64,000 bases of DNA from contig NZ_AP025285.1 of assembly GCF_023168405.1 (NCBI RefSeq), forward strand, positions 558,001 to 622,000. The letters are read 5' to 3'. The translations under genes and the position numbers were made by a program. This DNA is from Leptogranulimonas caecicola (GTDB lineage Bacteria > Actinomycetota > Coriobacteriia > Coriobacteriales > Atopobiaceae). Shown piece by piece: positions 1 through 64,000 of the stretch. Position 1 is the stretch's first letter, and the number at the start of each line of letters is the position of its first letter. The notes beneath the pieces are model-generated. The model had not been told where the DNA came from and did no database searches. It was given only the letters and a program-made list of their open reading frames with translations.

Positions 1-218
1 AAGGGTCCTTGGTGTCCTCTGGAGGGTGGAGTAGCTTAGCGTGCCGGGATTGCATGAAGCATTCATAGGCGGTAAGCCTGTACTTCTACAACGCATATAA
101 ATGAATGTGCTGTGTGGTCTTTTCTCGGTAGGGGCGAATTGAGCTTTCGAGCATGGACTCACACAAAACCATGAGATAGACTGATTAGCTGCTGTTCGCT
201 GTGAAGAGAGGTAGTTGC
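1..218. other. Leader region upstream of infA, no gene assigned
   Basis: All three forward frames run into stops within the first 60 or so bases or lack a usable start. The extreme left end could still hold the last few codons of a gene cut by the window edge, since map or adk commonly precedes infA, but nothing here proves it. An AT-richer patch with TATAAAT near position 98 could be a -10 element for the ribosomal operon, but no convincing -35 partner was found. Confidence 0.4.
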
Positions 219-437
219 GTGAGCAAACAAGACGCAATCGAACTGGAGGGCAAGGTGCTTGAGCCGCTGCCCAATGCCATGTTCAATGTGGAGCTGGAGA
301 ATGGACACACGATTCTCTGCACCATTTCAGGCAAGATCCGTATGAACTACATTCGTATTTTGCCAGGTGACCGCGTGGTAGTGGAGATGTCTCCCTACGA
401 CCTTACGCGTGGTCGCATTACCTACCGCTACAAATAG
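219..437 (+). CDS. infA: Translation initiation factor IF-1
   Basis: This gene encodes the small OB-fold (S1-like) factor that binds the 30S A site during initiation. From the GTG at 219 the protein is 72 residues, the usual IF-1 length, and it shows the family pattern: an IELEGKV start, [12 protein letters not shown] in the barrel, [14 protein letters not shown] in the middle and [12 protein letters not shown] at the end. An upstream ATG-like start at 201 would add six residues, but an AGAGAGG Shine-Dalgarno at 204-211 sits at the right distance for 219, so 219 was chosen. It is the first gene of an infA-rpmJ-rpsM-rpsK-rpsD-rpoA-rplQ operon in the common bacterial order. Confidence 0.96.
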
Positions 438-585
438 CAGTGTTTGAGGCGACAACGTCCAGTGGTTGCCTTGAAGATTGTGAAGCGATACAAGCCGGCC
501 CTCTTATAAAGAGTCGGCCACAGCTGTGGATATAACCGCCAGCGGCTGGGCGAAGATATAGAAAGCATCAATGGAAGGAAGACAG

Positions 586-699
586 ATGAAGGTCCGTCCC
601 TCTGTCAAGAAGATGTGCGACAAGTGCAAGATCATTAGGCGCCATGGCAAGGTGCTCGTAATCTGCGAGAACCCCCGCCACAAGCAGCGTCAGGGTTAA
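586..699 (+). CDS. rpmJ: 50S ribosomal protein L36
   Basis: This is a 37-residue gene easily missed because of its size. The translation starts [15 protein letters not shown] and ends HKQRQG. Cys11, Cys14, Cys27 and His32 form the zinc-ribbon set, so this is the zinc-binding form of L36. An AAGGAAG ribosome site lies just upstream of the ATG at 586. It lies between infA and rpsM, its standard place in bacterial alpha operons. Its product binds 23S rRNA in the large subunit. Confidence 0.97.
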
Positions 700-722
700 A
701 GCAGAACGAGAGGAGCTACAAG

Positions 723-1094
723 GTGGCCCGTATTAACGGTGTCGACCTCCCGCGCGAGAAGCGCGTTGAGATCGGTCTTACCTATATCTATGGCATCGGC
801 CGCACTACAGCCGAGAAGATCTGCGCCGCCACTGGCGTGGACCCCGATACCCGCGTCCGCGACCTCACTGATGAAGAGGTTGCCAAGATGCGTGATTACA
901 TCGACGCTCACTACACCGTCGAAGGCGATCTCCGTCGTGAGACTCGTCAAAATATCGCCCGCCTGATGGAGATCGGCTGCTATCGCGGTCTTCGCCATCG
1001 CAAGGGTCTTCCTGTCCGCGGTCAGCGCACCCATACTAACGCTCGCACCCGTAAGGGTAAGAAGCGCCAGATCGGTGCCAAGAAGAGGGGCTAA
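723..1094 (+). CDS. rpsM: 30S ribosomal protein S13
   Basis: The 123-residue product matches S13, the protein at the head of the small subunit that contacts the P-site tRNA and the inter-subunit bridges. It begins [21 protein letters not shown], carries the GIG helix-hairpin-helix segment, and ends in the basic tail with [13 protein letters not shown] followed by KKRQ. The start is a GTG with an AGAGGAGC ribosome site about eight bases upstream. It starts 23 bases after rpmJ and ends nine bases before rpsK, so all three are co-transcribed. Confidence 0.98.
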
Positions 1095-1103
1095 GGGAGA
1101 CAG

Positions 1104-1505
1104 ATGGCTCAGAAGAAGAACGCTAAGACGACGCGCATCCGTCGCGCCGAACGCAAGAACATTGCTGTGGGTCAGGCCCACATCAAGAGCACGTTCAATA
1201 ACACGATTATTTCCATCACCGATCCGCAGGGCAACGTCATTGCTTGGCAGTCTGCTGGCACCGTGGGATTCAAGGGCTCTCGCAAGTCCACCCCCTTTGC
1301 CGCCCAGATGGCCGCTGAAGCCTGTGCCAAGACCGCTATGGAGCACGGCATGCACTCTGTAGCCGTCTTCACCAAGGGCCCTGGCTCTGGCCGTGAGACT
1401 GCTATTCGCTCACTCCAGGCCGCTGGCCTTGAGGTGAAGAGCATTCAGGACAAGACGCCCATTCCGCACAACGGTTGCCGTCCGCGCAAGCGTCGTCGCC
1501 AGTAA
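1104..1505 (+). CDS. rpsK: 30S ribosomal protein S11
   Basis: This gene encodes the 133-residue S11 protein of the small-subunit platform. Diagnostic stretches are [34 protein letters not shown], the GPGSGRE loop, and the C-terminal [15 protein letters not shown]. The length is normal. The ATG at 1104 follows a GGGAGA site and a gap of nine bases after rpsM. Confidence 0.98.
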
Positions 1506-1529
1506 TCAGGATCAGGAAGGATAGCTAAC

Positions 1530-2123
1530 ATGGCAGTTGATAGGACTCCTGTCCTGAAGCGCTGCAGGGCTTTGGACATCGACCCCATCGTGATGGGCAT
1601 TAACAAAAAGTCCAACCGTCAGCCCAAGCGCCAGCGTCGGCAGGAGAGCGAATATGGTCGTCAGCTTCGCGAGAAGCAGAAGGCCAAGTTCATCTATGGC
1701 GTGCTCGAGAACCAGTTCCATGGCTACTATGAGCAGGCTCTTAAGGTCGAGGGCATCACCGGCGACAACCTCATGAGCATTCTTGAGACTCGCCTGGACA
1801 ATGTGGTGTTCCGCCTTGGCTTTGCCCGCACCCGTAAAGAGGCTCGCCAGACCGTGCGTCACGGCCACATTCAGGTCAATGGCAAGCGCGTGGACATTCC
1901 CTCTTACCGCGTAAAGGCCGGCGACGTGGTTTCTGTCGCCCCCAAGTACTCTGACCTGCTCCCCATCAAGGAGGCCATCATCGCTTCTGAGCACATGGCC
2001 GTTCCTGCATGGCTTGAGGTCGACATCGAGAAGCTCTCGGGCAAGGTGCTGCAGATCCCTTCCCGCGATCAGATCGATCTCGACATCAACGCCCAGCTCA
2101 TCGTCGAGCTCTACTCCAAGTAA
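1530..2123 (+). CDS. rpsD: 30S ribosomal protein S4
   Basis: The 197-residue product is S4, a 16S rRNA assembly protein that in many bacteria also represses its own operon. The C-terminal half holds an S4 RNA-binding domain (about residues 88-150, including RLDNVVFRLGFARTRKEAR and VRHGHIQVNGKRVDIPS). The N-terminus has only one cysteine, so this is the zinc-free type of S4. Start ATG at 1530 with an AAGGA site. Confidence 0.98.
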   Translation: MAVDRTPVLKRCRALDIDPIVMGINKKSNRQPKRQRRQESEYGRQLREKQKAKFIYGVLENQFHGYYEQALKVEGITGDNLMSILETRLDNVVFRLGFARTRKEARQTVRHGHIQVNGKRVDIPSYRVKAGDVVSVAPKYSDLLPIKEAIIASEHMAVPAWLEVDIEKLSGKVLQIPSRDQIDLDINAQLIVELYSK

Positions 2124-2148
2124 CGAGCAACCCCGGTTGGAGGTATAC

Positions 2149-3090
2149 ATGTCCGAATTCATCCGACCGCAGGTGTCGGTAGAAGAGGTCAAGACCAACG
2201 TCGCCCGCGTGACCGTCGAGCCCCTGGAAGGCGGCTTTGGCGACACCCTCGGCAACTCCATTCGCCGCGTGCTCTTGTCTAGCCTGGAGGGCGCAGCTGT
2301 TCGTGCTATTCGTATCGACGGCGTGCAGCATGAGTTCTCTACGGTAGAGGGCGTCTATGAGGACGTCACCGATATCGTCCTCAATGTGAAGAAACTCGTC
2401 TTCCAGCGCACCGGCTCTGCCGAGGAAGCTGAGGCTGAGGTCAACATCGAGGGTCCCGCCACTGTCTCTGGTGCGGATTTCTTGGTGCCTGCAGGTTTTG
2501 AGCTGGTCAATCCCGAGCTCGTCATCTGCCACCTGGGTGAGGGCGCTCATCTCAAGATGACCCTCTATCTGGGCTGTGGCCGTGGCTATGTCTCTGGTGA
2601 GAACAACGAGGGCGACAACGATGCCATCGGCATCATCCACGTTGATTCCCTCTACTCTCTTGTGCGTCGCTGTGCCAAGACCGTCGAGCCTTGTCGCGTG
2701 GGTCAGCATACTGACTTCGATCGCCTGGTGCTCGAGGTGGAGACCAATGGCGCCAAGGATCCTCGTGAGGCTGTGGTCGAGGCCGCCAACATCATCAATC
2801 AGCACATGAGCGCATTCATGACGCTGAACGAGGAAGGCGACCACGAGGAAGAAGTGTCCATCTTCGTGAGCAACGAGGAGGACGACAACTCTGAGCTCGA
2901 CAAGCCTATCGAGGGCCTCGACCTCAGCGTGCGTTCCTACAATTGCCTCAAGCGCGCCGGTATCCACACCGTGCGCCAGCTGGTGGACTACTCGGAGAAT
3001 GACCTCCTCAACATCCGCAACTTCGGCGTGAAGTCCATCGAGGAAGTCAAGGATAAGCTCGAGTCTATGGGCCTGGGCCTCAAGGCTTAA
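2149..3090 (+). CDS. rpoA: RNA polymerase alpha subunit
   Basis: This is the 313-residue alpha subunit, which nucleates assembly of the polymerase core. The N-terminal domain carries EPLEGGFGDTLGNSIRRVLLSSLEG. After an acidic linker (EEDDNSELDKP) the C-terminal domain has the helix-hairpin-helix sequence SVRSYNCLKRAGIHTVRQL and ends IEEVKDKLESMGLGLKA. The reading frame stays open upstream into rpsD, but ATG 2149 is the right start: it follows the GGAGG at 2138-2142 and gives the standard MSEFIRPQ opening. Confidence 0.97.
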   Translation: MSEFIRPQVSVEEVKTNVARVTVEPLEGGFGDTLGNSIRRVLLSSLEGAAVRAIRIDGVQHEFSTVEGVYEDVTDIVLNVKKLVFQRTGSAEEAEAEVNIEGPATVSGADFLVPAGFELVNPELVICHLGEGAHLKMTLYLGCGRGYVSGENNEGDNDAIGIIHVDSLYSLVRRCAKTVEPCRVGQHTDFDRLVLEVETNGAKDPREAVVEAANIINQHMSAFMTLNEEGDHEEEVSIFVSNEEDDNSELDKPIEGLDLSVRSYNCLKRAGIHTVRQLVDYSENDLLNIRNFGVKSIEEVKDKLESMGLGLKA

Positions 3091-3133
3091 CCCTGCGACC
3101 AACACTTAAAGAACCACTGAGGAGTAATACACC

Positions 3134-3646
3134 ATGAGGCACCAGAAGAAGCATGGTATGAAGCTCGGCACCGATGCCAGCCATACCAAAGCCATGAAGA
3201 AGAGCCTGGTCGGCGCTCTGCTTGCAAACGACCGCATCAAAACCACCCTGCCGCGCGCCAAGGCCATCCGCGGCGACGTGGATCGCATCATCACTTGGGC
3301 AAAGAAGGGCGACTTGCATTCTCGTCGCCTGGCCATCGCCAAGGTGGGCGACCCCCAGCTCGTTCGCGAGATCTTCGAGAAGGTCGAGCAGGGCATGTGG
3401 GCTGACCGCAACGGTGGCTACACCCGCATCATGAAGCTCGGTCCCCGCAAGGGCGACAACGCTGAGATGGCGCTCATCGAGCTCGTGACTGAGCCTGTGC
3501 AGGCCAAGGTCAAGGCAGCCCCCACCAAGGTGGAGAAGGTCGAGCCTGTCAAGGCCGACGAGCCCGAGACCACTGAGGCTGAGGAGGCACCTGCCAAGGA
3601 CGAGGCTCCCGCTGAGGAGGCTCCTGCCGAGGTAGACGCTGAGTAG
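3134..3646 (+). CDS. rplQ: 50S ribosomal protein L17 with acidic C-terminal tail
   Basis: Residues 1-120 are a complete L17 (MRHQKKHGMKLGTDASHTKAM to MALIELV). After that comes a tail of about 50 residues rich in Ala, Glu, Pro and Lys, in the style VEKVEPVKADEPETTEAEE. Low-complexity L17 tails of this kind are common in actinobacteria and absent from the 127-residue E. coli protein. It is the last gene of the ribosomal operon and is followed at once by a terminator. The tail is probably disordered; its function is unknown. Confidence 0.96.
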   Translation: MRHQKKHGMKLGTDASHTKAMKKSLVGALLANDRIKTTLPRAKAIRGDVDRIITWAKKGDLHSRRLAIAKVGDPQLVREIFEKVEQGMWADRNGGYTRIMKLGPRKGDNAEMALIELVTEPVQAKVKAAPTKVEKVEPVKADEPETTEAEEAPAKDEAPAEEAPAEVDAE

Positions 3647-3670
3647 CCGCTGCCACTGCGCACAATTATG

Positions 3671-3707
3671 AAGGGAGGTCTCGCCTTGTGCGGGATCTCC
3701 CTTTTTC
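3671..3707 (+). terminator. Rho-independent terminator of the ribosomal operon
   Basis: A GGGAGGTCTCGC arm pairs, with G-U wobbles, with GCGGGATCTCCC across a short CTTGT loop, and a run of five T follows. It lies 25 bases after the rplQ stop and separates it from the ECF genes. Confidence 0.85.
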
Positions 3708-3725
3708 TCTAGCGCCCTCATTTCC

Positions 3726-3738
3726 TGCCGAGAAGTCC
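3726..3738 (+). repeat. Dispersed word, near-exact copy
   Basis: TGCCGAGAAGTCC lies in the gap between the rplQ terminator and the fused ECF ATPase gene. It differs from the 13-base consensus TGCCGAGAARCCC at one position. Confidence 0.6.
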
Positions 3739-3792
3739 GACCCATCTCATCCTGCACCCCGTCCGTCCTGGTAGCTCAAAAGGAGGTCTCCT

Positions 3793-5451
3793 ATGGAACT
3801 GGCACTCAACGCAGTGCAGTTTAGCTATACCGCTGCCGAGAAGCCCCAGCTTTCCGTAGATGCGCTCTCGCTGTCCTCGGGCACTCATTGGGCATTGGTG
3901 GGGCCCAACGGGTCAGGAAAATCCACGCTGCTGCAGCTTTTGGCGGGAAGGTTTGCTCCTCAACAAGGCCTACTCACCCTCGATGGGAATGCGTTTGGCC
4001 AAGATCTCCAGCCTTCGCAGTTCTTTCAGCAGGTGGCTTTTGCGTCCCAGGATGCAGAGGCAAGCATCGTGGCTTCGCTGATAGAGGACGAGGTGGCTTT
4101 TGGCCCCCGCAATTTAGGCCTGGCCCCAACCTTGGTTCAACAGCGGGTTCGTGCAGCTCTTAATGCCGTGGGACTAGGCTCCATCGCTTCCCAACGCACC
4201 GACGCCCTTTCCGGTGGGCAGCTTCAGCGCCTGCAGCTCGCAGGCCTCTTGGCGCTCCATCCCCAATTCCTCTTGCTTGACGAGGTCACCTCATCGCTCA
4301 ATGCCGCGGCTGCCCAAACCATCCGCCAGCTGCTTTACAAAGGTGATCCTGCAGCCTGTGGCCAGCTTTTAAGCACCCATGATATTGTCGAGGTGTGTCA
4401 GGCACAGCAAGTGGTGCTCATGTATGAGGGTCGTATCCAGCGCGTCCTCAGTCCTCAGCAGCTCTTCGAAGATGAAGCTCTCTGGTGCCTTATGGGCTAC
4501 CATCGCAGCTTCCTGGGGCAGGCGGCTCGAGCACTCGCCCTCACGCACAAGCCCGTGGCAGCCATCACCAACCCCAAGTCTTGTATGCAAGCCTGGCATC
4601 AAGCCTGTTTCCCTGTGCCTTCGATGCCTTCGCACGCGACATCCCATCCTGCACCAGAGGGTCTCACGTTGCACAAGGTCACCCTTGCGAGTGAGACGGG
4701 CGTCCTTCTCAAGGACGTGTCCTTCATTGTTCCTGCAGGCCAGATCACGTTGCTGCTGGGGGCTTCTGGGGCCGGTAAAACCTGCACGTGCCGGGTGGCA
4801 GCAGGGCTTTTGGCTGCCGATAAGGGCCAAGCCTCGCTTCAGGGGATGCCTGTGAAGGCAGGGATGGTGGCCTACAGTGCCCAGAGGTCTGAGGATATGC
4901 TCTTTTGCGATCAGGTGGCAGAGGACGTGGCCTATGGGCCCCGTTTGGCGGGGCTTTCTGGCGAGGCGCTTCGCATGCGAGTGGAAGAGGCGCTCGCCGC
5001 GGTGGGGCTAGACGAGTCCTTAGCCCTGCGGTCACCCTATGAGCTATCGGGCGGCCAGCGGCGAAAGGCGGCCCTTGCGGCGGTCATCGCCCAGCAGGCT
5101 CCGGCCCTCATTTGCGATGAGCCCTGCGCCAATCTCGATCCTCAAGGCGTTGTACAGGTAGTGAAAGCCTTGGCTGCCCAGGCCAGTGCGGGGGCAGCGG
5201 TGTTGGTGACCACCCATGATCCCGAGCCTTGGCTTCAAGTAGCCCATCAGGTGGTGATCCTTGAGACGGGTGCGGTGATATGGCAGGGAAGTCCCTACGA
5301 GCTGGTGGCCCAAGCGCCTCTGGCCTCCTCGGCGGCAGGAGAGCCCCTGTCGCTTAGGCTGCGCCGCCAATTGGCTGCAGGCAGAGAATCACACCCTGCA
5401 AAGCTTCAGAACCTCTCAAACTCCCCAAACACAGGGGAAGGCGCCCTATGA
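3793..5451 (+). CDS. ECF transporter energizing ATPase, two ATPase domains fused
   Basis: This 552-residue protein carries two ABC ATPase domains in one chain, equivalent to EcfA1 plus EcfA2 (CbiO type), which power import of vitamins or metal ions through EcfT and separate substrate-binding S proteins. Domain 1 has Walker A GPNGSGKST (37-45), signature LSGGQLQR (139-146), Walker B LLLDE (160-164) and His196. Domain 2 has Walker A GASGAGKT (323-330), signature LSGGQRRK (418-425) and CDEP as Walker B. In domain 1 the usual DEP is DEV. The AGGAGG site at 3781 fixes the start. It overlaps ecfT by four bases. The order rplQ-ecfAA-ecfT-truA is the classic location of the shared (group II) ECF module; no S gene is adjacent. 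Confidence 0.9.
   Translation: MELALNAVQFSYTAAEKPQLSVDALSLSSGTHWALVGPNGSGKSTLLQLLAGRFAPQQGLLTLDGNAFGQDLQPSQFFQQVAFASQDAEASIVASLIEDEVAFGPRNLGLAPTLVQQRVRAALNAVGLGSIASQRTDALSGGQLQRLQLAGLLALHPQFLLLDEVTSSLNAAAAQTIRQLLYKGDPAACGQLLSTHDIVEVCQAQQVVLMYEGRIQRVLSPQQLFEDEALWCLMGYHRSFLGQAARALALTHKPVAAITNPKSCMQAWHQACFPVPSMPSHATSHPAPEGLTLHKVTLASETGVLLKDVSFIVPAGQITLLLGASGAGKTCTCRVAAGLLAADKGQASLQGMPVKAGMVAYSAQRSEDMLFCDQVAEDVAYGPRLAGLSGEALRMRVEEALAAVGLDESLALRSPYELSGGQRRKAALAAVIAQQAPALICDEPCANLDPQGVVQVVKALAAQASAGAAVLVTTHDPEPWLQVAHQVVILETGAVIWQGSPYELVAQAPLASSAAGEPLSLRLRRQLAAGRESHPAKLQNLSNSPNTGEGAL
3834..3846 (+). repeat. Dispersed word TGCCGAGAAGCCC
   Basis: Exact copy inside codons 14-18 of the fused ECF ATPase, read as Ala-Glu-Lys-Pro just before the first beta strands. 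Confidence 0.7.
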
Positions 5452-6233
5452 TTACCAGCAGCTATGGTACCTACCTTCTTGGAAACGGGCCTCTTCATCG
5501 GTTGGACGCCAGGGCAAAGCTTTGCTGGCTGCTCGCAGTGACCGTCGCGGTGTTTTGCGCCGCCTCTGCTTGGGTGCCTGCTCTCTTGCTGCTGTTGTCG
5601 CTTGTGGCTGCCAAGCGCGAAGGGGTGCCGTTAAGGTCGCTGGCGGGAGCCTTGGGGCCTGCGCTGGTCATTTTGCTGCTGGCATTTCTGTCGAACGCCC
5701 TGGTGGTCGATGGTGGCGGTGACATCGCTCTTTGGGGCCCATGGGGCATCTCCTGGGCAGGCTTTGGCCGCGGCCTTCATGCCGTAGCGCGCATACTGTG
5801 CCTGGTGGCTTGGTCGCTCACCTTGGCCTGCGCCACAAGCTCCCAGTCTCTGGTCGACGGGTTCGTAGCTATGGCGAGGCCCCTCAAGCATGTGGGCGTC
5901 TCTGCTGCCCAAGCGGGCATGATGCTCTCGCTGGTCCTGCGCTTCTTGCCCCTTTGTGGCACGCAGATCCATAAGCTGCGCGATGCCCAGCGAGCCCGTG
6001 GCCTCGACCTTGATGGGGGATCGGTGGTCACCCGCCTCAAGAGCTGGGTGTCAGTGCTTATACCGGTAACTGTGTCGCTCTTTGCACGGGCGCAGCGCAC
6101 CGCACAATCCATGACAGGCCGCTGCTGGGGCTATAAGGAGCCACAGGTAGCCCCTAAACCATTGGGAGCCTCCGGGTGGGGAGCGATCGCAGGTTCTGCG
6201 GCATTGGTGGTCCTCTCAATCTGGCTCCCTTGA
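5448..6233 (+). CDS. ecfT: ECF transporter transmembrane protein EcfT
   Basis: This 261-residue membrane protein is the CbiQ/EcfT scaffold that couples the ATPases to S components. The opening TYLLGNGPLHRLDARAKL is the typical EcfT N-terminus, several hydrophobic segments follow, and the coupling-helix motif AQRARGLDLDGG sits around residues 180-195. The ATG overlaps the stop of the ATPase gene (ATGA), so the two are translated together. It belongs with the fused ATPase and probably serves S proteins encoded elsewhere. Confidence 0.92.
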   Translation: MITSSYGTYLLGNGPLHRLDARAKLCWLLAVTVAVFCAASAWVPALLLLLSLVAAKREGVPLRSLAGALGPALVILLLAFLSNALVVDGGGDIALWGPWGISWAGFGRGLHAVARILCLVAWSLTLACATSSQSLVDGFVAMARPLKHVGVSAAQAGMMLSLVLRFLPLCGTQIHKLRDAQRARGLDLDGGSVVTRLKSWVSVLIPVTVSLFARAQRTAQSMTGRCWGYKEPQVAPKPLGASGWGAIAGSAALVVLSIWLP

Positions 6234-6290
6234 GCACCTGCGCAACCGCCTCTCAACATCGCATCCCATTCCGCCCTCAAGGAGAAACCC

Positions 6291-7184
6291 ATGGAGCCTC
6301 AAGCGCGTTTACTGCACACCCAGGAGCCTCTCGCACACCCAGAAGCAGACATGCCTCTGGGCAACAGGGCGCCTTGTGGCCCAGAGGATCTGGGATCTGA
6401 CTCGAGCACTTTGGTGCTAAAGGTGGGCTACCGCGGGGCACGCTTCTCGGGTTTCGCAGCCCAAGAAGGCCAGCCTACCATTGCCGGCGAACTCAACGAG
6501 GCGCTGTCGGTGCTTTTGCGGCGCCCTGCCGAGGTGGTCTGTGCCGGCCGCACTGATGCCGGCGTGAGCGCGCTGGGCCAATATGTATCTCTGCCGGTGA
6601 GTGCTCGGGAGCGCAGGGATTACTCTGCTGCTCGACTGCTGCGCTCGTTGGATGCCCTCACCTCCGACGATATTTCGCTTCGAGGGGTTTGGGAGGCTCC
6701 GGCGGGATTCTCGGCTCGTTTCGATGCCGAGAAACGCTGCTATCGCTACCGCATCGCCACGGGCCCTCGGCCCGTCATGGCGCAAGGAACGGCCCTGTGG
6801 GTGCGCCAGGAGCTGGACGTGGCGTCCATGGATGAGGCTGCCGGCTATCTGGTGGGGGAGCATGACTTCAAAAGCTTTTGTAAGGCAGCCTCGGCTGAAG
6901 GGAAGTCCACCTGTCGCGAGATCCTGCGTTGTCAGGTGAGTGCGGGCCAGGAGTATGGCGAGCCGTTGGTCTATATAGACGTGGAGGGTAATGCCTTCTT
7001 GCACAATATGGTGCGCATCATCACGGGCACCCTGCTGGAAGTGGGGGCCGGCAGACGTGCCCCCAGTTGGGTGGGCGAGGTCTTATCGGCAGCCGATCGC
7101 AGGGCCGCTGGACCCACCGCTCCTCCTGAAGGCCTGTTCTTTATTGAGGTACACTACCCCAATGGGCTGTTGCACCCCTGGTAG
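6291..7184 (+). CDS. truA: tRNA pseudouridine(38-40) synthase TruA
   Basis: TruA makes pseudouridine at positions 38-40 in the anticodon arm of many tRNAs. The 297-residue product has the catalytic motif AGRTDAGVSALGQ with Asp89, plus family segments CYRYRIATG, DFKSFCK and NAFLHNMVRIITGTLLEVG. The first 38 residues are an extension not needed for the fold. ATG 6291 was kept because an AAGGAG site precedes it; an internal Met21 is possible. It follows ecfT by 57 bases, a common arrangement. Confidence 0.95.
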   Translation: MEPQARLLHTQEPLAHPEADMPLGNRAPCGPEDLGSDSSTLVLKVGYRGARFSGFAAQEGQPTIAGELNEALSVLLRRPAEVVCAGRTDAGVSALGQYVSLPVSARERRDYSAARLLRSLDALTSDDISLRGVWEAPAGFSARFDAEKRCYRYRIATGPRPVMAQGTALWVRQELDVASMDEAAGYLVGEHDFKSFCKAASAEGKSTCREILRCQVSAGQEYGEPLVYIDVEGNAFLHNMVRIITGTLLEVGAGRRAPSWVGEVLSAADRRAAGPTAPPEGLFFIEVHYPNGLLHPW

Positions 7185-7281
7185 GGATTCGCGCAGGCCT
7201 GGGCTAGACTGGATCTAAGGGTTCAAGGCAGCTGCGAGAGGGCGCCTTGGGCTGTGAGAGCGAATGCGAAGGAGGAGCACA

Positions 7282-7881
7282 ATGGCGAAACTCGAAAGCG
7301 GGCTTACCTACGAGCAGGCCCATGACCTTTTGTGCCAGTACAACAAGGATCCCTTCCATGTGCAACACGGCGAGACCGTAGGAGGTCTCATGGGTTACTT
7401 TGCGGCCGAGTACGATCCCGAGAACGTGGACTTTTGGACTCAGGTGGGGCTGCTTCACGACCTTGATTGGGAGATGTTCGACCCCGATCTTCACACCATC
7501 GAGACGGCGCGCCTGCTCAAAGAGGCCGGGGCCTCTGAGGAGCTGGCCCATTCCATCCAAACCCATCAGTCGGATCTCAATCCTGACCTGCCTCAGCCGG
7601 AGTCCAAGATGGAAAAGATGCTCTATGCCTCAGACGAGCTTTCGGGCCTTATTACCGCTTGTGTGGCTATGCGCCCCTCCAAGAGCGTCATGGACTTCAA
7701 TGTGAAGTCGCTCAAGAAGAAGTTCAAGACCAAGAGCTTTGCAGCCGGCTGCAACCGCGACGATATCCGCCGCGGCGCAGAAATCAATGAACTTGAGCTG
7801 GATGAGCTGTTCGCCATGGTGATTGAGGGTATGAAAGCCATAGCGCCTGATCGCGACACTTTTGGGAGCGAAGAGGCCTAA
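7282..7881 (+). CDS. HD-domain hydrolase
   Basis: This 199-residue protein belongs to the HD metal-dependent phosphohydrolase superfamily. The pattern is His27 (FHVQHGE), His59-Asp60 in LLHDLDWE, and a later SIQTHQSD histidine, which together would bind a divalent metal. Related proteins are usually annotated only as HDIG-domain hydrolases and the substrate cannot be read from sequence. The start at 7282 was chosen because AAGGAGGAG ends a few bases before it; an earlier in-frame start at 7264 lacks such a site. A gap of 39 bases follows before the transporter gene, so co-transcription is likely. Confidence 0.8.
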   Translation: MAKLESGLTYEQAHDLLCQYNKDPFHVQHGETVGGLMGYFAAEYDPENVDFWTQVGLLHDLDWEMFDPDLHTIETARLLKEAGASEELAHSIQTHQSDLNPDLPQPESKMEKMLYASDELSGLITACVAMRPSKSVMDFNVKSLKKKFKTKSFAAGCNRDDIRRGAEINELELDELFAMVIEGMKAIAPDRDTFGSEEA

Positions 7882-7920
7882 GGAGTAGACGGCCTTCGTT
7901 TCAAAAGTCGAGGTTTCAGC

Positions 7921-9090
7921 ATGCAAGACATGGTCACGTTCATTGGCGAGGTAGTGGGCGAGTCGGTGCAAGACACCCTGGTGCTCATGCCGTTCCTCTA
8001 CGTCACCTACCTCGCCATGGAGTGGCTGGAACACAGCGCTCAGGGATTCTCTGAGCGCGTTATTTTGAAAGCAGGCAAAGCAGGCCCCATACTGGGCGCT
8101 CTTTTGGGCGCGCTGCCTCAGTGCGGCTTTTCGGCCATGGGCGCCACCCTCTACAGCGGCCGAGTGGTCACGCTGGGCACCCTCATCGCGGTGTTTCTGT
8201 CCACTTCAGACGAGATGCTGCCCGTATTCATAGCCAACGGCGCCCCGGTTATCCAAATCGTCACCATTCTGGCATTCAAGGTGAGCATCGGCATGGTGGC
8301 AGGCCTTCTGGTGGACCTGGCCGTGCGCATCTTCCATATCCCCACCCACTCTGTGCTGCGCATCCATGAGCTGTGCGAGCAGGACCATTGCGGCTGCGAT
8401 CAGCTGGCTCAAGAGCCTGCCCAGCCAACAGATGGCCCCGCTGCCCATCAGCGGCTCTGCGAGAGCTGCGCTGCCCAGGAGGGCAAAGATCATGAGGTGG
8501 AGGCCCTAGCCAAGAACGTCTATCTGGATGACGGCGATTTGGCAGAGGCTGAGGACCAATGCGCCCATGATCCTGAGTGCACGGGGCACTTCTCGGCTGT
8601 CGATAAGGGCGGCCATAGCCACCAGGACCGCGTTTGCGACCATGGGGCTGCCGGCCACGACCGCTGCTGCGCCCATGGCCATAGCCACGGCCATGGCTCC
8701 ATTTGGAAGAGCGCCCTCGTTCATACGGTGCAGGTAACGCTGTTCATTTTTGTGATCACCCTGGTGTTGGAGTTCGTCATCGACGGCGTGGGCGAGGACG
8801 TATTCGCCACATTCCTTTTGGCCCATCCAGATCAAGCGGTGCTCTATTCGGCGCTGGTGGGGCTTATCCCTAACTGCGCGGCCTCGGTGCTCATCTCCGA
8901 GCTCTACCTTCAGGGCGCGCTGGGCTCTGGCGCCATGATCTCCGGACTTTTGGTGGGAGCCGGCGTGGGCCTGCTGGTGCTCTTTAGGGCCAACCGCCCC
9001 ATGCGCTCCAACCTTGGCATTGTGGCCCTGCTCTTCTTTGTGGCGGTGCTCTGCGGCTTTATCGTCAATCTTTCAGGTTTCGTCTTCTAG
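7921..9090 (+). CDS. Putative heavy-metal/manganese exporter (ArsP_2-type permease)
   Basis: The 389-residue membrane protein looks like the putative ten-helix heavy-metal exporter family (ArsP_2, also called putative manganese transporter). Two similar halves are visible: ALLGALPQCGFSAMGATLYSG in the first and VGLIPNCAASVLISELYLQG in the second, each with a Pro-x-Cys in a membrane segment. Between them lies a soluble loop of about 120 residues (roughly 140-260) rich in Cys, His, Asp and Glu, ending in HGHSHGHG, a likely metal-binding region. The actual metal is unknown. Confidence 0.75.
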   Translation: MQDMVTFIGEVVGESVQDTLVLMPFLYVTYLAMEWLEHSAQGFSERVILKAGKAGPILGALLGALPQCGFSAMGATLYSGRVVTLGTLIAVFLSTSDEMLPVFIANGAPVIQIVTILAFKVSIGMVAGLLVDLAVRIFHIPTHSVLRIHELCEQDHCGCDQLAQEPAQPTDGPAAHQRLCESCAAQEGKDHEVEALAKNVYLDDGDLAEAEDQCAHDPECTGHFSAVDKGGHSHQDRVCDHGAAGHDRCCAHGHSHGHGSIWKSALVHTVQVTLFIFVITLVLEFVIDGVGEDVFATFLLAHPDQAVLYSALVGLIPNCAASVLISELYLQGALGSGAMISGLLVGAGVGLLVLFRANRPMRSNLGIVALLFFVAVLCGFIVNLSGFVF

Positions 9091-9167
9091 CACATTTGGC
9101 GGCTGTGGGCATTCATAAAACTCCCTTATGGGCATTCCCTGGATGTCGCGTGTATGTGATGTGAGGG

Positions 9168-9194
9168 TTGGCCTGCATCAAACTCTTGTATAAA
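9168..9194 (+). promoter_or_regulatory. Possible promoter of the glycosyltransferase gene
   Basis: TTGGCC (9168-9173) and TATAAA (9189-9194) are separated by 15 bases, a short spacer, in an AT-richer stretch about 60 bases upstream of the next start codon. Confidence 0.35.
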
Positions 9195-9256
9195 TCGGCT
9201 GGTATCGTGGGGTGAACGGATGCCGTGTTCGAGGATGCGAGGGGAGGAGATCGCCT

Positions 9257-10327
9257 ATGGTGCCAAAGCAGCCCCGCGTGTCGGTGATCATGCCGGTGTA
9301 CAACATAGAGTCCTATGTCACCCGTGCCGTGGAGTCTATCCAAAACCAGACCTTGTCTGATTGGGAGCTGTTCTGCATCGATGACGGCTCTACAGATCGC
9401 TCTGGCGAGATCCTCGATCGCCTGGCATCTCGCGACTGGCGCATCGAGGTCATCCATACTGAGAACCGCGGCGCTCCCGCTGCCCGCAATCTGGCCTTGG
9501 ATCGCGCCCGCGGTCGCTATGTGCACTTTATCGATGGCGATGACTGGGTCGAGCCCACCATGCTTGCCGACGAGGTGGCCCTGGCAGAGGAGCATGGTCT
9601 GGAGCTGGTGATCGCCGGCTTCACCATCGAGACCTACTATGGCGATGCCGGCGAGCATCTGGTAGAGGAGAAGTCGGTGGACGACGTGGTCTTCTCCAGC
9701 CAAAAGGCGTTTAGAGCTGCAGCCTATCGCCTGTTCGACCAGAACCTGCTCTATGTGCCTTGGAACAAGCTCTTCCTGCGCAGCCGCATCGAGGAGCTTC
9801 ACTTGCGCTTTCGCCCCACCTTTTGGGATGACTTCCCCTTTGTGCTGGACTACATCCGGGACGTGGAGCGCGTAGGGGTCACCAGCCGCTGCTATTACCA
9901 CTTCTCTCGTAGCCGGGCAGAATCTGAGACCGCCCGCTGGCGCCCCAATATGTATGAGAAGCGAGAAGAAGAGCACAGCTGGATGTTGGATCTCTATAAC
10001 CATTGGGATTTGGCTGCAGACCCTGCCAGCGTCGAGATGGTGCAGCGTCGCTATATCGAGCGCCTCATAGGCTGCATCGAGAATGTGTGCAATCCCGCCT
10101 GCGACCTCACCCCTGAGGAGCGCCGCGCTCAGGTGAGCGCCATGATCATGTCGCCTCGCGCTCAGCTGGCTGTGGAGCTCGCCCGTCCGCGTTCAACCAT
10201 GATGCAGCTCATGCTCATCCCCATTCGCCGCAAAGACGTCTCCATGGCCATTGCAGAGGGCAACTTCATCTCTATGGTCAAGCGCTCCAACGGGCGCATC
10301 TTCGCCCTTCTCAAAGCTCGCAGATAG
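9257..10327 (+). CDS. Family 2 glycosyltransferase
   Basis: This 356-residue GT-A fold enzyme would transfer a sugar from a nucleotide sugar to a cell-surface acceptor. The N-terminal domain shows RVSVIMPVYNIESYV, the nucleotide-binding FCIDDGSTDRSGEIL, and the metal-binding HFIDGDDW. The acceptor and sugar cannot be inferred. The start at 9257 follows GGGGAGGAGA; a longer in-frame start at 9212 lacks a ribosome site. No other glycan genes are adjacent. Confidence 0.85.
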   Translation: MVPKQPRVSVIMPVYNIESYVTRAVESIQNQTLSDWELFCIDDGSTDRSGEILDRLASRDWRIEVIHTENRGAPAARNLALDRARGRYVHFIDGDDWVEPTMLADEVALAEEHGLELVIAGFTIETYYGDAGEHLVEEKSVDDVVFSSQKAFRAAAYRLFDQNLLYVPWNKLFLRSRIEELHLRFRPTFWDDFPFVLDYIRDVERVGVTSRCYYHFSRSRAESETARWRPNMYEKREEEHSWMLDLYNHWDLAADPASVEMVQRRYIERLIGCIENVCNPACDLTPEERRAQVSAMIMSPRAQLAVELARPRSTMMQLMLIPIRRKDVSMAIAEGNFISMVKRSNGRIFALLKARR

Positions 10328-10363
10328 CCGGGACGTCCCACAGGCGCACTGCGAGGGACGGCG

Positions 10364-10376
10364 GGGCTTCTCGGCA
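10364..10376 (-). repeat. Dispersed word TGCCGAGAAGCCC (minus strand)
   Basis: Exact copy in the gap between the glycosyltransferase gene and the FKBP gene. Confidence 0.7.
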
Positions 10377-10522
10377 AGGGAAGAAGCGAGGAGATTGCGG
10401 GGTTCCCTGTCGCAATCCTGCCGTTTGGAAGAGTCTGCGACAGAGTCTTTCTTAAGCGGGTAGGCTAGCCTTTAGTGTCACTGGCGGGAGACTCATCCGC
10501 TTCCCTTAGGAAAGGACATCCT

Positions 10523-10951
10523 ATGTCTAATGAAGGCAAAAAGGTAAAAGTACATTATCGCGGCACCCTAGATGACGGTACGCAGTTTGATAGTTCCTAC
10601 GATCGCGACGAGCCCATAGAGTTTGTGGCTGGCTCGGGCATGATGATCAAAGGGTTCGACGACGCGGTGATCGATATGGAGCCCGGCGACAAGAAGACCA
10701 TCCACCTGGAGCCCGCTGAGGCCTACGGCGACGTGCGCCCTGAGCTCATCATCGATTTCCCCATCGATCAAGTGCCCAACGTGGATCAGCTCTCTGAGGG
10801 CACCAAGATCTTCTTGCAAGGCCCTGCCGGGCAGCCCATCCCCGCTACGGTCACCAAGATCACAGACGAGGCCGTAACCGTGGACGCCAACCATGACCTG
10901 GCAGGCAAGCCATTGAACTTCGACCTTGAGCTGGTGGAGGTTGAGGACTAG
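10523..10951 (+). CDS. FKBP-type peptidyl-prolyl isomerase, SlyD-like
   Basis: The 142-residue cytoplasmic protein is an FKBP isomerase that speeds proline isomerisation during folding. The FKBP core is split by an insert-in-flap domain as in SlyD: VKVHYRGTLDDGTQFDSSYD, then the flap insertion from about residue 67 to 120, then the closing LAGKPLNFDLELVEVED. It lacks the His-rich tail of E. coli SlyD. ATG 10523 follows AGGAAAGGA; an earlier in-frame start at 10475 was rejected. A close paralogue with a lipoprotein signal lies at 15229. Confidence 0.9.
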   Translation: MSNEGKKVKVHYRGTLDDGTQFDSSYDRDEPIEFVAGSGMMIKGFDDAVIDMEPGDKKTIHLEPAEAYGDVRPELIIDFPIDQVPNVDQLSEGTKIFLQGPAGQPIPATVTKITDEAVTVDANHDLAGKPLNFDLELVEVED

Positions 10952-10985
10952 TCGGTCTTCGCTGCTCGTTCACCTGATCCTTGGG

Positions 10986-11016
10986 GCCGGTCTCCTGAAG
11001 GGGGCCGGCTTTTTTT
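10986..11016 (+). terminator. Terminator after the FKBP gene
   Basis: GCCGGTC pairs with GGCCGGC around a ten-base loop and is followed by seven or eight T. Confidence 0.85.
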
Positions 11017-11120
11017 GTAGGCGCCCGATGAGGACCCCTGGCTCACAAGAGGGCTTGAGATGCGGCAGTTCGGCGGCTGTCGCAGGACGTCTTTAAGGCT
11101 GGCTTGGCTCGCGGTGTGCG

Positions 11121-11140
11121 ACTTGGTAACACTTGGTAAC
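11121..11140. promoter_or_regulatory. Tandem ACTTGGTAAC repeat upstream of lctD
   Basis: The ten-base word ACTTGGTAAC occurs twice head to tail, about 120 bases before the lctD start. The rest of the 11017-11259 gap shows no other clear structure. A regulator site is possible, but no regulator gene is adjacent. Confidence 0.4.
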
Positions 11141-11259
11141 TCCTCGGCAACTAAGAGTCCCTAGGCTAGGTAGCACTATGAGGTAGGCTGGGATCTCTCG
11201 CGCTGGTGCGGCAAGGGTCCGGCCGCCTCCTTAACCCTTGCGACCCAGGAGGTTTGGCT

Positions 11260-12945
11260 ATGGCGGCCCTCAAGCCCATGGACGAGACTTTGGTGGGGTA
11301 TCTGGCAGATGAGTCAAGAACCCACGGTACCGCCCAGGCCATCGCGTTTCCTGTCTCTGAGGCAGAAGTCGTCGAGGTGGTGTGCCAAGTACGCCGGGAA
11401 GCGAGCGGCCCCATCACCGTTCAAGGCGCTCGTACGGGGCTGGCCGCCGGTGCGGTGCCCTATAGTGGCACCGTGCTCAACACCAGCCGCATGAATAGGG
11501 TTACAGGGCTCATGAGCCATGGCGACGGCAGCTTCTCCGTGCAGGTGCAGCCGGGTGTGGTGCTCCAAGACCTGCGCCGAGACTTGGAGCGCAAAAGCTT
11601 CGATACCACCGGCTGGAGCCAAGACTCCCTGGATGCCCTGGAGGCCTTCAAGGCGGCGCCGGCGCAGTTTTTTCCTACCGATCCCACAGAGACCTCGGCT
11701 TGCCTAGGAGGCATGGCGGCCTGCAATGCCTCTGGCGCCCGCTCCTTTCGCTATGGCCCGGTGCGCCCCCATATCTCGGGCCTGCGCCTGGTGACAGCCA
11801 CAGGCGACGTCATCGACCTCGTGCGCGGCCAGGTACAAGCTCAAGACGGCATCCTTGCCCTTCCCACCCAAAGCGGCGCGACCCTTGAGATTCCCGTGCC
11901 CACTTATGAGATGCCCCAGGCCAAATGTGCCAGCGGTTACTTTGCCTCGCCTGCTATGGACGCCGTGGATCTCATCATTGGCTCCGACGGCACCCTGGGC
12001 GTCATCACCCAGCTTACCTGCGACCTTTTGCCGGTACCCGCCCTTATCTGGGGCGTCAACTGCTTCTTTTCTGCAGAGGACGCTGCCCTCTCCTTTGTGG
12101 AGCTGCTCCAAGAGGCTGCGGCGGCGCCTGCCTACGTTCCCGCTGCCGAGAAACCCGTGGCCTTGGAAGCTGGGCCTTCTGTGTTGAAAGACGCCATAGT
12201 GGCCCTGGAATACTTCGATGGCGACGCCCTCGACATCCTGCGAGCCCAACGCGCACAGGACCCAGCCTTCAGCTCCTTGCCGGAGCTGCTCTGCCAGGAG
12301 CGCGTCTGCGTCTACTGCGAGCTGGCGGCCTCTGACCACGACCAAATGGTGGAGGCAGTGGCTAAGATCTCGGAAGCCATGGAATCCGTGGGGGCACAGC
12401 CGGACTTGAGCTGGGTGGGCACCATGGCTGCCGACCGCGAGCGCCAGCGCTTCTTCCGCCATGCAGTGCCGGAGTCAGTGAACATGCTTATCGACAGCTA
12501 CCGTGCCAAAGACCCCGCCGTCACCAAGGTGGGCAGCGACATGAGCGTGCCTCGGGGCAAGCTGCGCCAGGTCATGGAGCTCTATCGCTCTACCATCCAG
12601 GCGTCGGGCCTTCAAAGCGCTGCTTGGGGCCACATTGGCGACAATCACCTCCATGTGAACCTGCTGCCTCACAACGAGGCCCAATGGCATCAAGCCAAAG
12701 ACCTGCTGGCGCTTTGGGCCAAAGAGGTCTCTGCTATGGGCGGCGCCGTCTCTGCCGAGCATGGCGTAGGCAAGATTAAGCGCGACTTTTTGATGCCCAT
12801 GTATGGCCTTGAGGGCGTGCGGGCCATGGCCCGCACCAAATTGGCACTGGATCCCGAGGGGCTCTTTGGCCAGGGCACCCTCTTTAGCCTCGAGCTTCTT
12901 CAAGAAGAAGCGGCACTCCAAGGCGCCCCTCCTAAGGGATGCTAG
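11260..12945 (+). CDS. lctD: FAD-linked D-lactate dehydrogenase subunit (GlcD family), Etf-coupled
   Basis: The 561-residue protein is a GlcD/Dld family flavoprotein. The FAD_binding_4 domain spans about residues 30-260 (QGARTGLAAGAVPYSG, ACLGGMAACNASGARSFRYG, IGSDGTLGVITQL). The C-terminal FAD-oxidase domain has WGHIGDNHLHVNLLP and SAEHGVGKIKRDFLMPMYG, which supply the conserved substrate-side histidines. Because etfB- and ferredoxin-etfA-like genes follow directly, it is best read as LctD, which in Acetobacterium oxidises lactate with an Etf partner. Start 11260 follows AGGAGG at 11247. Glycolate or another 2-hydroxyacid is an alternative substrate. Confidence 0.85.
   Translation: MAALKPMDETLVGYLADESRTHGTAQAIAFPVSEAEVVEVVCQVRREASGPITVQGARTGLAAGAVPYSGTVLNTSRMNRVTGLMSHGDGSFSVQVQPGVVLQDLRRDLERKSFDTTGWSQDSLDALEAFKAAPAQFFPTDPTETSACLGGMAACNASGARSFRYGPVRPHISGLRLVTATGDVIDLVRGQVQAQDGILALPTQSGATLEIPVPTYEMPQAKCASGYFASPAMDAVDLIIGSDGTLGVITQLTCDLLPVPALIWGVNCFFSAEDAALSFVELLQEAAAAPAYVPAAEKPVALEAGPSVLKDAIVALEYFDGDALDILRAQRAQDPAFSSLPELLCQERVCVYCELAASDHDQMVEAVAKISEAMESVGAQPDLSWVGTMAADRERQRFFRHAVPESVNMLIDSYRAKDPAVTKVGSDMSVPRGKLRQVMELYRSTIQASGLQSAAWGHIGDNHLHVNLLPHNEAQWHQAKDLLALWAKEVSAMGGAVSAEHGVGKIKRDFLMPMYGLEGVRAMARTKLALDPEGLFGQGTLFSLELLQEEAALQGAPPKGC
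12144..12156 (+). repeat. Dispersed word TGCCGAGAAACCC
   Basis: Exact copy inside lctD, read as Ala-Glu-Lys-Pro in a loop region of the protein. Confidence 0.7.
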
Positions 12946-12986
12946 CCATGTCCTGCGAACCCGTCCGCCCCTCCAAGGAGGATTCC

Positions 12987-13856
12987 GTGAGCTTTGACAA
13001 GCAGACGACCTGGGAAGGCGCGCCCTTCTCGGTAGCCGTATTGATGAAGGCGGTCCCGGCCTCCACCGAGGTGGCCATGGATCCCGTGACCCACACCATC
13101 GTGCGCGACGGGGGAGCCGCGGTGCTCAACCCCTACGACACCGCCGCCCTTGAGCTGGCCTTAAAGCTCAAAGCTCAGCTTGAGGGGGAGGGGGTGCCGG
13201 TGGCGATCTCGGTGCTTTCCATGGGAATCCCGGCTACGGCCGATCTGCTGCGCGACGCCGTTGCTCGCGGCGCCACTCGGGCCCTGCTGCTTTCCGACCG
13301 CGCCTTTGCCGGCAGCGACACCCTGGCTACCAGCTATGCGCTGGAGCTGGGCCTTCGCGAGCTGGGCGATCAAGACTTGGTGCTCTGCGGCAAGATGGCG
13401 GTGGATGGCGACACAGCCCAGATCGGCTCCGAGGTGGCGGCAGGCCGCGGCTGGCCCTGCGTAACCGGTGCCCTCTCGGTAGAGATGGCACCTTCTTCGC
13501 AGATGACCCGCGCCACGCTTGCAGAGGCAGGCCTGGTGGTAAGCCAGGTTTTCGATGGCGAGAAAAAGCGCGTAGGAGTGCCGCTTCCCTGCGTGGTGAC
13601 CGTGGACAAAGACGCGGCCACCCTGCGCATGCCCTCAGTCACAGGGGTGCTCGAAGCCCAAAAGATCCAGGTAGAGGTGCGTGGCGCCGCCCAATTGGGC
13701 GCCGATCTTGCCCAATGCGGCCTCGAGGGCTCGCCCACGCAGGTTGTGCGCTGCTGCGTGCCGGAGGCCAGCGGGGCCTGCCAGTTCCTCGCCGGCAGCC
13801 CGGCCCAGATCGCCGAGCAGCTCGGCGCCATCGTCGACCAGTCAGAGGGGGCCTAG
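12987..13856 (+). CDS. lctB: Electron transfer flavoprotein beta subunit (LctB/EtfB)
   Basis: The 289-residue product is an EtfB-type subunit, which carries a second nucleotide-binding site (FAD in bifurcating Etfs, AMP in ordinary ones). Visible family segments are SVAVLMKAVPASTEV, AVLNPYDTAALELALKLK, the LLSDRAFAGSDTLATSYAL loop, and DLVLCGKMAVDGDTAQIGSEVAAG. GTG 12987 was chosen because AAGGAGG lies five bases ahead; an in-frame ATG at 12939 overlaps lctD. It sits between lctD and the ferredoxin-EtfA gene in a tight operon, so its partners are those two proteins. Confidence 0.88.
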   Translation: MSFDKQTTWEGAPFSVAVLMKAVPASTEVAMDPVTHTIVRDGGAAVLNPYDTAALELALKLKAQLEGEGVPVAISVLSMGIPATADLLRDAVARGATRALLLSDRAFAGSDTLATSYALELGLRELGDQDLVLCGKMAVDGDTAQIGSEVAAGRGWPCVTGALSVEMAPSSQMTRATLAEAGLVVSQVFDGEKKRVGVPLPCVVTVDKDAATLRMPSVTGVLEAQKIQVEVRGAAQLGADLAQCGLEGSPTQVVRCCVPEASGACQFLAGSPAQIAEQLGAIVDQSEGA

Positions 13857-13861
13857 ATCCC

Positions 13862-15070
13862 ATGGCAGTCATTAGGATAGATCAGGATCTGTGCATAGGC
13901 TGCGGCCTCTGCGTGCGGGTGTGCGCCAACGACGGCGTGAAGGTGGAGAACCGCCGCGCTTCCATTACCGAGAATTGCATAGCCTGCGGCCTGTGCGTCG
14001 ATGCGTGCCCCAAAGGCGCCGTCTGCCGCGAGACTTCTCGCGCTTCTGCCGACCTCTCCGCGTGGAGCGGCATGATGGTGGTGGCTCAAACCGATAAGAG
14101 CGCAACTCCGCTGCCGGTGGCCTATGAGTTGGTGGGGGTGGCTCGCGACCTGGCACACGAGCGCGGCTGCTCTTTGCGCGTGCTGGTGATCTCCGGGTTG
14201 CAGCCGGGATGCCAGTGCACCGGAGGTTATGCGCCGCTTATAGATGCCGGTGCCGATGAGGTGCTGGTGCTGGAGGATCCCGCCTTCGCCATCCCCGATG
14301 GAGCAGCTATCGGGCAAGCGGTGGCTCAGGTCATCCAGCAGTTCAAGCCCGAGGCGGTGCTCTTTGGGGCTACCGATCTGGGACGCGAGGTGGCGCCTCG
14401 GGTGGCTCGGGAGCTTTCCTGCGGCCTGACGGCCGACTGCACCCAGTTGGCGCTCGATAAAGAGGGCTTGTTGCTGCAAACCCGCCCAGCCTTTGGCGGC
14501 AACTTGCTGGCCACTATCGCAAGCCCTGCTGCGAGGCCTCAGATGGCCACAGTGCGCCCAGGTGTTTTTTCTCGGCCGGAACCGAAGAAGGGCCGTTGCG
14601 GCACCATCTATCATCTGACAGCGGCCCCTTCTTCTGTGCCAGGCATCCAAGTGCTCTCAGAAGAGCCGGCCTCTTCAGGTGCTTCCATCGCGGATGCAGA
14701 GGTGCTCGTGGTGGTAGGCCGCGGCATCCGCGACAAGAAGGCGCTGCCTACCATGGAACGCTTGGCTGCGCTGTTGGGAGGGCAGGTGGCCTGCACCCGC
14801 CCGGTGGTGGAAGCCGGCTGGATGGACCATGAGAGCCAGGTGGGGCAGACGGGCGTCTCGGTGGCGCCGCGGGTGCTCATCTCTATGGGCGTCTCGGGAG
14901 CTATCCAGCATCTGGCGGGCATCTCGGGGGCAAAGACGGTCATTGCGGTCAACGAAGACCCCGACGCCCCTATCTTCTCTGTGGCCCAAGCAGGTGCAGT
15001 GGCAGACTGCCGCCAGGTGGCTGACGAGTGGGTGAAGTACTTGGAAGAAGCGACGGGTCGCTCCGCTTAG
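13862..15070 (+). CDS. lctC: EtfA with N-terminal 2x[4Fe-4S] ferredoxin domain (LctC)
   Basis: Residues 1-57 are a bacterial ferredoxin with two CxxCxxCxxxC motifs (Cys11, 14, 17, 21 and Cys39, 42, 45, 49). The rest (to 402) is an Etf alpha subunit; its FAD domain is near the C-terminus (VVGRGIRDKKALPTMERLA, GWMDHESQVGQTG, VSGAIQHLAGISGAKTVIAVN). This architecture is that of LctC in electron-confurcating lactate dehydrogenase, where NAD+ reduction by lactate is driven by reduced ferredoxin oxidation. ATG 13862 follows the lctB stop by five bases; an open frame further upstream is only overlap. Confidence 0.9.
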   Translation: MAVIRIDQDLCIGCGLCVRVCANDGVKVENRRASITENCIACGLCVDACPKGAVCRETSRASADLSAWSGMMVVAQTDKSATPLPVAYELVGVARDLAHERGCSLRVLVISGLQPGCQCTGGYAPLIDAGADEVLVLEDPAFAIPDGAAIGQAVAQVIQQFKPEAVLFGATDLGREVAPRVARELSCGLTADCTQLALDKEGLLLQTRPAFGGNLLATIASPAARPQMATVRPGVFSRPEPKKGRCGTIYHLTAAPSSVPGIQVLSEEPASSGASIADAEVLVVVGRGIRDKKALPTMERLAALLGGQVACTRPVVEAGWMDHESQVGQTGVSVAPRVLISMGVSGAIQHLAGISGAKTVIAVNEDPDAPIFSVAQAGAVADCRQVADEWVKYLEEATGRSA

Positions 15071-15228
15071 CTGCGCTGTCGCCCTCTGGATCTAGGGCGC
15101 GCCTCCGACCCAAGACGCATCCTCTCCCAGGGCGCCCACGCCCTCATGACATATCGGTGTTTGTCTCTGCGAAATCTCAGACGCTCATTTACCATGGGAA
15201 TCCAAGCTTTCTTTAAAGGAGGATTTCT

Positions 15229-15798
15229 ATGACTCACACTGTGGCGCGCTGCGCCTGTGCGCTGGCGCTGGCGTCTCTTGTGGCACTGACAGGTTGCTCT
15301 GGGCAGGCTGCCACCACCGAGCAAAGCAACGCTTCCGAGGCGGCTACCCAAGAGCCTTCTGAGGCCAAGACCCAGGCCGCCAAGGGCGACAAAGTCAAGG
15401 TGCACTACACGGGCACCTTGGATGACGGCACCAAGTTCGACAGTTCTTACGACCGCGGCACTCCTCTGGAGTTCACTGTGGGGGCCGGTCAGATGATCAG
15501 CGGCTTTGACTCTGCGGTCGAGGGCATGAAGGTGGGAGAGAAAAAGACCGTGCACCTGGAGCCCTCCGAGGCCTACGGGGAGCGCGACGAGTCGCTGGTC
15601 TTCGAGATCCCCCAGGCCGATGTGCGCGATGGCGACCAGCTGCAAGTAGGGGACCGCCTGACCTTCACCGGCAGCAACGGGACCACCGGTACAGCTACGG
15701 TAACTGCCATCAATGACGGCACTATCACCGCCGACGCCAACCCGGAATTAGCAGGAAAGCCCCTGAACTTCGAGATCGAGCTGGTGAGCGTGGAGTAG
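15229..15798 (+). CDS. FKBP-type peptidyl-prolyl isomerase lipoprotein
   Basis: The 189-residue product starts with a lipoprotein signal ending in LTGC (Cys23), then a low-complexity spacer rich in Ala, Thr, Glu and Ser, then a SlyD-like FKBP domain (VKVHYTGTLDDGTKFDSSYD to NFEIELVSVE). It is a close paralogue of the cytoplasmic FKBP at 10523 and would act on secreted or surface proteins at the outer face of the membrane. The start follows AAAGGAGG. It is flanked by a terminator on the right and by about 160 bases without features on the left. Confidence 0.93.
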   Translation: MTHTVARCACALALASLVALTGCSGQAATTEQSNASEAATQEPSEAKTQAAKGDKVKVHYTGTLDDGTKFDSSYDRGTPLEFTVGAGQMISGFDSAVEGMKVGEKKTVHLEPSEAYGERDESLVFEIPQADVRDGDQLQVGDRLTFTGSNGTTGTATVTAINDGTITADANPELAGKPLNFEIELVSVE

Positions 15799-15824
15799 GG
15801 CTCTTGCGCCAATTCTGGCCGATA

Positions 15825-15860
15825 AAAGCCACGTGCCTTTTCAGGGGCACGTGGCTTTCT
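15825..15860 (+). terminator. Terminator after the FKBP lipoprotein gene
   Basis: AAGCCACGTGCC pairs perfectly with GGCACGTGGCTT around a short TTTTCAGG loop. It sits between convergent genes. Both arms end in A or T runs, so it may work for both strands. Confidence 0.85.
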
Positions 15861-15909
15861 CGATCTTTGGTAGGCTCCCGCTGCGGCATTCTGCCCCTCA
15901 GGCCTCCGT

Positions 15910-16488
15910 TTAGGCAAACTCGATAGCGCCTGTGGCAGGGTCCATGGACTGCACTATGGCCAGCGACTCCAGGTGATAGCCTCGCTCGCGAAGGCTCTGG
16001 CCGCCTGGTTGGAAGCCCTTCTCGATGGCGATGCCTATGCCCTCGACGATGGCGCCCGCATCCTGGCAGATCTCCAAAAGGCCGTTGAGGGCGCAGCCCA
16101 TGGCCAAAAAGTCGTCGATGATAAGCACATGCTCGCCTTTTTGGATGAAGCGCTTCGCTACGATGACGTCGTACTCGCGTTTCTTGGTGTAGCTCACGAT
16201 ATGGGTGCGGTATTGGCTGCCGTCGAGGTTGAGCGACTCTGTCTTTCTGGCAAAGACCACCGGTACATTGCCAAAGTGCCGGGCTGCCACGCAGGCAAGG
16301 CCGATGCCCGAGGACTCGATGGTGAGGATCTTGTCTACAGGGCAGCCTGCGAACAAGCGCGCCCACTCGGCTCCGAGCTCCTCGTAGAGTTCGGTATCGC
16401 ACTGGTGGTTGAGGAAGCTGTCGACCTTGAGGATGTTGCCCTCGCGGACGATGCCGTCACGGCGGATGCGCTCTTCAAGAACCTCCAC
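15910..16488 (-). CDS. xpt: Xanthine phosphoribosyltransferase
   Basis: The 192-residue enzyme converts xanthine plus PRPP to XMP in purine salvage. It opens [29 protein letters not shown] in the manner of Bacillus Xpt. The PRPP-binding loop is [18 protein letters not shown], and the substrate side includes [16 protein letters not shown]. The start is GTG, preceded by AGGGGG. No purine riboswitch fold was found in the upstream 150 bases. Confidence 0.93.
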
Positions 16489-16644
16489 AGATGCCCCCTA
16501 GGGTTGGCGTTTGGCTGACCTTCTGTTCATTATGGGACAGAAGCTTAGCAAATCCCGTGATTTTTGAGACGATCTGAGGCTTTTTGGGAAGGCTCTTTGG
16601 AAGTGCCTGCCGTCCTTCTTGCGCACGCTGTGAGGAGCGCCCCT

Positions 16645-17397
16645 ATGAAACCTGCGGTGTTGCAACCCTATCGCTTCGCGCCACCTCTTTTAGAGGGCGT
16701 CATCTTAGGCAGGCCCAACCGCTTCATCATGGATGTCGAGGCCAATGGCGAGGTCTTTCGTGCCCACTGCCCTGTGGTGACTCGCATAGGGGATATCGAT
16801 ACGGCTGGCAGGCCCTGTCTTTTCTCGGCAAGCGACAATCCTTCTCGCAAGTTCGCCCATACCGTGGAGGCGCTCTCCTTCGATGAGCCAGAGAAACCCT
16901 TCAAACGCTGGGTGGGGCTCAATCAGACTGCCTCGAACCGCTACATCGAGCACTTTTTGCGCACTGGAGCCTTCGGGCAGTTGGCGCCCCATCCGGAGTC
17001 GGTGCGCCGAGAGGTGAAGGTGGGCTCTTCTCGGCTGGACTTTTTGATCGACGAGGATCTCTACCTAGAAGTAAAGACGCCGTTAAGGCAGCTGGAATGC
17101 GAAGTCCCTGCGTCTGTGGCACGGCTGCCCCAGCCTAAATTCTCCTCCACCGATCGCGCGCTGCGGCATTTAGAGGAACTTGCCCGATCCATGGAGACCC
17201 ATGAGCGAGCCATCATTTTGTATTGCATGTACTATCAAAACCATGGGTTCCACTTTTACCACGGCACCACCTACGACGAAGTGGTGGCTGGTGTCGCTGG
17301 GGCGCGGGCTGCGGGGGTGGAGTTGTGGCAGGCGACGCTGGAGCAAGACGCCCATGAGGTGCGGCTGGTGGACTATGCGCCCATGGAGGGGCTTTAG
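16645..17397 (+). CDS. sfsA: SfsA-family nuclease
   Basis: The 250-residue protein matches SfsA, first named for sugar fermentation stimulation and carrying a restriction-like nuclease fold. The N-terminal OB part has GRPNRFIMDVEANGEVFRAHCP. The nuclease part has VGSSRLDFLIDEDLYLEVK, giving the D...(D/E)xK signature, and later YCMYYQNHGFHF. The start at 16645 follows GAGGAG; an in-frame start at 16564 lacks one. It reads alone between xpt, which diverges from it, and nfnA. The 270-base gap that follows shows no clear gene or hairpin. Confidence 0.85.
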   Translation: MKPAVLQPYRFAPPLLEGVILGRPNRFIMDVEANGEVFRAHCPVVTRIGDIDTAGRPCLFSASDNPSRKFAHTVEALSFDEPEKPFKRWVGLNQTASNRYIEHFLRTGAFGQLAPHPESVRREVKVGSSRLDFLIDEDLYLEVKTPLRQLECEVPASVARLPQPKFSSTDRALRHLEELARSMETHERAIILYCMYYQNHGFHFYHGTTYDEVVAGVAGARAAGVELWQATLEQDAHEVRLVDYAPMEGL

Positions 17398-17670
17398 GCA
17401 CAAAGGCGGTTCTTGTGGGCGCCGGTGAAGCATCCCTTGGGAGGCACCAGGTTTTTTTGAGCATGCCAACCCATTGCCTGTTGATAATGAGGGGCTCTCC
17501 GTTCATTGTGGCAAGCCGCCTGTTGGCTTTGCGGTAAACTTAAGCACAGATCGCAAATGACATCCTGCCGCCTCGGGTGGGTTTGGGATGCATGCGTGCG
17601 TTGGGGCGATGCCTTGGGTCGTCGCCTCTTTTTATGCAGAGAAGGCATCGAGGAAGAGAGAGGAGATTGC

Positions 17671-18510
17671 ATGTTCGAAATCCTCGAAAAGACGCAGTAC
17701 TCGGAGAAGGTGTTTAAGTTCCGTGTGCATGCGCCACAAATGGCCAAGAAGGCTCACGCCGGCCAATTTTTGATGGTGCGCACCGATGAGCACGGCGAGC
17801 GCGTGCCCTTCACCTTCGCAGACTGGAATCCTGAGGAGGGCTGGATCGAGTTCATCTTCATGGTCATTGGCAAGACCACTGAGGACTTGTCTCAGCTTCA
17901 GGCGGGCGACTCCATCCTGGATGTCACCGGTCCTCTGGGCCAGCCCACCGAGATGAAGCCGGGCAACTGGTGCGTCATTGGCGGCGGTGTGGGCCTAGCC
18001 ATCGCTTATCCCGTAGCCCGTGCTCTGGTGGACGCTGGCAACAAGGTCACCGTCATCATGGGCGCCCGCACCAAAGACCTGCTCATCCTGACCGAGCAGT
18101 TCCGCGAGCTGCCGCTGGAGAATCTCATCATCACCACCGACGACGGCTCTGAGGGCGAGAAGGGCGTCGTCACCGCCCCGCTGGAGCGTCTCTGCGAGGA
18201 CCATGCCATCGACCAGGTCTTTGCCGTAGGCCCTGTGCCCATGATGAAGTTCTCTGCCCTTACCTGCGAGAAGTACGACATGCCCATCACCGCCAGCCTC
18301 AACCCCATCATGGTAGACGGCACCGGCATGTGCGGCTGCTGCCGCGTCACCGTGGGCGGAAAGACCAAGTTCGCCTGCGTGGACGGTCCTGACTTTGATG
18401 CCACTCAGGTGGACTGGGCCGACCTGGCCGCTCGTCAGGGTTCCTACCGTGCCGAGGAGCACGTGGCTCTCGAGCACGCTCATGAGGGGGGTTGCAAATG
18501 CCACTCGTAA
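17671..18510 (+). CDS. nfnA: NAD(P)-ferredoxin oxidoreductase FAD subunit NfnA
   Basis: The 279-residue protein is a ferredoxin-NADP reductase-like flavoprotein of the PyrK/NfnA type: an N-terminal FAD barrel (to about residue 95, with RVPFTFADW), an NAD-binding domain (CVIGGGVGLAIAYPVARAL), and a C-terminal [2Fe-2S] site made of the Cys cluster in GTGMCGCCRVTVGGKTKFAC plus a preceding Asp. With NfnB it would catalyse ferredoxin-dependent transhydrogenation between NADH and NADPH. ATG 17671 follows GAGAGAGGAGA; a longer frame opening at 17506 was not used. It overlaps nfnB by 13 bases. Confidence 0.88.
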   Translation: MFEILEKTQYSEKVFKFRVHAPQMAKKAHAGQFLMVRTDEHGERVPFTFADWNPEEGWIEFIFMVIGKTTEDLSQLQAGDSILDVTGPLGQPTEMKPGNWCVIGGGVGLAIAYPVARALVDAGNKVTVIMGARTKDLLILTEQFRELPLENLIITTDDGSEGEKGVVTAPLERLCEDHAIDQVFAVGPVPMMKFSALTCEKYDMPITASLNPIMVDGTGMCGCCRVTVGGKTKFACVDGPDFDATQVDWADLAARQGSYRAEEHVALEHAHEGGCKCHS

Positions 18511-19919
18511 ACGGAAAGTACCGCGCGAACAACAAGGATCCGCGCGTGCCGGCCAATGAGGTGCCTGCCGAGGTTCGCGCTAAGAACTTCGAGCCTGTAG
18601 ATACCGGCTATACCACCGAGGACGCTCTGGAAGAGGCCAATCGCTGCCTGGACTGCAAAAAGCCCATGTGCGTGAAGGGCTGCCCTGTGGGCATCGACAT
18701 CCCTACGTTCATCCGTCAGATCCGCGAGGAGGATTTCGCCGGCGGCCTAGCCACCATCCGCGAGTCCAACATGCTTCCCTCCGTCTGCGGCCGCGTGTGC
18801 CCCCAGGAAAACCAGTGCGAAGGCAACTGCATCCTCAATCGCACCGGCAACGATCCCATCGCCATTGGCCAGCTGGAGCGCTTCTTGGGTGACATGACCG
18901 AGTCTGTAGGCGCCACTCCCGTATGCAAGCCTGCCAACGGCAAGAAGGTGGCCGTAGTGGGTTCTGGCCCCTCTGGCATCGCCTGCGCCGGCGCGCTGGC
19001 GCGCGAAGGCTTTGATGTCACCGTCTACGAGGCCTTCCAGACCGGCGGCGGCGTGCTTACCTATGGCATCCCCGAGTTCCGTCTGCCCAAGGCCATCGTC
19101 AAGCGTGAGATCGACGGCCTCAAGGACCTAGGCGTCAAGTTCGAGTACGACGCCGTGGTGGGCCGCCTCTACGACGGCGACGAGTTCTTCAACGACATGG
19201 GCTACGACGCCATGTACATGGCTGTGGGCGCCGGCCTGCCCAAGTTCTTGAACATCCCCGGTGAGAACCTCCCCGGCGTCTTCTGTGCCAACGAGTACCT
19301 CACCCGCGTGAACCTCATGAAGGCCATGGACTTCCTCGTCTTTGACACCCCCATCAAGCACGGCAAGAACGTCGTGGTCTTTGGCGGCGGCAACGTGGCC
19401 ATGGATGCCGCCCGCACCGCGCTGCGTCTGGGCGCCGACTCCGTGACCTTGGCTTACCGCCGCACTGAGAAGGAGATGCCTGCCCGTGTGGCCGAGCTGC
19501 ACCACGCTAAGGAGGAGGGCGTCCGCGTGATGGAGCTCGTCTCCCCGCTGGAGTTCGAGGCAGGCGAGGACGGCTTTGTGGCCAAGGTCAAGCTGGAGCG
19601 CATGGAGCTGGGCGAGCCCGACGAGTCCGGCCGCCGTCGTCCGGTGCGCGTCGAGGGCAGCGAGTTCGAGCTTCCCTGCGACGTGGCAGTCACCGCCATC
19701 GGCACCAATGCCAACCCCTTTGCCAACATGGCTGCCGATGTAGACCTCAACAAGTGGGGCTACATCGAGGCTGACGAAGACGGCAAGACCTCCAACCCCA
19801 AGGTCTGGGCTGGCGGCGACATCGTCACCGGTGCCGCTACCGTCATTTTGGCCATGGGCGCCGGCAAGCAGGCCGCTGCCTCCATTGCCAAGACCCTGCT
19901 GGGCGACGACGCCGAGTAG
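18498..19919 (+). CDS. nfnB: NfnB, glutamate synthase small-subunit-like NADPH subunit
   Basis: The 473-residue product is a GltD/NfnB-type flavoprotein. The N-terminal region holds two [4Fe-4S] sites (Cys50, 53, 58, 62 and Cys97, 101, 107, 111). A first dinucleotide fold begins VAVVGSGPSGIACAGALA, the second NVVVFGGGNVAMDAARTAL, and the C-terminus has PKVWAGGDIVTGAATVILAMGAG. Glutamate synthase is the alternative, but no large subunit is nearby and the NfnA-like gene overlaps it, so Nfn is favoured. ATG 18498 follows AGGGGG; a TTG two codons earlier is less likely. Confidence 0.88.
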   Translation: MPLVNGKYRANNKDPRVPANEVPAEVRAKNFEPVDTGYTTEDALEEANRCLDCKKPMCVKGCPVGIDIPTFIRQIREEDFAGGLATIRESNMLPSVCGRVCPQENQCEGNCILNRTGNDPIAIGQLERFLGDMTESVGATPVCKPANGKKVAVVGSGPSGIACAGALAREGFDVTVYEAFQTGGGVLTYGIPEFRLPKAIVKREIDGLKDLGVKFEYDAVVGRLYDGDEFFNDMGYDAMYMAVGAGLPKFLNIPGENLPGVFCANEYLTRVNLMKAMDFLVFDTPIKHGKNVVVFGGGNVAMDAARTALRLGADSVTLAYRRTEKEMPARVAELHHAKEEGVRVMELVSPLEFEAGEDGFVAKVKLERMELGEPDESGRRRPVRVEGSEFELPCDVAVTAIGTNANPFANMAADVDLNKWGYIEADEDGKTSNPKVWAGGDIVTGAATVILAMGAGKQAAASIAKTLLGDDAE

Positions 19920-19956
19920 CCGTTAGCAGCCTATTTGCGCATGCACGCGCTATGAG

Positions 19957-19994
19957 AACGGGAGTGATCCACTGCGGTGGGTCACTCCCGTTTT
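19957..19994 (+). terminator. Terminator of the nfnAB operon
   Basis: AACGGGAGTGA pairs perfectly with TCACTCCCGTT around a loop of about 14 bases that itself can pair; a TTTT run follows. Confidence 0.88.
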
Positions 19995-20246
19995 GCATGA
20001 TTATGGAAACATGCAGGATCTAGAGGTTTTGATGCAAAGATCTCTGATCTGTGATCGGTCCAACCCATAGGGCAGGACCGGGTTTGCATGACTTATCCAG
20101 TCATACCTGGGGAGTAGAACTGGGTTGCCAGCTCAAAAGCTCGCCACTCATGGAAAACTCGGCGCTCGAACAAAAAAGCCTCGCACGCGCCCAAAAGCCG
20201 GTCTCGCCAAGAAACGCTTGATGTCGGCAGCCTAATTTCTAGTACA
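19995..20246. other. Intergenic region without recognisable features
   Basis: No frame longer than about 40 codons with a ribosome site, no tRNA fold and no strong hairpin were seen. The stretch is richer in A and T than the genes to its left and leads into the AT-rich patch that follows. Confidence 0.5.
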
Positions 20247-20831
20247 TTATCTATTCAAAAACCTATCAATCTGCTCTAGACCCCAACTCAGCCGCTCTTC
20301 CATGTGGTGGGTATGGCCTCCGGCAAAGGAGCGAAATGCAGTCTTAGCGCCATAGCCTGCCAATAGTTGCCGGGTTTTATCGGTAGCTACATCCACCGTG
20401 CGCATGAGGGGACGAGGGCCTTTGGCCTCTTTGGAGCCCAGGCCGAGAAACGCCCCACATCCAGAGAGGTCGCGTGGGTGAGCGGTGAGCCAGTTCAGCC
20501 AGCCGGGATACCAAAGCGATCCAGAGAGGCTGGCAGCGGCACAGAAACGCGCGCTGGACATGAAAGCCCAGAGGGCGAAGAGACCGCCCAGCGAGTAGCC
20601 GCAAAGGGTGACGGGCTCGTTGGTGGGAAGCGATCGTTCGATAGCGGCTAACGTGGAGGTCGCCTGGCCGCCAAAGGGAGGCCCACCCGCAAAAAGCGCA
20701 GGGGCAGGCCAAGGGGTAAGGGCGTCCTCCCACTCGTCCACCTGATAGCGAATGAGCTGCGAGCTAAGCAATAAATTCGCAGGTACAGGCAGCGGATGTG
20801 TAGGGGAGTCGACGAGGACGATGTTAGACAT
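20247..20831 (-). CDS. Putative alpha/beta hydrolase (esterase D-like)
   Basis: The 194-residue protein has the alpha/beta hydrolase nucleophile elbow GYSLG (in VTLCGYSLGGLFALWAF) and a likely catalytic His near FAGGHTHHMEERL, as in the putative esterase family. No signal peptide is evident. A start 20 codons earlier at 20891 is possible, but it lies inside the hairpin that ends the upstream gene, so ATG 20831 was preferred; neither start has a good ribosome site. Substrate unknown. Confidence 0.7.
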   Translation of the reverse strand: MSNIVLVDSPTHPLPVPANLLLSSQLIRYQVDEWEDALTPWPAPALFAGGPPFGGQATSTLAAIERSLPTNEPVTLCGYSLGGLFALWAFMSSARFCAAASLSGSLWYPGWLNWLTAHPRDLSGCGAFLGLGSKEAKGPRPLMRTVDVATDKTRQLLAGYGAKTAFRSFAGGHTHHMEERLSWGLEQIDRFLNR

Positions 20832-20878
20832 GGCAGGCCCGCTTTGTAAGATATAGGCTTCCCATTTATTGTAATTAA

Positions 20879-20919
20879 AGGCTCTGTTCACAAGCCTTGA
20901 TAACTTGTGGACAGAGCCT
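20879..20919 (-). terminator. Hairpin after the FIVAR-domain gene
   Basis: AGGCTCTGTTCACAAG and CTTGTGGACAGAGCCT form a 16-pair stem with one G-U wobble and a nine-base loop. On the minus strand it follows the stop of the gene at 20958 and is trailed by TTTAATT, a weak T tract. Confidence 0.65.
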
Positions 20920-20957
20920 AGTATTAGAAGAGTAGTTAATTATTCAGTGGAAGCTAG

Positions 20958-21698
20958 TTAGTTAATGGTGACAAGCTCGCCATAGAGTCCGGGAACACTA
21001 ATCGTAGTTCCAATTGCGGATTGATATTTATAGATTCCAATATACGTACCGCACACAGTTACATTGTCCTCTTCTAGAACACGAGTGCCGTTGAGAATTG
21101 TAGGATCAAATCCAACCATTACGACATCATCGTAGTTGCCGCTCGTTGCCACGCGAAGGGTGGTTTCAGTATCACCTTCTAGAACCTGTAGAACCCTACC
21201 AGTTATTTTAATATCTTGGCCAGTATAGGAATCGGGGTCACGTGCTAAATCTTCGTAAGCAATTACCTGATAATCCTCAGGAGTCTTAGGCTTTTCCTGA
21301 AGTGCCGAGATAGCATCCGTGAGTGCTGTCCTTGCGCTGTCAACCTGGTCTTGAGTGGCATTCTCATCGTCTACAGTAGCTTGGGCTGTTTGAAGTGCCG
21401 TTTGGAAGGCTGCCCAACTCTCATCGGTATAGTTTTCGTTTGGAAGGCTGGATGCATTTGTCACTACACCTTCGAGAGTTTTCTTGTCTACCGTGGGCTT
21501 TTCTGGTTTCTTCTCTTTCTTAGTGCTGCTGGTATCTTCGCTTTTGCTGGTTGTTGCTGCGGCTTGAGGAGTCTCGTTTGACTTGCTTGAGGAGCTTGCC
21601 GAGTTGTTTTTACCTCCGGAACCAATAGCTGCCAGTAGGAGTACCACTACGACAACTATGATTAATTTATTGTTGATTTCTTTTCCCGCGATTTTCAT
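20958..21698 (-). CDS. Membrane-anchored FIVAR-domain protein of unknown function
   Basis: The 246-residue protein has a short cytoplasmic head (MKIAGKEINNK), one hydrophobic segment (LIIVVVVVLLLAAIG, about residues 12-26) with no lipobox, and a Ser/Thr/Lys/Glu-rich spacer to about residue 70. Next is a FIVAR helical domain (LEGVVTNASSLPNENYTDE, ending TALTDAISALQEK) and, in the C-terminal 110 residues, an OB-fold-like region (YTGQDIKITGRVLQVLE). FIVAR domains are common in cell-surface proteins. Its base use is visibly more AT-rich than that of its neighbours, which suggests later acquisition. Function unknown. Confidence 0.7.
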   Translation of the reverse strand: MKIAGKEINNKLIIVVVVVLLLAAIGSGGKNNSASSSSKSNETPQAAATTSKSEDTSSTKKEKKPEKPTVDKKTLEGVVTNASSLPNENYTDESWAAFQTALQTAQATVDDENATQDQVDSARTALTDAISALQEKPKTPEDYQVIAYEDLARDPDSYTGQDIKITGRVLQVLEGDTETTLRVATSGNYDDVVMVGFDPTILNGTRVLEEDNVTVCGTYIGIYKYQSAIGTTISVPGLYGELVTIN

Positions 21699-21878
21699 TA
21701 TGCCCCCTCATACTTAGGAAACTTATTTTCTCTTCCAACAATTTGTCCAGAAAATATTCAGAACATTGACAGAAAAATATCTGAATGGGGGGGTGTCAAT
21801 GGTAGAGACAAAAATGGATAGAATGCGGAATTATATAATAATATTAATATATATAAGGTATGTAAAACATAAATACTA

Positions 21879-21929
21879 ATACAGCAACCTAATACCCAAA
21901 ATAGGATCTTAGGTATTAGGTTGCTGTAT
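21879..21929. repeat. Perfect 18-bp inverted repeat in an AT-rich spacer
   Basis: ATACAGCAACCTAATACC (21879-21896) is the exact reverse complement of GGTATTAGGTTGCTGTAT (21912-21929), with a 15-base loop. It lies just after the pth stop on the minus strand, in a spacer (21699-21959) unusually rich in A and T. There is no clean T run, so it may be a terminator of poor form or the scar of a mobile element. Confidence 0.8.
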
Positions 21930-21959
21930 ATTGCGCAATTTAGTGGGTTGGTTAAGTGC

Positions 21960-22607
21960 TTACTTCGCAGCCTGCTCGCGCAGCACGCGCTCGATCTCGT
22001 CGGCCGCCAGGGCCACCACGTCTTGCTGGGCTTGCCGGTCTTTGCCCTTGAGCTGCTTGAGCACGAAGACCCCGGGATCCATGCGTCCGGGAGGTCGGCC
22101 AATGCCCACTTGCATCCGCTTGAAGTCGCGGGTTTTGAGCTTGGCCGCGATGGAGCGCAGGCCGTTATGGCCGTCCAGACCTCCATCGAGCTTGTACTTC
22201 ACCGTGCCGGCGGGGATATCCAGCATGTCGTGGACCACAAGCAGTTGCTCCGGAGCGGCTTTGAGCTGAGCCAGCAGTTTTGCCACCGGCCCTCCGCACA
22301 CATTCATGTATGACTGGGGCTTGGCCAGCACCACCTGCGCGCCCTCGATGGTGGCCTTGCAGGCAAGCGAGCCCAGCTGCTGCTTCCAGTAACCGGCGCC
22401 CCAACGCTGGGCCAAAAGATCCACCACCTGAAAGCCGGAGTTGTGCCTGCTTTGGGCATACTCTGCCCCTGGGTTTCCCAGCCCCGCGATGAGCACTATG
22501 GGTTTGGGCGCCGCTTTGGGATTGGCTCCCCGAGGCTTCTTAGACGAGGGGGCATGTTGGCGGGCGGCCTTCTCGGCAGCTTCTTTGGCTGCGTACTTGT
22601 CTGCCAT
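21960..22607 (-). CDS. pth: Peptidyl-tRNA hydrolase with basic N-terminal extension
   Basis: Pth frees tRNA from prematurely released peptidyl-tRNA. The core begins at about residue 37 (IVLIAGLGNPGAEYAQSRHNSGF, with Asn45 and catalytic His55), followed by KPQSYMNVCG, HDMLDIPAG with the conserved Asp, GGLDGHNGLRS and VGIGRPPGRMDPG. The first 36 residues are Ala/Lys-rich and not part of the fold. The protein is 215 residues against about 190 for the family. It is not next to glmU-prs here, although that trio is common in other bacteria. Confidence 0.94.
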   Translation of the reverse strand: MADKYAAKEAAEKAARQHAPSSKKPRGANPKAAPKPIVLIAGLGNPGAEYAQSRHNSGFQVVDLLAQRWGAGYWKQQLGSLACKATIEGAQVVLAKPQSYMNVCGGPVAKLLAQLKAAPEQLLVVHDMLDIPAGTVKYKLDGGLDGHNGLRSIAAKLKTRDFKRMQVGIGRPPGRMDPGVFVLKQLKGKDRQAQQDVVALAADEIERVLREQAAK

Positions 22608-22625
22608 GTATGGCTCCTAACCATG

Positions 22626-22662
22626 AAAAGAGGCTGCCAGCACAGTGTCTGACAACCTCTTT
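22626..22662 (-). terminator. Possible terminator upstream of pth
   Basis: On the minus strand AAAGAGG...CCTCTTT closes a wobble-rich stem of about 14 pairs followed by TT, between the DeoR operon and pth. Confidence 0.5.
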
Positions 22663-22730
22663 AGTATGCCCAAGATGGGAAGGTCTGCGCGAGGAAGAGA
22701 GAGGGTTGGTGGCAGAGAGACTCAGGCCTT

Positions 22731-22743
22731 TGCCGAGAAACCC
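22731..22743 (+). repeat. Dispersed word TGCCGAGAAACCC
   Basis: Exact copy in the spacer between pth and the DeoR operon. Confidence 0.7.
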
Positions 22744-22772
22744 AAGGCTCGCGGGCTGGAACGTAAAGGATG

Positions 22773-22805
22773 GGCTATGGGGCCTCAGAGCGAGGCCCCA
22801 TAGCC
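22773..22805 (-). terminator. Terminator of the oxidoreductase-DeoR operon
   Basis: GGCTATGGGGCCTC and GAGGCCCCATAGCC form a perfect 14-bp stem around AGAGC, one base past the DeoR stop codon. The T run on the minus-strand side is weak. Confidence 0.75.
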
Positions 22806-22806
22806 T

Positions 22807-23559
22807 CTAACCTGCGACGACGAACATCGAATCAAGATCACGATAAGCAGCGGGGATATCGTTGGTAAGCACGTGAGCAAAATCAATGGGCGCAAAAGAG
22901 ATGGGGGCGATGCGGTCGAATTTAGTGGCATCGCAGATCACGTAACGGCCTGATGCCTGGGTCTGCGCCATGGATAGCGCTTTTATTTGAGCTTCTTGGC
23001 GCTCCACGGTGGTGAAGCCTTGGGCAAGGTCGATGCCGTTGGTGCCCCAGAAGCCTAAAGAGAAGTGGAAGCGGGAGAGGGCGTCGACGGCCTCGGGGCC
23101 AATGACGGCCTCGGTAGCGTTTTTCACCTGGCCGCCCAGCACGATGGTGGAAAAGCCGCGGTCGCAAAGGGCCAGGGCGGTGCCCAACGAGTCGGTGACG
23201 TAGGTGGCCGAGCGTTCCTGCAAAACATCTACCAGGGCACGACAGGTGGTGCCTGCGTCGATGTAGACGAAGTCGTCAGGACCCACCAAGGAGGCCGCAT
23301 AGCGCACGATGGAGAGCTTCTCGGCAGTATGGAGCTCTGCGCGCTCGGGCAACGTGAGGTCGCGGCGCACGTGCTCGTCCTCCAGGCTCACCGCGCCTCC
23401 GTGGACCTTCATCAGGCGGCCGGCGGCGTCCAGCTTTTCTAAGTCTCGGCGAATGGTTGACTGACTGATATTGAAGGACTCGGCCAGCTCTGGCACGGTG
23501 ACGGTGCCGGCGCGCTTGACCGCCTCGACGATGAGGTCATGGCGCTGGCGGGCGATCAT
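22807..23559 (-). CDS. DeoR-family transcriptional regulator
   Basis: The 250-residue product has the DeoR N-terminal helix-turn-helix (MIARQRHDLIVEAVKRAGTVTVPELAES, FNISQSTIRRDLEKLDAAGRLMKVHGGA) and the DeoRC sensor domain that binds phosphosugars (DFVYIDAGTTCRAL, VTDSLGTALAL, IVLGGQVK, FWGTNGID). The start at 23559 was taken because it is two bases from the stop of the upstream oxidoreductase, implying translational coupling; a longer open frame in the same register is overlap. It probably controls the oxidoreductase gene it shares a transcript with and perhaps the murQ side. Confidence 0.9.
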   Translation of the reverse strand: MIARQRHDLIVEAVKRAGTVTVPELAESFNISQSTIRRDLEKLDAAGRLMKVHGGAVSLEDEHVRRDLTLPERAELHTAEKLSIVRYAASLVGPDDFVYIDAGTTCRALVDVLQERSATYVTDSLGTALALCDRGFSTIVLGGQVKNATEAVIGPEAVDALSRFHFSLGFWGTNGIDLAQGFTTVERQEAQIKALSMAQTQASGRYVICDATKFDRIAPISFAPIDFAHVLTNDIPAAYRDLDSMFVVAG

Positions 23560-23561
23560 GC

Positions 23562-24641
23562 TCAGCGCTCCTCGGGGTAGACAACGCCCCAGCTGGCACG
23601 CAGGGCGGTCATGAGGTCCATGACGTCGGCTGCCTTGGAGGTGATGGCGCGGCAAGCCTCGTCGCCGGCCACGGCACGCTCCAGATCGGCGATCTCGTAG
23701 CAGAGGGCGTAGGCCTCCTCGCCGCACTTGACGGTCTCCTGGCGGCCGTCGACAGTCCACACGATGGTGGCCTCGTCGGCGCGGGGATAGCTGTCCACCT
23801 GGATGTAGCACTTGTCAAAGGATGCCACGGCGCGCTTGGGCTGCTTGGAGTGGAGCGACAGGCTTACTACGGCCAGCTGCTGCTCGGCGTTGCGGGCCAC
23901 GATGCCGCCTGCCTCATCAACGCCAGTGGAGGCCAGGTTGCCCAAAGACACCAGCTCTGTGGGGTTGGAACTCATGAAGGTGCGGGCAAAGGTCAGGGCA
24001 TAGACGCCGATGTCGAGCATGGCGCCGCCGGCCAGCTTGGGGTTGTAGAAGCGGTTGGTGAGGTCGCCGTACTCCTTGTAGCTGCCAAAGGAGGCCTGTA
24101 CCAGGTTGAGGGGGCCAAACTCGCCCTCCTGGGCGCGGCGGACCAACTCATGGTAGAGGGGCATATGCCAAATGGTGGTGGCATCCACCAGCTGCACACC
24201 GTTGGCCTGAGCGAGAGCGCGGGCCTCGTCCAGCTCGGTGCTGTTGAGCGTGATGGCCTTCTCGCAGAGCACGTGCTTGCCGGCTGCCAGCGCGTCGCGA
24301 AGATAGTGGATGTGGGTGTTGTGCGGGGTGGTGATGTAGATGGCGTCTACCTCAGGGTCCCGATAGAGCTCCTCACAGCTGTCATAGATGCGCTTGACAC
24401 CATAGCGCTCGGCAAAGGCCTCAGCCTTGGCGCGGGTGCGATTGGCGACGCCGTGGATGGTGCGGCCAGCCAATGCCAGCGATTCTGCCATCTGGTTGGC
24501 GATGACGCCGCAGCCAATCACTGCCCACCTAAGCTCAGGGGCAGTAAAGACTTCAGAGGTGGGGAAGGGCTTCTCTTTCGCGCGGGCAAAGGCGGCGTCA
24601 GCGGCTTGGGCGGCGTCTAAAGGGGCGTTGGCTTGATCCAT
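23562..24641 (-). CDS. Gfo/Idh/MocA-family oxidoreductase
   Basis: This 359-residue NAD(P)-dependent dehydrogenase has the Rossmann motif WAVIGCGVIANQMAESLALAG near residue 38, the CEKAIT motif in the place of the usual EKP (the Lys is catalytic), and a C-terminal alpha/beta domain with GGAMLDIGVYAL. The first 37 residues are an unusual Ala-rich extension. The ribosome site is CTGGAGG. Its neighbour is a sugar-phosphate-sensing regulator, so a sugar or polyol substrate is likely, but none is proven. Confidence 0.82.
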   Translation of the reverse strand: MDQANAPLDAAQAADAAFARAKEKPFPTSEVFTAPELRWAVIGCGVIANQMAESLALAGRTIHGVANRTRAKAEAFAERYGVKRIYDSCEELYRDPEVDAIYITTPHNTHIHYLRDALAAGKHVLCEKAITLNSTELDEARALAQANGVQLVDATTIWHMPLYHELVRRAQEGEFGPLNLVQASFGSYKEYGDLTNRFYNPKLAGGAMLDIGVYALTFARTFMSSNPTELVSLGNLASTGVDEAGGIVARNAEQQLAVVSLSLHSKQPKRAVASFDKCYIQVDSYPRADEATIVWTVDGRQETVKCGEEAYALCYEIADLERAVAGDEACRAITSKAADVMDLMTALRASWGVVYPEER

Positions 24642-24745
24642 GGGAACCTCCAGGGAAGAGGATGGTCAAAAAAGCGAGGGAGCCCGAGGGTGCAAGGGCT
24701 GGCGTTTTGCGCTTTGGCTGCCCGGGCGTCCTTCGATGACCATTA

Positions 24746-24877
24746 TTGCGCAGAAATGCTCATAACGCGCGAATATGCGCATATTAGGGGCCAACGGTTG
24801 AAAATAGCCTGTAAACGGTAGCAAGAATAGGCAAAAACGATCATATATAAGCAATAAGATTGCGCATAAATGCGCGA
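24746..24877. promoter_or_regulatory. Three related GCGC...ATGC boxes, likely operators
   Basis: GCGCAGAAATGCTC, GCGCGAATATGCGC and GCGCATAAATGCGC occur near 24748, 24767 and 24862. The last is an inverted repeat GCGCAT/ATGCGC with a two-base spacer. They lie 100-240 bases upstream of the oxidoreductase-DeoR start in an AT-rich background. The DeoR protein encoded there is the natural candidate to bind them. Confidence 0.5.
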
Positions 24878-25091
24878 CATAAGAAGTCCTTCTGGGCTGC
24901 TTGGGGCCGTGCGATCCCAAGGTTATCCATGGGCTGAAAGCATCTGGGCCAAGGGTGGCCAGATCTGCGGCCAAGCGGCAACGGTGACAGGCCATTGCAT
25001 AGATAAGTCATAGGCGATTTAGAAACCTATCGGCCAGCGGTTAAGGGAGTGCCGCTAGCGGCCTGATTCCGGCCTGGCTTTCTCAATATGC

Positions 25092-25115
25092 GAAACAAAC
25101 AGTTCATTGAAACAA
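25092..25115 (+). promoter_or_regulatory. Direct repeat GAAACAA before murQ
   Basis: GAAACAA occurs at 25092 and 25109, 17 bases apart, about 105 bases before the murQ start. The RpiR-family regulator at the end of the cluster may bind here; this is inference. Confidence 0.35.
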
Positions 25116-25220
25116 TCTTAAATGGCATTTACCAATTCACTGGGATACTCAATGGCAGAGACGCCCCCAAGATCCCAAGGGCGCATCGCAGCCGGATACC
25201 CCCTCAGAAAGGCAACGAAG

Positions 25221-26162
25221 ATGGTTGATCTTTCGGGCTTGACCACTGAAGGAAGAAACCCGCATACCATAAACCTTGATGTAATGACCCCCCTGGAGGT
25301 GGCTGAGGCCATGAACCAGGAGGACGCCCAGGTGGCAGCCGCAGTGGGCCAGGTAGTCCCTGAGGTCGCCCAGGCCATCACCTGGGGCCGCGCGTCGCTC
25401 AAGGCCCGGGGCCGCATCGTCTATTTTGGCGCGGGCACCTCAGGGAGGCTGGGCCTTCTGGACGCGGTGGAATGCCGCCCCACCTTTGGAGTCACCGACA
25501 ACGTGGTCATCGGCCTTATCGCCGGCGGCCAGCAGGCCTTTGTGAAGGCGGTGGAGGGGGCCGAGGACGACCCGGCGCTCGGAGCCGCCGACCTGGCCTC
25601 CATCGACCTTGGCCCTGCCGACCTGGCCATCGGCATCGCCGCCAGCGGTCGCACCCCCTATGTGCTGGGGGGCTTGGACTACGCCCGTAGCCAGGGCTGC
25701 AAGACCGTGGCCATCGCCTGCACGCCCGGTTCTGCGGTGGGCCGCGCCGCCGACCTGGCCATCGAGCCTGCCTGCGGTCCTGAGGTGCTCTGCGGCTCCA
25801 CCCGCCTCAAGGCAGGCACCGCCCAAAAGATGATCCTCAACATGATCTCTACGGGCTCGCTGGTGGGATTGGGCAAGGCCTTTAGCAATCTCATGGTGGA
25901 CGTGCAGCCCACCAACGACAAGCTGCGCGCTCGGTCGGTGCGCATTGTGGCGGAGGCCACAGGCCTCGATGCCGAGAAGGCCCAGCGGCTGTTGGCAGAG
26001 GCTCACTACTATCCCAAAGTCGCCATAGTCATGACCCTGGCCCAGGTGGACGCTCAGGCGGCCCAGGGCTATTTGGACCAGGCTTCCGGCCAGGTGAGAG
26101 AGGCTTTGAGGCTGGCCGGAAGACCCGTGGGATCAGACACCGTTGCTTGTGGGGGCCACTAG
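25221..26162 (+). CDS. murQ: N-acetylmuramic acid 6-phosphate etherase
   Basis: MurQ cleaves the lactyl ether of MurNAc-6-P to give GlcNAc-6-P and D-lactate, a key step of peptidoglycan recycling. The 313-residue protein shows the SIS-domain motifs VYFGAGTSGRLGLLDAVECRPTFG (Glu84 matches the E. coli catalytic Glu83), AVEGAEDD, GIAASGRTPYVLG and STRLKAGTAQKMILNMIST. ATG 25221 was chosen over the frame opening at 25122 because AAAGG lies eight bases ahead and the protein then starts MVDLSGLTTEGRNP like other MurQs. It opens a sugar-uptake cluster. Confidence 0.94.
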   Translation: MVDLSGLTTEGRNPHTINLDVMTPLEVAEAMNQEDAQVAAAVGQVVPEVAQAITWGRASLKARGRIVYFGAGTSGRLGLLDAVECRPTFGVTDNVVIGLIAGGQQAFVKAVEGAEDDPALGAADLASIDLGPADLAIGIAASGRTPYVLGGLDYARSQGCKTVAIACTPGSAVGRAADLAIEPACGPEVLCGSTRLKAGTAQKMILNMISTGSLVGLGKAFSNLMVDVQPTNDKLRARSVRIVAEATGLDAEKAQRLLAEAHYYPKVAIVMTLAQVDAQAAQGYLDQASGQVREALRLAGRPVGSDTVACGGH

Positions 26163-26234
26163 CCTTCCTGGGAAGCCTAAAGGCTCCGACCAAGATCTCG
26201 CACATCAACCCGCTAGAGGGAAAGGACCTCACTT

Positions 26235-26594
26235 ATGGATCGCGAAACCTGTCTGGAGAAGAGCTTTGAGATCGTCGCGGTGGGCGGCAATGCCAAGGGC
26301 ATGGCCTACGAGGCGCTGGAAGTGGCCGAGGCCGGCGACTTTGCCCAAGCCCGAGAGCTTCTGGGTGCCTCTGAGAGAGACCTGGTGGAGGCTCATAAGA
26401 TCCAGACCCAGTTCATCCAGAAGTCTGCGGCCGGGGAAGACATCCCCATCGACATGATCTTCATTCATGCCCAGGACCACCTCATGTGCGCCCTGGAAGC
26501 CCAGTCCCTTATCGGCCATCTCATCGCCTTGCAGGAGCAGGTCACCAAGCTCGAGAAGCGTTTGGAAGAGCTGGAAGGAGCCTCCCATGTCTAA
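26235..26594 (+). CDS. PTS lactose/cellobiose-type EIIA
   Basis: The 119-residue protein is a helical EIIA of the lactose/chitobiose family. The phosphorylated histidine is His78 in FIHAQDHLM. The C-terminal helix with coiled-coil character (VTKLEKRLEELEG) fits the trimeric family fold. The start follows GGGAAAGGA. It overlaps the next gene by eight bases. It would pass phosphate from HPr to the EIIB at 27140. Confidence 0.92.
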   Translation: MDRETCLEKSFEIVAVGGNAKGMAYEALEVAEAGDFAQARELLGASERDLVEAHKIQTQFIQKSAAGEDIPIDMIFIHAQDHLMCALEAQSLIGHLIALQEQVTKLEKRLEELEGASHV

Positions 26595-26985
26595 GAAACC
26601 CTCTGGTGCGCCTCAGGTGTCCCAAGTGCTCGAGAGCCGCTCGGAGGCAGAGCTTAAGGCTGTGGCAGGCCACGGCCTGGCCTGCCAGTGGTTTGGCGCC
26701 ACAGACTACGACATCCCGCGCTTTGGCTTCGCCTCGGCAGCGGTGGCGGTGTTCGCCATGGTGCTGGCGTTTTTCTTCATTCCCGACCTCTTCCGGGCCA
26801 CCCTGGGTCCCTGGCAGCTGCCTTCGGCGGTTCTCGGCGGGATGGCCATAGGGTTCTCCATTGCTATCATGCAGTTCTTTCACGAGGAGTCCCGCGGCCC
26901 CGTCAGAGCCTTTTGGTGGGTGGGAGGCCTGCTCTCGCTCGCCAGTGCCCTGGTGCTCTTCATTATCTTTTGCTGCGCTTACTAG
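26587..26985 (+). CDS. Small membrane protein of unknown function in the PTS operon
   Basis: The 132-residue product has a soluble head of about 45 residues, then three hydrophobic stretches (FASAAVAVFAMVLAFFFIP, SAVLGGMAIGFSIAIM, WWVGGLLSLASALVLFIIF). I do not recognise the family. It begins inside the 3' end of the EIIA gene with an eight-base overlap and a GAAGGAG site, so its expression is tied to the PTS genes. Because it lies between EIIA and EIIB, a role in PTS assembly or transport is plausible but unproven. Confidence 0.75.
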   Translation: MSKKPSGAPQVSQVLESRSEAELKAVAGHGLACQWFGATDYDIPRFGFASAAVAVFAMVLAFFFIPDLFRATLGPWQLPSAVLGGMAIGFSIAIMQFFHEESRGPVRAFWWVGGLLSLASALVLFIIFCCAY

Positions 26986-27139
26986 GCAATAGGATGTCTA
27001 AAAGCACCATCCAAGAGCGTAATGGATTACTTAAAGCAAACTAAGAACAAGGCAATAGGTAGCCTAAAAGGAGAAAGCTACGCATTACCCGGCAGATTCG
27101 CTGGTCGCACGCTAAGCACTTCTCGTTAAGGAGGAAGCA

Positions 27140-27463
27140 ATGAAGGTCTTAATCGTATGCTCGGGCGGCATGAGCTCCACCATCGCCGAGGACGCCCTCA
27201 AGAAGGAGGCCGAGAAGCGCGGCCTGGCCATCCAGGTGGATGCCTGTGGCACCTCTGCTCTGGAGGACGAGCTCAAGGAAGAGGCCATCGACGCGGTTAT
27301 GGTGGCCCCTCAGGTGCGCCATCGCTATAAGGACCTGGAGGCTGTGGCTCAGGCTGCGGGTGTGCCTATCGTCCTGATCGCTCCCATGGCCTACAGCCCC
27401 ATGGGAGGCTCCAAGCTCTTTGGCCAGCTGGCCGAGCTGGTGCCTGATCTGGTCAGCCAGTAG
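27140..27463 (+). CDS. PTS lactose/cellobiose-type EIIB
   Basis: The 107-residue protein begins MKVLIVCSGGMSSTIAEDAL; Cys7 in CSGGMSS is the phosphocysteine of this EIIB class. The ribosome site is AAGGAGG. About 150 bases separate it from the membrane protein upstream, with no hairpin, so the operon probably runs through. Confidence 0.92.
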   Translation: MKVLIVCSGGMSSTIAEDALKKEAEKRGLAIQVDACGTSALEDELKEEAIDAVMVAPQVRHRYKDLEAVAQAAGVPIVLIAPMAYSPMGGSKLFGQLAELVPDLVSQ

Positions 27464-27496
27464 CCGTCCTTTTGGCCAAGCTTCAAAGGAGCAAGC

Positions 27497-28879
27497 ATGT
27501 CATTCTTCGAAACCATGTCCGGCTGGATCGATGAGCATTTGGCCGGCCCTATGGCGCGGGTCGCCGAGCAGCGTCACCTGCGCGCCATCCGCGACGGCAT
27601 CGTCTCGACGCTGCCCTTGATCATCGTCAGCTCGTTCTTGATGGTCATCGCCTTTGCCTACAACCAGATGCCCGCCGATTGGGCGCTGGCCGCCTGGCTC
27701 AAGGCCAACGCAGTGAAGATCCTTTTGCCCTACCGCATGTCCATGTACATCCTGTCGCTCTATGCCTGCTTTGGCATAGGCTACTCTCTGGGACGCTCCT
27801 ATAAGGTGGACGGCCTCATGAGCGGCCTGCTTTCGGTGATGGCCATGCTGCTCACCATCGTGCCGGTGATGATGCCTGACCTAAACGACGCCGTCAACGC
27901 CGCCCTGGCCGCCTCTCCTCTGGCAGACGCCGGCTTCCCCGACGCCATGGCCGCCGTCAACGGGGCCTACGTCATGAACATGAACTACCTGGGCACTGGC
28001 CAGCTCTTCGTGGCCATCATCGCCGCCTTCGTGGCGGTGGAGATCTATCGCCAATGCATCCAGCACAAGCTCACCATTAAGATGCCGCCCCAGGTGCCCG
28101 AGGCTGTGTCCAACTCCTTCGCGGCCCTGATCCCTACGGCCATCATCTTCTTCCTGTTCTCCGCGGTCTGCCTGTGGGGCGGCTTCAACATCCACGACTT
28201 CATCACCGCGCTGATCATGCCGCTGGTCTCCGGCGTCGACACCCTGGGCGCCGCCCTGGTCATCGTCTTCCTTGAGATGCTCTTCTGGTTCTTTGGCATC
28301 CACGGCAGCTCGGTGGTCTACTCCATCGCCCGCCCGCTCTGGCTGGTGCTTCTGGATGAGAACGCCGCCGCCTATGCCGCCGGCCAGGCCCTGCCCCATG
28401 TGATCTCCGAGCCTTTCTTCCAGTGGTTTGTGCAGATCGGCGGCTCGGGCTGCACCATCTCCTTGGCCATCCTGCTGCTCTTCTGCGCCCGCTCCAAGTA
28501 CGGCAAGACTATGGGCAAGGCCACCATCATCCCGGCCATCTTCAACATCAACGAGCCTCTGATGTTTGGCGTGCCTTTGGTGCTCAACCCCACCATGCTC
28601 ATCCCGCTCATCCTCACCCCGGTGGTGAACACCCTCATCGCCTATTTCGCGCTCTCCGTGGGCTTGGTGGGCCGGTTTGTGGGCGCCATCGTCCCCTGGA
28701 CGCTCCCTGGCCCTGTGGGCGCCTTCTTGGCCTGCGGCGGCGACTGGCGCGCGGCAGTGCTCAACGTCGTGCTCATCGCCATCGGCGTGTGTATCTACTA
28801 CCCGTTCTTCCGCGCCTGGGAGAAGCAGATCCTGGACGAGGAGAAGCAGGACGAGTCCGAGGCCGCCAAGGCTTGCTAG
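27497..28879 (+). CDS. PTS lactose/cellobiose-type EIIC permease
   Basis: The 460-residue membrane permease has eight to ten hydrophobic segments and the hallmark of the chitobiose-family EIIC: the FFGIHGSSVVYSIARPLW region, INEPLMFGVPLVLNP and TLPGPVGAFLACGGDWRAAVLNVVLI. It would import and phosphorylate a disaccharide with the EIIA and EIIB beside it. The genomic partners (murQ, a GlcNAc-type kinase, a phospho-glycosidase) make a MurNAc- or GlcNAc-containing disaccharide more likely than cellobiose. Confidence 0.92.
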   Translation: MSFFETMSGWIDEHLAGPMARVAEQRHLRAIRDGIVSTLPLIIVSSFLMVIAFAYNQMPADWALAAWLKANAVKILLPYRMSMYILSLYACFGIGYSLGRSYKVDGLMSGLLSVMAMLLTIVPVMMPDLNDAVNAALAASPLADAGFPDAMAAVNGAYVMNMNYLGTGQLFVAIIAAFVAVEIYRQCIQHKLTIKMPPQVPEAVSNSFAALIPTAIIFFLFSAVCLWGGFNIHDFITALIMPLVSGVDTLGAALVIVFLEMLFWFFGIHGSSVVYSIARPLWLVLLDENAAAYAAGQALPHVISEPFFQWFVQIGGSGCTISLAILLLFCARSKYGKTMGKATIIPAIFNINEPLMFGVPLVLNPTMLIPLILTPVVNTLIAYFALSVGLVGRFVGAIVPWTLPGPVGAFLACGGDWRAAVLNVVLIAIGVCIYYPFFRAWEKQILDEEKQDESEAAKAC

Positions 28880-28967
28880 CCTTTCTGGACTGACCTTTGG
28901 GCGGGAGCTGCCAGGCAGCCTCCCGCCCGCGCATCCTGCCCGCACCTTTGAAGAGAAGGGAGGCCCT

Positions 28968-29882
28968 ATGCCTGTGATCGCTGTGGACGGCGGGGGAACC
29001 CGCTGCCGCTTCGCTGTAATGGACGCCCGGGGCTCCCAGCTGGCCTATCTGGAGACTGCCACCTGCCATCCCGGCCAGATCGGCCTTGAGGCCATGGGCG
29101 AGCGCCTGTCTGCCGGAGCCAGAAGGGTCTGTGCCGAGGCGGACGTGTCTCTGGCTGACTGCGTGGTCTCTTTGGGGCTCGCCGGCTATGGGCCTGGGCG
29201 CCAGCGGCCCTTGGATCAGGCGGTGCGCCAAGGACTGGGCGATGCCCGCTCGCTGTTGGTGATCAGCGATGCCGAGGCCGCACGCCTGGGCGCCCTGGAA
29301 GGCGCAGAGGGTCTGCTGCTGGTGGCTGGCACCGGCTCCATCTGCACGGGCGTCATCGACGGAGCCTGGGTGCGCGCTGGCGGCTGGGGCTTCATGCTGG
29401 GCGACGAGGGCTCGGGAGCCTGGCTGGGCAAAGCCGCAGCCAGCTACGTCTTGAGGGCCGCAGATGGGGGTGCCGAGAAGGACCAACCCCTGGAAGACCG
29501 GCTCTGCGAGGCCTTGGACATCCAAAAGCCTCAGGACCTGGTAGAGCGCCTGGCTCAGGCAGCAGACGCTCGACGCCTGCTGGGCACTCTGGCGCCCGTG
29601 CTGATGGGGCTGGCATCCGAGGGCGACCGAGCGGCAGGCTCCCTGGTGGAGCAAGCGGCCTGCCAGCTGGCGTCGCTGGTCTCCGGCTGCCTGCGCCAGG
29701 CTGAGCCCCAACAGAGCGTAGCCTGCTCCTACACAGGGGGCCTTTTCTCGGCAGGGGCACTGTTGTTGGAGCCCCTCAAGGCCCGGCTGGACAAGCGCGT
29801 GCGCCTGGTGGCCCCACGCCACAGCCCGCTCTATGGGGCCTGGCTCAACGCCCGGATGACGCTGGGGGAGCTGGCGCTCTAG
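28968..29882 (+). CDS. BadF/NagK-like sugar kinase
   Basis: This 304-residue ASKHA-fold kinase belongs to the BadF/BadG/N-acetylglucosamine kinase family. It opens MPVIAVDGGGTRCRFAVMD (phosphate-1 loop), followed by LLLVAGTGSICTG (adenosine loop) and GGWGFMLGDEGSGAWLG, as in GlcNAc kinases. The start at 28968 follows GAAGGGAGG. In this operon it most likely phosphorylates GlcNAc (or MurNAc) released from a disaccharide. It reads in series with EIIC upstream and the GH1 gene downstream. Confidence 0.85.
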   Translation: MPVIAVDGGGTRCRFAVMDARGSQLAYLETATCHPGQIGLEAMGERLSAGARRVCAEADVSLADCVVSLGLAGYGPGRQRPLDQAVRQGLGDARSLLVISDAEAARLGALEGAEGLLLVAGTGSICTGVIDGAWVRAGGWGFMLGDEGSGAWLGKAAASYVLRAADGGAEKDQPLEDRLCEALDIQKPQDLVERLAQAADARRLLGTLAPVLMGLASEGDRAAGSLVEQAACQLASLVSGCLRQAEPQQSVACSYTGGLFSAGALLLEPLKARLDKRVRLVAPRHSPLYGAWLNARMTLGELAL

Positions 29883-29911
29883 AGGTACAGGGTCTCGGCT
29901 GCCGAGGCCAA

Positions 29912-29924
29912 GGGCTTCTCGGCA
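29912..29924 (-). repeat. Dispersed word TGCCGAGAAGCCC (minus strand)
   Basis: Exact copy in the spacer between the kinase and the GH1 gene. A partial opposite copy, TGCCGAG at 29900-29906, pairs with it to make a small hairpin. Confidence 0.7.
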
Positions 29925-29975
29925 ATGGGTAGTCCATCGATCACACAAGCTTCTAGGAAGTAAAGAAGGTTATCT

Positions 29976-31448
29976 ATGGCTCGCGAGCTTCTTTGGGGCG
30001 GCGCCACCGCCTCGTCGCAGTATGAAGGCGGCTTCAGGGCAGGGGGCAAAGGGCTGGACACCCAGGACGTGCGCCCTTGGAAGCCCCGCACCTCCAACGC
30101 CACCTGTGAGACCCGCCTGCTTACCGCCCAAGCGGTCAAGGCTGCCAAGCGCGACCTTGAGGCAGGCCAGGGAAACTACCCGTTCACCCGAGGCACCGAG
30201 GGCTTTAGCCACCTGCAGGAGGACATCGACCTACTGCGCGAGCTGGGCATCGACATCTATCGGTTCTCCATCAGCTGGGCCAGGCTCTTCCCTGAAGGGG
30301 ACGAGGCTGAGCCTAATCCTGAGGGCCTGGCCTATTACGACCGGGTCTTTGAGGCCGTGAAGGCTGCGGGCATGAAGACCTTCCTCACGCTCACCCACTA
30401 TGCGGTGCCGCTGCACCTGGTGGAGGCCTACGGGGGCTGGACCAACCGCCGCCTCATCGACCTCTACGAGCGCTATGCCCGGGTGGTCTTTGAGCGTTGG
30501 GGGCAGATGATCGACTACTACCTGCCCTTCAACGAGATCAATGCCGGCTACTTCTCGCCCTGGAACGGCGTGGGGCTCCTAAAGCCCGAGGACGGCCCCT
30601 ACGACCAGTCCCAGGTCTTCTCAAGCCTGCACCACCAGTTTGTGGCCAGCGCCCGGGTCATCCGCGCCCAGCGCCAGATCTGCCCTGAGGCTCAGTCGGG
30701 CTGCATGGTGGCGGCCTTCTGCTACTACCCCTACAGCTGCTCGCCCAAAGACAACTGGGTGAAGTTCCACGACGAGCAGGTTAACGTCTGGTATCCGGTG
30801 GACGTGCTCGCCAACGGGATCCAGCCCTACTACATGGACGCCTTCTACAGGGACCACCACATCACCGTGGATATCCGCGACGAGGACCTGGAGCTCTTTG
30901 CCAAGTACTCCTGCGACTTTGTGAGCTTCTCCTACTACTCCAGCTCGGTGCTTGCCGCCGAGGGCAACGGCGAGCAAACGGCCGGCAACCTGGTGTGCAG
31001 CCTCAAGAACCCCTATCTTGAGGCCAGCGAGTGGGGCTGGCAGATCGACCCAGAGGGCCTGCGCACCCAGCTCAACGCCTTCTATGACCGCACCCATAAG
31101 CCGGTCTTTGTGAGCGAGTGCGGCTTTGGGGCCCGCGACACCGTGGAGGCCGACGGCCAGATCCACGACCCCTACCGCATTCAGTACCTTAAGCGGCATT
31201 TCGAACAGATCCTTCTGGCTCAGCAAGACGGCGTGGACGTGTTGGGCTTCATCCTCTGGGGCGTCATCGACATCGTGAGCGCAGGCTCCTGCGAGATGTC
31301 CAAGCGCTATGGCGTGGTCTATGTAGACGCCGACGATGCCGGCCAGGGGACCTACCGACGCCTTAAGAAGGACAGCTTCGCCTGGTACCAGCGCTATATC
31401 CAGAGCTATCACGACGACTTCAAGGCTCGTGGGGCCGCATTGCCCTAA
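29976..31448 (+). CDS. GH1 family 6-phospho-beta-glycosidase
   Basis: The 490-residue enzyme is a glycoside hydrolase family 1 barrel. The acid/base is Glu187 in FNEINAG, the motif seen in phospho-beta-glucosidases such as BglA. The nucleophile is Glu381 in FVSECGFG. Phosphate recognition is suggested by SAGSCEMSKRYGVVYVD (Lys443 and Tyr445 in the classic pattern). Residue 382 is Cys where the family has Asn, so the usual ENG reads ECG. An insertion is present near residues 25-65. It should cut 6-phospho-disaccharides delivered by the PTS. Confidence 0.88.
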   Translation: MARELLWGGATASSQYEGGFRAGGKGLDTQDVRPWKPRTSNATCETRLLTAQAVKAAKRDLEAGQGNYPFTRGTEGFSHLQEDIDLLRELGIDIYRFSISWARLFPEGDEAEPNPEGLAYYDRVFEAVKAAGMKTFLTLTHYAVPLHLVEAYGGWTNRRLIDLYERYARVVFERWGQMIDYYLPFNEINAGYFSPWNGVGLLKPEDGPYDQSQVFSSLHHQFVASARVIRAQRQICPEAQSGCMVAAFCYYPYSCSPKDNWVKFHDEQVNVWYPVDVLANGIQPYYMDAFYRDHHITVDIRDEDLELFAKYSCDFVSFSYYSSSVLAAEGNGEQTAGNLVCSLKNPYLEASEWGWQIDPEGLRTQLNAFYDRTHKPVFVSECGFGARDTVEADGQIHDPYRIQYLKRHFEQILLAQQDGVDVLGFILWGVIDIVSAGSCEMSKRYGVVYVDADDAGQGTYRRLKKDSFAWYQRYIQSYHDDFKARGAALP

Positions 31449-31469
31449 GGCGCAGGACACCCAACGCTT

Positions 31470-31509
31470 AAGCCCCGCTCGGCAGCTGGATTGCCGGGCG
31501 GGGCTTTTT
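31470..31509 (+). terminator. Terminator between the GH1 gene and the RpiR gene
   Basis: AAGCCCCGCTCGGCA pairs with TGCCGGGCGGGGCTT (one mismatch) around GCTGGAT, followed by five T. It lies between convergent genes. Confidence 0.88.
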
Positions 31510-31519
31510 GAGCTTGCGG

Positions 31520-32368
31520 CTAGCCTTGCTCGTAGTAGTTTCTGGCGAACAGCTGGGTGGTGCGCTGGTAGTTACGGGCAGCCAGAGTGGTGAACAGGAT
31601 GTCGATGACGGTGAGCTGGGCGATGCGGCTGGCCATGGCGCCACTGCGCAGCCCATGCTCGCTGGCAGCCACCCCTAGGACTACGTTGGCGCAGCGAGCC
31701 AGGTCAGGGCTCTCTGCCACACTGGTGATGGCGATGAGCGGGGCCCCGGCCGCCGTGGCGGTCTGGGCGCACTTGATGACCTCCTGAGTCCGCCCCGAGT
31801 AGGAGAAGGCGACGGCCACGTCCTTCTCGGTAAGGTTCTTGGCTGCGGTGAGCTGGGCGTGCCAATCCTCGAAGCACAGGCAGAAGATGTTGGCTCTCAG
31901 GAGCTTGAGGGAGAGGTCCTGGGCCACCAGCTGAGAGGCGCCCATGCCAAAGAGCGCCACTGTCCGGGCTTGCTCCAGGAGCCGGGCCGCCTCTTCCAGG
32001 GCAGGGATGTCCAGGGTGCCCTCGGTGGCGTCGATGGCGCGGATGGAGCGGGCGCAAGTCTTATGGATGATGGAGCGGGTGGAGTCGCCGGGCGCCACGT
32101 CGCCCAGGGTGGATCGCTCGGAGCGGCGGCGGGCGGCCAAATCGTAGATGAGGGCGCTTTTGAACTCCCGATAGCCCGAGTAGCCCAGCTTTTGCAAAAG
32201 CCGCATGATGGTGGAGATGGAGGTGCCGCTGGCGTCGGCCAGCTGGCGGATGGTCATATCGGTGGCCTCTTCGATGTGACCTATGACAAAGTCGATGACG
32301 GCCGCCTCGGTGCGGCTGGCGTAGCGCCGGTACTCCTCAAGCCTGAAGTTGGTGCCGTTGATGGCCAT
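31520..32368 (-). CDS. RpiR/MurR-family transcriptional regulator
   Basis: The 282-residue product has an RpiR helix-turn-helix at the N-terminus (RQLADASGTSISTIMRLLQKLGYSGYREF, about residues 40-70) and a C-terminal SIS phosphosugar-binding domain (VALFGMGASQLVAQDLSLKL, VAVAFSYSGRTQEVIKCAQ, LIAITSVAESPLAR-like). The MurR subgroup senses MurNAc-6-P, which fits control of murQ. It converges on the cluster's terminator. Ribosome site AGGAG before ATG 32368. Confidence 0.88.
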   Translation of the reverse strand: MAINGTNFRLEEYRRYASRTEAAVIDFVIGHIEEATDMTIRQLADASGTSISTIMRLLQKLGYSGYREFKSALIYDLAARRRSERSTLGDVAPGDSTRSIIHKTCARSIRAIDATEGTLDIPALEEAARLLEQARTVALFGMGASQLVAQDLSLKLLRANIFCLCFEDWHAQLTAAKNLTEKDVAVAFSYSGRTQEVIKCAQTATAAGAPLIAITSVAESPDLARCANVVLGVAASEHGLRSGAMASRIAQLTVIDILFTTLAARNYQRTTQLFARNYYEQG

Positions 32369-32391
32369 GGGGACTCCTCAAAACGCTTAAG

Positions 32392-32431
32392 AAAAGGCGC
32401 CGCAGGCCTGATGAGGGTCCACGGCGCCTTA
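32392..32431 (-). terminator. Terminator of the glmU-prs operon
   Basis: On the minus strand AAGGCGCCG pairs with CGGCGCCTT around a GC-rich loop and is followed by TTCTT. It ends prs just before the RpiR gene's start. Confidence 0.8.
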
Positions 32432-32454
32432 GACAGGTGAGCGTAGCTTTCGCG

Positions 32455-33453
32455 CTACAGGTTCATGTCGGCGCCAAACATGCCAGAGACAGAGATCTCG
32501 TTGTAGATGCGCTGGATGCACTCGGCAAACTCGTCAGCCACAGAGATGACCTTGATCTTGTCGTCATGGCAGGTGGGGTCCAGTGGCACGGCGTCGGTGA
32601 CCACGCACTCCACGATGGGGGCTTCCTCGATGCGTTGGACGCCGGGGCCCGAGAAGATGCCATGGGTGGCGCATACATAGATGTCGCCGGCGCCCATCTT
32701 CTTGAGCTCTGTCACACCGGCGCATAGGGTGCCTGCGGTGTCGATCATGTCGTCGTTGACGATGCAGGTCTTGCCCTCGATGTCGCCGATGATGCCCGTG
32801 ACGGCGGCCTGGTTGTGGCGAGGACGGCCCTTGTGGGCGATGGCCAGCGAGCAGCCCAGCATGTCAGAGAGCTTCTTGGCTGCCTTGGCGCGGCCCACGT
32901 CGGGGGAGACTACCACCAGGTTGTCGGTGTCGAAGCCCATGGCGTTGTAGTAGTTGCCAAAGAGAGGCAGGGCGGTGAGGTGGTTCACCGGGATGTCAAA
33001 GAAGCCTTGGATCTGGTTTTGATGCAGGTCCAGCGTGACCACGCGGTCGACGCCGGCGGTCTCCAGCAGGTTGGCTACCAGGCGGGCGGTGATGGGTTCG
33101 CGAGGGGCGGCTTTGCGGTCTTGGCGCGCATAGCCGTAGTGGGGGATTACTGCGGTGAAGGTGCGGCAAGAAGCCCTGCGGGCCGCATCGGCTGCGATGA
33201 GGGTCTCCATGAGCATGTCGTTGACGTTGGTGCCCACGATAGACTGGATGAAGAAGACGTCTGCGCCACGTACCGACTCATCAAAGCGAGCATAGATCTC
33301 GCCGTTGGCAAATTTCTCGAGCAGCAGGCCGGAAAGCTCGACACCAAGGTCGTCGGCGATGCGCTGGGCAAGCCCGGGATTGCTTGAGCCCGAATAGAGC
33401 TTGAAGCGTTTTACCATGGGCGTGAGCTTGTTGAGGTCCTGATCCAAGTTCAT
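32455..33453 (-). CDS. prs: Ribose-phosphate pyrophosphokinase (PRPP synthase)
   Basis: PRPP synthase makes the sugar donor for nucleotides, histidine and tryptophan. The 332-residue product shows KLYSGSSNPGLAQRIADDLG at the start, the active-site histidine region around RQDRKAAPREPITARLVANLL, VVSPDVGRAKAAKKLSDMLG, the flexible-loop HKGRPRHN, and the PRPP-binding CIVNDDMIDTAGTL. It lies 12 bases after glmU, a common gene pair. ATG 33453 follows AAGGAAAGG. Confidence 0.95.
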   Translation of the reverse strand: MNLDQDLNKLTPMVKRFKLYSGSSNPGLAQRIADDLGVELSGLLLEKFANGEIYARFDESVRGADVFFIQSIVGTNVNDMLMETLIAADAARRASCRTFTAVIPHYGYARQDRKAAPREPITARLVANLLETAGVDRVVTLDLHQNQIQGFFDIPVNHLTALPLFGNYYNAMGFDTDNLVVVSPDVGRAKAAKKLSDMLGCSLAIAHKGRPRHNQAAVTGIIGDIEGKTCIVNDDMIDTAGTLCAGVTELKKMGAGDIYVCATHGIFSGPGVQRIEEAPIVECVVTDAVPLDPTCHDDKIKVISVADEFAECIQRIYNEISVSGMFGADMNL

Positions 33454-33465
33454 GGCTACCTTTCC

Positions 33466-34851
33466 TTAATGAGTCTCGTGAGCGGCGGCGCGCTTGGCAG
33501 CGTACCCTTCGACATTGACCTGGCGGGCCCGGGCGATGCCTAGGTCTCCTGCAGGGACGTCTTCGACAATGCAGCTGGCGGCGCCGGTGAGGGCGCCTTC
33601 GCCAATGGCTACAGGGGCGACCATCATGGTGTTGGAGCCAATGAACGCATGGTCTCCAATGGTGGTGGCATGCTTGGAGTAGCCGTCATAATTGCAGGTA
33701 ATGGAGCCGGCGCCCACATTGACGCCCTCGCCCATGGTGGTATCGCCAATGTAGGAGAGATGGGGCACCTTGGATCCTTGGCCAATGGTGGATTTCTTGA
33801 TCTCCACGTGGGTGCCTGCCTTGGAATGGTCCAGCATGTGGGTGCCCGGGCGCAGATAGGCGCGAGGGCCGCACTCCACCTGGTTCTCGATGACCACGTC
33901 TTGTGCAACCGTCTCGTCGATGGTGCAGCCGTTGCCCACCTGGGTATCGGTGAGGCGGGTATTGGGGCCCACAACACAGTCTTCGCCAATGGCGGTGGAA
34001 CCCCACAGGAAGGTGCCCGGTAACAGCTCGGTGTCGCGGCCTACGGTGACCTCGGGCCCTACCCACACGCACTCAGGGTCCAGCATAGTGACGCCAGCAT
34101 CCATCAGGCGGCCGTTGATGCGCCTCTGCATGATCTTGGTTGCCTCTGCCAGCTGACGCCGGGAGTTCACTCCCAGAAGCTCTGTGTCGTCATCCACATG
34201 AACGGTCACCACGCGCTCGCCGGCACGGTTCAAGATCTCCACCATGTCGGTGATGTAGTACTCGCCCTGGGCGTTGTCATTGGTGATCTCGCCCACGTGG
34301 GCCTTAAGCAGCCTCCCGTCGAAGGCATAGATGCCCGAGTTGCACTCCCGCAGCTCTTCTTGCTGCTTTGGCGTGCAATCTTTGTGCTCGATGATGGCGG
34401 CCACCGCGCCGTTCTCGTCAAAGAGGATACGACCATAGCCGGTGGGGTCTTGCGGCTCCATGGTGAGCACCGCTGCCGCATAGCCCTCTTGAATCACCTT
34501 TTGAGACAGGGCGTTGATAGTGGCAGGCTCTACCAGGGGAGTGTCGCCATATAAAATAACCACGCATCCGCTCTCTACATTGGCTTGGTCCAATGCGACG
34601 CGGAGGGCGTGGCCGGTTCCTAGACGTTCTTGCTGCAGCACGCATTCCACATGCTCGCCGGCGAGGATCTCTCTCACCTCGCTGGCGCCATTGCCGATGA
34701 CGGCGATGGCGCGCTGGGCGCCAGCTTGCTTTGCAGCCTCTACCGCCCACCTCACCAAAGGGCGCCCCAGCATCTTGTGAGCTACCTTGGGATGTTTGGA
34801 TTTCATACGGGTACCTTCGCCAGCGGCTAAGACGATGGCAGTAGTTTCCAT
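33466..34851 (-). CDS. glmU: Bifunctional GlcN-1-P acetyltransferase / GlcNAc-1-P uridyltransferase
   Basis: GlmU makes UDP-GlcNAc for peptidoglycan and other glycans. The N-terminal nucleotidyltransferase has VLAAGEGTRMKSKHPKVAHKMLG and VVILYGDTPLVEP; the C-terminal left-handed beta-helix has hexapeptide repeats (GVNVGAGSITCNYDGYSKHATTIG, FIGSNTMMVAPVAIGEGA) that form the acetyltransferase active site, including the conserved NYDG. At 461 residues it is full length. UDP-GlcNAc from here feeds the MurA-MurB step whose MurB part is encoded at 45866. Confidence 0.96.
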   Translation of the reverse strand: METTAIVLAAGEGTRMKSKHPKVAHKMLGRPLVRWAVEAAKQAGAQRAIAVIGNGASEVREILAGEHVECVLQQERLGTGHALRVALDQANVESGCVVILYGDTPLVEPATINALSQKVIQEGYAAAVLTMEPQDPTGYGRILFDENGAVAAIIEHKDCTPKQQEELRECNSGIYAFDGRLLKAHVGEITNDNAQGEYYITDMVEILNRAGERVVTVHVDDDTELLGVNSRRQLAEATKIMQRRINGRLMDAGVTMLDPECVWVGPEVTVGRDTELLPGTFLWGSTAIGEDCVVGPNTRLTDTQVGNGCTIDETVAQDVVIENQVECGPRAYLRPGTHMLDHSKAGTHVEIKKSTIGQGSKVPHLSYIGDTTMGEGVNVGAGSITCNYDGYSKHATTIGDHAFIGSNTMMVAPVAIGEGALTGAASCIVEDVPAGDLGIARARQVNVEGYAAKRAAAHETH

Positions 34852-35154
34852 GAATGCGCCTCCAAGGCGTTGCTTAAACGAGGGTCTTATCAGGACTCTT
34901 ATTCCTAAGCCGGGCGCTCAAAAACAGCGCACCATTGTCATCATAGCGCAGGTGCTTAAGGTTCAAGCCCTTGCAATGCCATCTGAGACCGTCAGCACAT
35001 CTTTCAGAAGGAATGCTTAACCGCTTGACACCTTTCCTTGCCGAGAAACCCATTCCCTTCAAGGTTGTCACGGGACTCTCGATCCAAGCGTCAAAAATGC
35101 AGAAGATATTTTCACTGAGCTCGCAGCCGTGGCATGTTACACTAGGTTGTCCCT
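34852..35154. other. Upstream region of glmU and tRNA-Gln
   Basis: About 300 bases between the divergent glmU gene and the tRNA gene. It contains one exact copy of the dispersed word at 35039. No ORF with a ribosome site or hairpin was found, so it should hold the two promoters; neither -35/-10 pair is clear. Confidence 0.5.
35039..35051 (+). repeat. Dispersed word TGCCGAGAAACCC
   Basis: Exact copy about 100 bases before tRNA-Gln, in the glmU/tRNA spacer. Confidence 0.7.
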
Positions 35155-35228
35155 TGGGGTATCGTTCAATGGCAGGACCCTGGTTTTTGGTACCAGTTAT
35201 CTAGGTTCGAATCCTAGTACCCCAGCCA
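35155..35228 (+). tRNA. tRNA-Gln (anticodon TTG)
   Basis: A cloverleaf can be drawn: acceptor arms TGGGGTA and TACCCCA, anticodon stem CTGGT/ACCAG around loop TTTTGGT with anticodon TTG, T-arm CTAGG-TTCGAAT-CCTAG, discriminator G and an encoded CCA at 35226-35228. The length with CCA is 74. It would read CAA (and CAG by wobble). Confidence 0.93.
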
Positions 35229-35241
35229 ATGGCTATTTTTC

Positions 35242-35272
35242 GAACCCGCAGCCTGTCTGCGGGTTCTTTTTT
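35242..35272 (+). terminator. Terminator of tRNA-Gln
   Basis: GAACCCGCAG pairs perfectly with CTGCGGGTTC around CCTGT, followed by six T, 14 bases past the tRNA end. Confidence 0.92.
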
Positions 35273-35302
35273 ATTCGAGCTTCGTGTTGCCATCAAGAGC
35301 GC

Positions 35303-35338
35303 AAAAAGGCCTTCCGTCCTGCTAAGGATGGAAGGCCT
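35303..35338 (-). terminator. Terminator of the peptidoglycan-binding protein gene
   Basis: On the minus strand AGGCCTTCCATCC pairs with GGACGGAAGGCCT around TTAGCA, followed by TTTTTG. Confidence 0.88.
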
Positions 35339-35367
35339 GCCACTTGAGAAAGGTGCTGATTGACAGC

Positions 35368-36288
35368 CTAGTTCTGCTCGTCAAAGGCGGCGCAGATGCC
35401 GTCTAGGATAAGGCCGGCGATGGTTTGGGCGCTGTTGGCGGTAAAGGTGCCGTCATAGGCGCTGGCAGACGCTGGCAGCTCGATGCGCACATAGGGCGGC
35501 TTGTGGCGGCTGGCTGCATAGGAGGTGCGAATGCGGCGGGGAAGATCGGTGGCTTCATCTATGCGAACCGTGGTGATACCGGGCTCGGGTGCGGGGGCTT
35601 CACATACCAGCTCGAAAATGGCAGTGGCCCCCTCGGGAATCTCAGAACCGTCGTTGAGCAACATGAGCCCGGAGTTCTCGCTGGTGGCGCTCGCCAGATT
35701 CCAAATGCGGCTGGCAACTGTGCGACCTACCGGATCAGAGGCGAACAGCGCGATGGAGCTCTCCTCAAGGACGGAGGCCGCTCGAGCAAAGCCAATGCCC
35801 ATGGGATCGGGGGGAACATTGGCCTCCTTGCCGCCCCACACATGGTAGAGACGCCAGAGGGCCTTGAAGGTATCTTGGAAGCACATGCCATCTGCGAACA
35901 TGCCCACGTTCTCTTGGAACTGCTTCACTGCGGCCTCGGTGTGGGCGCCAAAGTAACCGTCAACCGCTCCGCAGGGAAAGCCCAGGATGGAAAGGGCGGT
36001 CTGCACAGTGCGCACATCGTTGCCATGGAAGTTGGGGAGGCGAAGGTAGAGCGTGCGGTCGCCCATGTGGTAGCACTCGTCCACCAGCTCAGACCAGGTG
36101 TCGGTGTCCACCGCGTCACCGGCGGCCAACGAATGATCGGCTCTGAAACGTGCCACAGCGCTGGCGGTGGAAGGGCCAAAGAGGTCCCCCTCACGCTCAG
36201 CAGCGTCGATGGTATAGCCCAAAGAGACCAAACGGTCTTGAATGTCTTCTACGGCTATGCCGCTCATCCCCTCGTGGATGGGTTCCAT
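35368..36288 (-). CDS. Protein with two peptidoglycan-binding domains, no signal peptide
   Basis: The 306-residue protein has two PG_binding_1 repeats: about residues 5-75 (GMSGIAVEDIQDRLVSLGYTI...LFGPSTASAVARFR) and 85-145 (GNDVRTVQTALSILGFPCG...FGAHTEAAVKQFQ). The C-terminal 150 residues could be a decayed amidase fold of the kind found in CwlM; I see no clear zinc ligands. No signal peptide or membrane segment is present, so it appears cytoplasmic, which is odd for a peptidoglycan-binding protein but matches CwlM. ATG 36288 follows AAAGGAG. Confidence 0.75.
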   Translation of the reverse strand: MEPIHEGMSGIAVEDIQDRLVSLGYTIDAAEREGDLFGPSTASAVARFRADHSLAAGDAVDTDTWSELVDECYHMGDRTLYLRLPNFHGNDVRTVQTALSILGFPCGAVDGYFGAHTEAAVKQFQENVGMFADGMCFQDTFKALWRLYHVWGGKEANVPPDPMGIGFARAASVLEESSIALFASDPVGRTVASRIWNLASATSENSGLMLLNDGSEIPEGATAIFELVCEAPAPEPGITTVRIDEATDLPRRIRTSYAASRHKPPYVRIELPASASAYDGTFTANSAQTIAGLILDGICAAFDEQN

Positions 36289-36342
36289 GTTGCTCCTTTA
36301 TAAGTTCACGTGCATGTCCTCAGGCACGCACGAAGATATTGC

Positions 36343-36376
36343 AAAAGACGGCGTCGGCTAAAGATGTGCGCCGTCT
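36343..36376 (-). terminator. Terminator of the galE-polyprenyl synthase operon
   Basis: On the minus strand AGACGGCG pairs with CGCCGTCT, then TTTTGC, about 12 bases after the polyprenyl synthase stop. Confidence 0.85.
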
Positions 36377-36387
36377 AGGGTTTGGCA

Positions 36388-37443
36388 TTAGATCTTGCGG
36401 TCTACGAAAAAGCTGGGCATGGCCAGAAGGGCTTTCTTGGCTGGGGTGTCTGCCAAATCCAGGCCTTCGAGGCGCTTTTGGGCACGCTGGGCGTAGTCTT
36501 GTGCCGTTTGGCTGGCACGTCGAATGGCGCCGGCCTCTTCCATGATGTGCACCGCTTCTTCCAGCTGGGCAGGGTCGGCAGTATGAGAGGAGAGGATGGA
36601 TACCAAACTCTCCCGTTGCTCTTGGGTGCCCTGAGAGATGGCCCAGAGGGCGCAGAAGGTACGCTTTCCCTCGGTGATGTCACCGCGATAGTCTTTGCCC
36701 ACCACCTCAGGATTGCCGTAGAGGTTAAGGAGATCGTCTTTGATCTGGAAGGCAAGACCTGCATCTAGGCCTGCCTGCCGCAGCTCTTCGACCACCTCAT
36801 TGTTGGCGTTTGAGAGGATGGCGCCAATGGCCAGCGGCGAGCCGGCAGAGTAATAGGCGGTCTTAAGGGTGGCCATGGCCAGGTAATCCTCGACGTCAAG
36901 GTCCCAGCGGCCGTCTCTCGCCCATCCCAAATCCAGTGCCTGGCCCTCGACGGTGCGAAGCATCATCTCGGAGATCTCGGTGAGCACCAAGAGCTTGTGG
37001 CTGTCATCAATGCGCTCATCTTCTAATACTGAGCTAAAGCTCTCAACTAAGGCATAGTCGCCGTCGTTGATGGCAAGCCCAGCGCCCTGGGTGATGTGCA
37101 TGGCAGGCAGGCCGCGCCGGGTGTCAGACTCGTCGGCGATGTCGTCATGGATCAGGGCTGCCGTCTGGAACTGTTCGATGGCTGCGCCTGCAGGCAGGGC
37201 GGCGGCCCTGGAGCCGCCTAGGCATTCTGCCGACAAAAGCACCAACGCAGGGCGCACGCGCTTGCCGCCATGGGCGCAAAAGTCCTGCAGGGGGCGAGTG
37301 AGGTAGCGCTTCACGTCAGGGTTGAAGGAGAGGGCATAGCAGCCGGCCAGCTCGCTGTCGATGGCATCGCGCTGAGAAGCCACATAGATGGCAAAGGGAT
37401 TGTCATCGGCGCCGGTGCGGGGCGCGGGACTCTCAAAGTCCAT
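36388..37443 (-). CDS. Polyprenyl (geranylgeranyl/heptaprenyl-type) diphosphate synthase
   Basis: The 351-residue enzyme is a trans-isoprenyl diphosphate synthase. The first Asp-rich motif is LIHDDIADESDTRRG (DDxxD), the second is FQIKDDLLNLYG, where the last Asp of the classic DDxxD is Asn. GGKRVRPALVLLSAECLG is the IPP-binding region. The chain length of the product cannot be set from sequence alone. ATG 37443 begins one base after the galE stop, so the two are translated in series. A longer frame reaching 37605 overlaps galE and is not credible. Confidence 0.88.
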   Translation of the reverse strand: MDFESPAPRTGADDNPFAIYVASQRDAIDSELAGCYALSFNPDVKRYLTRPLQDFCAHGGKRVRPALVLLSAECLGGSRAAALPAGAAIEQFQTAALIHDDIADESDTRRGLPAMHITQGAGLAINDGDYALVESFSSVLEDERIDDSHKLLVLTEISEMMLRTVEGQALDLGWARDGRWDLDVEDYLAMATLKTAYYSAGSPLAIGAILSNANNEVVEELRQAGLDAGLAFQIKDDLLNLYGNPEVVGKDYRGDITEGKRTFCALWAISQGTQEQRESLVSILSSHTADPAQLEEAVHIMEEAGAIRRASQTAQDYAQRAQKRLEGLDLADTPAKKALLAMPSFFVDRKI

Positions 37444-37444
37444 G

Positions 37445-38497
37445 CTACTCTCCCAGCCCATCGGGGTTTTTGGACTGCCAGTTCCAAGAGTCGCGGCACA
37501 TGTCGGCCAGGTTGTTCTTGGCGTGCCAACCCATCTCGCGGGCTGCCTTGTCGCAGTTGGCGTAATTCTCGGCAACGTCGCCGTCTCGACGAGGATCGAT
37601 GACATAAGGGATCTCGTGGCCGCAGGCGCGGGAGAACTCGTGGATCACGTCGAGGACCGAGGAGCCCACACCGGTGCCCAGATTGAAGATCTCTACACCG
37701 GTCTTGCCGTTCATCCAAGCCAGGGCGGCGACGTGGCCCGAGGCCAGGTCGCTTACGTGAATGTAGTCGCGAACGCCGGTGCCGTCGGGGGTGGGGTAAT
37801 CGTCGCCAAAGACATGCACGGCCTCGCGCTTGCCAACGGCCGTCTGGGCCACGTAGGGCACCAGGTTGTTGGGGATGCCTTTGGGGTCCTCGCCGATGAG
37901 CCCTGAAGGATGGGCGCCGATGGGGTTGAAGTAGCGAAGCAGGACGACGTCCCACTCGGGGTCGGCAGTGTGGAGGTCGGTCAAGATCTGCTCGATCATC
38001 CACTTGGACCAGCCGTAGGGGTTGATGGCAGGCTTCTTGGGGGACTGCTCGGTGAGGGGGAGGCTGTCGGGGTCGCCGTAGACCGTGGCCGAGCTGGAGA
38101 AGATGATGGCCTTGCAGCCGGCGTTGCGCATGACCTCGCACAGGGTGAGGGTGCCCCCAATGTTGTTGGAATAGTACTCCAGCGGCTTTGCCACAGATTC
38201 GCCCACGGCCTTGAAGCCGGCGAAGTGGATCACGCGGTCGACGTCGTAGTTGGCGAAGACCTCTTCGAGGGCGGCGCGGTCGCAGATGTTCACCTGGTGA
38301 AAGCTCAGGCGCTCGAAGGCTTTGTCGCCCACGATCTGGCGCATGCGGTCGAACACCTTGGGGTTGGAGTTGGACAGATCGTCCACCACGACTACCTGGT
38401 AGCCGTTCTCAAGCAGGTCGATGCAGGTATGGCTGCCGATAAAACCGGCGCCACCGGTGACGAGGACGCAAGTGTCCTCGGGCTTCTTGGCTTCCAT
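37445..38497 (-). CDS. galE: UDP-glucose 4-epimerase
   Basis: GalE interconverts UDP-glucose and UDP-galactose. The 350-residue extended SDR protein has VLVTGGAGFIGSHTCIDLLENGY, the catalytic YxxxK as NPYGWSKWMIEQ, and GTGVRDYIHVSDLASGHVAAL. It starts at ATG 38497 after AAAGGACC; the 28 residues that the open frame extends upstream are not GalE-like. UDP-GlcNAc epimerase activity is possible. It is co-transcribed with the polyprenyl synthase. Confidence 0.93.
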   Translation of the reverse strand: MEAKKPEDTCVLVTGGAGFIGSHTCIDLLENGYQVVVVDDLSNSNPKVFDRMRQIVGDKAFERLSFHQVNICDRAALEEVFANYDVDRVIHFAGFKAVGESVAKPLEYYSNNIGGTLTLCEVMRNAGCKAIIFSSSATVYGDPDSLPLTEQSPKKPAINPYGWSKWMIEQILTDLHTADPEWDVVLLRYFNPIGAHPSGLIGEDPKGIPNNLVPYVAQTAVGKREAVHVFGDDYPTPDGTGVRDYIHVSDLASGHVAALAWMNGKTGVEIFNLGTGVGSSVLDVIHEFSRACGHEIPYVIDPRRDGDVAENYANCDKAAREMGWHAKNNLADMCRDSWNWQSKNPDGLGE

Positions 38498-38522
38498 GAG
38501 GGTCCTTTCTTCATGAGACCTT

Positions 38523-38553
38523 CCAGGAGGCACCTTTATGCGGTGCCTCCTGG
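38523..38553 (-). repeat. Perfect 12-bp hairpin before galE
   Basis: CCAGGAGGCACC and GGTGCCTCCTGG form a perfect stem with loop TTTATGC, ending about 26 bases before the galE start. No T run follows, so it may be a leader hairpin or stabiliser. Confidence 0.6.
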
Positions 38554-38645
38554 CATAGCTGGTAAGCAAAACATAGTGCAAACAGGGCGCCTAATGCGGG
38601 TTGCACCCAGGTCTGCAGGGGAAAACCGCAGAGGCTGCCCCTCAT

Positions 38646-38683
38646 AAAAATGCCTTGCAGCCCAAAGAAGGTGCTGCAAGGCA
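38646..38683 (-). terminator. Terminator after the NlpC/P60-like gene
   Basis: On the minus strand TGCCTTGCAGC pairs perfectly with GCTGCAAGGCA, then TTTTTATG. Confidence 0.88.
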
Positions 38684-38709
38684 CTGAAAACGCATGAACC
38701 TGCGAGATC

Positions 38710-39960
38710 TTAGGCGAAGCCCCAGCGAGCGCGCACACCGCCGGACTCGTAGTAGGAGATCCAAGAGTCCAGGCTGATGGTACGGATGTAGCCTACATTG
38801 TCCATCACCAGGCCGCCGCCAATGTAGATGCCTACGTGGCCATAGATGCGGCCGGCAGCGGTGTGGGGGTGGGAAGGCACAGCGATGAGCATGCCGGGCT
38901 GAAGGGTAGAGCGATCGGAGCTAGAGCAGTAGGCATAGTACTGGTCCACGGCGTTGCCGCCAGGGTATCCGCAGCCGGCTGCCTGGTAGACCTGGCTCAC
39001 CCACATGGCGCACAGACCGCCGCCAGGGGAGCCAACCCGGGAGCAGGCGGCCACGATGGCCGCGCCTTTGCCAGAGGCAGAGCCTGCGGCATTCGAAGTG
39101 GCGCCGCCGGCCCCAGAAGCGGCTGGACGGCTGGCCGCAGCAGCGGCCGCGGCCGCTGCTGCTCGGGCCTTCTCGCGCTCTGCCTTCTCCTCTTCTGCTG
39201 AGGCCAAGATCTCTGCGTCGCGCTGGGCCATGAGGTCGCGGACCTCGCCAGAGAGGCTGTCTAAGAGCTGCTGGGCCTCCTGCTGCTTGGCCTGGGCGGC
39301 GGCAAGATCGTCGCCCTGCTGGGCTTTGAGCTCTTCTAGCTGGCTCTTGCGGCTCTCCAGCTCGGCCTTGGTGCGGGCCAGAGCCTCTTTGGCCTGGGTC
39401 ACAGAGTCGATCAAGGAGACGTCGTTTTGCGTCACCTTGTTCATGTAATAGATGTTCGAGGTCAGCTCATCAAAGCTGGAGGAGGCGAGAAGCACCTCCA
39501 AGAGGTTGGAGTCGCCGGCTTTGTAACTGGCGTTGACGCGGCGAGCCAGCACCTCTTTTTTGGCTGCGAGCTCCTCCTCTTTTTGGGCGATGGTGGTCTC
39601 GGTCTCAGAGATCTGGCCATTGACCTCTTCGATTTGGTCCATGGTGGCCGAGAGCTTCTCGGCAATGGCTTCGTATTCCTCGCCTAGCTGGTCGAGCTGC
39701 CCCTGAACTTGGTCCAGCTGCTCTTGAGCTGAGGCCAACGCGTCCAAGGTGGATTGAGAGGCCGAAGGCCGTGCGAAAGCGAGGGAAGGAGTGAGCGCGG
39801 AAGCTGCGCCAAGGGCGCCAATACCGGCCGTCGCCTTGAGGAGGCCACGGCGTGAAAGGGTTGAGTTTTGATTCATAGGAGAAAAAATAGCGGACCTATC
39901 TCCGGCAGGACGATGGTAAAACGGTTGACGGCCGGAGCCGTCAGAAAGCGTGTGCGACAT
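38710..39960 (-). CDS. Secreted coiled-coil protein with NlpC/P60- or CHAP-like peptidase domain, Tat signal
   Basis: The 416-residue protein starts with a twin-arginine signal (STLSRRGLLKATAGIGALG, Arg37-Arg38, cleavage near LAFARPSA), then a long coiled coil (about residues 70-260, DQVQGQLDQLGEEYEAI and similar heptads), a low-complexity Ala-rich linker, and a C-terminal Cys-His peptidase domain. The candidate Cys is in GGGLCAMWVSQVY and the His in RIYGHVGIYIGGG. This is the PcsB/RipA type of cell-separation hydrolase. ATG 39960 follows GGAG; a start at 39876 would begin just before the signal but lacks a ribosome site. Tat rather than Sec export is unusual here. Confidence 0.82.
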   Translation of the reverse strand: MSHTLSDGSGRQPFYHRPAGDRSAIFSPMNQNSTLSRRGLLKATAGIGALGAASALTPSLAFARPSASQSTLDALASAQEQLDQVQGQLDQLGEEYEAIAEKLSATMDQIEEVNGQISETETTIAQKEEELAAKKEVLARRVNASYKAGDSNLLEVLLASSSFDELTSNIYYMNKVTQNDVSLIDSVTQAKEALARTKAELESRKSQLEELKAQQGDDLAAAQAKQQEAQQLLDSLSGEVRDLMAQRDAEILASAEEEKAEREKARAAAAAAAAAASRPAASGAGGATSNAAGSASGKGAAIVAACSRVGSPGGGLCAMWVSQVYQAAGCGYPGGNAVDQYYAYCSSSDRSTLQPGMLIAVPSHPHTAAGRIYGHVGIYIGGGLVMDNVGYIRTISLDSWISYYESGGVRARWGFA

Positions 39961-40104
39961 GGCGGCTCCATTCAAATTGCGTGTGCCTGTCGTGTAGTGA
40001 GAATCTTTAAGCTACAAATCAGGATACCAGATGCATAGCGGGGGATTCCTTGAGCTCACATATGGTAGTCCCTTGCGGCCCCCGCGTCCACTCCCCATGG
40101 AGAA

Positions 40105-40896
40105 TTAAAGCAGGGACAACCCTATCACGTATATAAGACCATAGATGCATAATACCGCGTCCACCTGCCCCAGATGCGGTTTCTTCCAAATAGTGCGCGG
40201 GCGGTTGGGATCGTAATGGCGAGCCTCGAGGGCCAGTGACAGCCCTTGGGCATGACGCAGCGCGCCGGCGAACGTGGGCACCAAAATGCTCAAAAGGGCC
40301 TGCAGGCGCCTCACTGGGCCTCCGGAGTCAAAGGCGGCCCCGCGAGCGCGCTGGGCATCCATGACGCTTTGGATCTCTAAGGTGAGGGTGGGCACAAATC
40401 GCAGCGCCAGTGCCAGCACAAAGGCCAGTTGCTCCACCGGCACGCCCAGGCGACCCAGAGGAGAGAGCAGCGACGAAAGGGCACGGGTGAGCTGCAGCGG
40501 CTCGGTCACGGCCAAAAGCAGAGCTCCGTTCACCACCAAAAGCCCCAGCCTGGTGGCGGTGAGGGCTGCCGAGAAGAGCCCGCCCTCATGAATGGCGAGC
40601 GCCCCCCAGCTCCAAAGCAGCGGGCCTTCTGGATTCACGAACAGGTTGAGCAGCGAGAAGACTGCCAGCAACACCAGAAGTGGTGCCGAGGAAGCCAAAA
40701 GCGACATCGGCGAGATGCGCCCCAGCGCACAGAGTCCCAAAAAGCCTGCCAGCGCCCAGAGAGCCTGCATCGGTGAGACGATCAAGAAGATGGTGGTCAT
40801 AAAGGCCACGGTTACCAGGATCTTGGCGCGGGCGTCGGCTCTGTGGAGAGGCGAGGAGCCCTTCTGGTAGCGGCCGAACTCCCCTAGCGCGCTCAT
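40105..40896 (-). CDS. ecfT: ECF transporter transmembrane protein EcfT (riboflavin operon)
   Basis: The 263-residue membrane protein has the EcfT opening GEFGRYQKGSSPLHRADARAK and coupling motif DAQRARGAAFDSGGP. It overlaps the ATPase gene upstream by four bases. It is the last gene of the riboflavin uptake operon and would be the coupling scaffold between RibU and the ATPases. This is a second, distinct EcfT from the one at 5448. Confidence 0.92.
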   Translation of the reverse strand: MSALGEFGRYQKGSSPLHRADARAKILVTVAFMTTIFLIVSPMQALWALAGFLGLCALGRISPMSLLASSAPLLVLLAVFSLLNLFVNPEGPLLWSWGALAIHEGGLFSAALTATRLGLLVVNGALLLAVTEPLQLTRALSSLLSPLGRLGVPVEQLAFVLALALRFVPTLTLEIQSVMDAQRARGAAFDSGGPVRRLQALLSILVPTFAGALRHAQGLSLALEARHYDPNRPRTIWKKPHLGQVDAVLCIYGLIYVIGLSLL

Positions 40897-41846
40897 GAGG
40901 CGCCTCCCAAAGACGGGCCGCCAAAAGTGTTGCCGCTCGAGGGCGCGTTCTCAGGGGAGTCCGCAGAGCCGGGGGTCTCCAAGGCGGCGCGACGGGCGCC
41001 GGGTATCAAATCCCGCTGTGCGAGGATGGCTTTTACCAGGGCATCCTCTGTGAGAGGGGCGCCTAGGGAGGCTCCGGTGCGCGCTTCCAGCTGATGGGCG
41101 AAGGCCAGGGGAGCAGGGAGGCCCAGCCCCAGGCGACGGAGTTTCTCGGCATGGGAAAAGACCTGGGCACAGGGGCCTTCTAGGGCGACGGCACCCTGGT
41201 CGAGCACCACCATCCGGGAGGCGATGCGTCCGGCAGCATCCATGTCGTGGCATACCATGAGCAGGGCGCCGGTGGGGGTGACCAGCTGGGACAAGGCACG
41301 CTCTACCAGGGACCGGCCCTCAGGGTCGAGCGCAGAGAGGGGTTCGTCGAGCACCAGGTTGCGCGGCTTCATGGCCAGCACGCCTGCGATGGCCACCAGG
41401 CGCTGCTGGCCTCCGGATAGCTCGAAGGGCGAGCGGCGGGCGAGATGCAAGACCTCCAAAAGATCCAGGGCCTCGGTGGCGGCGCAGGCGGCCTCCTGGG
41501 CAGAGAGACCGGCGTTTTTGGGGCCAAAGGCCACGTCGTCGAGCACGCTGGCGGCGAAGAGCTGGCGCTCCGGGCGCTGCATCACATAGCCCAGGCGCCA
41601 GGGAAGCTCAGGGTCGCGCCTGGGGCGGCCCAAAAAACCCGAGCGCCAAATTGGGGCTCCGTCGACCTCGATAGTGCCGCTCTTGGGACGCAACAGACCG
41701 GCAGCAAGTTTGAGTACCGTGGATTTGCCCGAGCCAGTTGCTCCGGCCAGCACGGTGAGAGCGCCGTCGGGCACAGCAAGGCTCAGATTGGAGATTACCG
41801 GCTGGGCCTCATAGCCAAAGGTCACCTGGGAAAAGTCGAGGCTCAT
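40893..41846 (-). CDS. ECF transporter ATPase (second of two)
   Basis: A 317-residue ABC ATPase with Walker A ATGSGKST, signature LSGGQQRLVAIAG and Walker B NLVLDEPLSALDPEG. About 70 extra C-terminal residues past the ABC domain are typical of EcfA proteins. It overlaps both neighbours by four bases (ATGA). Confidence 0.92.
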   Translation of the reverse strand: MSLDFSQVTFGYEAQPVISNLSLAVPDGALTVLAGATGSGKSTVLKLAAGLLRPKSGTIEVDGAPIWRSGFLGRPRRDPELPWRLGYVMQRPERQLFAASVLDDVAFGPKNAGLSAQEAACAATEALDLLEVLHLARRSPFELSGGQQRLVAIAGVLAMKPRNLVLDEPLSALDPEGRSLVERALSQLVTPTGALLMVCHDMDAAGRIASRMVVLDQGAVALEGPCAQVFSHAEKLRRLGLGLPAPLAFAHQLEARTGASLGAPLTEDALVKAILAQRDLIPGARRAALETPGSADSPENAPSSGNTFGGPSLGGAS

Positions 41847-42697
41847 GAGGCGCCACCTGCCAGCTGGTCCAAAAGGGTCGCAGGAGAGACGGTGGGGCTC
41901 ACGGGCATGCCAGAGCGAGCCAGAGCCAATGCCAGCGAGGTGGCGAAGGGGGGCTCCAGCGAAAACGAGGCGAGGCGGCTCGCCTGAGTGAGCACCTGCT
42001 CAGGGGCGCCCTGCAGTGCGATCTTTCCTCTGGACAGCACAATGATGCGGTCTGCGGCGGCCGCTTCGTCCATGGAGTGGGTCACCAGCACGCAGGCATG
42101 CGGAGCGCCCAGCGAGGCCAGTGTGGCAGCCACTTGACGGCGGCCCTCCACATCGAGCCTGGCGCCAGGCTCGTCCAGCACCAAGAGCGCCGGGTCGCAC
42201 GCCAGCGCCCCTGCAATGGCCACCCGCTGTTGCTGGCCGCCAGAAAGCCGAGTGGGATCTTGGCTTGCCAGTGTTTCCAGGTGCGTGGCCTCAAGGGCGT
42301 CGTCGACCGCCTGATCGATGGCGGCGGGGTCCCAACCCAGATTCTCGGGGCCAAAGGCCACGTCTTGGTCCACCTGAGTGGTCAAAATGGCGTCCTCGGG
42401 GGTTTGAAAGACCATGGCGCTTCTGTCCCGCGCCTGCTGATAGGCCTCGCCGTCAGGGACGCCGTCCACAAAGCAGGTGCGGCCCATGAGCTCCACGGCG
42501 CCCTCATCGGGCGCCAGGATGCCTGCCAAAAGGCGTGCCAGCGTGGATTTTCCCGAGCCGTTGGCCCCCAAGAGGCAAAGGCGCTCTCCGGCCTCTACCG
42601 ATAAGGACACATCGTCTAGCGCCCAGGTGGCCCCGCCGTCGTAGGAAAAGCGCACGTGCTCTAGCTTGGCTACCTGCAAGTCTTCCCTAGGGCTCAT
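41843..42697 (-). CDS. ECF transporter ATPase (first of two)
   Basis: A 284-residue ABC ATPase with Walker A GANGSGKST, signature LSGGQQQRVAIAG, Walker B LLVLDEPGARLD (Gly-Ala replaces the common Thr-Ser), and H-loop VTHSMDEA. It overlaps the S-component gene upstream and the other ATPase downstream by four bases each. Confidence 0.92.
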   Translation of the reverse strand: MSPREDLQVAKLEHVRFSYDGGATWALDDVSLSVEAGERLCLLGANGSGKSTLARLLAGILAPDEGAVELMGRTCFVDGVPDGEAYQQARDRSAMVFQTPEDAILTTQVDQDVAFGPENLGWDPAAIDQAVDDALEATHLETLASQDPTRLSGGQQQRVAIAGALACDPALLVLDEPGARLDVEGRRQVAATLASLGAPHACVLVTHSMDEAAAADRIIVLSRGKIALQGAPEQVLTQASRLASFSLEPPFATSLALALARSGMPVSPTVSPATLLDQLAGGAS

Positions 42698-43305
42698 TGG
42701 CCTACCATGGTGGAGACGGGTTTGTAGACCGCCAGCGTAAGGGCGGTGTTAATGGCGATCTTCAGCAGGTTGAAGGGTAAAAGCACCGGCACGATGAGGG
42801 TGGCCACGGTCTCCAGCGGCATGCCCGAGTAAAGGGGCGTGATCACCAGGTTTCCCAAGAGGGCCACTGCAAGGGTGACGACTGCAGCGATGAGCAGCCC
42901 TGCTACAGCTCCCTTGAAACTGTGATGGCGCCTGTAGATAAAGGCCGCGGGCAGGGTGGCTGCCAGAGAGCAGGCCATGGCCATGATGGCGCCAAAGGGG
43001 TCTGTGAACAGGCGGATCACCCAGGGAAGCACTGCGGTGCAAGCGCCGATGGCCGGCCCAAACAAAAGGCCTGCCACCAGGCATACCACGCCGGAGGGGT
43101 CGTACTTGAGGTACGGGGCCAAAGGAAAGATGGGGATCTCGATGAAGCTGGCCACCAGGGCAGCGGCGCAAAAGAGCGCCGAGATCGCCACGCGCCTGGA
43201 GTTCCAGGAACTCGCATCCTTCGAAGTGGCGTGGGCCGAGGGCCTCTGCCCGTTGGCGGGCTGGGTAGATGATTTGGTTTTAGATGAGGAAGTTTGCCAC
43301 GTCAT
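42694..43305 (-). CDS. ribU: ECF riboflavin-binding S component (RibU-like)
   Basis: The 203-residue protein has a polar head of about 35 residues and then six hydrophobic segments in the pattern of ECF S proteins: ISALFCAAALVASFIEIPIFPLAPYLKYDPSG, GLLFGPAIGACTAVLPWVI and so on. The segment PLAPYLKYDPSGV is typical of RibU. The FMN riboswitch just upstream strongly supports riboflavin as the substrate. It is first in a four-gene operon in which every junction overlaps by four bases. Confidence 0.9.
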   Translation of the reverse strand: MTWQTSSSKTKSSTQPANGQRPSAHATSKDASSWNSRRVAISALFCAAALVASFIEIPIFPLAPYLKYDPSGVVCLVAGLLFGPAIGACTAVLPWVIRLFTDPFGAIMAMACSLAATLPAAFIYRRHHSFKGAVAGLLIAAVVTLAVALLGNLVITPLYSGMPLETVATLIVPVLLPFNLLKIAINTALTLAVYKPVSTMVGQ

Positions 43306-43314
43306 GGCTGCACC

Positions 43315-43441
43315 CCGTTTCTTCCATCCGGACTGTCACCGTTGGCTCCAGACTTGCACTGGATCGGCCGCATGCGCGGTTTGCGGGCTTGGCATAGACG
43401 CCTTACCGCCAGTGGGGAATTGCACCCCGCCCTGAAACGTC
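43315..43441 (-). promoter_or_regulatory. FMN riboswitch (RFN element)
   Basis: Read on the minus strand, the region has the conserved core of the RFN element: GGGCGGGGTGCAATTCCCC, then CTGGCGGTAAG, AAGCCCGC, GATCCAGTGCAAGTCTGGAG, CCAACGGTGACAGTCC and GGATGGAAGAA in that order, closing with the P1 partner near the ribU start. It should shut off ribU and its partners when FMN is high. This agrees with a riboflavin importer downstream. Confidence 0.93.
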
Positions 43442-43526
43442 AGGTGAGACTCTACTCCTCTCAAAGGGCCAAATGCAACCTTCGAGAGGAGCGAGAGCGG
43501 TCATTGCAAGAAAGGGCGTCAAACCC

Positions 43527-45869
43527 CTAAGAGGCTGAATCCTGCCTGCGAGGAGCACGCGAGCGCACGAATCCCGCGACGGTGCCCATGGCCCTGGCTC
43601 CCCAGAGGAGGCCGGCCACCATAGGGGAGAGCTCGGTGGACGTCTCGTTTTCTTGAGGCACGCGAGGGAACGCCGTGGCGGGGAACGGATGGATGGTTTC
43701 CGCGGCCGCGGCCGCGTTCTTTTGCGCTGCGGCCGAGATGCCGTCTTGGGCCGCCGAATCCAGCCCAGGCAGGGGATCCTCTTCCAAAGGCTGCTGGGTG
43801 GCAGGCTCGTCGTAGAGGGCTACCAGCTGCAAATCCGTCTCCACCGGAGTGTCAAAGTCAAAGGACTCGCCGTCTTTGGCGTTGGCCCAGCCGCTGAAGA
43901 CCGCCAAAGGTTGGCCCGAGGGCACGCCGGGCTCGCCAGGCTTCTCGATCAGAGAGCCAGGGGCCACCAGATGGGTGTCGATAAGCGCGCCGTCAGAGGT
44001 ATAGAAGCACACTTCGCATACGGGACGTGCCGATAAGAGCCGCTCCTCGTGGTCGTCTACAAACTGGTCGGAAGAATCGGGATCGCCGGTGGTGGCCGCT
44101 CCCTCCTCAAGCCAGCCAAAACCCTGGTAGGCAGGGTCATTCTCGGGAAGGGTCAAGGTGAAGGTGCCCCGGGCCCCGTCGTCGCGGTAGTTGTAGAAGT
44201 CTCGGGCGCGGCCGGCGCGGTTGCGGCCCAGCAGGGTGCCTTGGACTTGGGCGTTGCCGGCGTTCAAGATGCCGCCGCCTCGACGGGCGGTGTTATGGGC
44301 CACGGTGCCTCTGGCCATGGTGAGCGAGCCGGTGTTCACAATACCGCCGCCCATATCCTCCACCATGTTGTAGACAAGCACTGCGCCCTCGGTGGCCAGA
44401 TGCCCGCGGTTGAAGACGCCGCCTCCGTTTTGGGCGGCGTTGTGCGACAGGCCCGAGGAGCCCAAAAGCACCGTGCCGGTGTTGTAGATGCCGCCGCCCA
44501 TGCCCTGGGAGGCGTTGTGCACGATGGTGGCGCTCACGCATTCCAGTTTGCCGGTGTTATAGATGCCGCCTCCGCCATATTGGGTGGAGTTGGCCTGGTT
44601 GTCCACAATGTCGCCCTGGGTGATGTGCACGCGGCCGGAGGCGTTGTAGATGCCGCCTCCGTAGAGGGCGCGGTTGCGGGAAAGCCCCGCGCCTGCGATC
44701 TCGATGGAGCCGGTGCGAGTGTTGAAGACGCCGCCGCCGGTATAGAGGGCGCAGTTGCCGGCAATGGTGCCGTCGGCCAGCGACAGGCGTCCGGTGTTGA
44801 AGACGCCGCCGCCCGAGCCCTGCGTGCCTTCGGCCGCGTTTTTCACGATGGAACCGCCTTCCATGGCCAGGCTGCCCCGGTTATAGATGCCCGCGCCGGA
44901 GTCGGCCTCGTTGGCGACGATCACCGCGCCTGCCTCCTGGAGGCGGCCAGAATTAAAGACGCCGCCGCCCATGGCAGCAGAGTTATGGGAGACGTCTCCT
45001 CCCGCGAGCATCACTTCGCCGGTGGAATAGATGCCGCCACCTCGATGGTCTGCCTCATTGGCGGTGATGCGGCCGCCAGAGACATCCACCGAGCCCTTGC
45101 CCACGCAGTAGACGCCGCCGCCGTGGGTGGCCGCATTGCCCTCGATGGTGCCCCCGGTCATCTTGAAGGCAGCGTGGTCGCAGTAGACGCCGCCGCCAAA
45201 GGGGCGTGCCTCCGAGCCCTCGCGGTTGTTGTTGGCGATGGTTCCCCCAGACATGGTGAAGCAGGCTCCCTCAAGAATCTGCACCGCCGCTCCGGGCACC
45301 GCCGAGCTGGCTTGGGCCGTAGAGCAGTTGGTGATACGGCCGCCACCCATAAAAAACTTGGCGTTCTCCCCGCTGACCCTCACCGCGCACCCTGAAGCTT
45401 TGTCATCTTGGGGCTTTACCTGCCAGCCCTCGATGGCGGCGCAGTGCCCCATGACCAGCGTGCCTTCACACTCCACCACCGAGCCTTGGGGAAGCTCCTC
45501 TTTTGCCTTGGGCGCCTTGGCCAACAAGGCCACGTCGAGCTCGAGCAACCCCTCTGGGGCCACCGAGAAGAGCGATTCTCCCGCCGGGAAGGGAGGCTCC
45601 AAGATGATGGACCCCGCCACATGGAGGGTGGCGCTGGCAGGGACGCTAAAGAGCGTCTTTACGCCAGGGGCCACGCGCAGCCGTGTGGCACAGCAGAGCA
45701 GGTCGATGCGAGCGCCCTCGGGGATGGTCACGGGCGTGTCGGCATAGACCACGGCAGGCAGCGCCATGGTGCCTGAGACCTCGGGGCTTCCAAGCAGCTC
45801 TGCCAAGTCGCTCCAGGAAGCGGGGCAGTGAAGTTGTGGGGTATCTGGCATGGGGTTTCCACTTGTCAT
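43527..45869 (-). CDS. Parallel beta-helix repeat protein with Listeria-Bacteroides-type domain
   Basis: The 780-residue protein is dominated by about 15 repeats of 22-26 residues built around GGGIYN/GGGVFN and 'N.A..GG' (about residues 165-560), the pattern of a right-handed pectin-lyase-like beta helix. After this comes an InlB-B-type domain (about 600-675, with CFYTSDGALIDTHLVAPGS and FSGWANAKDGE). The tail has a hydrophobic segment (VAGLLWGARAMGTVAGFV) followed by Arg-rich residues, resembling a sorting tail, but no LPxTG box. No N-terminal signal peptide is seen. The start ATG overlaps the MurB-fusion stop by four bases. Function unknown; adhesion is the usual role of such helices. Confidence 0.75.
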   Translation of the reverse strand: MTSGNPMPDTPQLHCPASWSDLAELLGSPEVSGTMALPAVVYADTPVTIPEGARIDLLCCATRLRVAPGVKTLFSVPASATLHVAGSIILEPPFPAGESLFSVAPEGLLELDVALLAKAPKAKEELPQGSVVECEGTLVMGHCAAIEGWQVKPQDDKASGCAVRVSGENAKFFMGGGRITNCSTAQASSAVPGAAVQILEGACFTMSGGTIANNNREGSEARPFGGGVYCDHAAFKMTGGTIEGNAATHGGGVYCVGKGSVDVSGGRITANEADHRGGGIYSTGEVMLAGGDVSHNSAAMGGGVFNSGRLQEAGAVIVANEADSGAGIYNRGSLAMEGGSIVKNAAEGTQGSGGGVFNTGRLSLADGTIAGNCALYTGGGVFNTRTGSIEIAGAGLSRNRALYGGGIYNASGRVHITQGDIVDNQANSTQYGGGGIYNTGKLECVSATIVHNASQGMGGGIYNTGTVLLGSSGLSHNAAQNGGGVFNRGHLATEGAVLVYNMVEDMGGGIVNTGSLTMARGTVAHNTARRGGGILNAGNAQVQGTLLGRNRAGRARDFYNYRDDGARGTFTLTLPENDPAYQGFGWLEEGAATTGDPDSSDQFVDDHEERLLSARPVCEVCFYTSDGALIDTHLVAPGSLIEKPGEPGVPSGQPLAVFSGWANAKDGESFDFDTPVETDLQLVALYDEPATQQPLEEDPLPGLDSAAQDGISAAAQKNAAAAAETIHPFPATAFPRVPQENETSTELSPMVAGLLWGARAMGTVAGFVRSRAPRRQDSAS

Positions 45870-47734
45870 GATGTATATGGCCCTACAAATCTCACTTCGG
45901 GCTCAAGCGTCACGCCGGAGTGCTCGAGCACCTGTTGTTGGACATGTTCGATCAACGCCTTTACGTCGCGAGCGGTGGCATTGTGGGCGTTTACCACAAA
46001 GCCTGCGTGCTTAGGAGAGACCTCGGCGCCGCCTATGCGAGCCCCCTGGCAGCCTGCCTCGGTGATGAGCTTGCCGGCGAAGTGGCCCTCGGGGCGCTTG
46101 AAGGTCGAACCTGCACTGGGCATCTCAAGAGGTTGCTTTTCTTCTCGGCGGCAAGTGAGGTCGTCCATCTTGGAGCGAATGTCGCCGCTGTCGGCGGGCG
46201 CGAGGCGGAAGGTAGCAGAGATGACCACCAAATGGTCTGTCTTCACGCGGCTGGTGCGATAGCCCAAGTCCAGGTCCTTGGCTACCAAGGTTTCTGTGTG
46301 ACCGTCGCTGAAGAGCACCTCTGCGCTCTCCAGCACGTCGGCTATGCAGCCGTCGTAGGCTCCGGCATTCATAAAGACGGCGCCGCCTACGGTGCCGGGG
46401 ATGCCGCAGGAAAACTCCAGGCCGCTCAGAGAGAGGGCCGCCGCCATCTCTGCGGCATCTGCGAGCGCCACGCCAGCTTGGCAGGTGAGGCGGGTGCCGT
46501 CATGGGCTACATCTAAAAGCCCGCTGGACACATCCACCATGACGCCGCGGTATCCGGCATCAGAGACCAAAAGGTCGCTGCCTTTGCCCAAGACGAAGAA
46601 GGGGACCCCCTTGTCGCGCAGAAGGCGCACGGAGTCTATGAGCTGGCCGCGGCTCTTAGGGGTGATGTAGACGTCTGCCGGCCCGCCGATCTTGAACGTG
46701 GTGTGATCTTTCATGGGTTCGCCCAAGACGACGCCGTCCTTGCCCAAGATATCGCCCAGTTCTTGGGCGATGGCATAGCGATCGAAGCCGCTGACAAGGG
46801 CGTCTAAGATGCGGGCTTCGCGCAAGGAGTCGTCCAAGCCCATAAGCGGGCTTTCCTTGGCGCCCGACAAGAAGCAGGAGCAGAAGTGCTGGATCTGCGC
46901 GCTAAAGTCGTCGCCAGGCAGCGGGGCTTTTAGAAGCTCGTCCTCGCCGCCTTGGCGATGGAGCACCGCGCGCACCGGACGGGTTATATCGGAGATCTCA
47001 ATGGAACCCTCATTGCCAAAGATGGTGGCAGCGCAGCCTAAGTCCTGGGTGGCATCGCAGGTGAGAGTGCACCCATAGGTGCCAATGCCCATGGTGGCGC
47101 TGTCTTGCCAGTCCACCTCGTCGCGATAAAGATGGCTGGCTTTGTGTACCTTGATATCGCCCGAGCAATACTCTGCGAGGTAAGTGGCGCCATAGATGCC
47201 CATATCGAGCGCCTGGCCGCCTCCTATAGGCTCTGTAAACCAGGGGCGTGCCTGCGAAGGGTCCACCTTGCGGATAAGGGATGCCTCGACACCCGAAACC
47301 TCGCCTATGGCCCCTTGGCTCACCCGCTGGCGCACCAGCTGGTAGAGCGGGGTGAAGCGAGGCTTCATAGCTTCCATGTAAAAGCGATCGTGCTCCAGGG
47401 CGGCTTTGGCCACCTGGCTAAACTCTGCGGCGGTAAGGGCGCAAGGCTTCTCGCATAGGACGGCTTTGCCGGCTTCGATAGCCTCCAACGAATAGGGTGC
47501 GTGCGATGCCGGAGGCAGGGCGATATAGATAGCATCGATATCCTGGCGCGCCAAAAGCTCTTGGGCAGAGCTTTGAGCTTCCATGCCATACTCAGCGGCG
47601 AATTTCTCGCAATGGTCTTGGGTGGGACTCCATAGGGCAACCAGTTCACAATTGGGTTCCTGCGCGCAGGATGCGGCAAAGCGGCGTGCGATGCCGCCTG
47701 AGCCCAAAATGCCCCATTTCACCATCTCGCTCAT
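45866..47734 (-). CDS. murB: Fusion of Gfo/Idh/MocA oxidoreductase and UDP-N-acetylenolpyruvoylglucosamine reductase (MurB)
   Basis: The 622-residue protein is one continuous frame. Residues 1-316 are a Gfo/Idh/MocA dehydrogenase: Rossmann motif WGILGSGGIARRFA, catalytic-lysine motif CEKP (94-97), and GGGQALDMGIYGATYLAEY. Residues 322-622 are a full type II MurB: FKIGGPADV, the FAD loop GKGSDLLVSDAGYRG (383-397), SCGIPGTVGGAVFMNAGAY, catalytic Ser543 in AGSTFKRPEG and the Glu in EPEVRFVG near the end. MurB reduces UDP-GlcNAc-enolpyruvate to UDP-MurNAc with NADPH. The joined dehydrogenase is not part of known MurB enzymes. Ribosome site GGGAGG before ATG 47734. Confidence 0.9.
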   Translation of the reverse strand: MSEMVKWGILGSGGIARRFAASCAQEPNCELVALWSPTQDHCEKFAAEYGMEAQSSAQELLARQDIDAIYIALPPASHAPYSLEAIEAGKAVLCEKPCALTAAEFSQVAKAALEHDRFYMEAMKPRFTPLYQLVRQRVSQGAIGEVSGVEASLIRKVDPSQARPWFTEPIGGGQALDMGIYGATYLAEYCSGDIKVHKASHLYRDEVDWQDSATMGIGTYGCTLTCDATQDLGCAATIFGNEGSIEISDITRPVRAVLHRQGGEDELLKAPLPGDDFSAQIQHFCSCFLSGAKESPLMGLDDSLREARILDALVSGFDRYAIAQELGDILGKDGVVLGEPMKDHTTFKIGGPADVYITPKSRGQLIDSVRLLRDKGVPFFVLGKGSDLLVSDAGYRGVMVDVSSGLLDVAHDGTRLTCQAGVALADAAEMAAALSLSGLEFSCGIPGTVGGAVFMNAGAYDGCIADVLESAEVLFSDGHTETLVAKDLDLGYRTSRVKTDHLVVISATFRLAPADSGDIRSKMDDLTCRREEKQPLEMPSAGSTFKRPEGHFAGKLITEAGCQGARIGGAEVSPKHAGFVVNAHNATARDVKALIEHVQQQVLEHSGVTLEPEVRFVGPYTS

Positions 47735-47829
47735 GCTTAAAAACCTCCCACCACGGCCTAGGGCCGCAAACTCGGTTGCTTAATGAACGCCTCTAGGACT
47801 GTACCCAAGGGGTGAGAAAGACTCCTTGG

Positions 47830-47858
47830 CCCGTCCTATATCTATAGAGTAGGACGGG
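47830..47858. repeat. Nine-bp hairpin upstream of the MurB fusion
   Basis: CCCGTCCTA pairs with TAGGACGGG around TATCTATAGAG. It lies about 100 bases upstream of the fusion gene's start, in its probable leader. No T run is present. Confidence 0.55.
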
Positions 47859-48073
47859 GCAGCCGTACCCTCGTAGTTGTGGAGGAAGTGTAAGAGGGTA
47901 GAGGGCTCAAAGAACCAGGTCTAGGGAAAGTATAGATGAAAATAGATATAAAGAAAATATTCAGCAATATGGAGCCTTTTATAACTTACAGCTCTGACAT
48001 GGGGTTATATGCCAAGAATATTCACATATAAGTAAAATAATTATAGAAAAATATTTAGGGATATAGGGTGCCA

Positions 48074-48106
48074 TTGACATGCCATTTACTGCTCGTAGCC
48101 TAGAAT
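48074..48106 (+). promoter_or_regulatory. Possible promoter of the alcohol dehydrogenase gene
   Basis: A perfect -35 box TTGACA at 48074-48079 is followed by TAGCCT (spacer 16) or TAGAAT (spacer 21). The -10 element is therefore ambiguous. It lies about 120 bases before the start codon. Confidence 0.45.
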
Positions 48107-48171
48107 TACTCCGTTCATACTGCCAGTGGTTTTGCTCCGAGAAATGGCTATTATCCTTAAGCTTGCATTTA

Positions 48172-48184
48172 GTTTGTAACAAAC
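48172..48184. promoter_or_regulatory. Palindrome GTTTGTAACAAAC before the alcohol dehydrogenase
   Basis: A 13-base perfect palindrome centred on one A, 38 bases before ATG 48222 and downstream of the promoter-like pair: a position suited to an operator. Confidence 0.45.
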
Positions 48185-48221
48185 GCCCTTTTAGAGTGCC
48201 ACCAAAGAGAGGAAGTGTGTC

Positions 48222-49286
48222 ATGAAGGGTTATGCAATGCTCAAGATCGGTGAGTCGGGGTGGATTGAGAAAGAAGCCCCCGTCTGCGGCCCCAACGACG
48301 CCATCGTCAAGCCCTTGGCGGTAGCCATCTGCACCTCCGATGTGCATACCCTCTGGGAGGGCGCCATCGGCGAGCGCCACAACATGATCCTGGGTCATGA
48401 GGGCTGCGCCGAGGTTGTCGAGGTGGGCGAGTGCGTGCACGACTTCAAGCCCGGCGATCGCGTGCTTCTTCCCGCCATCACCCCCGATTGGAACTCCCTG
48501 GAGGCCCAGGCCGGCTACTCCATGCACTCCGGTGGCATGCTGGCGGGCTGGAAGTTCTCCAACTTCAAGGACGGCGTTTTCGCCGAGCTCATCCACGTGA
48601 ACGACGCTGACGGCAACCTGGCTCTCATGCCTGAGGGCATGGATGTGGCTGAGGCCTGCATGCTGTCCGACATGGTCCCCACCGGCTTCCACGCCTCCGA
48701 GTTGGCTGACGTCCAGTTTGGCGACACCTGCCTGGTCATTGGCATTGGCCCCGTGGGTCTCATGGCCGTGGCCGGCGCTGCCCTCCGCGGCGCTTCTCGT
48801 ATCATCGCCGTGGGCACCCGTCCCAACTGCATCGAGGCTGCTCGTGGTTATGGCGCCACCGACTTCATCTCCTACAAGAACGGCCCCATCGGCGAGCAGG
48901 TGCTGGCCATGACCGACGGCAAGGGCGTCGACAAGGTCCTCATCGCCGGCGGGGACGTGGATACCTTCAAGGAGGCCGTCGTCGCTGTGAAGCCCGGCGG
49001 CAAGATCGGCAATGTGAATTATCTTGGCTCCGGCGACTACATCGACATCCCCCGTGTTGAGTGGGGTGTTGGCATGGGGCATAAGGAGATCAACGGTGGC
49101 CTGATGCCCGGTGGTCGCCTGCGTATGGAGAAGCTTGCCAGCCTGGTCACCTGCGGCCGCCTGGACTTGAAGCCCCTCCTGTCCCATGTCTTCCATGGCT
49201 GGGACCACCTAGAGGAGGCCCTCTTCCTGATGCGCGACAAGCCTGCCGACCTCATCAAGCCCGTCGTGGTCATCGAGGAAGACTAG
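48222..49286 (+). CDS. adh: Zinc- and NADP-dependent secondary alcohol dehydrogenase
   Basis: The 354-residue enzyme is very close to the Clostridium beijerinckii isopropanol dehydrogenase in overall text (MKGYAMLKIGESGWIEKEAPVCG; GMLAGWKFSNFKDGVF; VEWGVGMGHKEINGGL). The catalytic zinc ligands are Cys37, His59 and Asp150. GIGPVGLMAVAGA is the dinucleotide fold, and the NADP pocket has the GTRP (198-201) pattern, with Thr where the clostridial enzyme has Ser. It would interconvert 2-propanol/acetone and similar 2-ketones and 2-alcohols. It is monocistronic, with its own terminator. Confidence 0.92.
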   Translation: MKGYAMLKIGESGWIEKEAPVCGPNDAIVKPLAVAICTSDVHTLWEGAIGERHNMILGHEGCAEVVEVGECVHDFKPGDRVLLPAITPDWNSLEAQAGYSMHSGGMLAGWKFSNFKDGVFAELIHVNDADGNLALMPEGMDVAEACMLSDMVPTGFHASELADVQFGDTCLVIGIGPVGLMAVAGAALRGASRIIAVGTRPNCIEAARGYGATDFISYKNGPIGEQVLAMTDGKGVDKVLIAGGDVDTFKEAVVAVKPGGKIGNVNYLGSGDYIDIPRVEWGVGMGHKEINGGLMPGGRLRMEKLASLVTCGRLDLKPLLSHVFHGWDHLEEALFLMRDKPADLIKPVVVIEED

Positions 49287-49344
49287 TCTTATCAAGGTTG
49301 ATGCGCTCTGAAGGCGCGCCAGCTTCTCGCTATTTGCAGCAATG

Positions 49345-49380
49345 CGGGCGGTGTCACAGATTGTGGCGCCGCCCTTTTTT
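49345..49380 (+). terminator. Terminator of the alcohol dehydrogenase gene
   Basis: GGGCGG...CAC pairs with GTG...CCGCCC around AGATT, followed by six T. Confidence 0.85.
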
Positions 49381-49394
49381 CTAGGGGAGGCACC

Positions 49395-50513
49395 ATGAAG
49401 GTACTCGTGATCTCAGGCTTTCTGGGAGCAGGCAAGACCACCTTTATCCAGGAACTGGCGCGGCGCACCCACCGCGACTTTGTGATCTATGAGAACGAAT
49501 ACGGTCAGACCGATATCGATAGTCAGGTGCTCAAAGAGGGCACTGGCCTCGAGGTCTGGGAATCGCTTGATCGTTGCATTTGCTGTACTGGCAAACAGGA
49601 TTTCGCCACCAGCGTGCTCACCATCGCCAACACCTTAGACCCTGAGTACCTGGTGGTCGAGCCTACGGGCGTCGCCAAGCTTTCCGCAGTGCTCGACAAC
49701 GTGGACAAGGTCACCTACGAGCGCATCAGCCTCCTTGAGCCCGTGTGCATCGTGGACTGGGAGTCTTGGCAGTCTGAGAAAGAGGCCTACCCAGAGATCT
49801 TCAACGACCAGCTGGACGCCGCTCCCACTGTGGTGATCTCCAAGATACCCGCTCGGGATGATGCCCAGGCAGAGGGTGTTGACGAAGGCCTCGACGACCT
49901 GGTGGGGTCCATCTGCGACGCTAAGCCCGGCGTCGATATCAAGGCAGTCCCGCTCTCAGAGATTCCCGACGAGTGGTTTGAGTCGTTGCTTCACCGCGAC
50001 CTCAACCCCGAGCAGGCAGCCGCTGAGCCAGCACCCTCGCCTGACGAGGATCCCGGACTTGAAACCTTCGCCCTGGGCCACGCCTCTGTGTCTACTGCAG
50101 CTCATCTGGCGTGGCTTTTGGATGCCCTGGTGGCAGGGGTCTTTGGCAAGGTGGCGCGTGCCAAGGGCTTCGTGCGCACCTTGGACGGCCTGCTGCGCTT
50201 TGACGTGGTGGCCCGCCGCTGGGCCGTCACTGGTGCGGAGGAGCTGGGAGAAGAGCTCGACGCCGAGGAAGCCAAGGCAGTGTTTATCGGCAAGGATTTG
50301 GAGCGCAATTTCTTGCGCGAGGCCTTCTTGCCCCTCAGGTGGCACGCCGAGGAGCGCCTCCAGGAAGAGGAGCGCCATCACGACCATACCCACTGCGACC
50401 ATGAGCAAGGCTACTGCGAGTATGGCGAGCATGGTCATGAGGACCACGAACCCGGGCGGCGCGCGCACCCCAAACATGGGGGTCATGAGCACGAGGGCCA
50501 CGAGAACCATTAA
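49395..50513 (+). CDS. COG0523 (CobW/ZNG1) metal-chaperone GTPase with His-rich tail
   Basis: The 372-residue protein is a G3E GTPase: P-loop GFLGAGKTT (8-16), the metal-binding CICC motif (Cys61, 63, 64), and VEPTGVAKLS. The C-terminal CobW domain ends in a tail from about residue 330 in which roughly a quarter of residues are His (HHDHTHCDH, EHGHEDHE, HGGHEHEGHE). Family members insert or traffic zinc, cobalt or nitrile hydratase metal. It begins just after the terminator of the zinc-dependent dehydrogenase; the physical pairing suggests zinc. The gene after it runs on the opposite strand. Confidence 0.88.
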   Translation: MKVLVISGFLGAGKTTFIQELARRTHRDFVIYENEYGQTDIDSQVLKEGTGLEVWESLDRCICCTGKQDFATSVLTIANTLDPEYLVVEPTGVAKLSAVLDNVDKVTYERISLLEPVCIVDWESWQSEKEAYPEIFNDQLDAAPTVVISKIPARDDAQAEGVDEGLDDLVGSICDAKPGVDIKAVPLSEIPDEWFESLLHRDLNPEQAAAEPAPSPDEDPGLETFALGHASVSTAAHLAWLLDALVAGVFGKVARAKGFVRTLDGLLRFDVVARRWAVTGAEELGEELDAEEAKAVFIGKDLERNFLREAFLPLRWHAEERLQEEERHHDHTHCDHEQGYCEYGEHGHEDHEPGRRAHPKHGGHEHEGHENH

Positions 50514-50524
50514 TTCCTCTGCCG

Positions 50525-51850
50525 CTAGGCCAGCCGAGAAGTGCGTGCCTCGATAAGCCGTTGGGCCAGGGTGTCCAGAGAGGCTACCAGGGGGTCGAGG
50601 GCGTCAAAGTCGTCGCCCTTGTTGGTCATCACCGCCATGATGTAGGCGTCGCCGTCGCGAACCACCAGGCCGGCGTCCACCGTGGAGTTCTGGGACTCGG
50701 TGGCGATCCAGCCGGGCTTCGACCAGGTGACGGCATCGGGCAGCTGAGCGATAGGACTGTTGAGCGGCTCTGAGAAGATGGCGGCTCCGTAGTCGTGAAG
50801 CGTCTCGGCCTCGCTGTCGCCCAGACACCAGGCTGCAGACTCCACCCAGAGGTCTGCCAGCTGCTCAGAGCTCAAATCCACATAGGAGCCCCAGTTGTCG
50901 CCCAAGGTCTCGGAGGAGCCTGCATTGTTCAGCCATTGGTTGATGGTGGCGGTGCCAAAGGCATTCTTGGCGGCGATGTAGCTGTTGTTGTCCGACTCGG
51001 TGATGGCCAGCGTCACGCTGTCTTCCAGAGAGCCCAGCTGGTCGGGGCTTTCAAGCTCCGAGAGCACCGAGAGCACATAGGGCCCCTTGATGGAGCTCGC
51101 ACTATAAAACGGCTGTTGGGAATTGTAGGCGGTCAGCTTTTGGCCGTCGGCGGTGCAAATATAAAACCCGCATTGGTTGCCCGAGGCTTGGATAGCCCCA
51201 ATATCTGTGCCTACCTGCACATATAAAGGTGCGATGGAGCGGTAGCTCTCTATGAGCGTGTTTTCGAAAGTCCCCAGGGCCTCCAGATTGGTCTGGGCGC
51301 GTGCCTGCTCGGCGACCCTCGCCCCATGGTGCTGTATCCCTAGGATCACCAGGCCTACCGCCAGCGCTGCCAGCAGCCCGGCGGCGCTGGTCGCCAGCTT
51401 GCGAAAGCGCGCGCTTCTGCGCCACTCCTTCATGAAGCGCTGGCTCAGAGACCCTTGAGGGGCTCGCCTGGGTTTCCTGCCGAGAAGCCCGCGTCCTGCC
51501 GTCTGCGGCCAAGAGGGGAGTTGGGGCATAGACCGGCTGCGACGAGGCTTTTGCCGAGAAGCCCTGCGCTGCTGGCGCTCGGCCCTATGACGAGTGGAGG
51601 CCTCTCGCTGCGAAGAACCCAAGCGACCCCGGGTAGCGGCGCCAGGAGCTGGGTTGGGGAGGCCAGAAGGCCTCGAGGCGGCAGTCGAGCGTTTCTCGGC
51701 AGGGAAAGGTCGCCAAGAGTCGCGAGCTTGTCGAGAGCTGTAGCGGTCGCCAGGGTCGCCGGCGCGGGGATTGCGGCCGCGGGCTCGAGAGCCGGAAGGG
51801 CGCTTGCGAGGGTCGGCGCCTGGGTGCGTGGAGGATCCGGAGTCGCTCAT
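50525..51850 (-). CDS. Membrane-anchored serine hydrolase of the beta-lactamase/PBP fold
   Basis: The 441-residue protein has a long Arg/Ser/Pro-rich cytoplasmic tail (1-150), one membrane segment (about 153-172) and an extracytoplasmic beta-lactamase-like domain. SxxK is Ser252-Ser253-Ile254-Lys255 (YSASSIKG), SDN is 286-288 (ITESDNNSY). The third motif reads SKPG instead of KTG, so beta-lactam hydrolysis is uncertain. The start at ATG 51850 was chosen; the longer frame reaching 53071 in the same register is antisense-free overlap with the UPF0210 gene and is rejected. It lies six bases after the UPF0210 stop. Confidence 0.78.
   Translation of the reverse strand: MSDSGSSTHPGADPRKRPSGSRARGRNPRAGDPGDRYSSRQARDSWRPFPAEKRSTAASRPSGLPNPAPGAATRGRLGSSQREASTRHRAERQQRRASRQKPRRSRSMPQLPSWPQTAGRGLLGRKPRRAPQGSLSQRFMKEWRRSARFRKLATSAAGLLAALAVGLVILGIQHHGARVAEQARAQTNLEALGTFENTLIESYRSIAPLYVQVGTDIGAIQASGNQCGFYICTADGQKLTAYNSQQPFYSASSIKGPYVLSVLSELESPDQLGSLEDSVTLAITESDNNSYIAAKNAFGTATINQWLNNAGSSETLGDNWGSYVDLSSEQLADLWVESAAWCLGDSEAETLHDYGAAIFSEPLNSPIAQLPDAVTWSKPGWIATESQNSTVDAGLVVRDGDAYIMAVMTNKGDDFDALDPLVASLDTLAQRLIEARTSRLA
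51478..51490 (+). repeat. Dispersed word TGCCGAGAAGCCC
   Basis: Exact copy inside the serine hydrolase gene's cytoplasmic tail, antisense to it. Confidence 0.7.
51552..51564 (+). repeat. Dispersed word TGCCGAGAAGCCC
   Basis: A second exact copy 74 bases away from the previous one, also in the tail-coding part of the serine hydrolase gene. Confidence 0.7.
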
Positions 51851-51855
51851 GGCCG

Positions 51856-53220
51856 TCAGTTTTTGAGGGAGTTCAAAGGCGCGGGGATGTGGCCACCGCG
51901 GTGGGCGAAGACGGTGCCTGCATGGGGGTTTACCTCCATGACCGGAGCCTCGCCAAAGAGGCCGCCAAAGACCAGGGTGTCGCCGGCCTTCTTGCCGATG
52001 GCCGGGATGATGCGCACGGCAGTGGTTTTGTTGTTGATGACGCCAATGGCCATCTCGTCGGCGATGATGCCGGCCAGGGCCTCGACGGGTGTGTCCCCGG
52101 GGATGGCGATCATGTCCAGGCCCACCGAGCATACGCAGGTCATGGCCTCGAGCTTTTCCAGGGAGATGGCGCCGTCTTGAGCGGCGCGGATCATATCGGC
52201 GTCCTCGGAGACGGGGATGAAGGCGCCGGAGAGGCCGCCCACGCTGGAGCTGGCCATGACGCCACCCTTCTTCACCGCGTCGTTGAGCATGGCCAGCGCG
52301 GCCGTGGTGCCGGGGCCGCCGCATTGGCCCACGCCGATGATCTCGATGATGCGAGCCACCGAGTCGCCCACAGCAGGAGTGGGAGCCAGCGACAGGTCCA
52401 CGATGCCCTTGGCCACACCTAGGCGCCTGGCAGCCTCGCGGCTCATGAGCTCGCCGGCACGGGTGATCTTGAAGGCGGTCTGCTTGATGCGCTCGGCCAC
52501 GTCGCCCAGGCTGGCGGTGGCAGGGAGCTCTTCCAGCGCGGCCGCCATAACGCCGGGGCCCGAGACGCCCACGTTGATGACGGCGTCCGCCTCGCCGGGG
52601 CCGTGGACCGCGCCGGCCATAAAGGGCGAGTCTTCCACCATGTTGGCAAAGACCACCAGCTTGGAGGCGGCCACGCACTGCTCGTCGCGGGTGAGCTCGG
52701 CGCACTCGAAGATCTTGTGGGCCATGAGGTCCACGGCGTCCATGTTGACGCCGGCGCGAAGGGTCGCCACGTTCACCGAGGAGCATACTCGCTGGGTGGT
52801 GGCCAGCGCCTCGGGGATGGAGTGGATGAGCCGGCGGTCGCCGTCGCCGATGCCCTTTTGCACCATGGCCGAGAAGCCGCCCAGATAATCGATGCCCAGC
52901 GTTTGGGCAGCGCGATCGAGCGCATGGGCCACCGGCACAAAACTCTCGTCCGGGCAGCAGGCGGCAACTTGGGCGATGGGGGAGACCGAGATGCGCTTGT
53001 TGATGATGGGGATGCCGTACTCGCGCTCCAGGGCCTCTGCGGTAGGCACCAGGTTTTGGGCGGCCGTGCAAATGTGGTCGTAGATCTTACGGCAAAGGGC
53101 GTCCATGGAAGGATCTGCGCACCCTGCTAAAGAGATGCCCATGGTGATGGTGCGAATGTCGAGATTCTGCTGGGACACCATGTTGAGAGTCTCAAACACC
53201 TCTTTTGGCGTAATGGCCAT
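51856..53220 (-). CDS. UPF0210 family protein
   Basis: The 454-residue protein matches UPF0210 (DUF711): [29 protein letters not shown] at the start, [37 protein letters not shown] and [19 protein letters not shown]. The family is widespread in anaerobes and its function is unknown. A small ACT-domain protein often accompanies it, but none is found immediately upstream here. The ATG at 53220 has AGGAG-like context (AAGGAGCGTTC). Confidence 0.88.
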
Positions 53221-53262
53221 GAACGCTCCTTGTCTTTAAGAGCCAACATCTCAAGGCGCTCC

Positions 53263-53306
53263 TGCCGAGAAACCCTTGCATCCTCAGATGGGGGTTCTTC
53301 TCGGCA
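53263..53306. repeat. Inverted pair of the dispersed word forming a hairpin
   Basis: TGCCGAGAAACCC (53263-53275) faces the opposite copy, GGGGTTCTTCTCGGCA, ending at 53306. The nine-base core pairs perfectly, and ACCC can pair with GGGT past a bulged C. The pair lies in the divergent spacer between the UPF0210 and acyltransferase genes. Confidence 0.7.
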
Positions 53307-53403
53307 ACGCCCTTTCATTTTGCATGGTACCAAACCATGGAATAATGGAACTCTCAACGCAATGCAGGTTTTCATGTTCGACGTCTTCAAGGAGTGCTCA
53401 TAG

Positions 53404-55515
53404 GTGACCTCGTCTTCTCGTGCCCGCACCACAACCTCTTCCAGCGCTCAGGAGGCCTCCCGCCGTGCTCCTCATAGATCTGCCAGGCCCCCTCATAAGC
53501 GACCCGCGCAATCTGCGCCTCGCCGTCCTCAGGCGCGCGTGGCCTCCCTGGACGGCCTTCGCACCTTGGCGATCGTGGCCATCGTGCTCTATCACGCCCA
53601 ATGCCCCTGGCTTCCCTCAGGGCATATGGGCGTGGTGATTTTTTTGGTGCTCACGGGCTACCTGTTCACCGTGTCGCTTTTGCGCCGCCTGCGCGCACGA
53701 CGTTACTCGCTGGCCGCCATCTGCCGCCGCCGCTTCCTGCGTGTATGGCCGTCCATGGCCGCCATGGTGGTCGCCCTCACCGCTCTTTGCGTGGTGGCCA
53801 ATCACGTGCTGCTCACCAAGCTTCGTCCCGACATCGTGCCCTCCCTGCTCTTCTTCGACAACTGGCACTACATCGCTTCAGGTCAAAGCTACTTCGGCGC
53901 CATTGGCTCGCCCTCGCCGCTCACACCGCTGTGGTATGTGTCCTTGGATGCCCAGCTTTGCCTCATTTGGGCGATGGCGGTATGGCTGGTGGCCAAGCTG
54001 GCTCCCCGCCGATCGCTCACCTGGGTCCGCCGGCTCGCCTTGCTGGGCGCCCTTGCCTCGCTGGTGGCCATGGCGCTGCTCTACAACCCCGCCGCCGACC
54101 CTTCCCGCGTCTACTACGGCACCGACACCCGCGCCTTCTCCTTCCTCGCCGGCGCCTGGCTGGCCGTGGTGTGGTCGCCCAACTTGGCGGCCTCCAAGGC
54201 CCAAGGCTTTGCCTTTGCCTCGCGCCTTTTGCCTTTGCTCAAAGCCCGTGGAGCTTCTGGCGCCTCTGCTGCCGAGAAGCCCGCAGCTTTCCGCGCGGCC
54301 GTTCAACCCCAGGTGGTACGGGTTTCTCGGTCGGTCATGCAGGGGGCTTCTCTGGGCGCCCTGGCTTTCCTGGCGCTCATCATGGTGCTCGTGCCCGCCG
54401 ATGCCCCCTTCTTCTACTGGGGCGGTATGGGCTTGGTGACGGTGGCTACCTGCGTGCTTCTGGGGGCCTTGGCGGTGCCCGGGCTTTGGGTGACGCGCCT
54501 CTTTGGCCTGCCTGCAGCTGCGTGGGTGGGCGCGCGCTCCTACGGGCTCTATCTGTGGCACTACCCGCTGTTGCTGCTCATCGGCGGCAACCTGGCCAAA
54601 GGCCAGCTGGCGCAGTTTGTGGCGGCGGTGGGCGTGGCCTGCAGTGCGGCTATGCTGTCGTTTCACTTTATCGAGCGGCCGTTCCAGTCCGGCGCGGTGA
54701 TGGCGCGGCTTGCCGATGCTCGCCATCGCAAAGCCGTCATAGCAGCTCTTGCGGTGGTGGGTGTGGCCGCTGTGGGCTTGGCGCTGGTGCCAGAGACCTA
54801 CCTGGTTCCCCAGGAGGCGATCAAGTCCACCGGCGACGCCGCCGATGCTGCGGTGGATACTTCTAAGATCGATCGATCAGAGGCAGCTGGGGGCGAGGCT
54901 GCCCAAGGCGAGGCCGCAGATCCTTCGGCCCAGCTGCCCCAAGAGCCCTTCTCGCTTACCGCCGGCGCTCAGGAGATTCAAGAAGGGGCGTTCGCGCCGC
55001 TGCTCATTGGTGATTCGGTGCCGGGGGACAGCCCTTTCAACCTGTGGTTTCCCTCGGGATTTATGGATGCCTACATCGGCCGCCATCCCTCCCAGGCCTT
55101 AAGCTTGCTCAAGGGCTATGTGGAGCAAGGGGCGCTCTCTGACTGCCTGGTGCTGGCGACGTTCTCCAACTCCACCGCCACACCCGAGCAGCTGGACGAA
55201 ATGGTGGCTGCCGCCGGCGAGAACGTGCAAATCTATCTGGTAGGGACGGTCAACAGCGACGGTTTCCAGGACGAGCAGAACGCCAACCTCCAAGCCTGCG
55301 CCGCCAAGTACGACAACGTCGCCTATGTGGATTGGCCCAGCGTGGTGGCCGGCCATGAGCAGGAATACCTCTGGGGCGACGGCACCCATCTGCGCCCTGA
55401 GGGGGCCCGCGCCTACCTAGACGCCATCTCTCGCACAGTGGCTCCCCAGATGATCGCCGAGGGCGCCACGGTGACCCCGCTCACCCCAGAAGAGATGACT
55501 CAGGCAGGGGCCTAG
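53404..55515 (+). CDS. Acyltransferase 3 (OafA-like) with C-terminal SGNH domain
   Basis: The 703-residue membrane protein has an acyltransferase-3 part (about residues 45-440): SLDGLRTLAIVAIVLYHAQ with the conserved RTLA and His, then about ten membrane helices. After a low-complexity linker comes an SGNH-like domain (about 520-700) with LIGDSV (Ser) and DGTHLRPEGA (Asp and His). Such OafA-type proteins acetylate peptidoglycan, lipopolysaccharide or teichoic polymers. The first 45 residues are Arg/Ala-rich. The start is GTG at 53404 after AAGGAG. Confidence 0.85.
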   Translation: MTSSSRARTTTSSSAQEASRRAPHRSARPPHKRPAQSAPRRPQARVASLDGLRTLAIVAIVLYHAQCPWLPSGHMGVVIFLVLTGYLFTVSLLRRLRARRYSLAAICRRRFLRVWPSMAAMVVALTALCVVANHVLLTKLRPDIVPSLLFFDNWHYIASGQSYFGAIGSPSPLTPLWYVSLDAQLCLIWAMAVWLVAKLAPRRSLTWVRRLALLGALASLVAMALLYNPAADPSRVYYGTDTRAFSFLAGAWLAVVWSPNLAASKAQGFAFASRLLPLLKARGASGASAAEKPAAFRAAVQPQVVRVSRSVMQGASLGALAFLALIMVLVPADAPFFYWGGMGLVTVATCVLLGALAVPGLWVTRLFGLPAAAWVGARSYGLYLWHYPLLLLIGGNLAKGQLAQFVAAVGVACSAAMLSFHFIERPFQSGAVMARLADARHRKAVIAALAVVGVAAVGLALVPETYLVPQEAIKSTGDAADAAVDTSKIDRSEAAGGEAAQGEAADPSAQLPQEPFSLTAGAQEIQEGAFAPLLIGDSVPGDSPFNLWFPSGFMDAYIGRHPSQALSLLKGYVEQGALSDCLVLATFSNSTATPEQLDEMVAAAGENVQIYLVGTVNSDGFQDEQNANLQACAAKYDNVAYVDWPSVVAGHEQEYLWGDGTHLRPEGARAYLDAISRTVAPQMIAEGATVTPLTPEEMTQAGA
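54270..54282 (+). repeat. Dispersed word TGCCGAGAAGCCC
   Basis: Exact copy in the acyltransferase gene, read as Ala-Glu-Lys-Pro in a loop between membrane helices. Confidence 0.7.
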
Positions 55516-55637
55516 CGTCTATGGCCAAGAGACGCCCTGGCCTCCTGGCTTTTGGCTGCGTTGGGATCTGGCATCCATGCAGTCAAGGCGCTAATAACGA
55601 GTTTTTGGCAGCAGAAGAGGTTTTTTGGCAGCTGATA

Positions 55638-55704
55638 CGTTATAAGCGGGTTTTCTGCACTGGGGTTTTGTAAAACCCCAGTGCAACTGGACCCGCTTAT
55701 AACG
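55638..55704. repeat. Nested pair of perfect inverted repeats (67 bp)
   Basis: An outer 14-bp repeat (CGTTATAAGCGGGT at 55638 with ACCCGCTTATAACG at 55691) surrounds an inner one (TGCACTGGGGTTTT at 55656 with AAAACCCCAGTGCA at 55672) that has only two loop bases. It is in the gap after the acyltransferase gene (55516-55883), which otherwise has no gene. A nearby repeated word TTTTGGCAGC at about 55600 and 55624 may be part of the same element. This looks like a small mobile (MITE or REP-like) element or a bidirectional terminator. Confidence 0.75.
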
Positions 55705-55788
55705 AGAAATGCCTCCGTCCACGCATCTCCCGGCCGGCTCACGCATCTTTCGGCCCGCCCATACGCCTCCCGGCGCCTTGCCACAAGA

Positions 55789-55822
55789 AAGCACCCCAAA
55801 AGCCTGGGCTTTTGGGGTGCTT
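55789..55822 (-). terminator. Terminator of the amino-acid-binding protein gene
   Basis: AAGCACCCCAAAAGCC and GCTTTTGGGGTGCTT form a long stem around TGG; on the minus strand it is followed by TCTTGTGG. It may also serve the plus strand. Confidence 0.75.
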
Positions 55823-55883
55823 GTCATATCTCAGCAACCTGAGAGCTCGCGGTTGCAGCTATAACCTTAGGGCTGGCGGCTCC

Positions 55884-56768
55884 TTAGAGGGTGGTGCCAA
55901 ACCACTTCTGCTCAAGCTCATCCATGGTGCCGTCGTCCTGCAGCTCCTGGAGTGCCTGGTTGATTGCCTTGGTGAGGCCGGGGTTGTCCTTGGAGACCAC
56001 GATGCCGTACTGCTCGCCGGTGGGAATCTCGGTGGTAATCTGCAGGTCGGAGTAGGCCACGCTGATCTCGTACTCGGCTACCGGCAAGTCGCAGACCACG
56101 GCGTTGTAGGTGCCTGTCTGGAGTCCAGTGAGAGCTTGAATAACGTCGTCTAGAGGAACAATAGTAGCGTTGGGAAGATTCTCCTGGGCCCAGGCCTCGC
56201 CGGTGGTGCCGGCCTGGACGGCAATTTTCATGCCGGAGACATTGAGGGTGTCGATGTCGGTGGCGGTGGCGTCCTTCTTCACCACGATGGCCTGGTTGGA
56301 GTCCATGTAGGGGTCGGTCATGTCCACCTCCTGCTGGCGCTCGTCGGTGATGGTGATGGCGCCGATGGAGACGTCTGCCTTGCCGCCCTGCTTGATGGTG
56401 GGCACGATGGTGTCGAACTGCACAGAGGGCAAGATGTTGGGCTCGAGCCCCAGTTTGTCGCAGACGGCCTTGTAGACGTCCACGTCAAAACCCTCGAAGT
56501 TGTCGACGGGATTCTCGTGGCTCTGGTCTGTGGACATGGACACGAAGGGCGGGAAGTAGAAGTTGGAGATCATGGTGAGCTTGCCGTCCTGCACCAGGGT
56601 GTAGTCGTCGGTCGCTGCGGCGTCGCTGGACGTCTGAGCGCTGTCGCTGCTTGTGGAGGAGGATTGGTTGGCCGACTGGTTGTTGGCAGAGCCGCAGGCC
56701 GCCAGCACTACCGCCAGGGTGCAGGCCATAAGGCAGCCAAGCACCTTGATGAACGTGTTCTTTTTCAT
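55884..56768 (-). CDS. ABC transporter substrate-binding lipoprotein for polar amino acids
   Basis: The 294-residue lipoprotein has a signal ending LAAC (Cys25), a Ser/Thr/Gln-rich spacer and a family-3 solute-binding domain: KLTMISNFYFPPFVSM, FDVDVYKAVCDKLGLE, GGKADVSIGAITITDERQQEVD, and the ending AINQALQELQDDGTMDELEQKWFG. It would bind a polar amino acid outside the membrane. No permease or ATPase gene is adjacent, so it must work with a transporter encoded elsewhere. Start ATG 56768 follows AAGGAG; a longer upstream open frame is not used. Confidence 0.9.
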   Translation of the reverse strand: MKKNTFIKVLGCLMACTLAVVLAACGSANNQSANQSSSTSSDSAQTSSDAAATDDYTLVQDGKLTMISNFYFPPFVSMSTDQSHENPVDNFEGFDVDVYKAVCDKLGLEPNILPSVQFDTIVPTIKQGGKADVSIGAITITDERQQEVDMTDPYMDSNQAIVVKKDATATDIDTLNVSGMKIAVQAGTTGEAWAQENLPNATIVPLDDVIQALTGLQTGTYNAVVCDLPVAEYEISVAYSDLQITTEIPTGEQYGIVVSKDNPGLTKAINQALQELQDDGTMDELEQKWFGTTL

Positions 56769-57227
56769 GAGGACTCCTTGTGTGGTAGGTCTTCGCCAAA
56801 GCGCACGCACTGCGGCCAGAACCAATGCAGTCCTATCCCAAAGGACGATGGCCGGCATTTGTGGGCTCATCCATCAAACTTTAGGCGTGGGCCAGTGCGT
56901 GGAGCCTATAGTGCCACCTTTCATCTGCCGTTAAGGGCCATTGGGCCATCCGTTACAAAGCGTTTATCAAATAGCTATGATTGTGCAGCAGGACGCAAAG
57001 CATTCTTTAAAGATACGATCTCATGCATATAATGCTGCCTTTTCTACTTTTAAGGTTATTTTTTAGCGGTGCCTCTCCAAATCAGCCATGCCTTTTCAAA
57101 GGCGGTCCTCCTCATGGCTGCATCTCCCATTGGCTTGCGTGCAAGGCTGCTTCCAGCTGCCTGTGAAGATCTTCCATCTAGACAATTGTGCGCGCCTCAT
57201 GGGGGCATCGCGCCTATTCCACTATTT

Positions 57228-57281
57228 CACAGACTGTGCAATACTACTCATGCTGTTACTTAGTGCACACACTGTGTAGTA
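57228..57281. promoter_or_regulatory. Two similar half-palindromic boxes, possible TetR operators
   Basis: CACAGACTGTGCAATA (57228-57243) and CACACACTGTGTAGTA (57266-57281) agree at 13 of 16 positions, spaced 38 bases apart. The first has a perfect CACAG-A-CTGTG inverted repeat. They lie 140-190 bases upstream of the TetR start, in front of the TetR-activator operon. Confidence 0.5.
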
Positions 57282-57307
57282 AGTCCAGGGAGCTTTCAGG
57301 CTATGGC

Positions 57308-57320
57308 TGCCGAGAAGCCC
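57308..57320 (+). repeat. Dispersed word TGCCGAGAAGCCC
   Basis: Exact copy, upstream of the TetR gene. It shares flanking bases (GTGCC, then TC) with the copy at 58174. Confidence 0.7.
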
Positions 57321-57417
57321 GTGCCCTCGCTGCTGGCGCTTCTGCCATCCCTCGAGCCCAAGCGCATAAAACGCCTCGGCTTGCCTCTAGACTTACGCCG
57401 CGACCCAGAGGAGCTTT

Positions 57418-58104
57418 GTGCCCACAATCTCTCAGACCAACGCAGATCCTCGCTGCGTGCGCACCCGCGAGCGACTGCGCGATGCGCTGGGCCAAGCGGT
57501 GGCTCAAGAGGGGGATCTCTCTCGGGTAACCGTCACCTGCGTGGCAGACATCGCAGGGCTTACCCGCCGCACGTTCTACTCCCACTACAAAGACATCCAA
57601 GACCTGGTGACCTCCATCGAGGACGAGGCCCTCTCAGACATCCAGAACCTTACCTGGACCATCTGCGAGACCCATCTTGAAGATGTCTTTTCAGCCTGTG
57701 ACAACCTGGAGCCGGTGCCCGGGGCCGTGGAGCTGCTCACTTATTTCAAAGAGCGTGGCAGCTATCTGGCGCCCCTTTTGGGACCCTCAGGAGATCCCCG
57801 TTTCATGGAGCGGCTCAAAGCCCAGTTGCATACGAGCTTCTCGGCGAGAGCCCTAAGCGGCATTGACGAGCGGGCCCTCGGCACCTTCTTCGACTACTAC
57901 ATCACCTTCGCCGTGAGTGCCGAATGCGGCGTGCTCGAACGCTGGATCATAGGCGGCATGTCCGAGCCCGTCGAGGCTATGGCGCGCCTTATGACCCTGC
58001 TCATGTTCGTGCGCCCTGGCGACCTCTATAACAACTCCTACGACCTGAATATCCCCCTCTACGGCCTCACCCTGATGACTTTCCTGGAGGAACACCGTGA
58101 CTAA
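57418..58104 (+). CDS. TetR/AcrR-family transcriptional regulator
   Basis: The 228-residue protein has a TetR helix-turn-helix (VTVTCVADIAGLTRRTFYSHYKDIQDLVTSIE, about residues 37-68) and a C-terminal helical domain (FERWIIGGMSEPVEAMARLM type). The start is GTG 57418 after AGAGGAG. It overlaps the next gene by eight bases, so it is almost certainly its regulator and may bind the boxes at 57228-57281. Confidence 0.88.
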   Translation: MPTISQTNADPRCVRTRERLRDALGQAVAQEGDLSRVTVTCVADIAGLTRRTFYSHYKDIQDLVTSIEDEALSDIQNLTWTICETHLEDVFSACDNLEPVPGAVELLTYFKERGSYLAPLLGPSGDPRFMERLKAQLHTSFSARALSGIDERALGTFFDYYITFAVSAECGVLERWIIGGMSEPVEAMARLMTLLMFVRPGDLYNNSYDLNIPLYGLTLMTFLEEHRD

Positions 58105-61100
58105 CATCCAAGAAAACCCCTACGGTCTTGAGGCTCGCGGCGCCGAGCTGGTGCCCTGCGCGCTCTCTGCTGCTGCCGAGAAGCCCGTGCCTTCCCTTGA
58201 AGACCTCCGCCTGGGCATCGACGTGGGTTCCACCACGGTGAAGGTGGCGGTCATCGACTCTCAGGGCCAGCTAGTCTATGCCAACTACCAGCGCCACCAC
58301 ACCGACATCCGCGCCTGCGCCAAGGACCTCTTCTTGAAGGCTCAGGCCTGGGTGGGCGATACCCCTATGCGCGTGTCAATCACCGGCTCCGGTGGCCTTC
58401 TGCTCTCTCAATGGCTGGACCTGGAGTTTGTTCAGGAGGTCATCGCCTCCAAGCGTGCCGTGGAGACCCTTATCCCCCAAACCGACTGCGCCATCGAGCT
58501 GGGTGGCGAGGACGCCAAGATCATCTACTTCGACAACGGCATCGAGCAGCGCATGAACGGCACCTGTGCAGGCGGCACCGGCGCCTTCATCGATCAGATG
58601 GCTTCCCTTTTGCATACCGACGCCTCGGGTCTCAACACCCTGGCCGAGAAGGCCACCCACATCTACCCCATCGCCTCTCGCTGCGGCGTCTTTGCCAAAT
58701 CCGACGTGCAGCCCCTGCTCAACGAGGGCGCTGCTCCGGCAGACATTGCCGCCTCCATCTTCCAGTCAGTGGCCAACCAGACGGTCTCCGGTCTAGCATG
58801 TGGCCATCCCATCCGCGGTCATGTGGCCTTTTTGGGCGGCCCTCTCCAGTACCTGCCTCAGCTGCGCGAGCGCTTCTACGAGACGCTGGAGCTGCCTGAG
58901 GACTGCCGCATTGTGCCCGAGAACGCCCATCTCTTTGTCGCCACGGGCGCCGCGCTGGCAGGCGAGTCGTCTAAGCGCTCCACCTTCAGCCAGGTGATCG
59001 ATGCGCTGGACTCGCTGGGCGACACCCAGGGCTCTGAGGTAGAGCGTCTCGACCCGCTCTTTGCCACCCAGAAAGACCTGGACGAGTTTCACGAGCGCCA
59101 CAGCCGCGAGGTAGTGCCCACCGCAGATCTTGCCAGCTACCAAGGGCGCGTGTTTATCGGCATCGATGCTGGCTCCACCACCATGAAGGCCGCCATGGTG
59201 GGCGAGGAGGGCCAGCTGCTCCGCACTTGGTACGGCAACAACAACGGAGACGTGCTGGGCACCGCCACCATCATCATGGACGACTTCTATGATGCGCTGC
59301 CTGAGGGCTGCGTCATAGGGCACGTGACCACCACCGGCTATGGCGAGGCGCTGCTCATCGAAGCGCTTAAGGCAGACTCTGGCGAGATCGAGACCGTAGC
59401 TCACCTGCGGGGCGCCAAGGCCTTCGTGCCCCAGGTGGAGTTCATCTTGGACATCGGCGGCCAGGACATGAAATGTCTGCGAGTAAAAGACGGCGTCATC
59501 GACTCCATCATGCTCAACGAGGCCTGCTCTTCTGGCTGCGGCTCCTTCATCGAGAGCTTCGCCGATTCCATGGGCATGGACGTGCGCGACTTTGCCGCCG
59601 CCGCGGTGGGCGCCGACAAGCCGGTGGATTTGGGCAGCCGCTGCACGGTGTTCATGAACAGCCGCGTGAAGCAGGCCCAGAAAGAGGGCGCTACCGTAGG
59701 CGACATCGCGGCAGGCCTGTCCTACTCGGTCATCAAGAACGCGCTCTTCAAGGTCATCAAGCTCCGCGACGCAGAAGAGATCGGCGCCTCAGTGGTGGTT
59801 CAGGGCGGCACCTTCATGAGCGACGCAACGCTGCGCGCCTTCGAGCTGCTCACCGGCCGCGAGGCCATCCGCCCCGACATCGCCGGTTGCATGGGTGCCT
59901 ACGGTGCCGCCCTGCTAGCCCGCGATCGTGCCGGCAAGGACGGCACCTCGAGCCTGCTCACCCGCGCCGAGATCGACAACCTTAGGGTCAAGCGCATCAA
60001 GGCCCACTGCGGCCGCTGCTCCAACAACTGCCTGCTCACCATCAACGACTTTGGCGGAGGCCGCCGCTTCATCACCGGCAACCGCTGCGAGAAGGGTGCA
60101 GGCTCCCACAAGCAAAAGTCGCAAGCCCCTAACCTCTTCGAGGTAAAGAACCGCCTGCTCTTCGACCGTCCTTCCTTGGATCCCGAGCGCGCCCCCCGCG
60201 GCACCGTGGGCATCCCCCGCGCCCTGAACATGTACGAGAACTATCCCTTCTGGCATGCCTTCTTTACGGAGTTGGGCTTCTCGGTCATTCCTTCCGATAA
60301 TTCCACCAAGGCCACCTACGAGGCGGGCATCGAGTCCATGCCCTCCGAGAGTGTGTGCTATCCTGCCAAGCTCTCCCACGGCCATGTGGTGAACCTGCTC
60401 CAAAAAGACGTGGACTTCATCTGGATGCCCTGCGTGCGCTGGGAGCGCCAGGAGGATCCCACCGCAGGCAACCACTACAACTGCCCCATCGTCATGAGCT
60501 ATCCCCAGGCGTTGGAGCTCAACATGGACGAGCTGGCAGACCCCTCGGTGGAGTATCTGGCGCCTTTTGTGCCCTATGACGACAAGAACGAGCTCAAGCG
60601 CCGCCTCTACGAGGTAGTGAGCGTGCAGCGCGAGGCCGACGCAGCCTCGGGCCGCGGCCGGGTGCGCGGCGAGCATATCACCCGCGCCCAGATCGACGCC
60701 GCAGTGAACGCCGCCTGGCAGGCAGACCTGGACTTCAAGCGCGCCATGGAGGTGGCGGGCGACGAGGCTCTGGCTTGGATCGAGGCCAACGACGCCCACG
60801 GCATCGTGCTGGCAGGGCGCCCTTACCACAACGACCCCGAGATCAACCACGCCATCCCCGAGCTGGTGGCCTCCTTTGGCTTCGCGGTGCTCACCGAGGA
60901 CTCGGTGGCCCATCACATGCGTCCCGAGCGCCCCATCCGCGTGGTGGACCAGTGGATGTTCCACAGCCGCCTCTACCGTGCCGCCCGGTTTGTGGCCAGC
61001 CGCAACGACCTGGACCTCATCCAGCTCAACTCCTTTGGCTGCGGCCTAGACGCCCTCACCACCGACCAAGTGCAGGAGATCCTGGAGGCTGCCGGCAAGA

Positions 61101-62773
61101 TCTATACCGTCTTGAAGATCGACGAGGTCTCCAACCTGGGCGCGGCCCGCATCCGCATCCGCTCCCTCATGGCGGCCTTGAAAGAGCAGCGTGCCGAGCT
61201 GGAAGCCCAATACCCCGGCGCCGAGCACCTGCCGCAGGAGCGCACTGCTGCCAGCGCGGCCTTCGCCAAGCCCCGCTACACCCAGGAGATGTTCGAGGAG
61301 GGCTACACCATCCTGGTGCCCCAGATGGCTCCCATCCACTTCGCCCTGGTGGAGCCCATCATCAAGGCTGCTGGTTATAACATGGTGCTTCTGCCCTCGG
61401 TGGACCGCGGCGCCGTGGACGCTGGCCTCAAGTATGTGAACAACGACATCTGCTACCCCTCCATCCTGGTGACCGGCCAGATCATGGAAGCCATCGAGAG
61501 CGGCAAGTACGACCTTGACAAGACCGCCGTCCTCATCACCCAGACCGGCGGCGGCTGCCGCGCCACCAACTATATCGCCCTCATCCGCAAGGCGCTCAAA
61601 GACTCCGGCAACGGCCACATTCCCGTGATCTCTCTGGCAGTGGCCGGCGGCCTGGACGAGGACAACCCCGGCTTCAACCTGCTCAAGCCGGCCGTCTTGG
61701 TGAAGGCCTGCTATGCGCTGCTCTTTGGCGACCTCATCATGCAGCTGCTCTATCGCACCCGTCCCTACGAGGATGTGCCCGGCAGCGCCAACGAGCTCTT
61801 CGAGCAGATCATGGCCGAGGCCGAGGCCGCCATGCCCACCATGGGCCCTCGCGACTTCTACCGCCTGTGCCAGCGCACCATCGACGCCTTCGAGATCCTG
61901 CCGCTGGTCAACGACCGCTCCAAGCCCCGCGTGGGCGTGGTGGGCGAGATCCTGGTGAAGTTCCATCCCACCGCCAACAACGAGGTGGTCAAGGTCATCG
62001 AGTCCGAGGGCTGCGAAGCGGCGGTGCCCGGCCTGGTGGACTTCTTCCTCTTTGGGCTCACCAGCCCCATCAACATGAGGGGAGAGCTGGGCAGCTCTTT
62101 CAAGCGCCGCGCCACCCACATGGCGGGTATCAAGCTCATCGACTCTTTGCGTGCCCCCATCAACCGCATGCTCGAGGAGACCACCCGCTTCGAGCCCTAC
62201 GCCCAGATCTTCGAGCTGGCCGAGAAGGCCAGCCAGATCCTGTCCCTGTGCAACACCATGGGCGAGGGCTGGCTGCTCACGGCCGAGATGGTGGACCTCA
62301 TCGAGACCGGCTGCCCCAACATCGTGTGCTGCAGTCCCTTCGCGTGCCTGCCCAACCACGTGGTGGGCAAGAGCGTCATCAAGCGCCTGCGCCAGATGCA
62401 TCCGGAGTCGAACATTGTGGCGGTGGACTACGACCCCGGTGCCTCCGAGGTCAACCAGCTCAACCGCATCAAGCTCATGATCTCGGTGGCCAAGGAGAAC
62501 TTCCGCGCAGCCCAGGCTGCCGGCAGGGGCGCCGGCTCCTTCAAGCTGGTGAACCCCGAAGATCCCACCCTGGGCTATGAGCCGGTAGACGAGCGTGAGC
62601 TGCGCCGAGGTGCCACTTCTCTTTGCCATGCCCACATGAACGCTGCCGAACCTATTCGCCTCTCCGACGCCCAGCTGCGCATGATCGCGGCGGCCGAGGC
62701 CGAGGCCGCGCAGCGGGCACGGGCCAAGGCGGAAGACGCAGAGGTTGAGCGCTCAGAGGTTGCACGCAGCTAG
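58097..62773 (+). CDS. Giant BadF/HgdC-like dehydratase activator protein with DUF2229 and HgdB-type domains
   Basis: The 1558-residue protein joins two ASKHA ATPase domains of the 2-hydroxyacyl-CoA dehydratase activator type (GIDVGSTTVKVAVID at 40-54, GIDAGSTTMKAAMV at 355-368). Each keeps the two cysteines that would hold the bridging [4Fe-4S] cluster (Cys157 in CAGGTGAF and Cys196 in SRCGVFAKSD; the second domain has ACSSGCGSF and SRCTVFMNSR). From about residue 660 come DUF2229/CoA-activase regions and a dehydratase-subunit-like part (YPAKLSHGH, QTGGGCRATNYI). Proteins of this length are widespread in anaerobes but uncharacterised. It starts GTG 58097. Confidence 0.88.
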   Translation: MTNIQENPYGLEARGAELVPCALSAAAEKPVPSLEDLRLGIDVGSTTVKVAVIDSQGQLVYANYQRHHTDIRACAKDLFLKAQAWVGDTPMRVSITGSGGLLLSQWLDLEFVQEVIASKRAVETLIPQTDCAIELGGEDAKIIYFDNGIEQRMNGTCAGGTGAFIDQMASLLHTDASGLNTLAEKATHIYPIASRCGVFAKSDVQPLLNEGAAPADIAASIFQSVANQTVSGLACGHPIRGHVAFLGGPLQYLPQLRERFYETLELPEDCRIVPENAHLFVATGAALAGESSKRSTFSQVIDALDSLGDTQGSEVERLDPLFATQKDLDEFHERHSREVVPTADLASYQGRVFIGIDAGSTTMKAAMVGEEGQLLRTWYGNNNGDVLGTATIIMDDFYDALPEGCVIGHVTTTGYGEALLIEALKADSGEIETVAHLRGAKAFVPQVEFILDIGGQDMKCLRVKDGVIDSIMLNEACSSGCGSFIESFADSMGMDVRDFAAAAVGADKPVDLGSRCTVFMNSRVKQAQKEGATVGDIAAGLSYSVIKNALFKVIKLRDAEEIGASVVVQGGTFMSDATLRAFELLTGREAIRPDIAGCMGAYGAALLARDRAGKDGTSSLLTRAEIDNLRVKRIKAHCGRCSNNCLLTINDFGGGRRFITGNRCEKGAGSHKQKSQAPNLFEVKNRLLFDRPSLDPERAPRGTVGIPRALNMYENYPFWHAFFTELGFSVIPSDNSTKATYEAGIESMPSESVCYPAKLSHGHVVNLLQKDVDFIWMPCVRWERQEDPTAGNHYNCPIVMSYPQALELNMDELADPSVEYLAPFVPYDDKNELKRRLYEVVSVQREADAASGRGRVRGEHITRAQIDAAVNAAWQADLDFKRAMEVAGDEALAWIEANDAHGIVLAGRPYHNDPEINHAIPELVASFGFAVLTEDSVAHHMRPERPIRVVDQWMFHSRLYRAARFVASRNDLDLIQLNSFGCGLDALTTDQVQEILEAAGKIYTVLKIDEVSNLGAARIRIRSLMAALKEQRAELEAQYPGAEHLPQERTAASAAFAKPRYTQEMFEEGYTILVPQMAPIHFALVEPIIKAAGYNMVLLPSVDRGAVDAGLKYVNNDICYPSILVTGQIMEAIESGKYDLDKTAVLITQTGGGCRATNYIALIRKALKDSGNGHIPVISLAVAGGLDEDNPGFNLLKPAVLVKACYALLFGDLIMQLLYRTRPYEDVPGSANELFEQIMAEAEAAMPTMGPRDFYRLCQRTIDAFEILPLVNDRSKPRVGVVGEILVKFHPTANNEVVKVIESEGCEAAVPGLVDFFLFGLTSPINMRGELGSSFKRRATHMAGIKLIDSLRAPINRMLEETTRFEPYAQIFELAEKASQILSLCNTMGEGWLLTAEMVDLIETGCPNIVCCSPFACLPNHVVGKSVIKRLRQMHPESNIVAVDYDPGASEVNQLNRIKLMISVAKENFRAAQAAGRGAGSFKLVNPEDPTLGYEPVDERELRRGATSLCHAHMNAAEPIRLSDAQLRMIAAAEAEAAQRARAKAEDAEVERSEVARS
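58174..58186 (+). repeat. Dispersed word TGCCGAGAAGCCC
   Basis: Exact copy in the N-terminal segment of the giant activator protein, read as Ala-Glu-Lys-Pro just before its first ATPase domain. Confidence 0.7.
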
Positions 62774-63030
62774 AGGCAGCAATCGGCTGCGAGCTTCGAG
62801 AGGACCCGGCGGACCCGGACAAGGTCTGCCACCGGCACATGCTCGTTGGGTTTGTGCGCCACTTCCAGGCTGCCGGGTCCATAGCTTAAAAATTCCAAGT
62901 TGCCGGTAGCGGCTGCCATGACCGCGGTGTCGGTGTAGCCCGTGAAGATGTCGATGGGCGCGGCGGCGCCGGCAGTGCGCAAGCGGCAGACGAACTCAGC
63001 GGCTGCAGCTACGGCGTCAGCGTCCTCCAA
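62770..63030 (-). pseudogene. C-terminal remnant of an M20-family peptidase
   Basis: The translated piece (about 86 residues) contains DIFTGYTDTAVMAAATGN and LSYGPGSLEVAHKPNEHVPVADL, which match the end of M20 metallopeptidases and ArgE/DapE-type deacylases (the YGPG and AHxPNE motifs are the final conserved block). The zinc-binding N-terminal three quarters are missing. The frame closes about 30 bases upstream of 63030 and no M20 sequence continues to the right; instead the next bases encode a glycosyltransferase remnant in the other direction. Confidence 0.75.
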
Positions 63031-63559
63031 GCTGCGGCTGGCCGGGAGCTGGGGCAGCGCTCAAGCTCAGTGCGACGCCATAGGCGCCCAGGCAGCGCGC
63101 CTTGCGACCCCGGTGGAGTTTCTTGGGCGCCTGGATCCAGAGCATCTCGCCCAGGAGTATCGAGCTGCGAGCACCTTTGTGCTCCCCTCGTTTTTCGAGG
63201 GGCTCCCGTTGGTGGCGGTGGAGGCTCTGGCCTGCGGCTGCAAGGCGGTGCTCACCGATCTCCCCGGCATCCGTCCCTGGCTTTCCTTGGGGCTTCCCCA
63301 GGCGTCGGTGCGCTGGGTGACGCCTCCTGCCATCGCCGACGTGGACAAGCCCAAGCTCTCAGACCTCCCGGCTTTCGAGACTCGCCTTGCCGAGAAGATC
63401 GCGGCCTCCCTAGCTGATCCTTCCCCTGTCCTAGATGCCACGGCCCTCTCCTGGGGCGGGGTGCTCCAGAGGATCCTCTCGTCCGCAGGAACCGGGCGCC
63501 CGACTGATTTTGCCCGTCCATCCGAAGCTTTGCCGGCACTCGGGTACACTTTCATCTAG
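63031..63559 (+). pseudogene. C-terminal remnant of a GT4-family glycosyltransferase
   Basis: From about 63031 to the stop at 63559 the plus strand encodes the second half of a GT-B family 4 glycosyltransferase: LRLAGSWGSAQAQC, VEFLGRLDPEHLAQEYRAASTFVLPS, FFEGLPLVAVEALACGCKAVLTDLPGI, with the EGxPL..E nucleotide-sugar motif intact. The N-terminal acceptor half is missing. In this frame an ATG at 62942 exists, but what it would encode is the antisense of the M20 remnant, so the gene is probably broken. Confidence 0.7.
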
Positions 63560-63578
63560 CAAACGATGGGAGGTCCCT

Positions 63579-64000
63579 ATGGGCAGGTCGAGCGGTGCAG
63601 GATCAGGCGGAGGGGGAGGCGGTGGCTTCTCGGGTGGTGGTCGCTCCTCCGGCGGCTTCTCGGGAGGGTCGCGCTCGGGCGGCCGCTCCAGTCGTCCAAG
63701 CTCTGGCTCCCACAGCGGCCTTGGCCCTGGATTCGGACCTGTGGGCGGGTTTGGCGGCCCACCTATGGGTTACCCTCGCCGCCGCTATAGAGGCGGCAGC
63801 TTTATGGGCGGCTTTTTAGGCTCCATGCTGGGAAGCTCTATGGGCAACAGCAGCAAAAGAGCCACCGCTGCCTCGAGCTCTCAACCTGCTCCTGCCGCTT
63901 CCTCGAATCCTGGTGCCGACTCTACGCCGCCCGCCACACCCCAAGAGAGCACCGGCGGATGCGGATGCGGCACGCTGTTCGTCCTTTTGTGTGCGGCCCT
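63579..64000 (+). CDS. Gly/Ser-rich protein of unknown function, cut by the window edge
   Basis: A frame starting at ATG 63579 (GGGAGG eight bases upstream) stays open to the last base. It encodes MGRSSGAGSGGGGGGGFSG, then Gly-, Ser- and Arg-rich stretches, a Pro/Gly region, a Ala/Ser/Pro linker and, near the edge, CGCGTLFVLLCAA, probably the start of a membrane segment. Low-complexity Gly/Arg-rich N-terminal regions are hard to classify and no family is recognised. The 3' end lies outside the window. Confidence 0.6.
   Translation, partial: MGRSSGAGSGGGGGGGFSGGGRSSGGFSGGSRSGGRSSRPSSGSHSGLGPGFGPVGGFGGPPMGYPRRRYRGGSFMGGFLGSMLGSSMGNSSKRATAASSSQPAPAASSNPGADSTPPATPQESTGGCGCGTLFVLLCAA

Follow-up and report, generated by a model that had tools for sequence, protein, structure and literature searches.

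MurB (UDP-N-acetylenolpyruvoylglucosamine reductase) is a FAD-dependent, NADPH-using enzyme that converts UDP-GlcNAc-enolpyruvate to UDP-MurNAc, and it is an essential antibacterial target. One bifunctional protein that includes MurB was found described: the MurC-MurB fusion of Verrucomicrobium spinosum complements temperature-sensitive E. coli murB and murC mutants (PMC4803751). Here, in a limited set of gut bacteria, MurB is found joined to a different partner, an oxidoreductase of the Gfo/Idh/MocA family. No paper pairing these two domains was found in the open-access literature searched. This agrees with the original prediction, in which no described enzyme of this architecture was known. 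The protein is a new domain architecture built of known parts.

A dehydrogenase and MurB in one reading frame

The window, a stretch of 64,000 nucleotides from Leptogranulimonas caecicola, carries the fused gene on its reverse strand (45866..47734) as one ATG-started frame of 622 amino acids. A good Shine-Dalgarno motif, GGGAGG, lies ahead of the ATG; on the strand of the gene, the sequence just beyond 47734 reads ..GGGAGGTTTTTAAGC-ATG. The dehydrogenase domain (46787..47734, reverse strand; residues 1-316) comprises a Rossmann domain (GFO_IDH_MocA, PF01408, residues 6-120, 90.6 bits) and a C-terminal domain from residue 131 (GFO_IDH_MocA_C3, PF22725, residues 131-246, 40.6 bits). It is followed by the MurB domain (45869..46780, reverse strand; residues 319-622), with FAD_binding_4 at residues 354-482 (84.9 bits) and MurB_C at residues 518-617 (128.2 bits). 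All of these Pfam matches lie above the curated cut-offs, and the NCBIfam MurB model PRK13905 scores 355 bits on the fused protein against a cut-off of 259. The Pfam and PRK13905 scores bear out the two-domain, single-frame architecture that had been proposed from the letters alone. The domain limits proposed with it (1-316 and 322-622) are correct to within a few residues, MurB starting at about 319 here, and both sets of catalytic residues are indeed present: K96, D177 and Y181 in the dehydrogenase, and R493, S543 and E613 in MurB.

The two domains meet at a joint spanning residues 300-330 (46745..46837, reverse strand). In a predicted two-domain structure (pLDDT 96.4, pTM 0.92), the final dehydrogenase helix (300-315) leads straight on to MurB's first helix (319-330) without a linker, and the position of the joint is identical in all fusions aligned. 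Compared with solved structures, the MurB half of the model matches Staphylococcus aureus MurB (1HSK; Z 40.0, 44% identity), while the dehydrogenase half matches mammalian dimeric dihydrodiol dehydrogenase (2O48; Z 39.5, 26% identity). Other structural neighbours of the dehydrogenase fold are the UDP-sugar enzymes WlbA and GnnA and the TDP-sugar ketoreductase KijD10. Production of a separate MurB from an internal start at the joint was also considered and rejected, as no convincing ribosome site was seen by eye over residues 300-350.

Distribution and origin of the fusion

Searches covered 140 family, 398 class and 396 phylum genomes. Within the family, the full-length fusion was found in G000 and G001 (both of genus g1), G022, G003, G020, G063 and G065. 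The fusion of G067 (L052, 1280-3433, forward strand) has an insertion of about 95 residues in the dehydrogenase C-terminal domain, and that of a ninth genome, G066, spans the joint but is incomplete, running into a contig end. The insertion in G067 is of low complexity and rich in Ala, Ser and Asp. The eight open fusions represent four genera of Atopobiaceae, come from isolates as well as metagenome bins, and diverge down to 46% identity. The remaining family members that gave a match carry only the orthologous MurB, without the dehydrogenase. No further fusion was found among the class and phylum genomes, the latter checked down to MurB-only scores. Among the best 80 loci listed in a scan of named genomes, L135 and L136 are the two that carry the fusion.

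The original prediction would have fallen had relatives shown a frameshift or a stop codon from residue 316 to 322, making two genes of the one; none was found, and eight genomes are open across the joint. That a sequencing or assembly error merged two genes can be given virtually no credence: the same frame and joint recur in eight separate genomes from four genera, isolates and metagenome bins alike, and no point in favour of an error was found. The fusion is thus no assembly error.

In a tree of the dehydrogenase domains, the fused sequences form one clade (support 98/82) beside stand-alone Atopobiaceae homologues, which makes a single fusion event likely. In the MurB tree, the fused MurBs fall into two adjoining groups, one of which has G064's lone MurB at its base. 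G033, a reduced genome, has a lone MurB that sits beside the fused MurBs on a long, weakly placed branch. The shared joint and both trees are best read as one fusion event, after which the dehydrogenase was lost in G064, and perhaps also in G033 if it falls inside the fused group. Two fusion events, or transfer, may instead have produced this pattern. Before the fusion, the dehydrogenase was likely a free-standing enzyme of the sugar type in the ancestor of these Atopobiaceae. In neither G064 nor G033 was a dehydrogenase remnant found ahead of the solitary murB. An ancestral state in which a stand-alone dehydrogenase adjoined murB was considered and set aside, since a comparison of coordinates in family genomes put the two genes on separate contigs in each genome compared.

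The MurB half and the second MurB

Every MurB2 checked, whether fused or stand-alone, retains the catalytic Arg, Ser and Glu. The serine is equivalent to S229 of E. coli MurB, of which an S229A mutant is held in the PDB. G000 has a second MurB between murC and ftsQ, in the dcw cluster (murG-murC-murB-ftsQ), at C1:1258065-1258919 (L059:6054-6971), outside the window. In most genera, this dcw MurB keeps all three residues. However, both the catalytic Ser and Glu are lost from it in the fusion-bearing g1, g3 and g22, where the motifs read GGIF/RPQVK (g1), CEVF/PQIK (g3) and GEVF/PQVK (g22) against the usual GSVF/PEVK. In g20, no dcw MurB was found in four fused genomes (88-98% complete) or in G066 (69% complete).

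In every fusion-bearing genome checked, the fused MurB is the only one with the full catalytic set. With the dcw MurB degenerate or absent, no other competent MurB very probably exists in the cell. Judged from its residues and the lack of an alternative, the C-terminal half is close to certain to have MurB activity. The second MurB, its degeneracy and the clade-wide spread of the fusion lay beyond what the original prediction could see. A degraded or absent dcw MurB is not unique to fusion genomes: degraded copies are also found in the non-fused G013, G028 and G073, and no dcw MurB was found in some non-fused genera, such as g11, g19 and g33.

The degenerate dcw MurB of g1 is under purifying selection (dN/dS 0.055), suggesting that it may have a non-catalytic role; from its sequence, it is a probable MurB pseudoenzyme. 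Genomes in which the dcw MurB is degenerate but conserved thus offer a test case for a non-catalytic, MurB-like role in division.

The dehydrogenase half

The N-terminal half has the Rossmann and C-terminal domains of Gfo/Idh/MocA oxidoreductases, by Pfam matches above cut-off and by fold, as well as the EKP lysine and the downstream D-x-x-x-H/Y motif of that family. The putative catalytic residues K96 (of EKP), D177 and Y181 are invariant in six aligned fusions. Between two g1 species, dN/dS is 0.029 for the dehydrogenase and 0.111 for MurB, indicating purifying selection on both halves, with the dehydrogenase the more constrained. Its intact residues and low dN/dS suggest that the dehydrogenase half is probably active.

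The original prediction placed this domain near the dihydrodiol-dehydrogenase branch, and the fold match (Z 39.5) and about 25% identity support that placement. By sequence, it belongs to an orphan Gfo/Idh/MocA subfamily that has dihydrodiol dehydrogenase and aldose oxidoreductase as neighbours; the closest solved sequences are aldose or dihydrodiol enzymes or a sugar ketoreductase, at low identity (about 25%). Models of known specificity score far lower than their cut-offs: 60.8 bits against 450 for UDP-GlcNAc 3-dehydrogenase (NF040723) and 104.2 against 355 for inositol 2-dehydrogenase (IolG, TIGR04380). Stand-alone homologues have varied carbohydrate genes as neighbours (PTS, ribose-isomerase-like and glycoside-hydrolase-like, with functions assigned by eye) and no cell-wall genes. 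Deducing the substrate from these neighbours was tried and abandoned because they vary.

Dihydrodiol dehydrogenase, which oxidises trans-dihydrodiols or D-xylose with NADP+, has an Arg closing strand 2 that presumably marks a preference for NADP. The aligned g3, g20 and g22 fusions have Arg at this position, residue 37, in a GRT motif. Residue 37 is Pro in the two g1 species, including that of the window, so that NADP preference is less sure there.

The same dehydrogenase subfamily is also found with a C-terminal HbpS-like domain (PF03928) in Coriobacteriia and Erysipelotrichaceae (L138, L141, L143, L147-L150, L152-L157 and L161; L151 is unfused). In the tree, these HbpS-like fusions apparently lie on more than one branch, separate from the MurB fusions.

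Genomic neighbourhood and riboflavin uptake

Downstream of the fusion, a 780-residue repeat protein is encoded on the same strand (43527..45869, reverse strand), its start overlapping the fusion stop by 4 bp (ATGA). This protein is rich in GGGxxN-type repeats and has no Pfam match; conservation of its gene next to the fusion is limited to g1 and g22. Further on lies an FMN riboswitch (RF00050, 43312..43443, reverse strand, 101.9 bits), ahead of genes for a riboflavin-type ECF transporter (40105..43305, reverse strand) consisting of a RibU-like S component (42694-43305), two ATPases and a T component. The match of the S component to the riboflavin family is weak but above cut-off. DMRL synthase was not found in four fusion genomes, which, together with the riboswitch and S component, makes riboflavin import probable.

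In much of the family, the neighbours of murB2 include DUF711, beta-lactamase-like and NlpC/CHAP-type genes and the ECF transporter. The position of riboflavin-uptake genes beside MurB, a FAD enzyme, accounts for the location of murB2, but not for the fusion.

Possible roles of the fusion

The original prediction had offered three possible roles for the dehydrogenase: NADPH supply, action on a UDP-sugar and sensing of precursor levels. The preferred reading, a tentative one, is that the protein is bifunctional, with a working MurB and a dehydrogenase coupled through NADPH. The dehydrogenase half would use NADP+ to oxidise a small sugar or hydroxy substrate, the resulting NADPH would feed the adjoining MurB half, and MurB would use it to reduce UDP-GlcNAc-enolpyruvate to UDP-MurNAc. 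The fusion, its conservation within one clade, the retained residues and the degenerate or absent dcw MurB are observed; the activity of both halves, the NADP preference, the direction of the dehydrogenase reaction and the cofactor coupling are inferred. NADPH supply is preferred because MurB consumes NADPH and several enzymes that produce it were not found. Glucose-6-phosphate dehydrogenase (G6PD) was found in none of 18 family genomes, and 6-phosphogluconate dehydrogenase (6PGD) in none of the 18 except for a partial match in the non-fused G007, while membrane transhydrogenase was not found in the 8 family genomes tested. NADPH sources therefore look few, and the oxidative pentose-phosphate pathway appears absent across the family. 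This absence also counts against NADPH supply, as the enzymes are missing family-wide and not peculiarly from fusion genomes. In addition, G064, next to a fused g20 species, carries MurB with no dehydrogenase part, so MurB does not need it; the same is true of G033, a possible further relative. The NADPH demand of MurB is also small compared with other biosynthesis, leaving no obvious need for a private supply. A stronger version, in which the dehydrogenase regenerates NADPH from a specific sugar and powers in cis the MurB reduction, the final one ahead of the muramic-acid branch, such that one carbohydrate drives or gates the supply of wall precursors, is unlikely.

Almost as likely as NADPH supply is a plain tether without any catalytic link, a chance fusion kept because it makes a housekeeping dehydrogenase share the dosage or stability of MurB, which is essential and always expressed. 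The loss of the dehydrogenase with retention of MurB in G064, and possibly G033, fits a tether, as do the varied carbohydrate surroundings of the stand-alone homologues and the joining of the same subfamily to an unrelated HbpS-like domain, which marks it as prone to fusion. However, at least four genera, with identities as low as 46%, have retained both the joint and the catalytic residues, and it is the dehydrogenase half that is the more constrained between the two g1 species. These same invariant residues, Lys, Asp and Tyr, also weigh on the idea that the dehydrogenase half is a sensor that alters MurB activity when it binds NADP(H) or a sugar, since a mere sensor need not keep them. The linker-free joint of the high-confidence model would let signals pass between the domains, yet a sensor is the least probable of these roles. 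The dehydrogenase might instead act on a peptidoglycan-pool sugar (UDP-GlcNAc, UDP-MurNAc, free MurNAc or anhydro-MurNAc) that the fusion would channel or recycle; this is improbable too, though somewhat less so. MurB handles UDP-amino sugars, and WlbA, GnnA and KijD10 are among the structural neighbours of the dehydrogenase. Against this stand the UDP-GlcNAc 3-dehydrogenase score far under its cut-off, the aldose, dihydrodiol and sugar ketoreductase enzymes that are closest in sequence at low identity, and the PTS, ribose-isomerase-like and glycoside-hydrolase-like genes, assigned by eye, near stand-alone homologues.

Comparison with known systems

The only MurB fusion found described joins MurB to a pathway neighbour, while the partner here is a sugar oxidoreductase. 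This natural pairing suggests a possible tie between carbohydrate redox state and wall synthesis.

Compared with known MurB enzymes such as that of S. aureus (1HSK), the C-terminal half has the full domain set, the catalytic Arg, Ser and Glu, and 44% identity. Unlike the usual MurB, it is fused to an N-terminal dehydrogenase, and its gene lies away from the dcw cluster, next to genes for riboflavin uptake. The N-terminal half shares its fold, EKP lysine and D-x-G-x-Y motif with dihydrodiol dehydrogenase, aldose-aldose oxidoreductase and KijD10, but is only about 25% identical to them and is followed by MurB. The Gfo/Idh/MocA-HbpS-like fusions have the same dehydrogenase subfamily with a C-terminal partner, which is PF03928 rather than MurB. 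As in the V. spinosum MurC-MurB protein, MurB forms the C-terminal half of a bifunctional protein; there, however, MurC catalyses the following step of the pathway and about 100 residues lie between the domains (PMC4803751), whereas the dehydrogenase partner here belongs to another metabolism and is joined without a linker.
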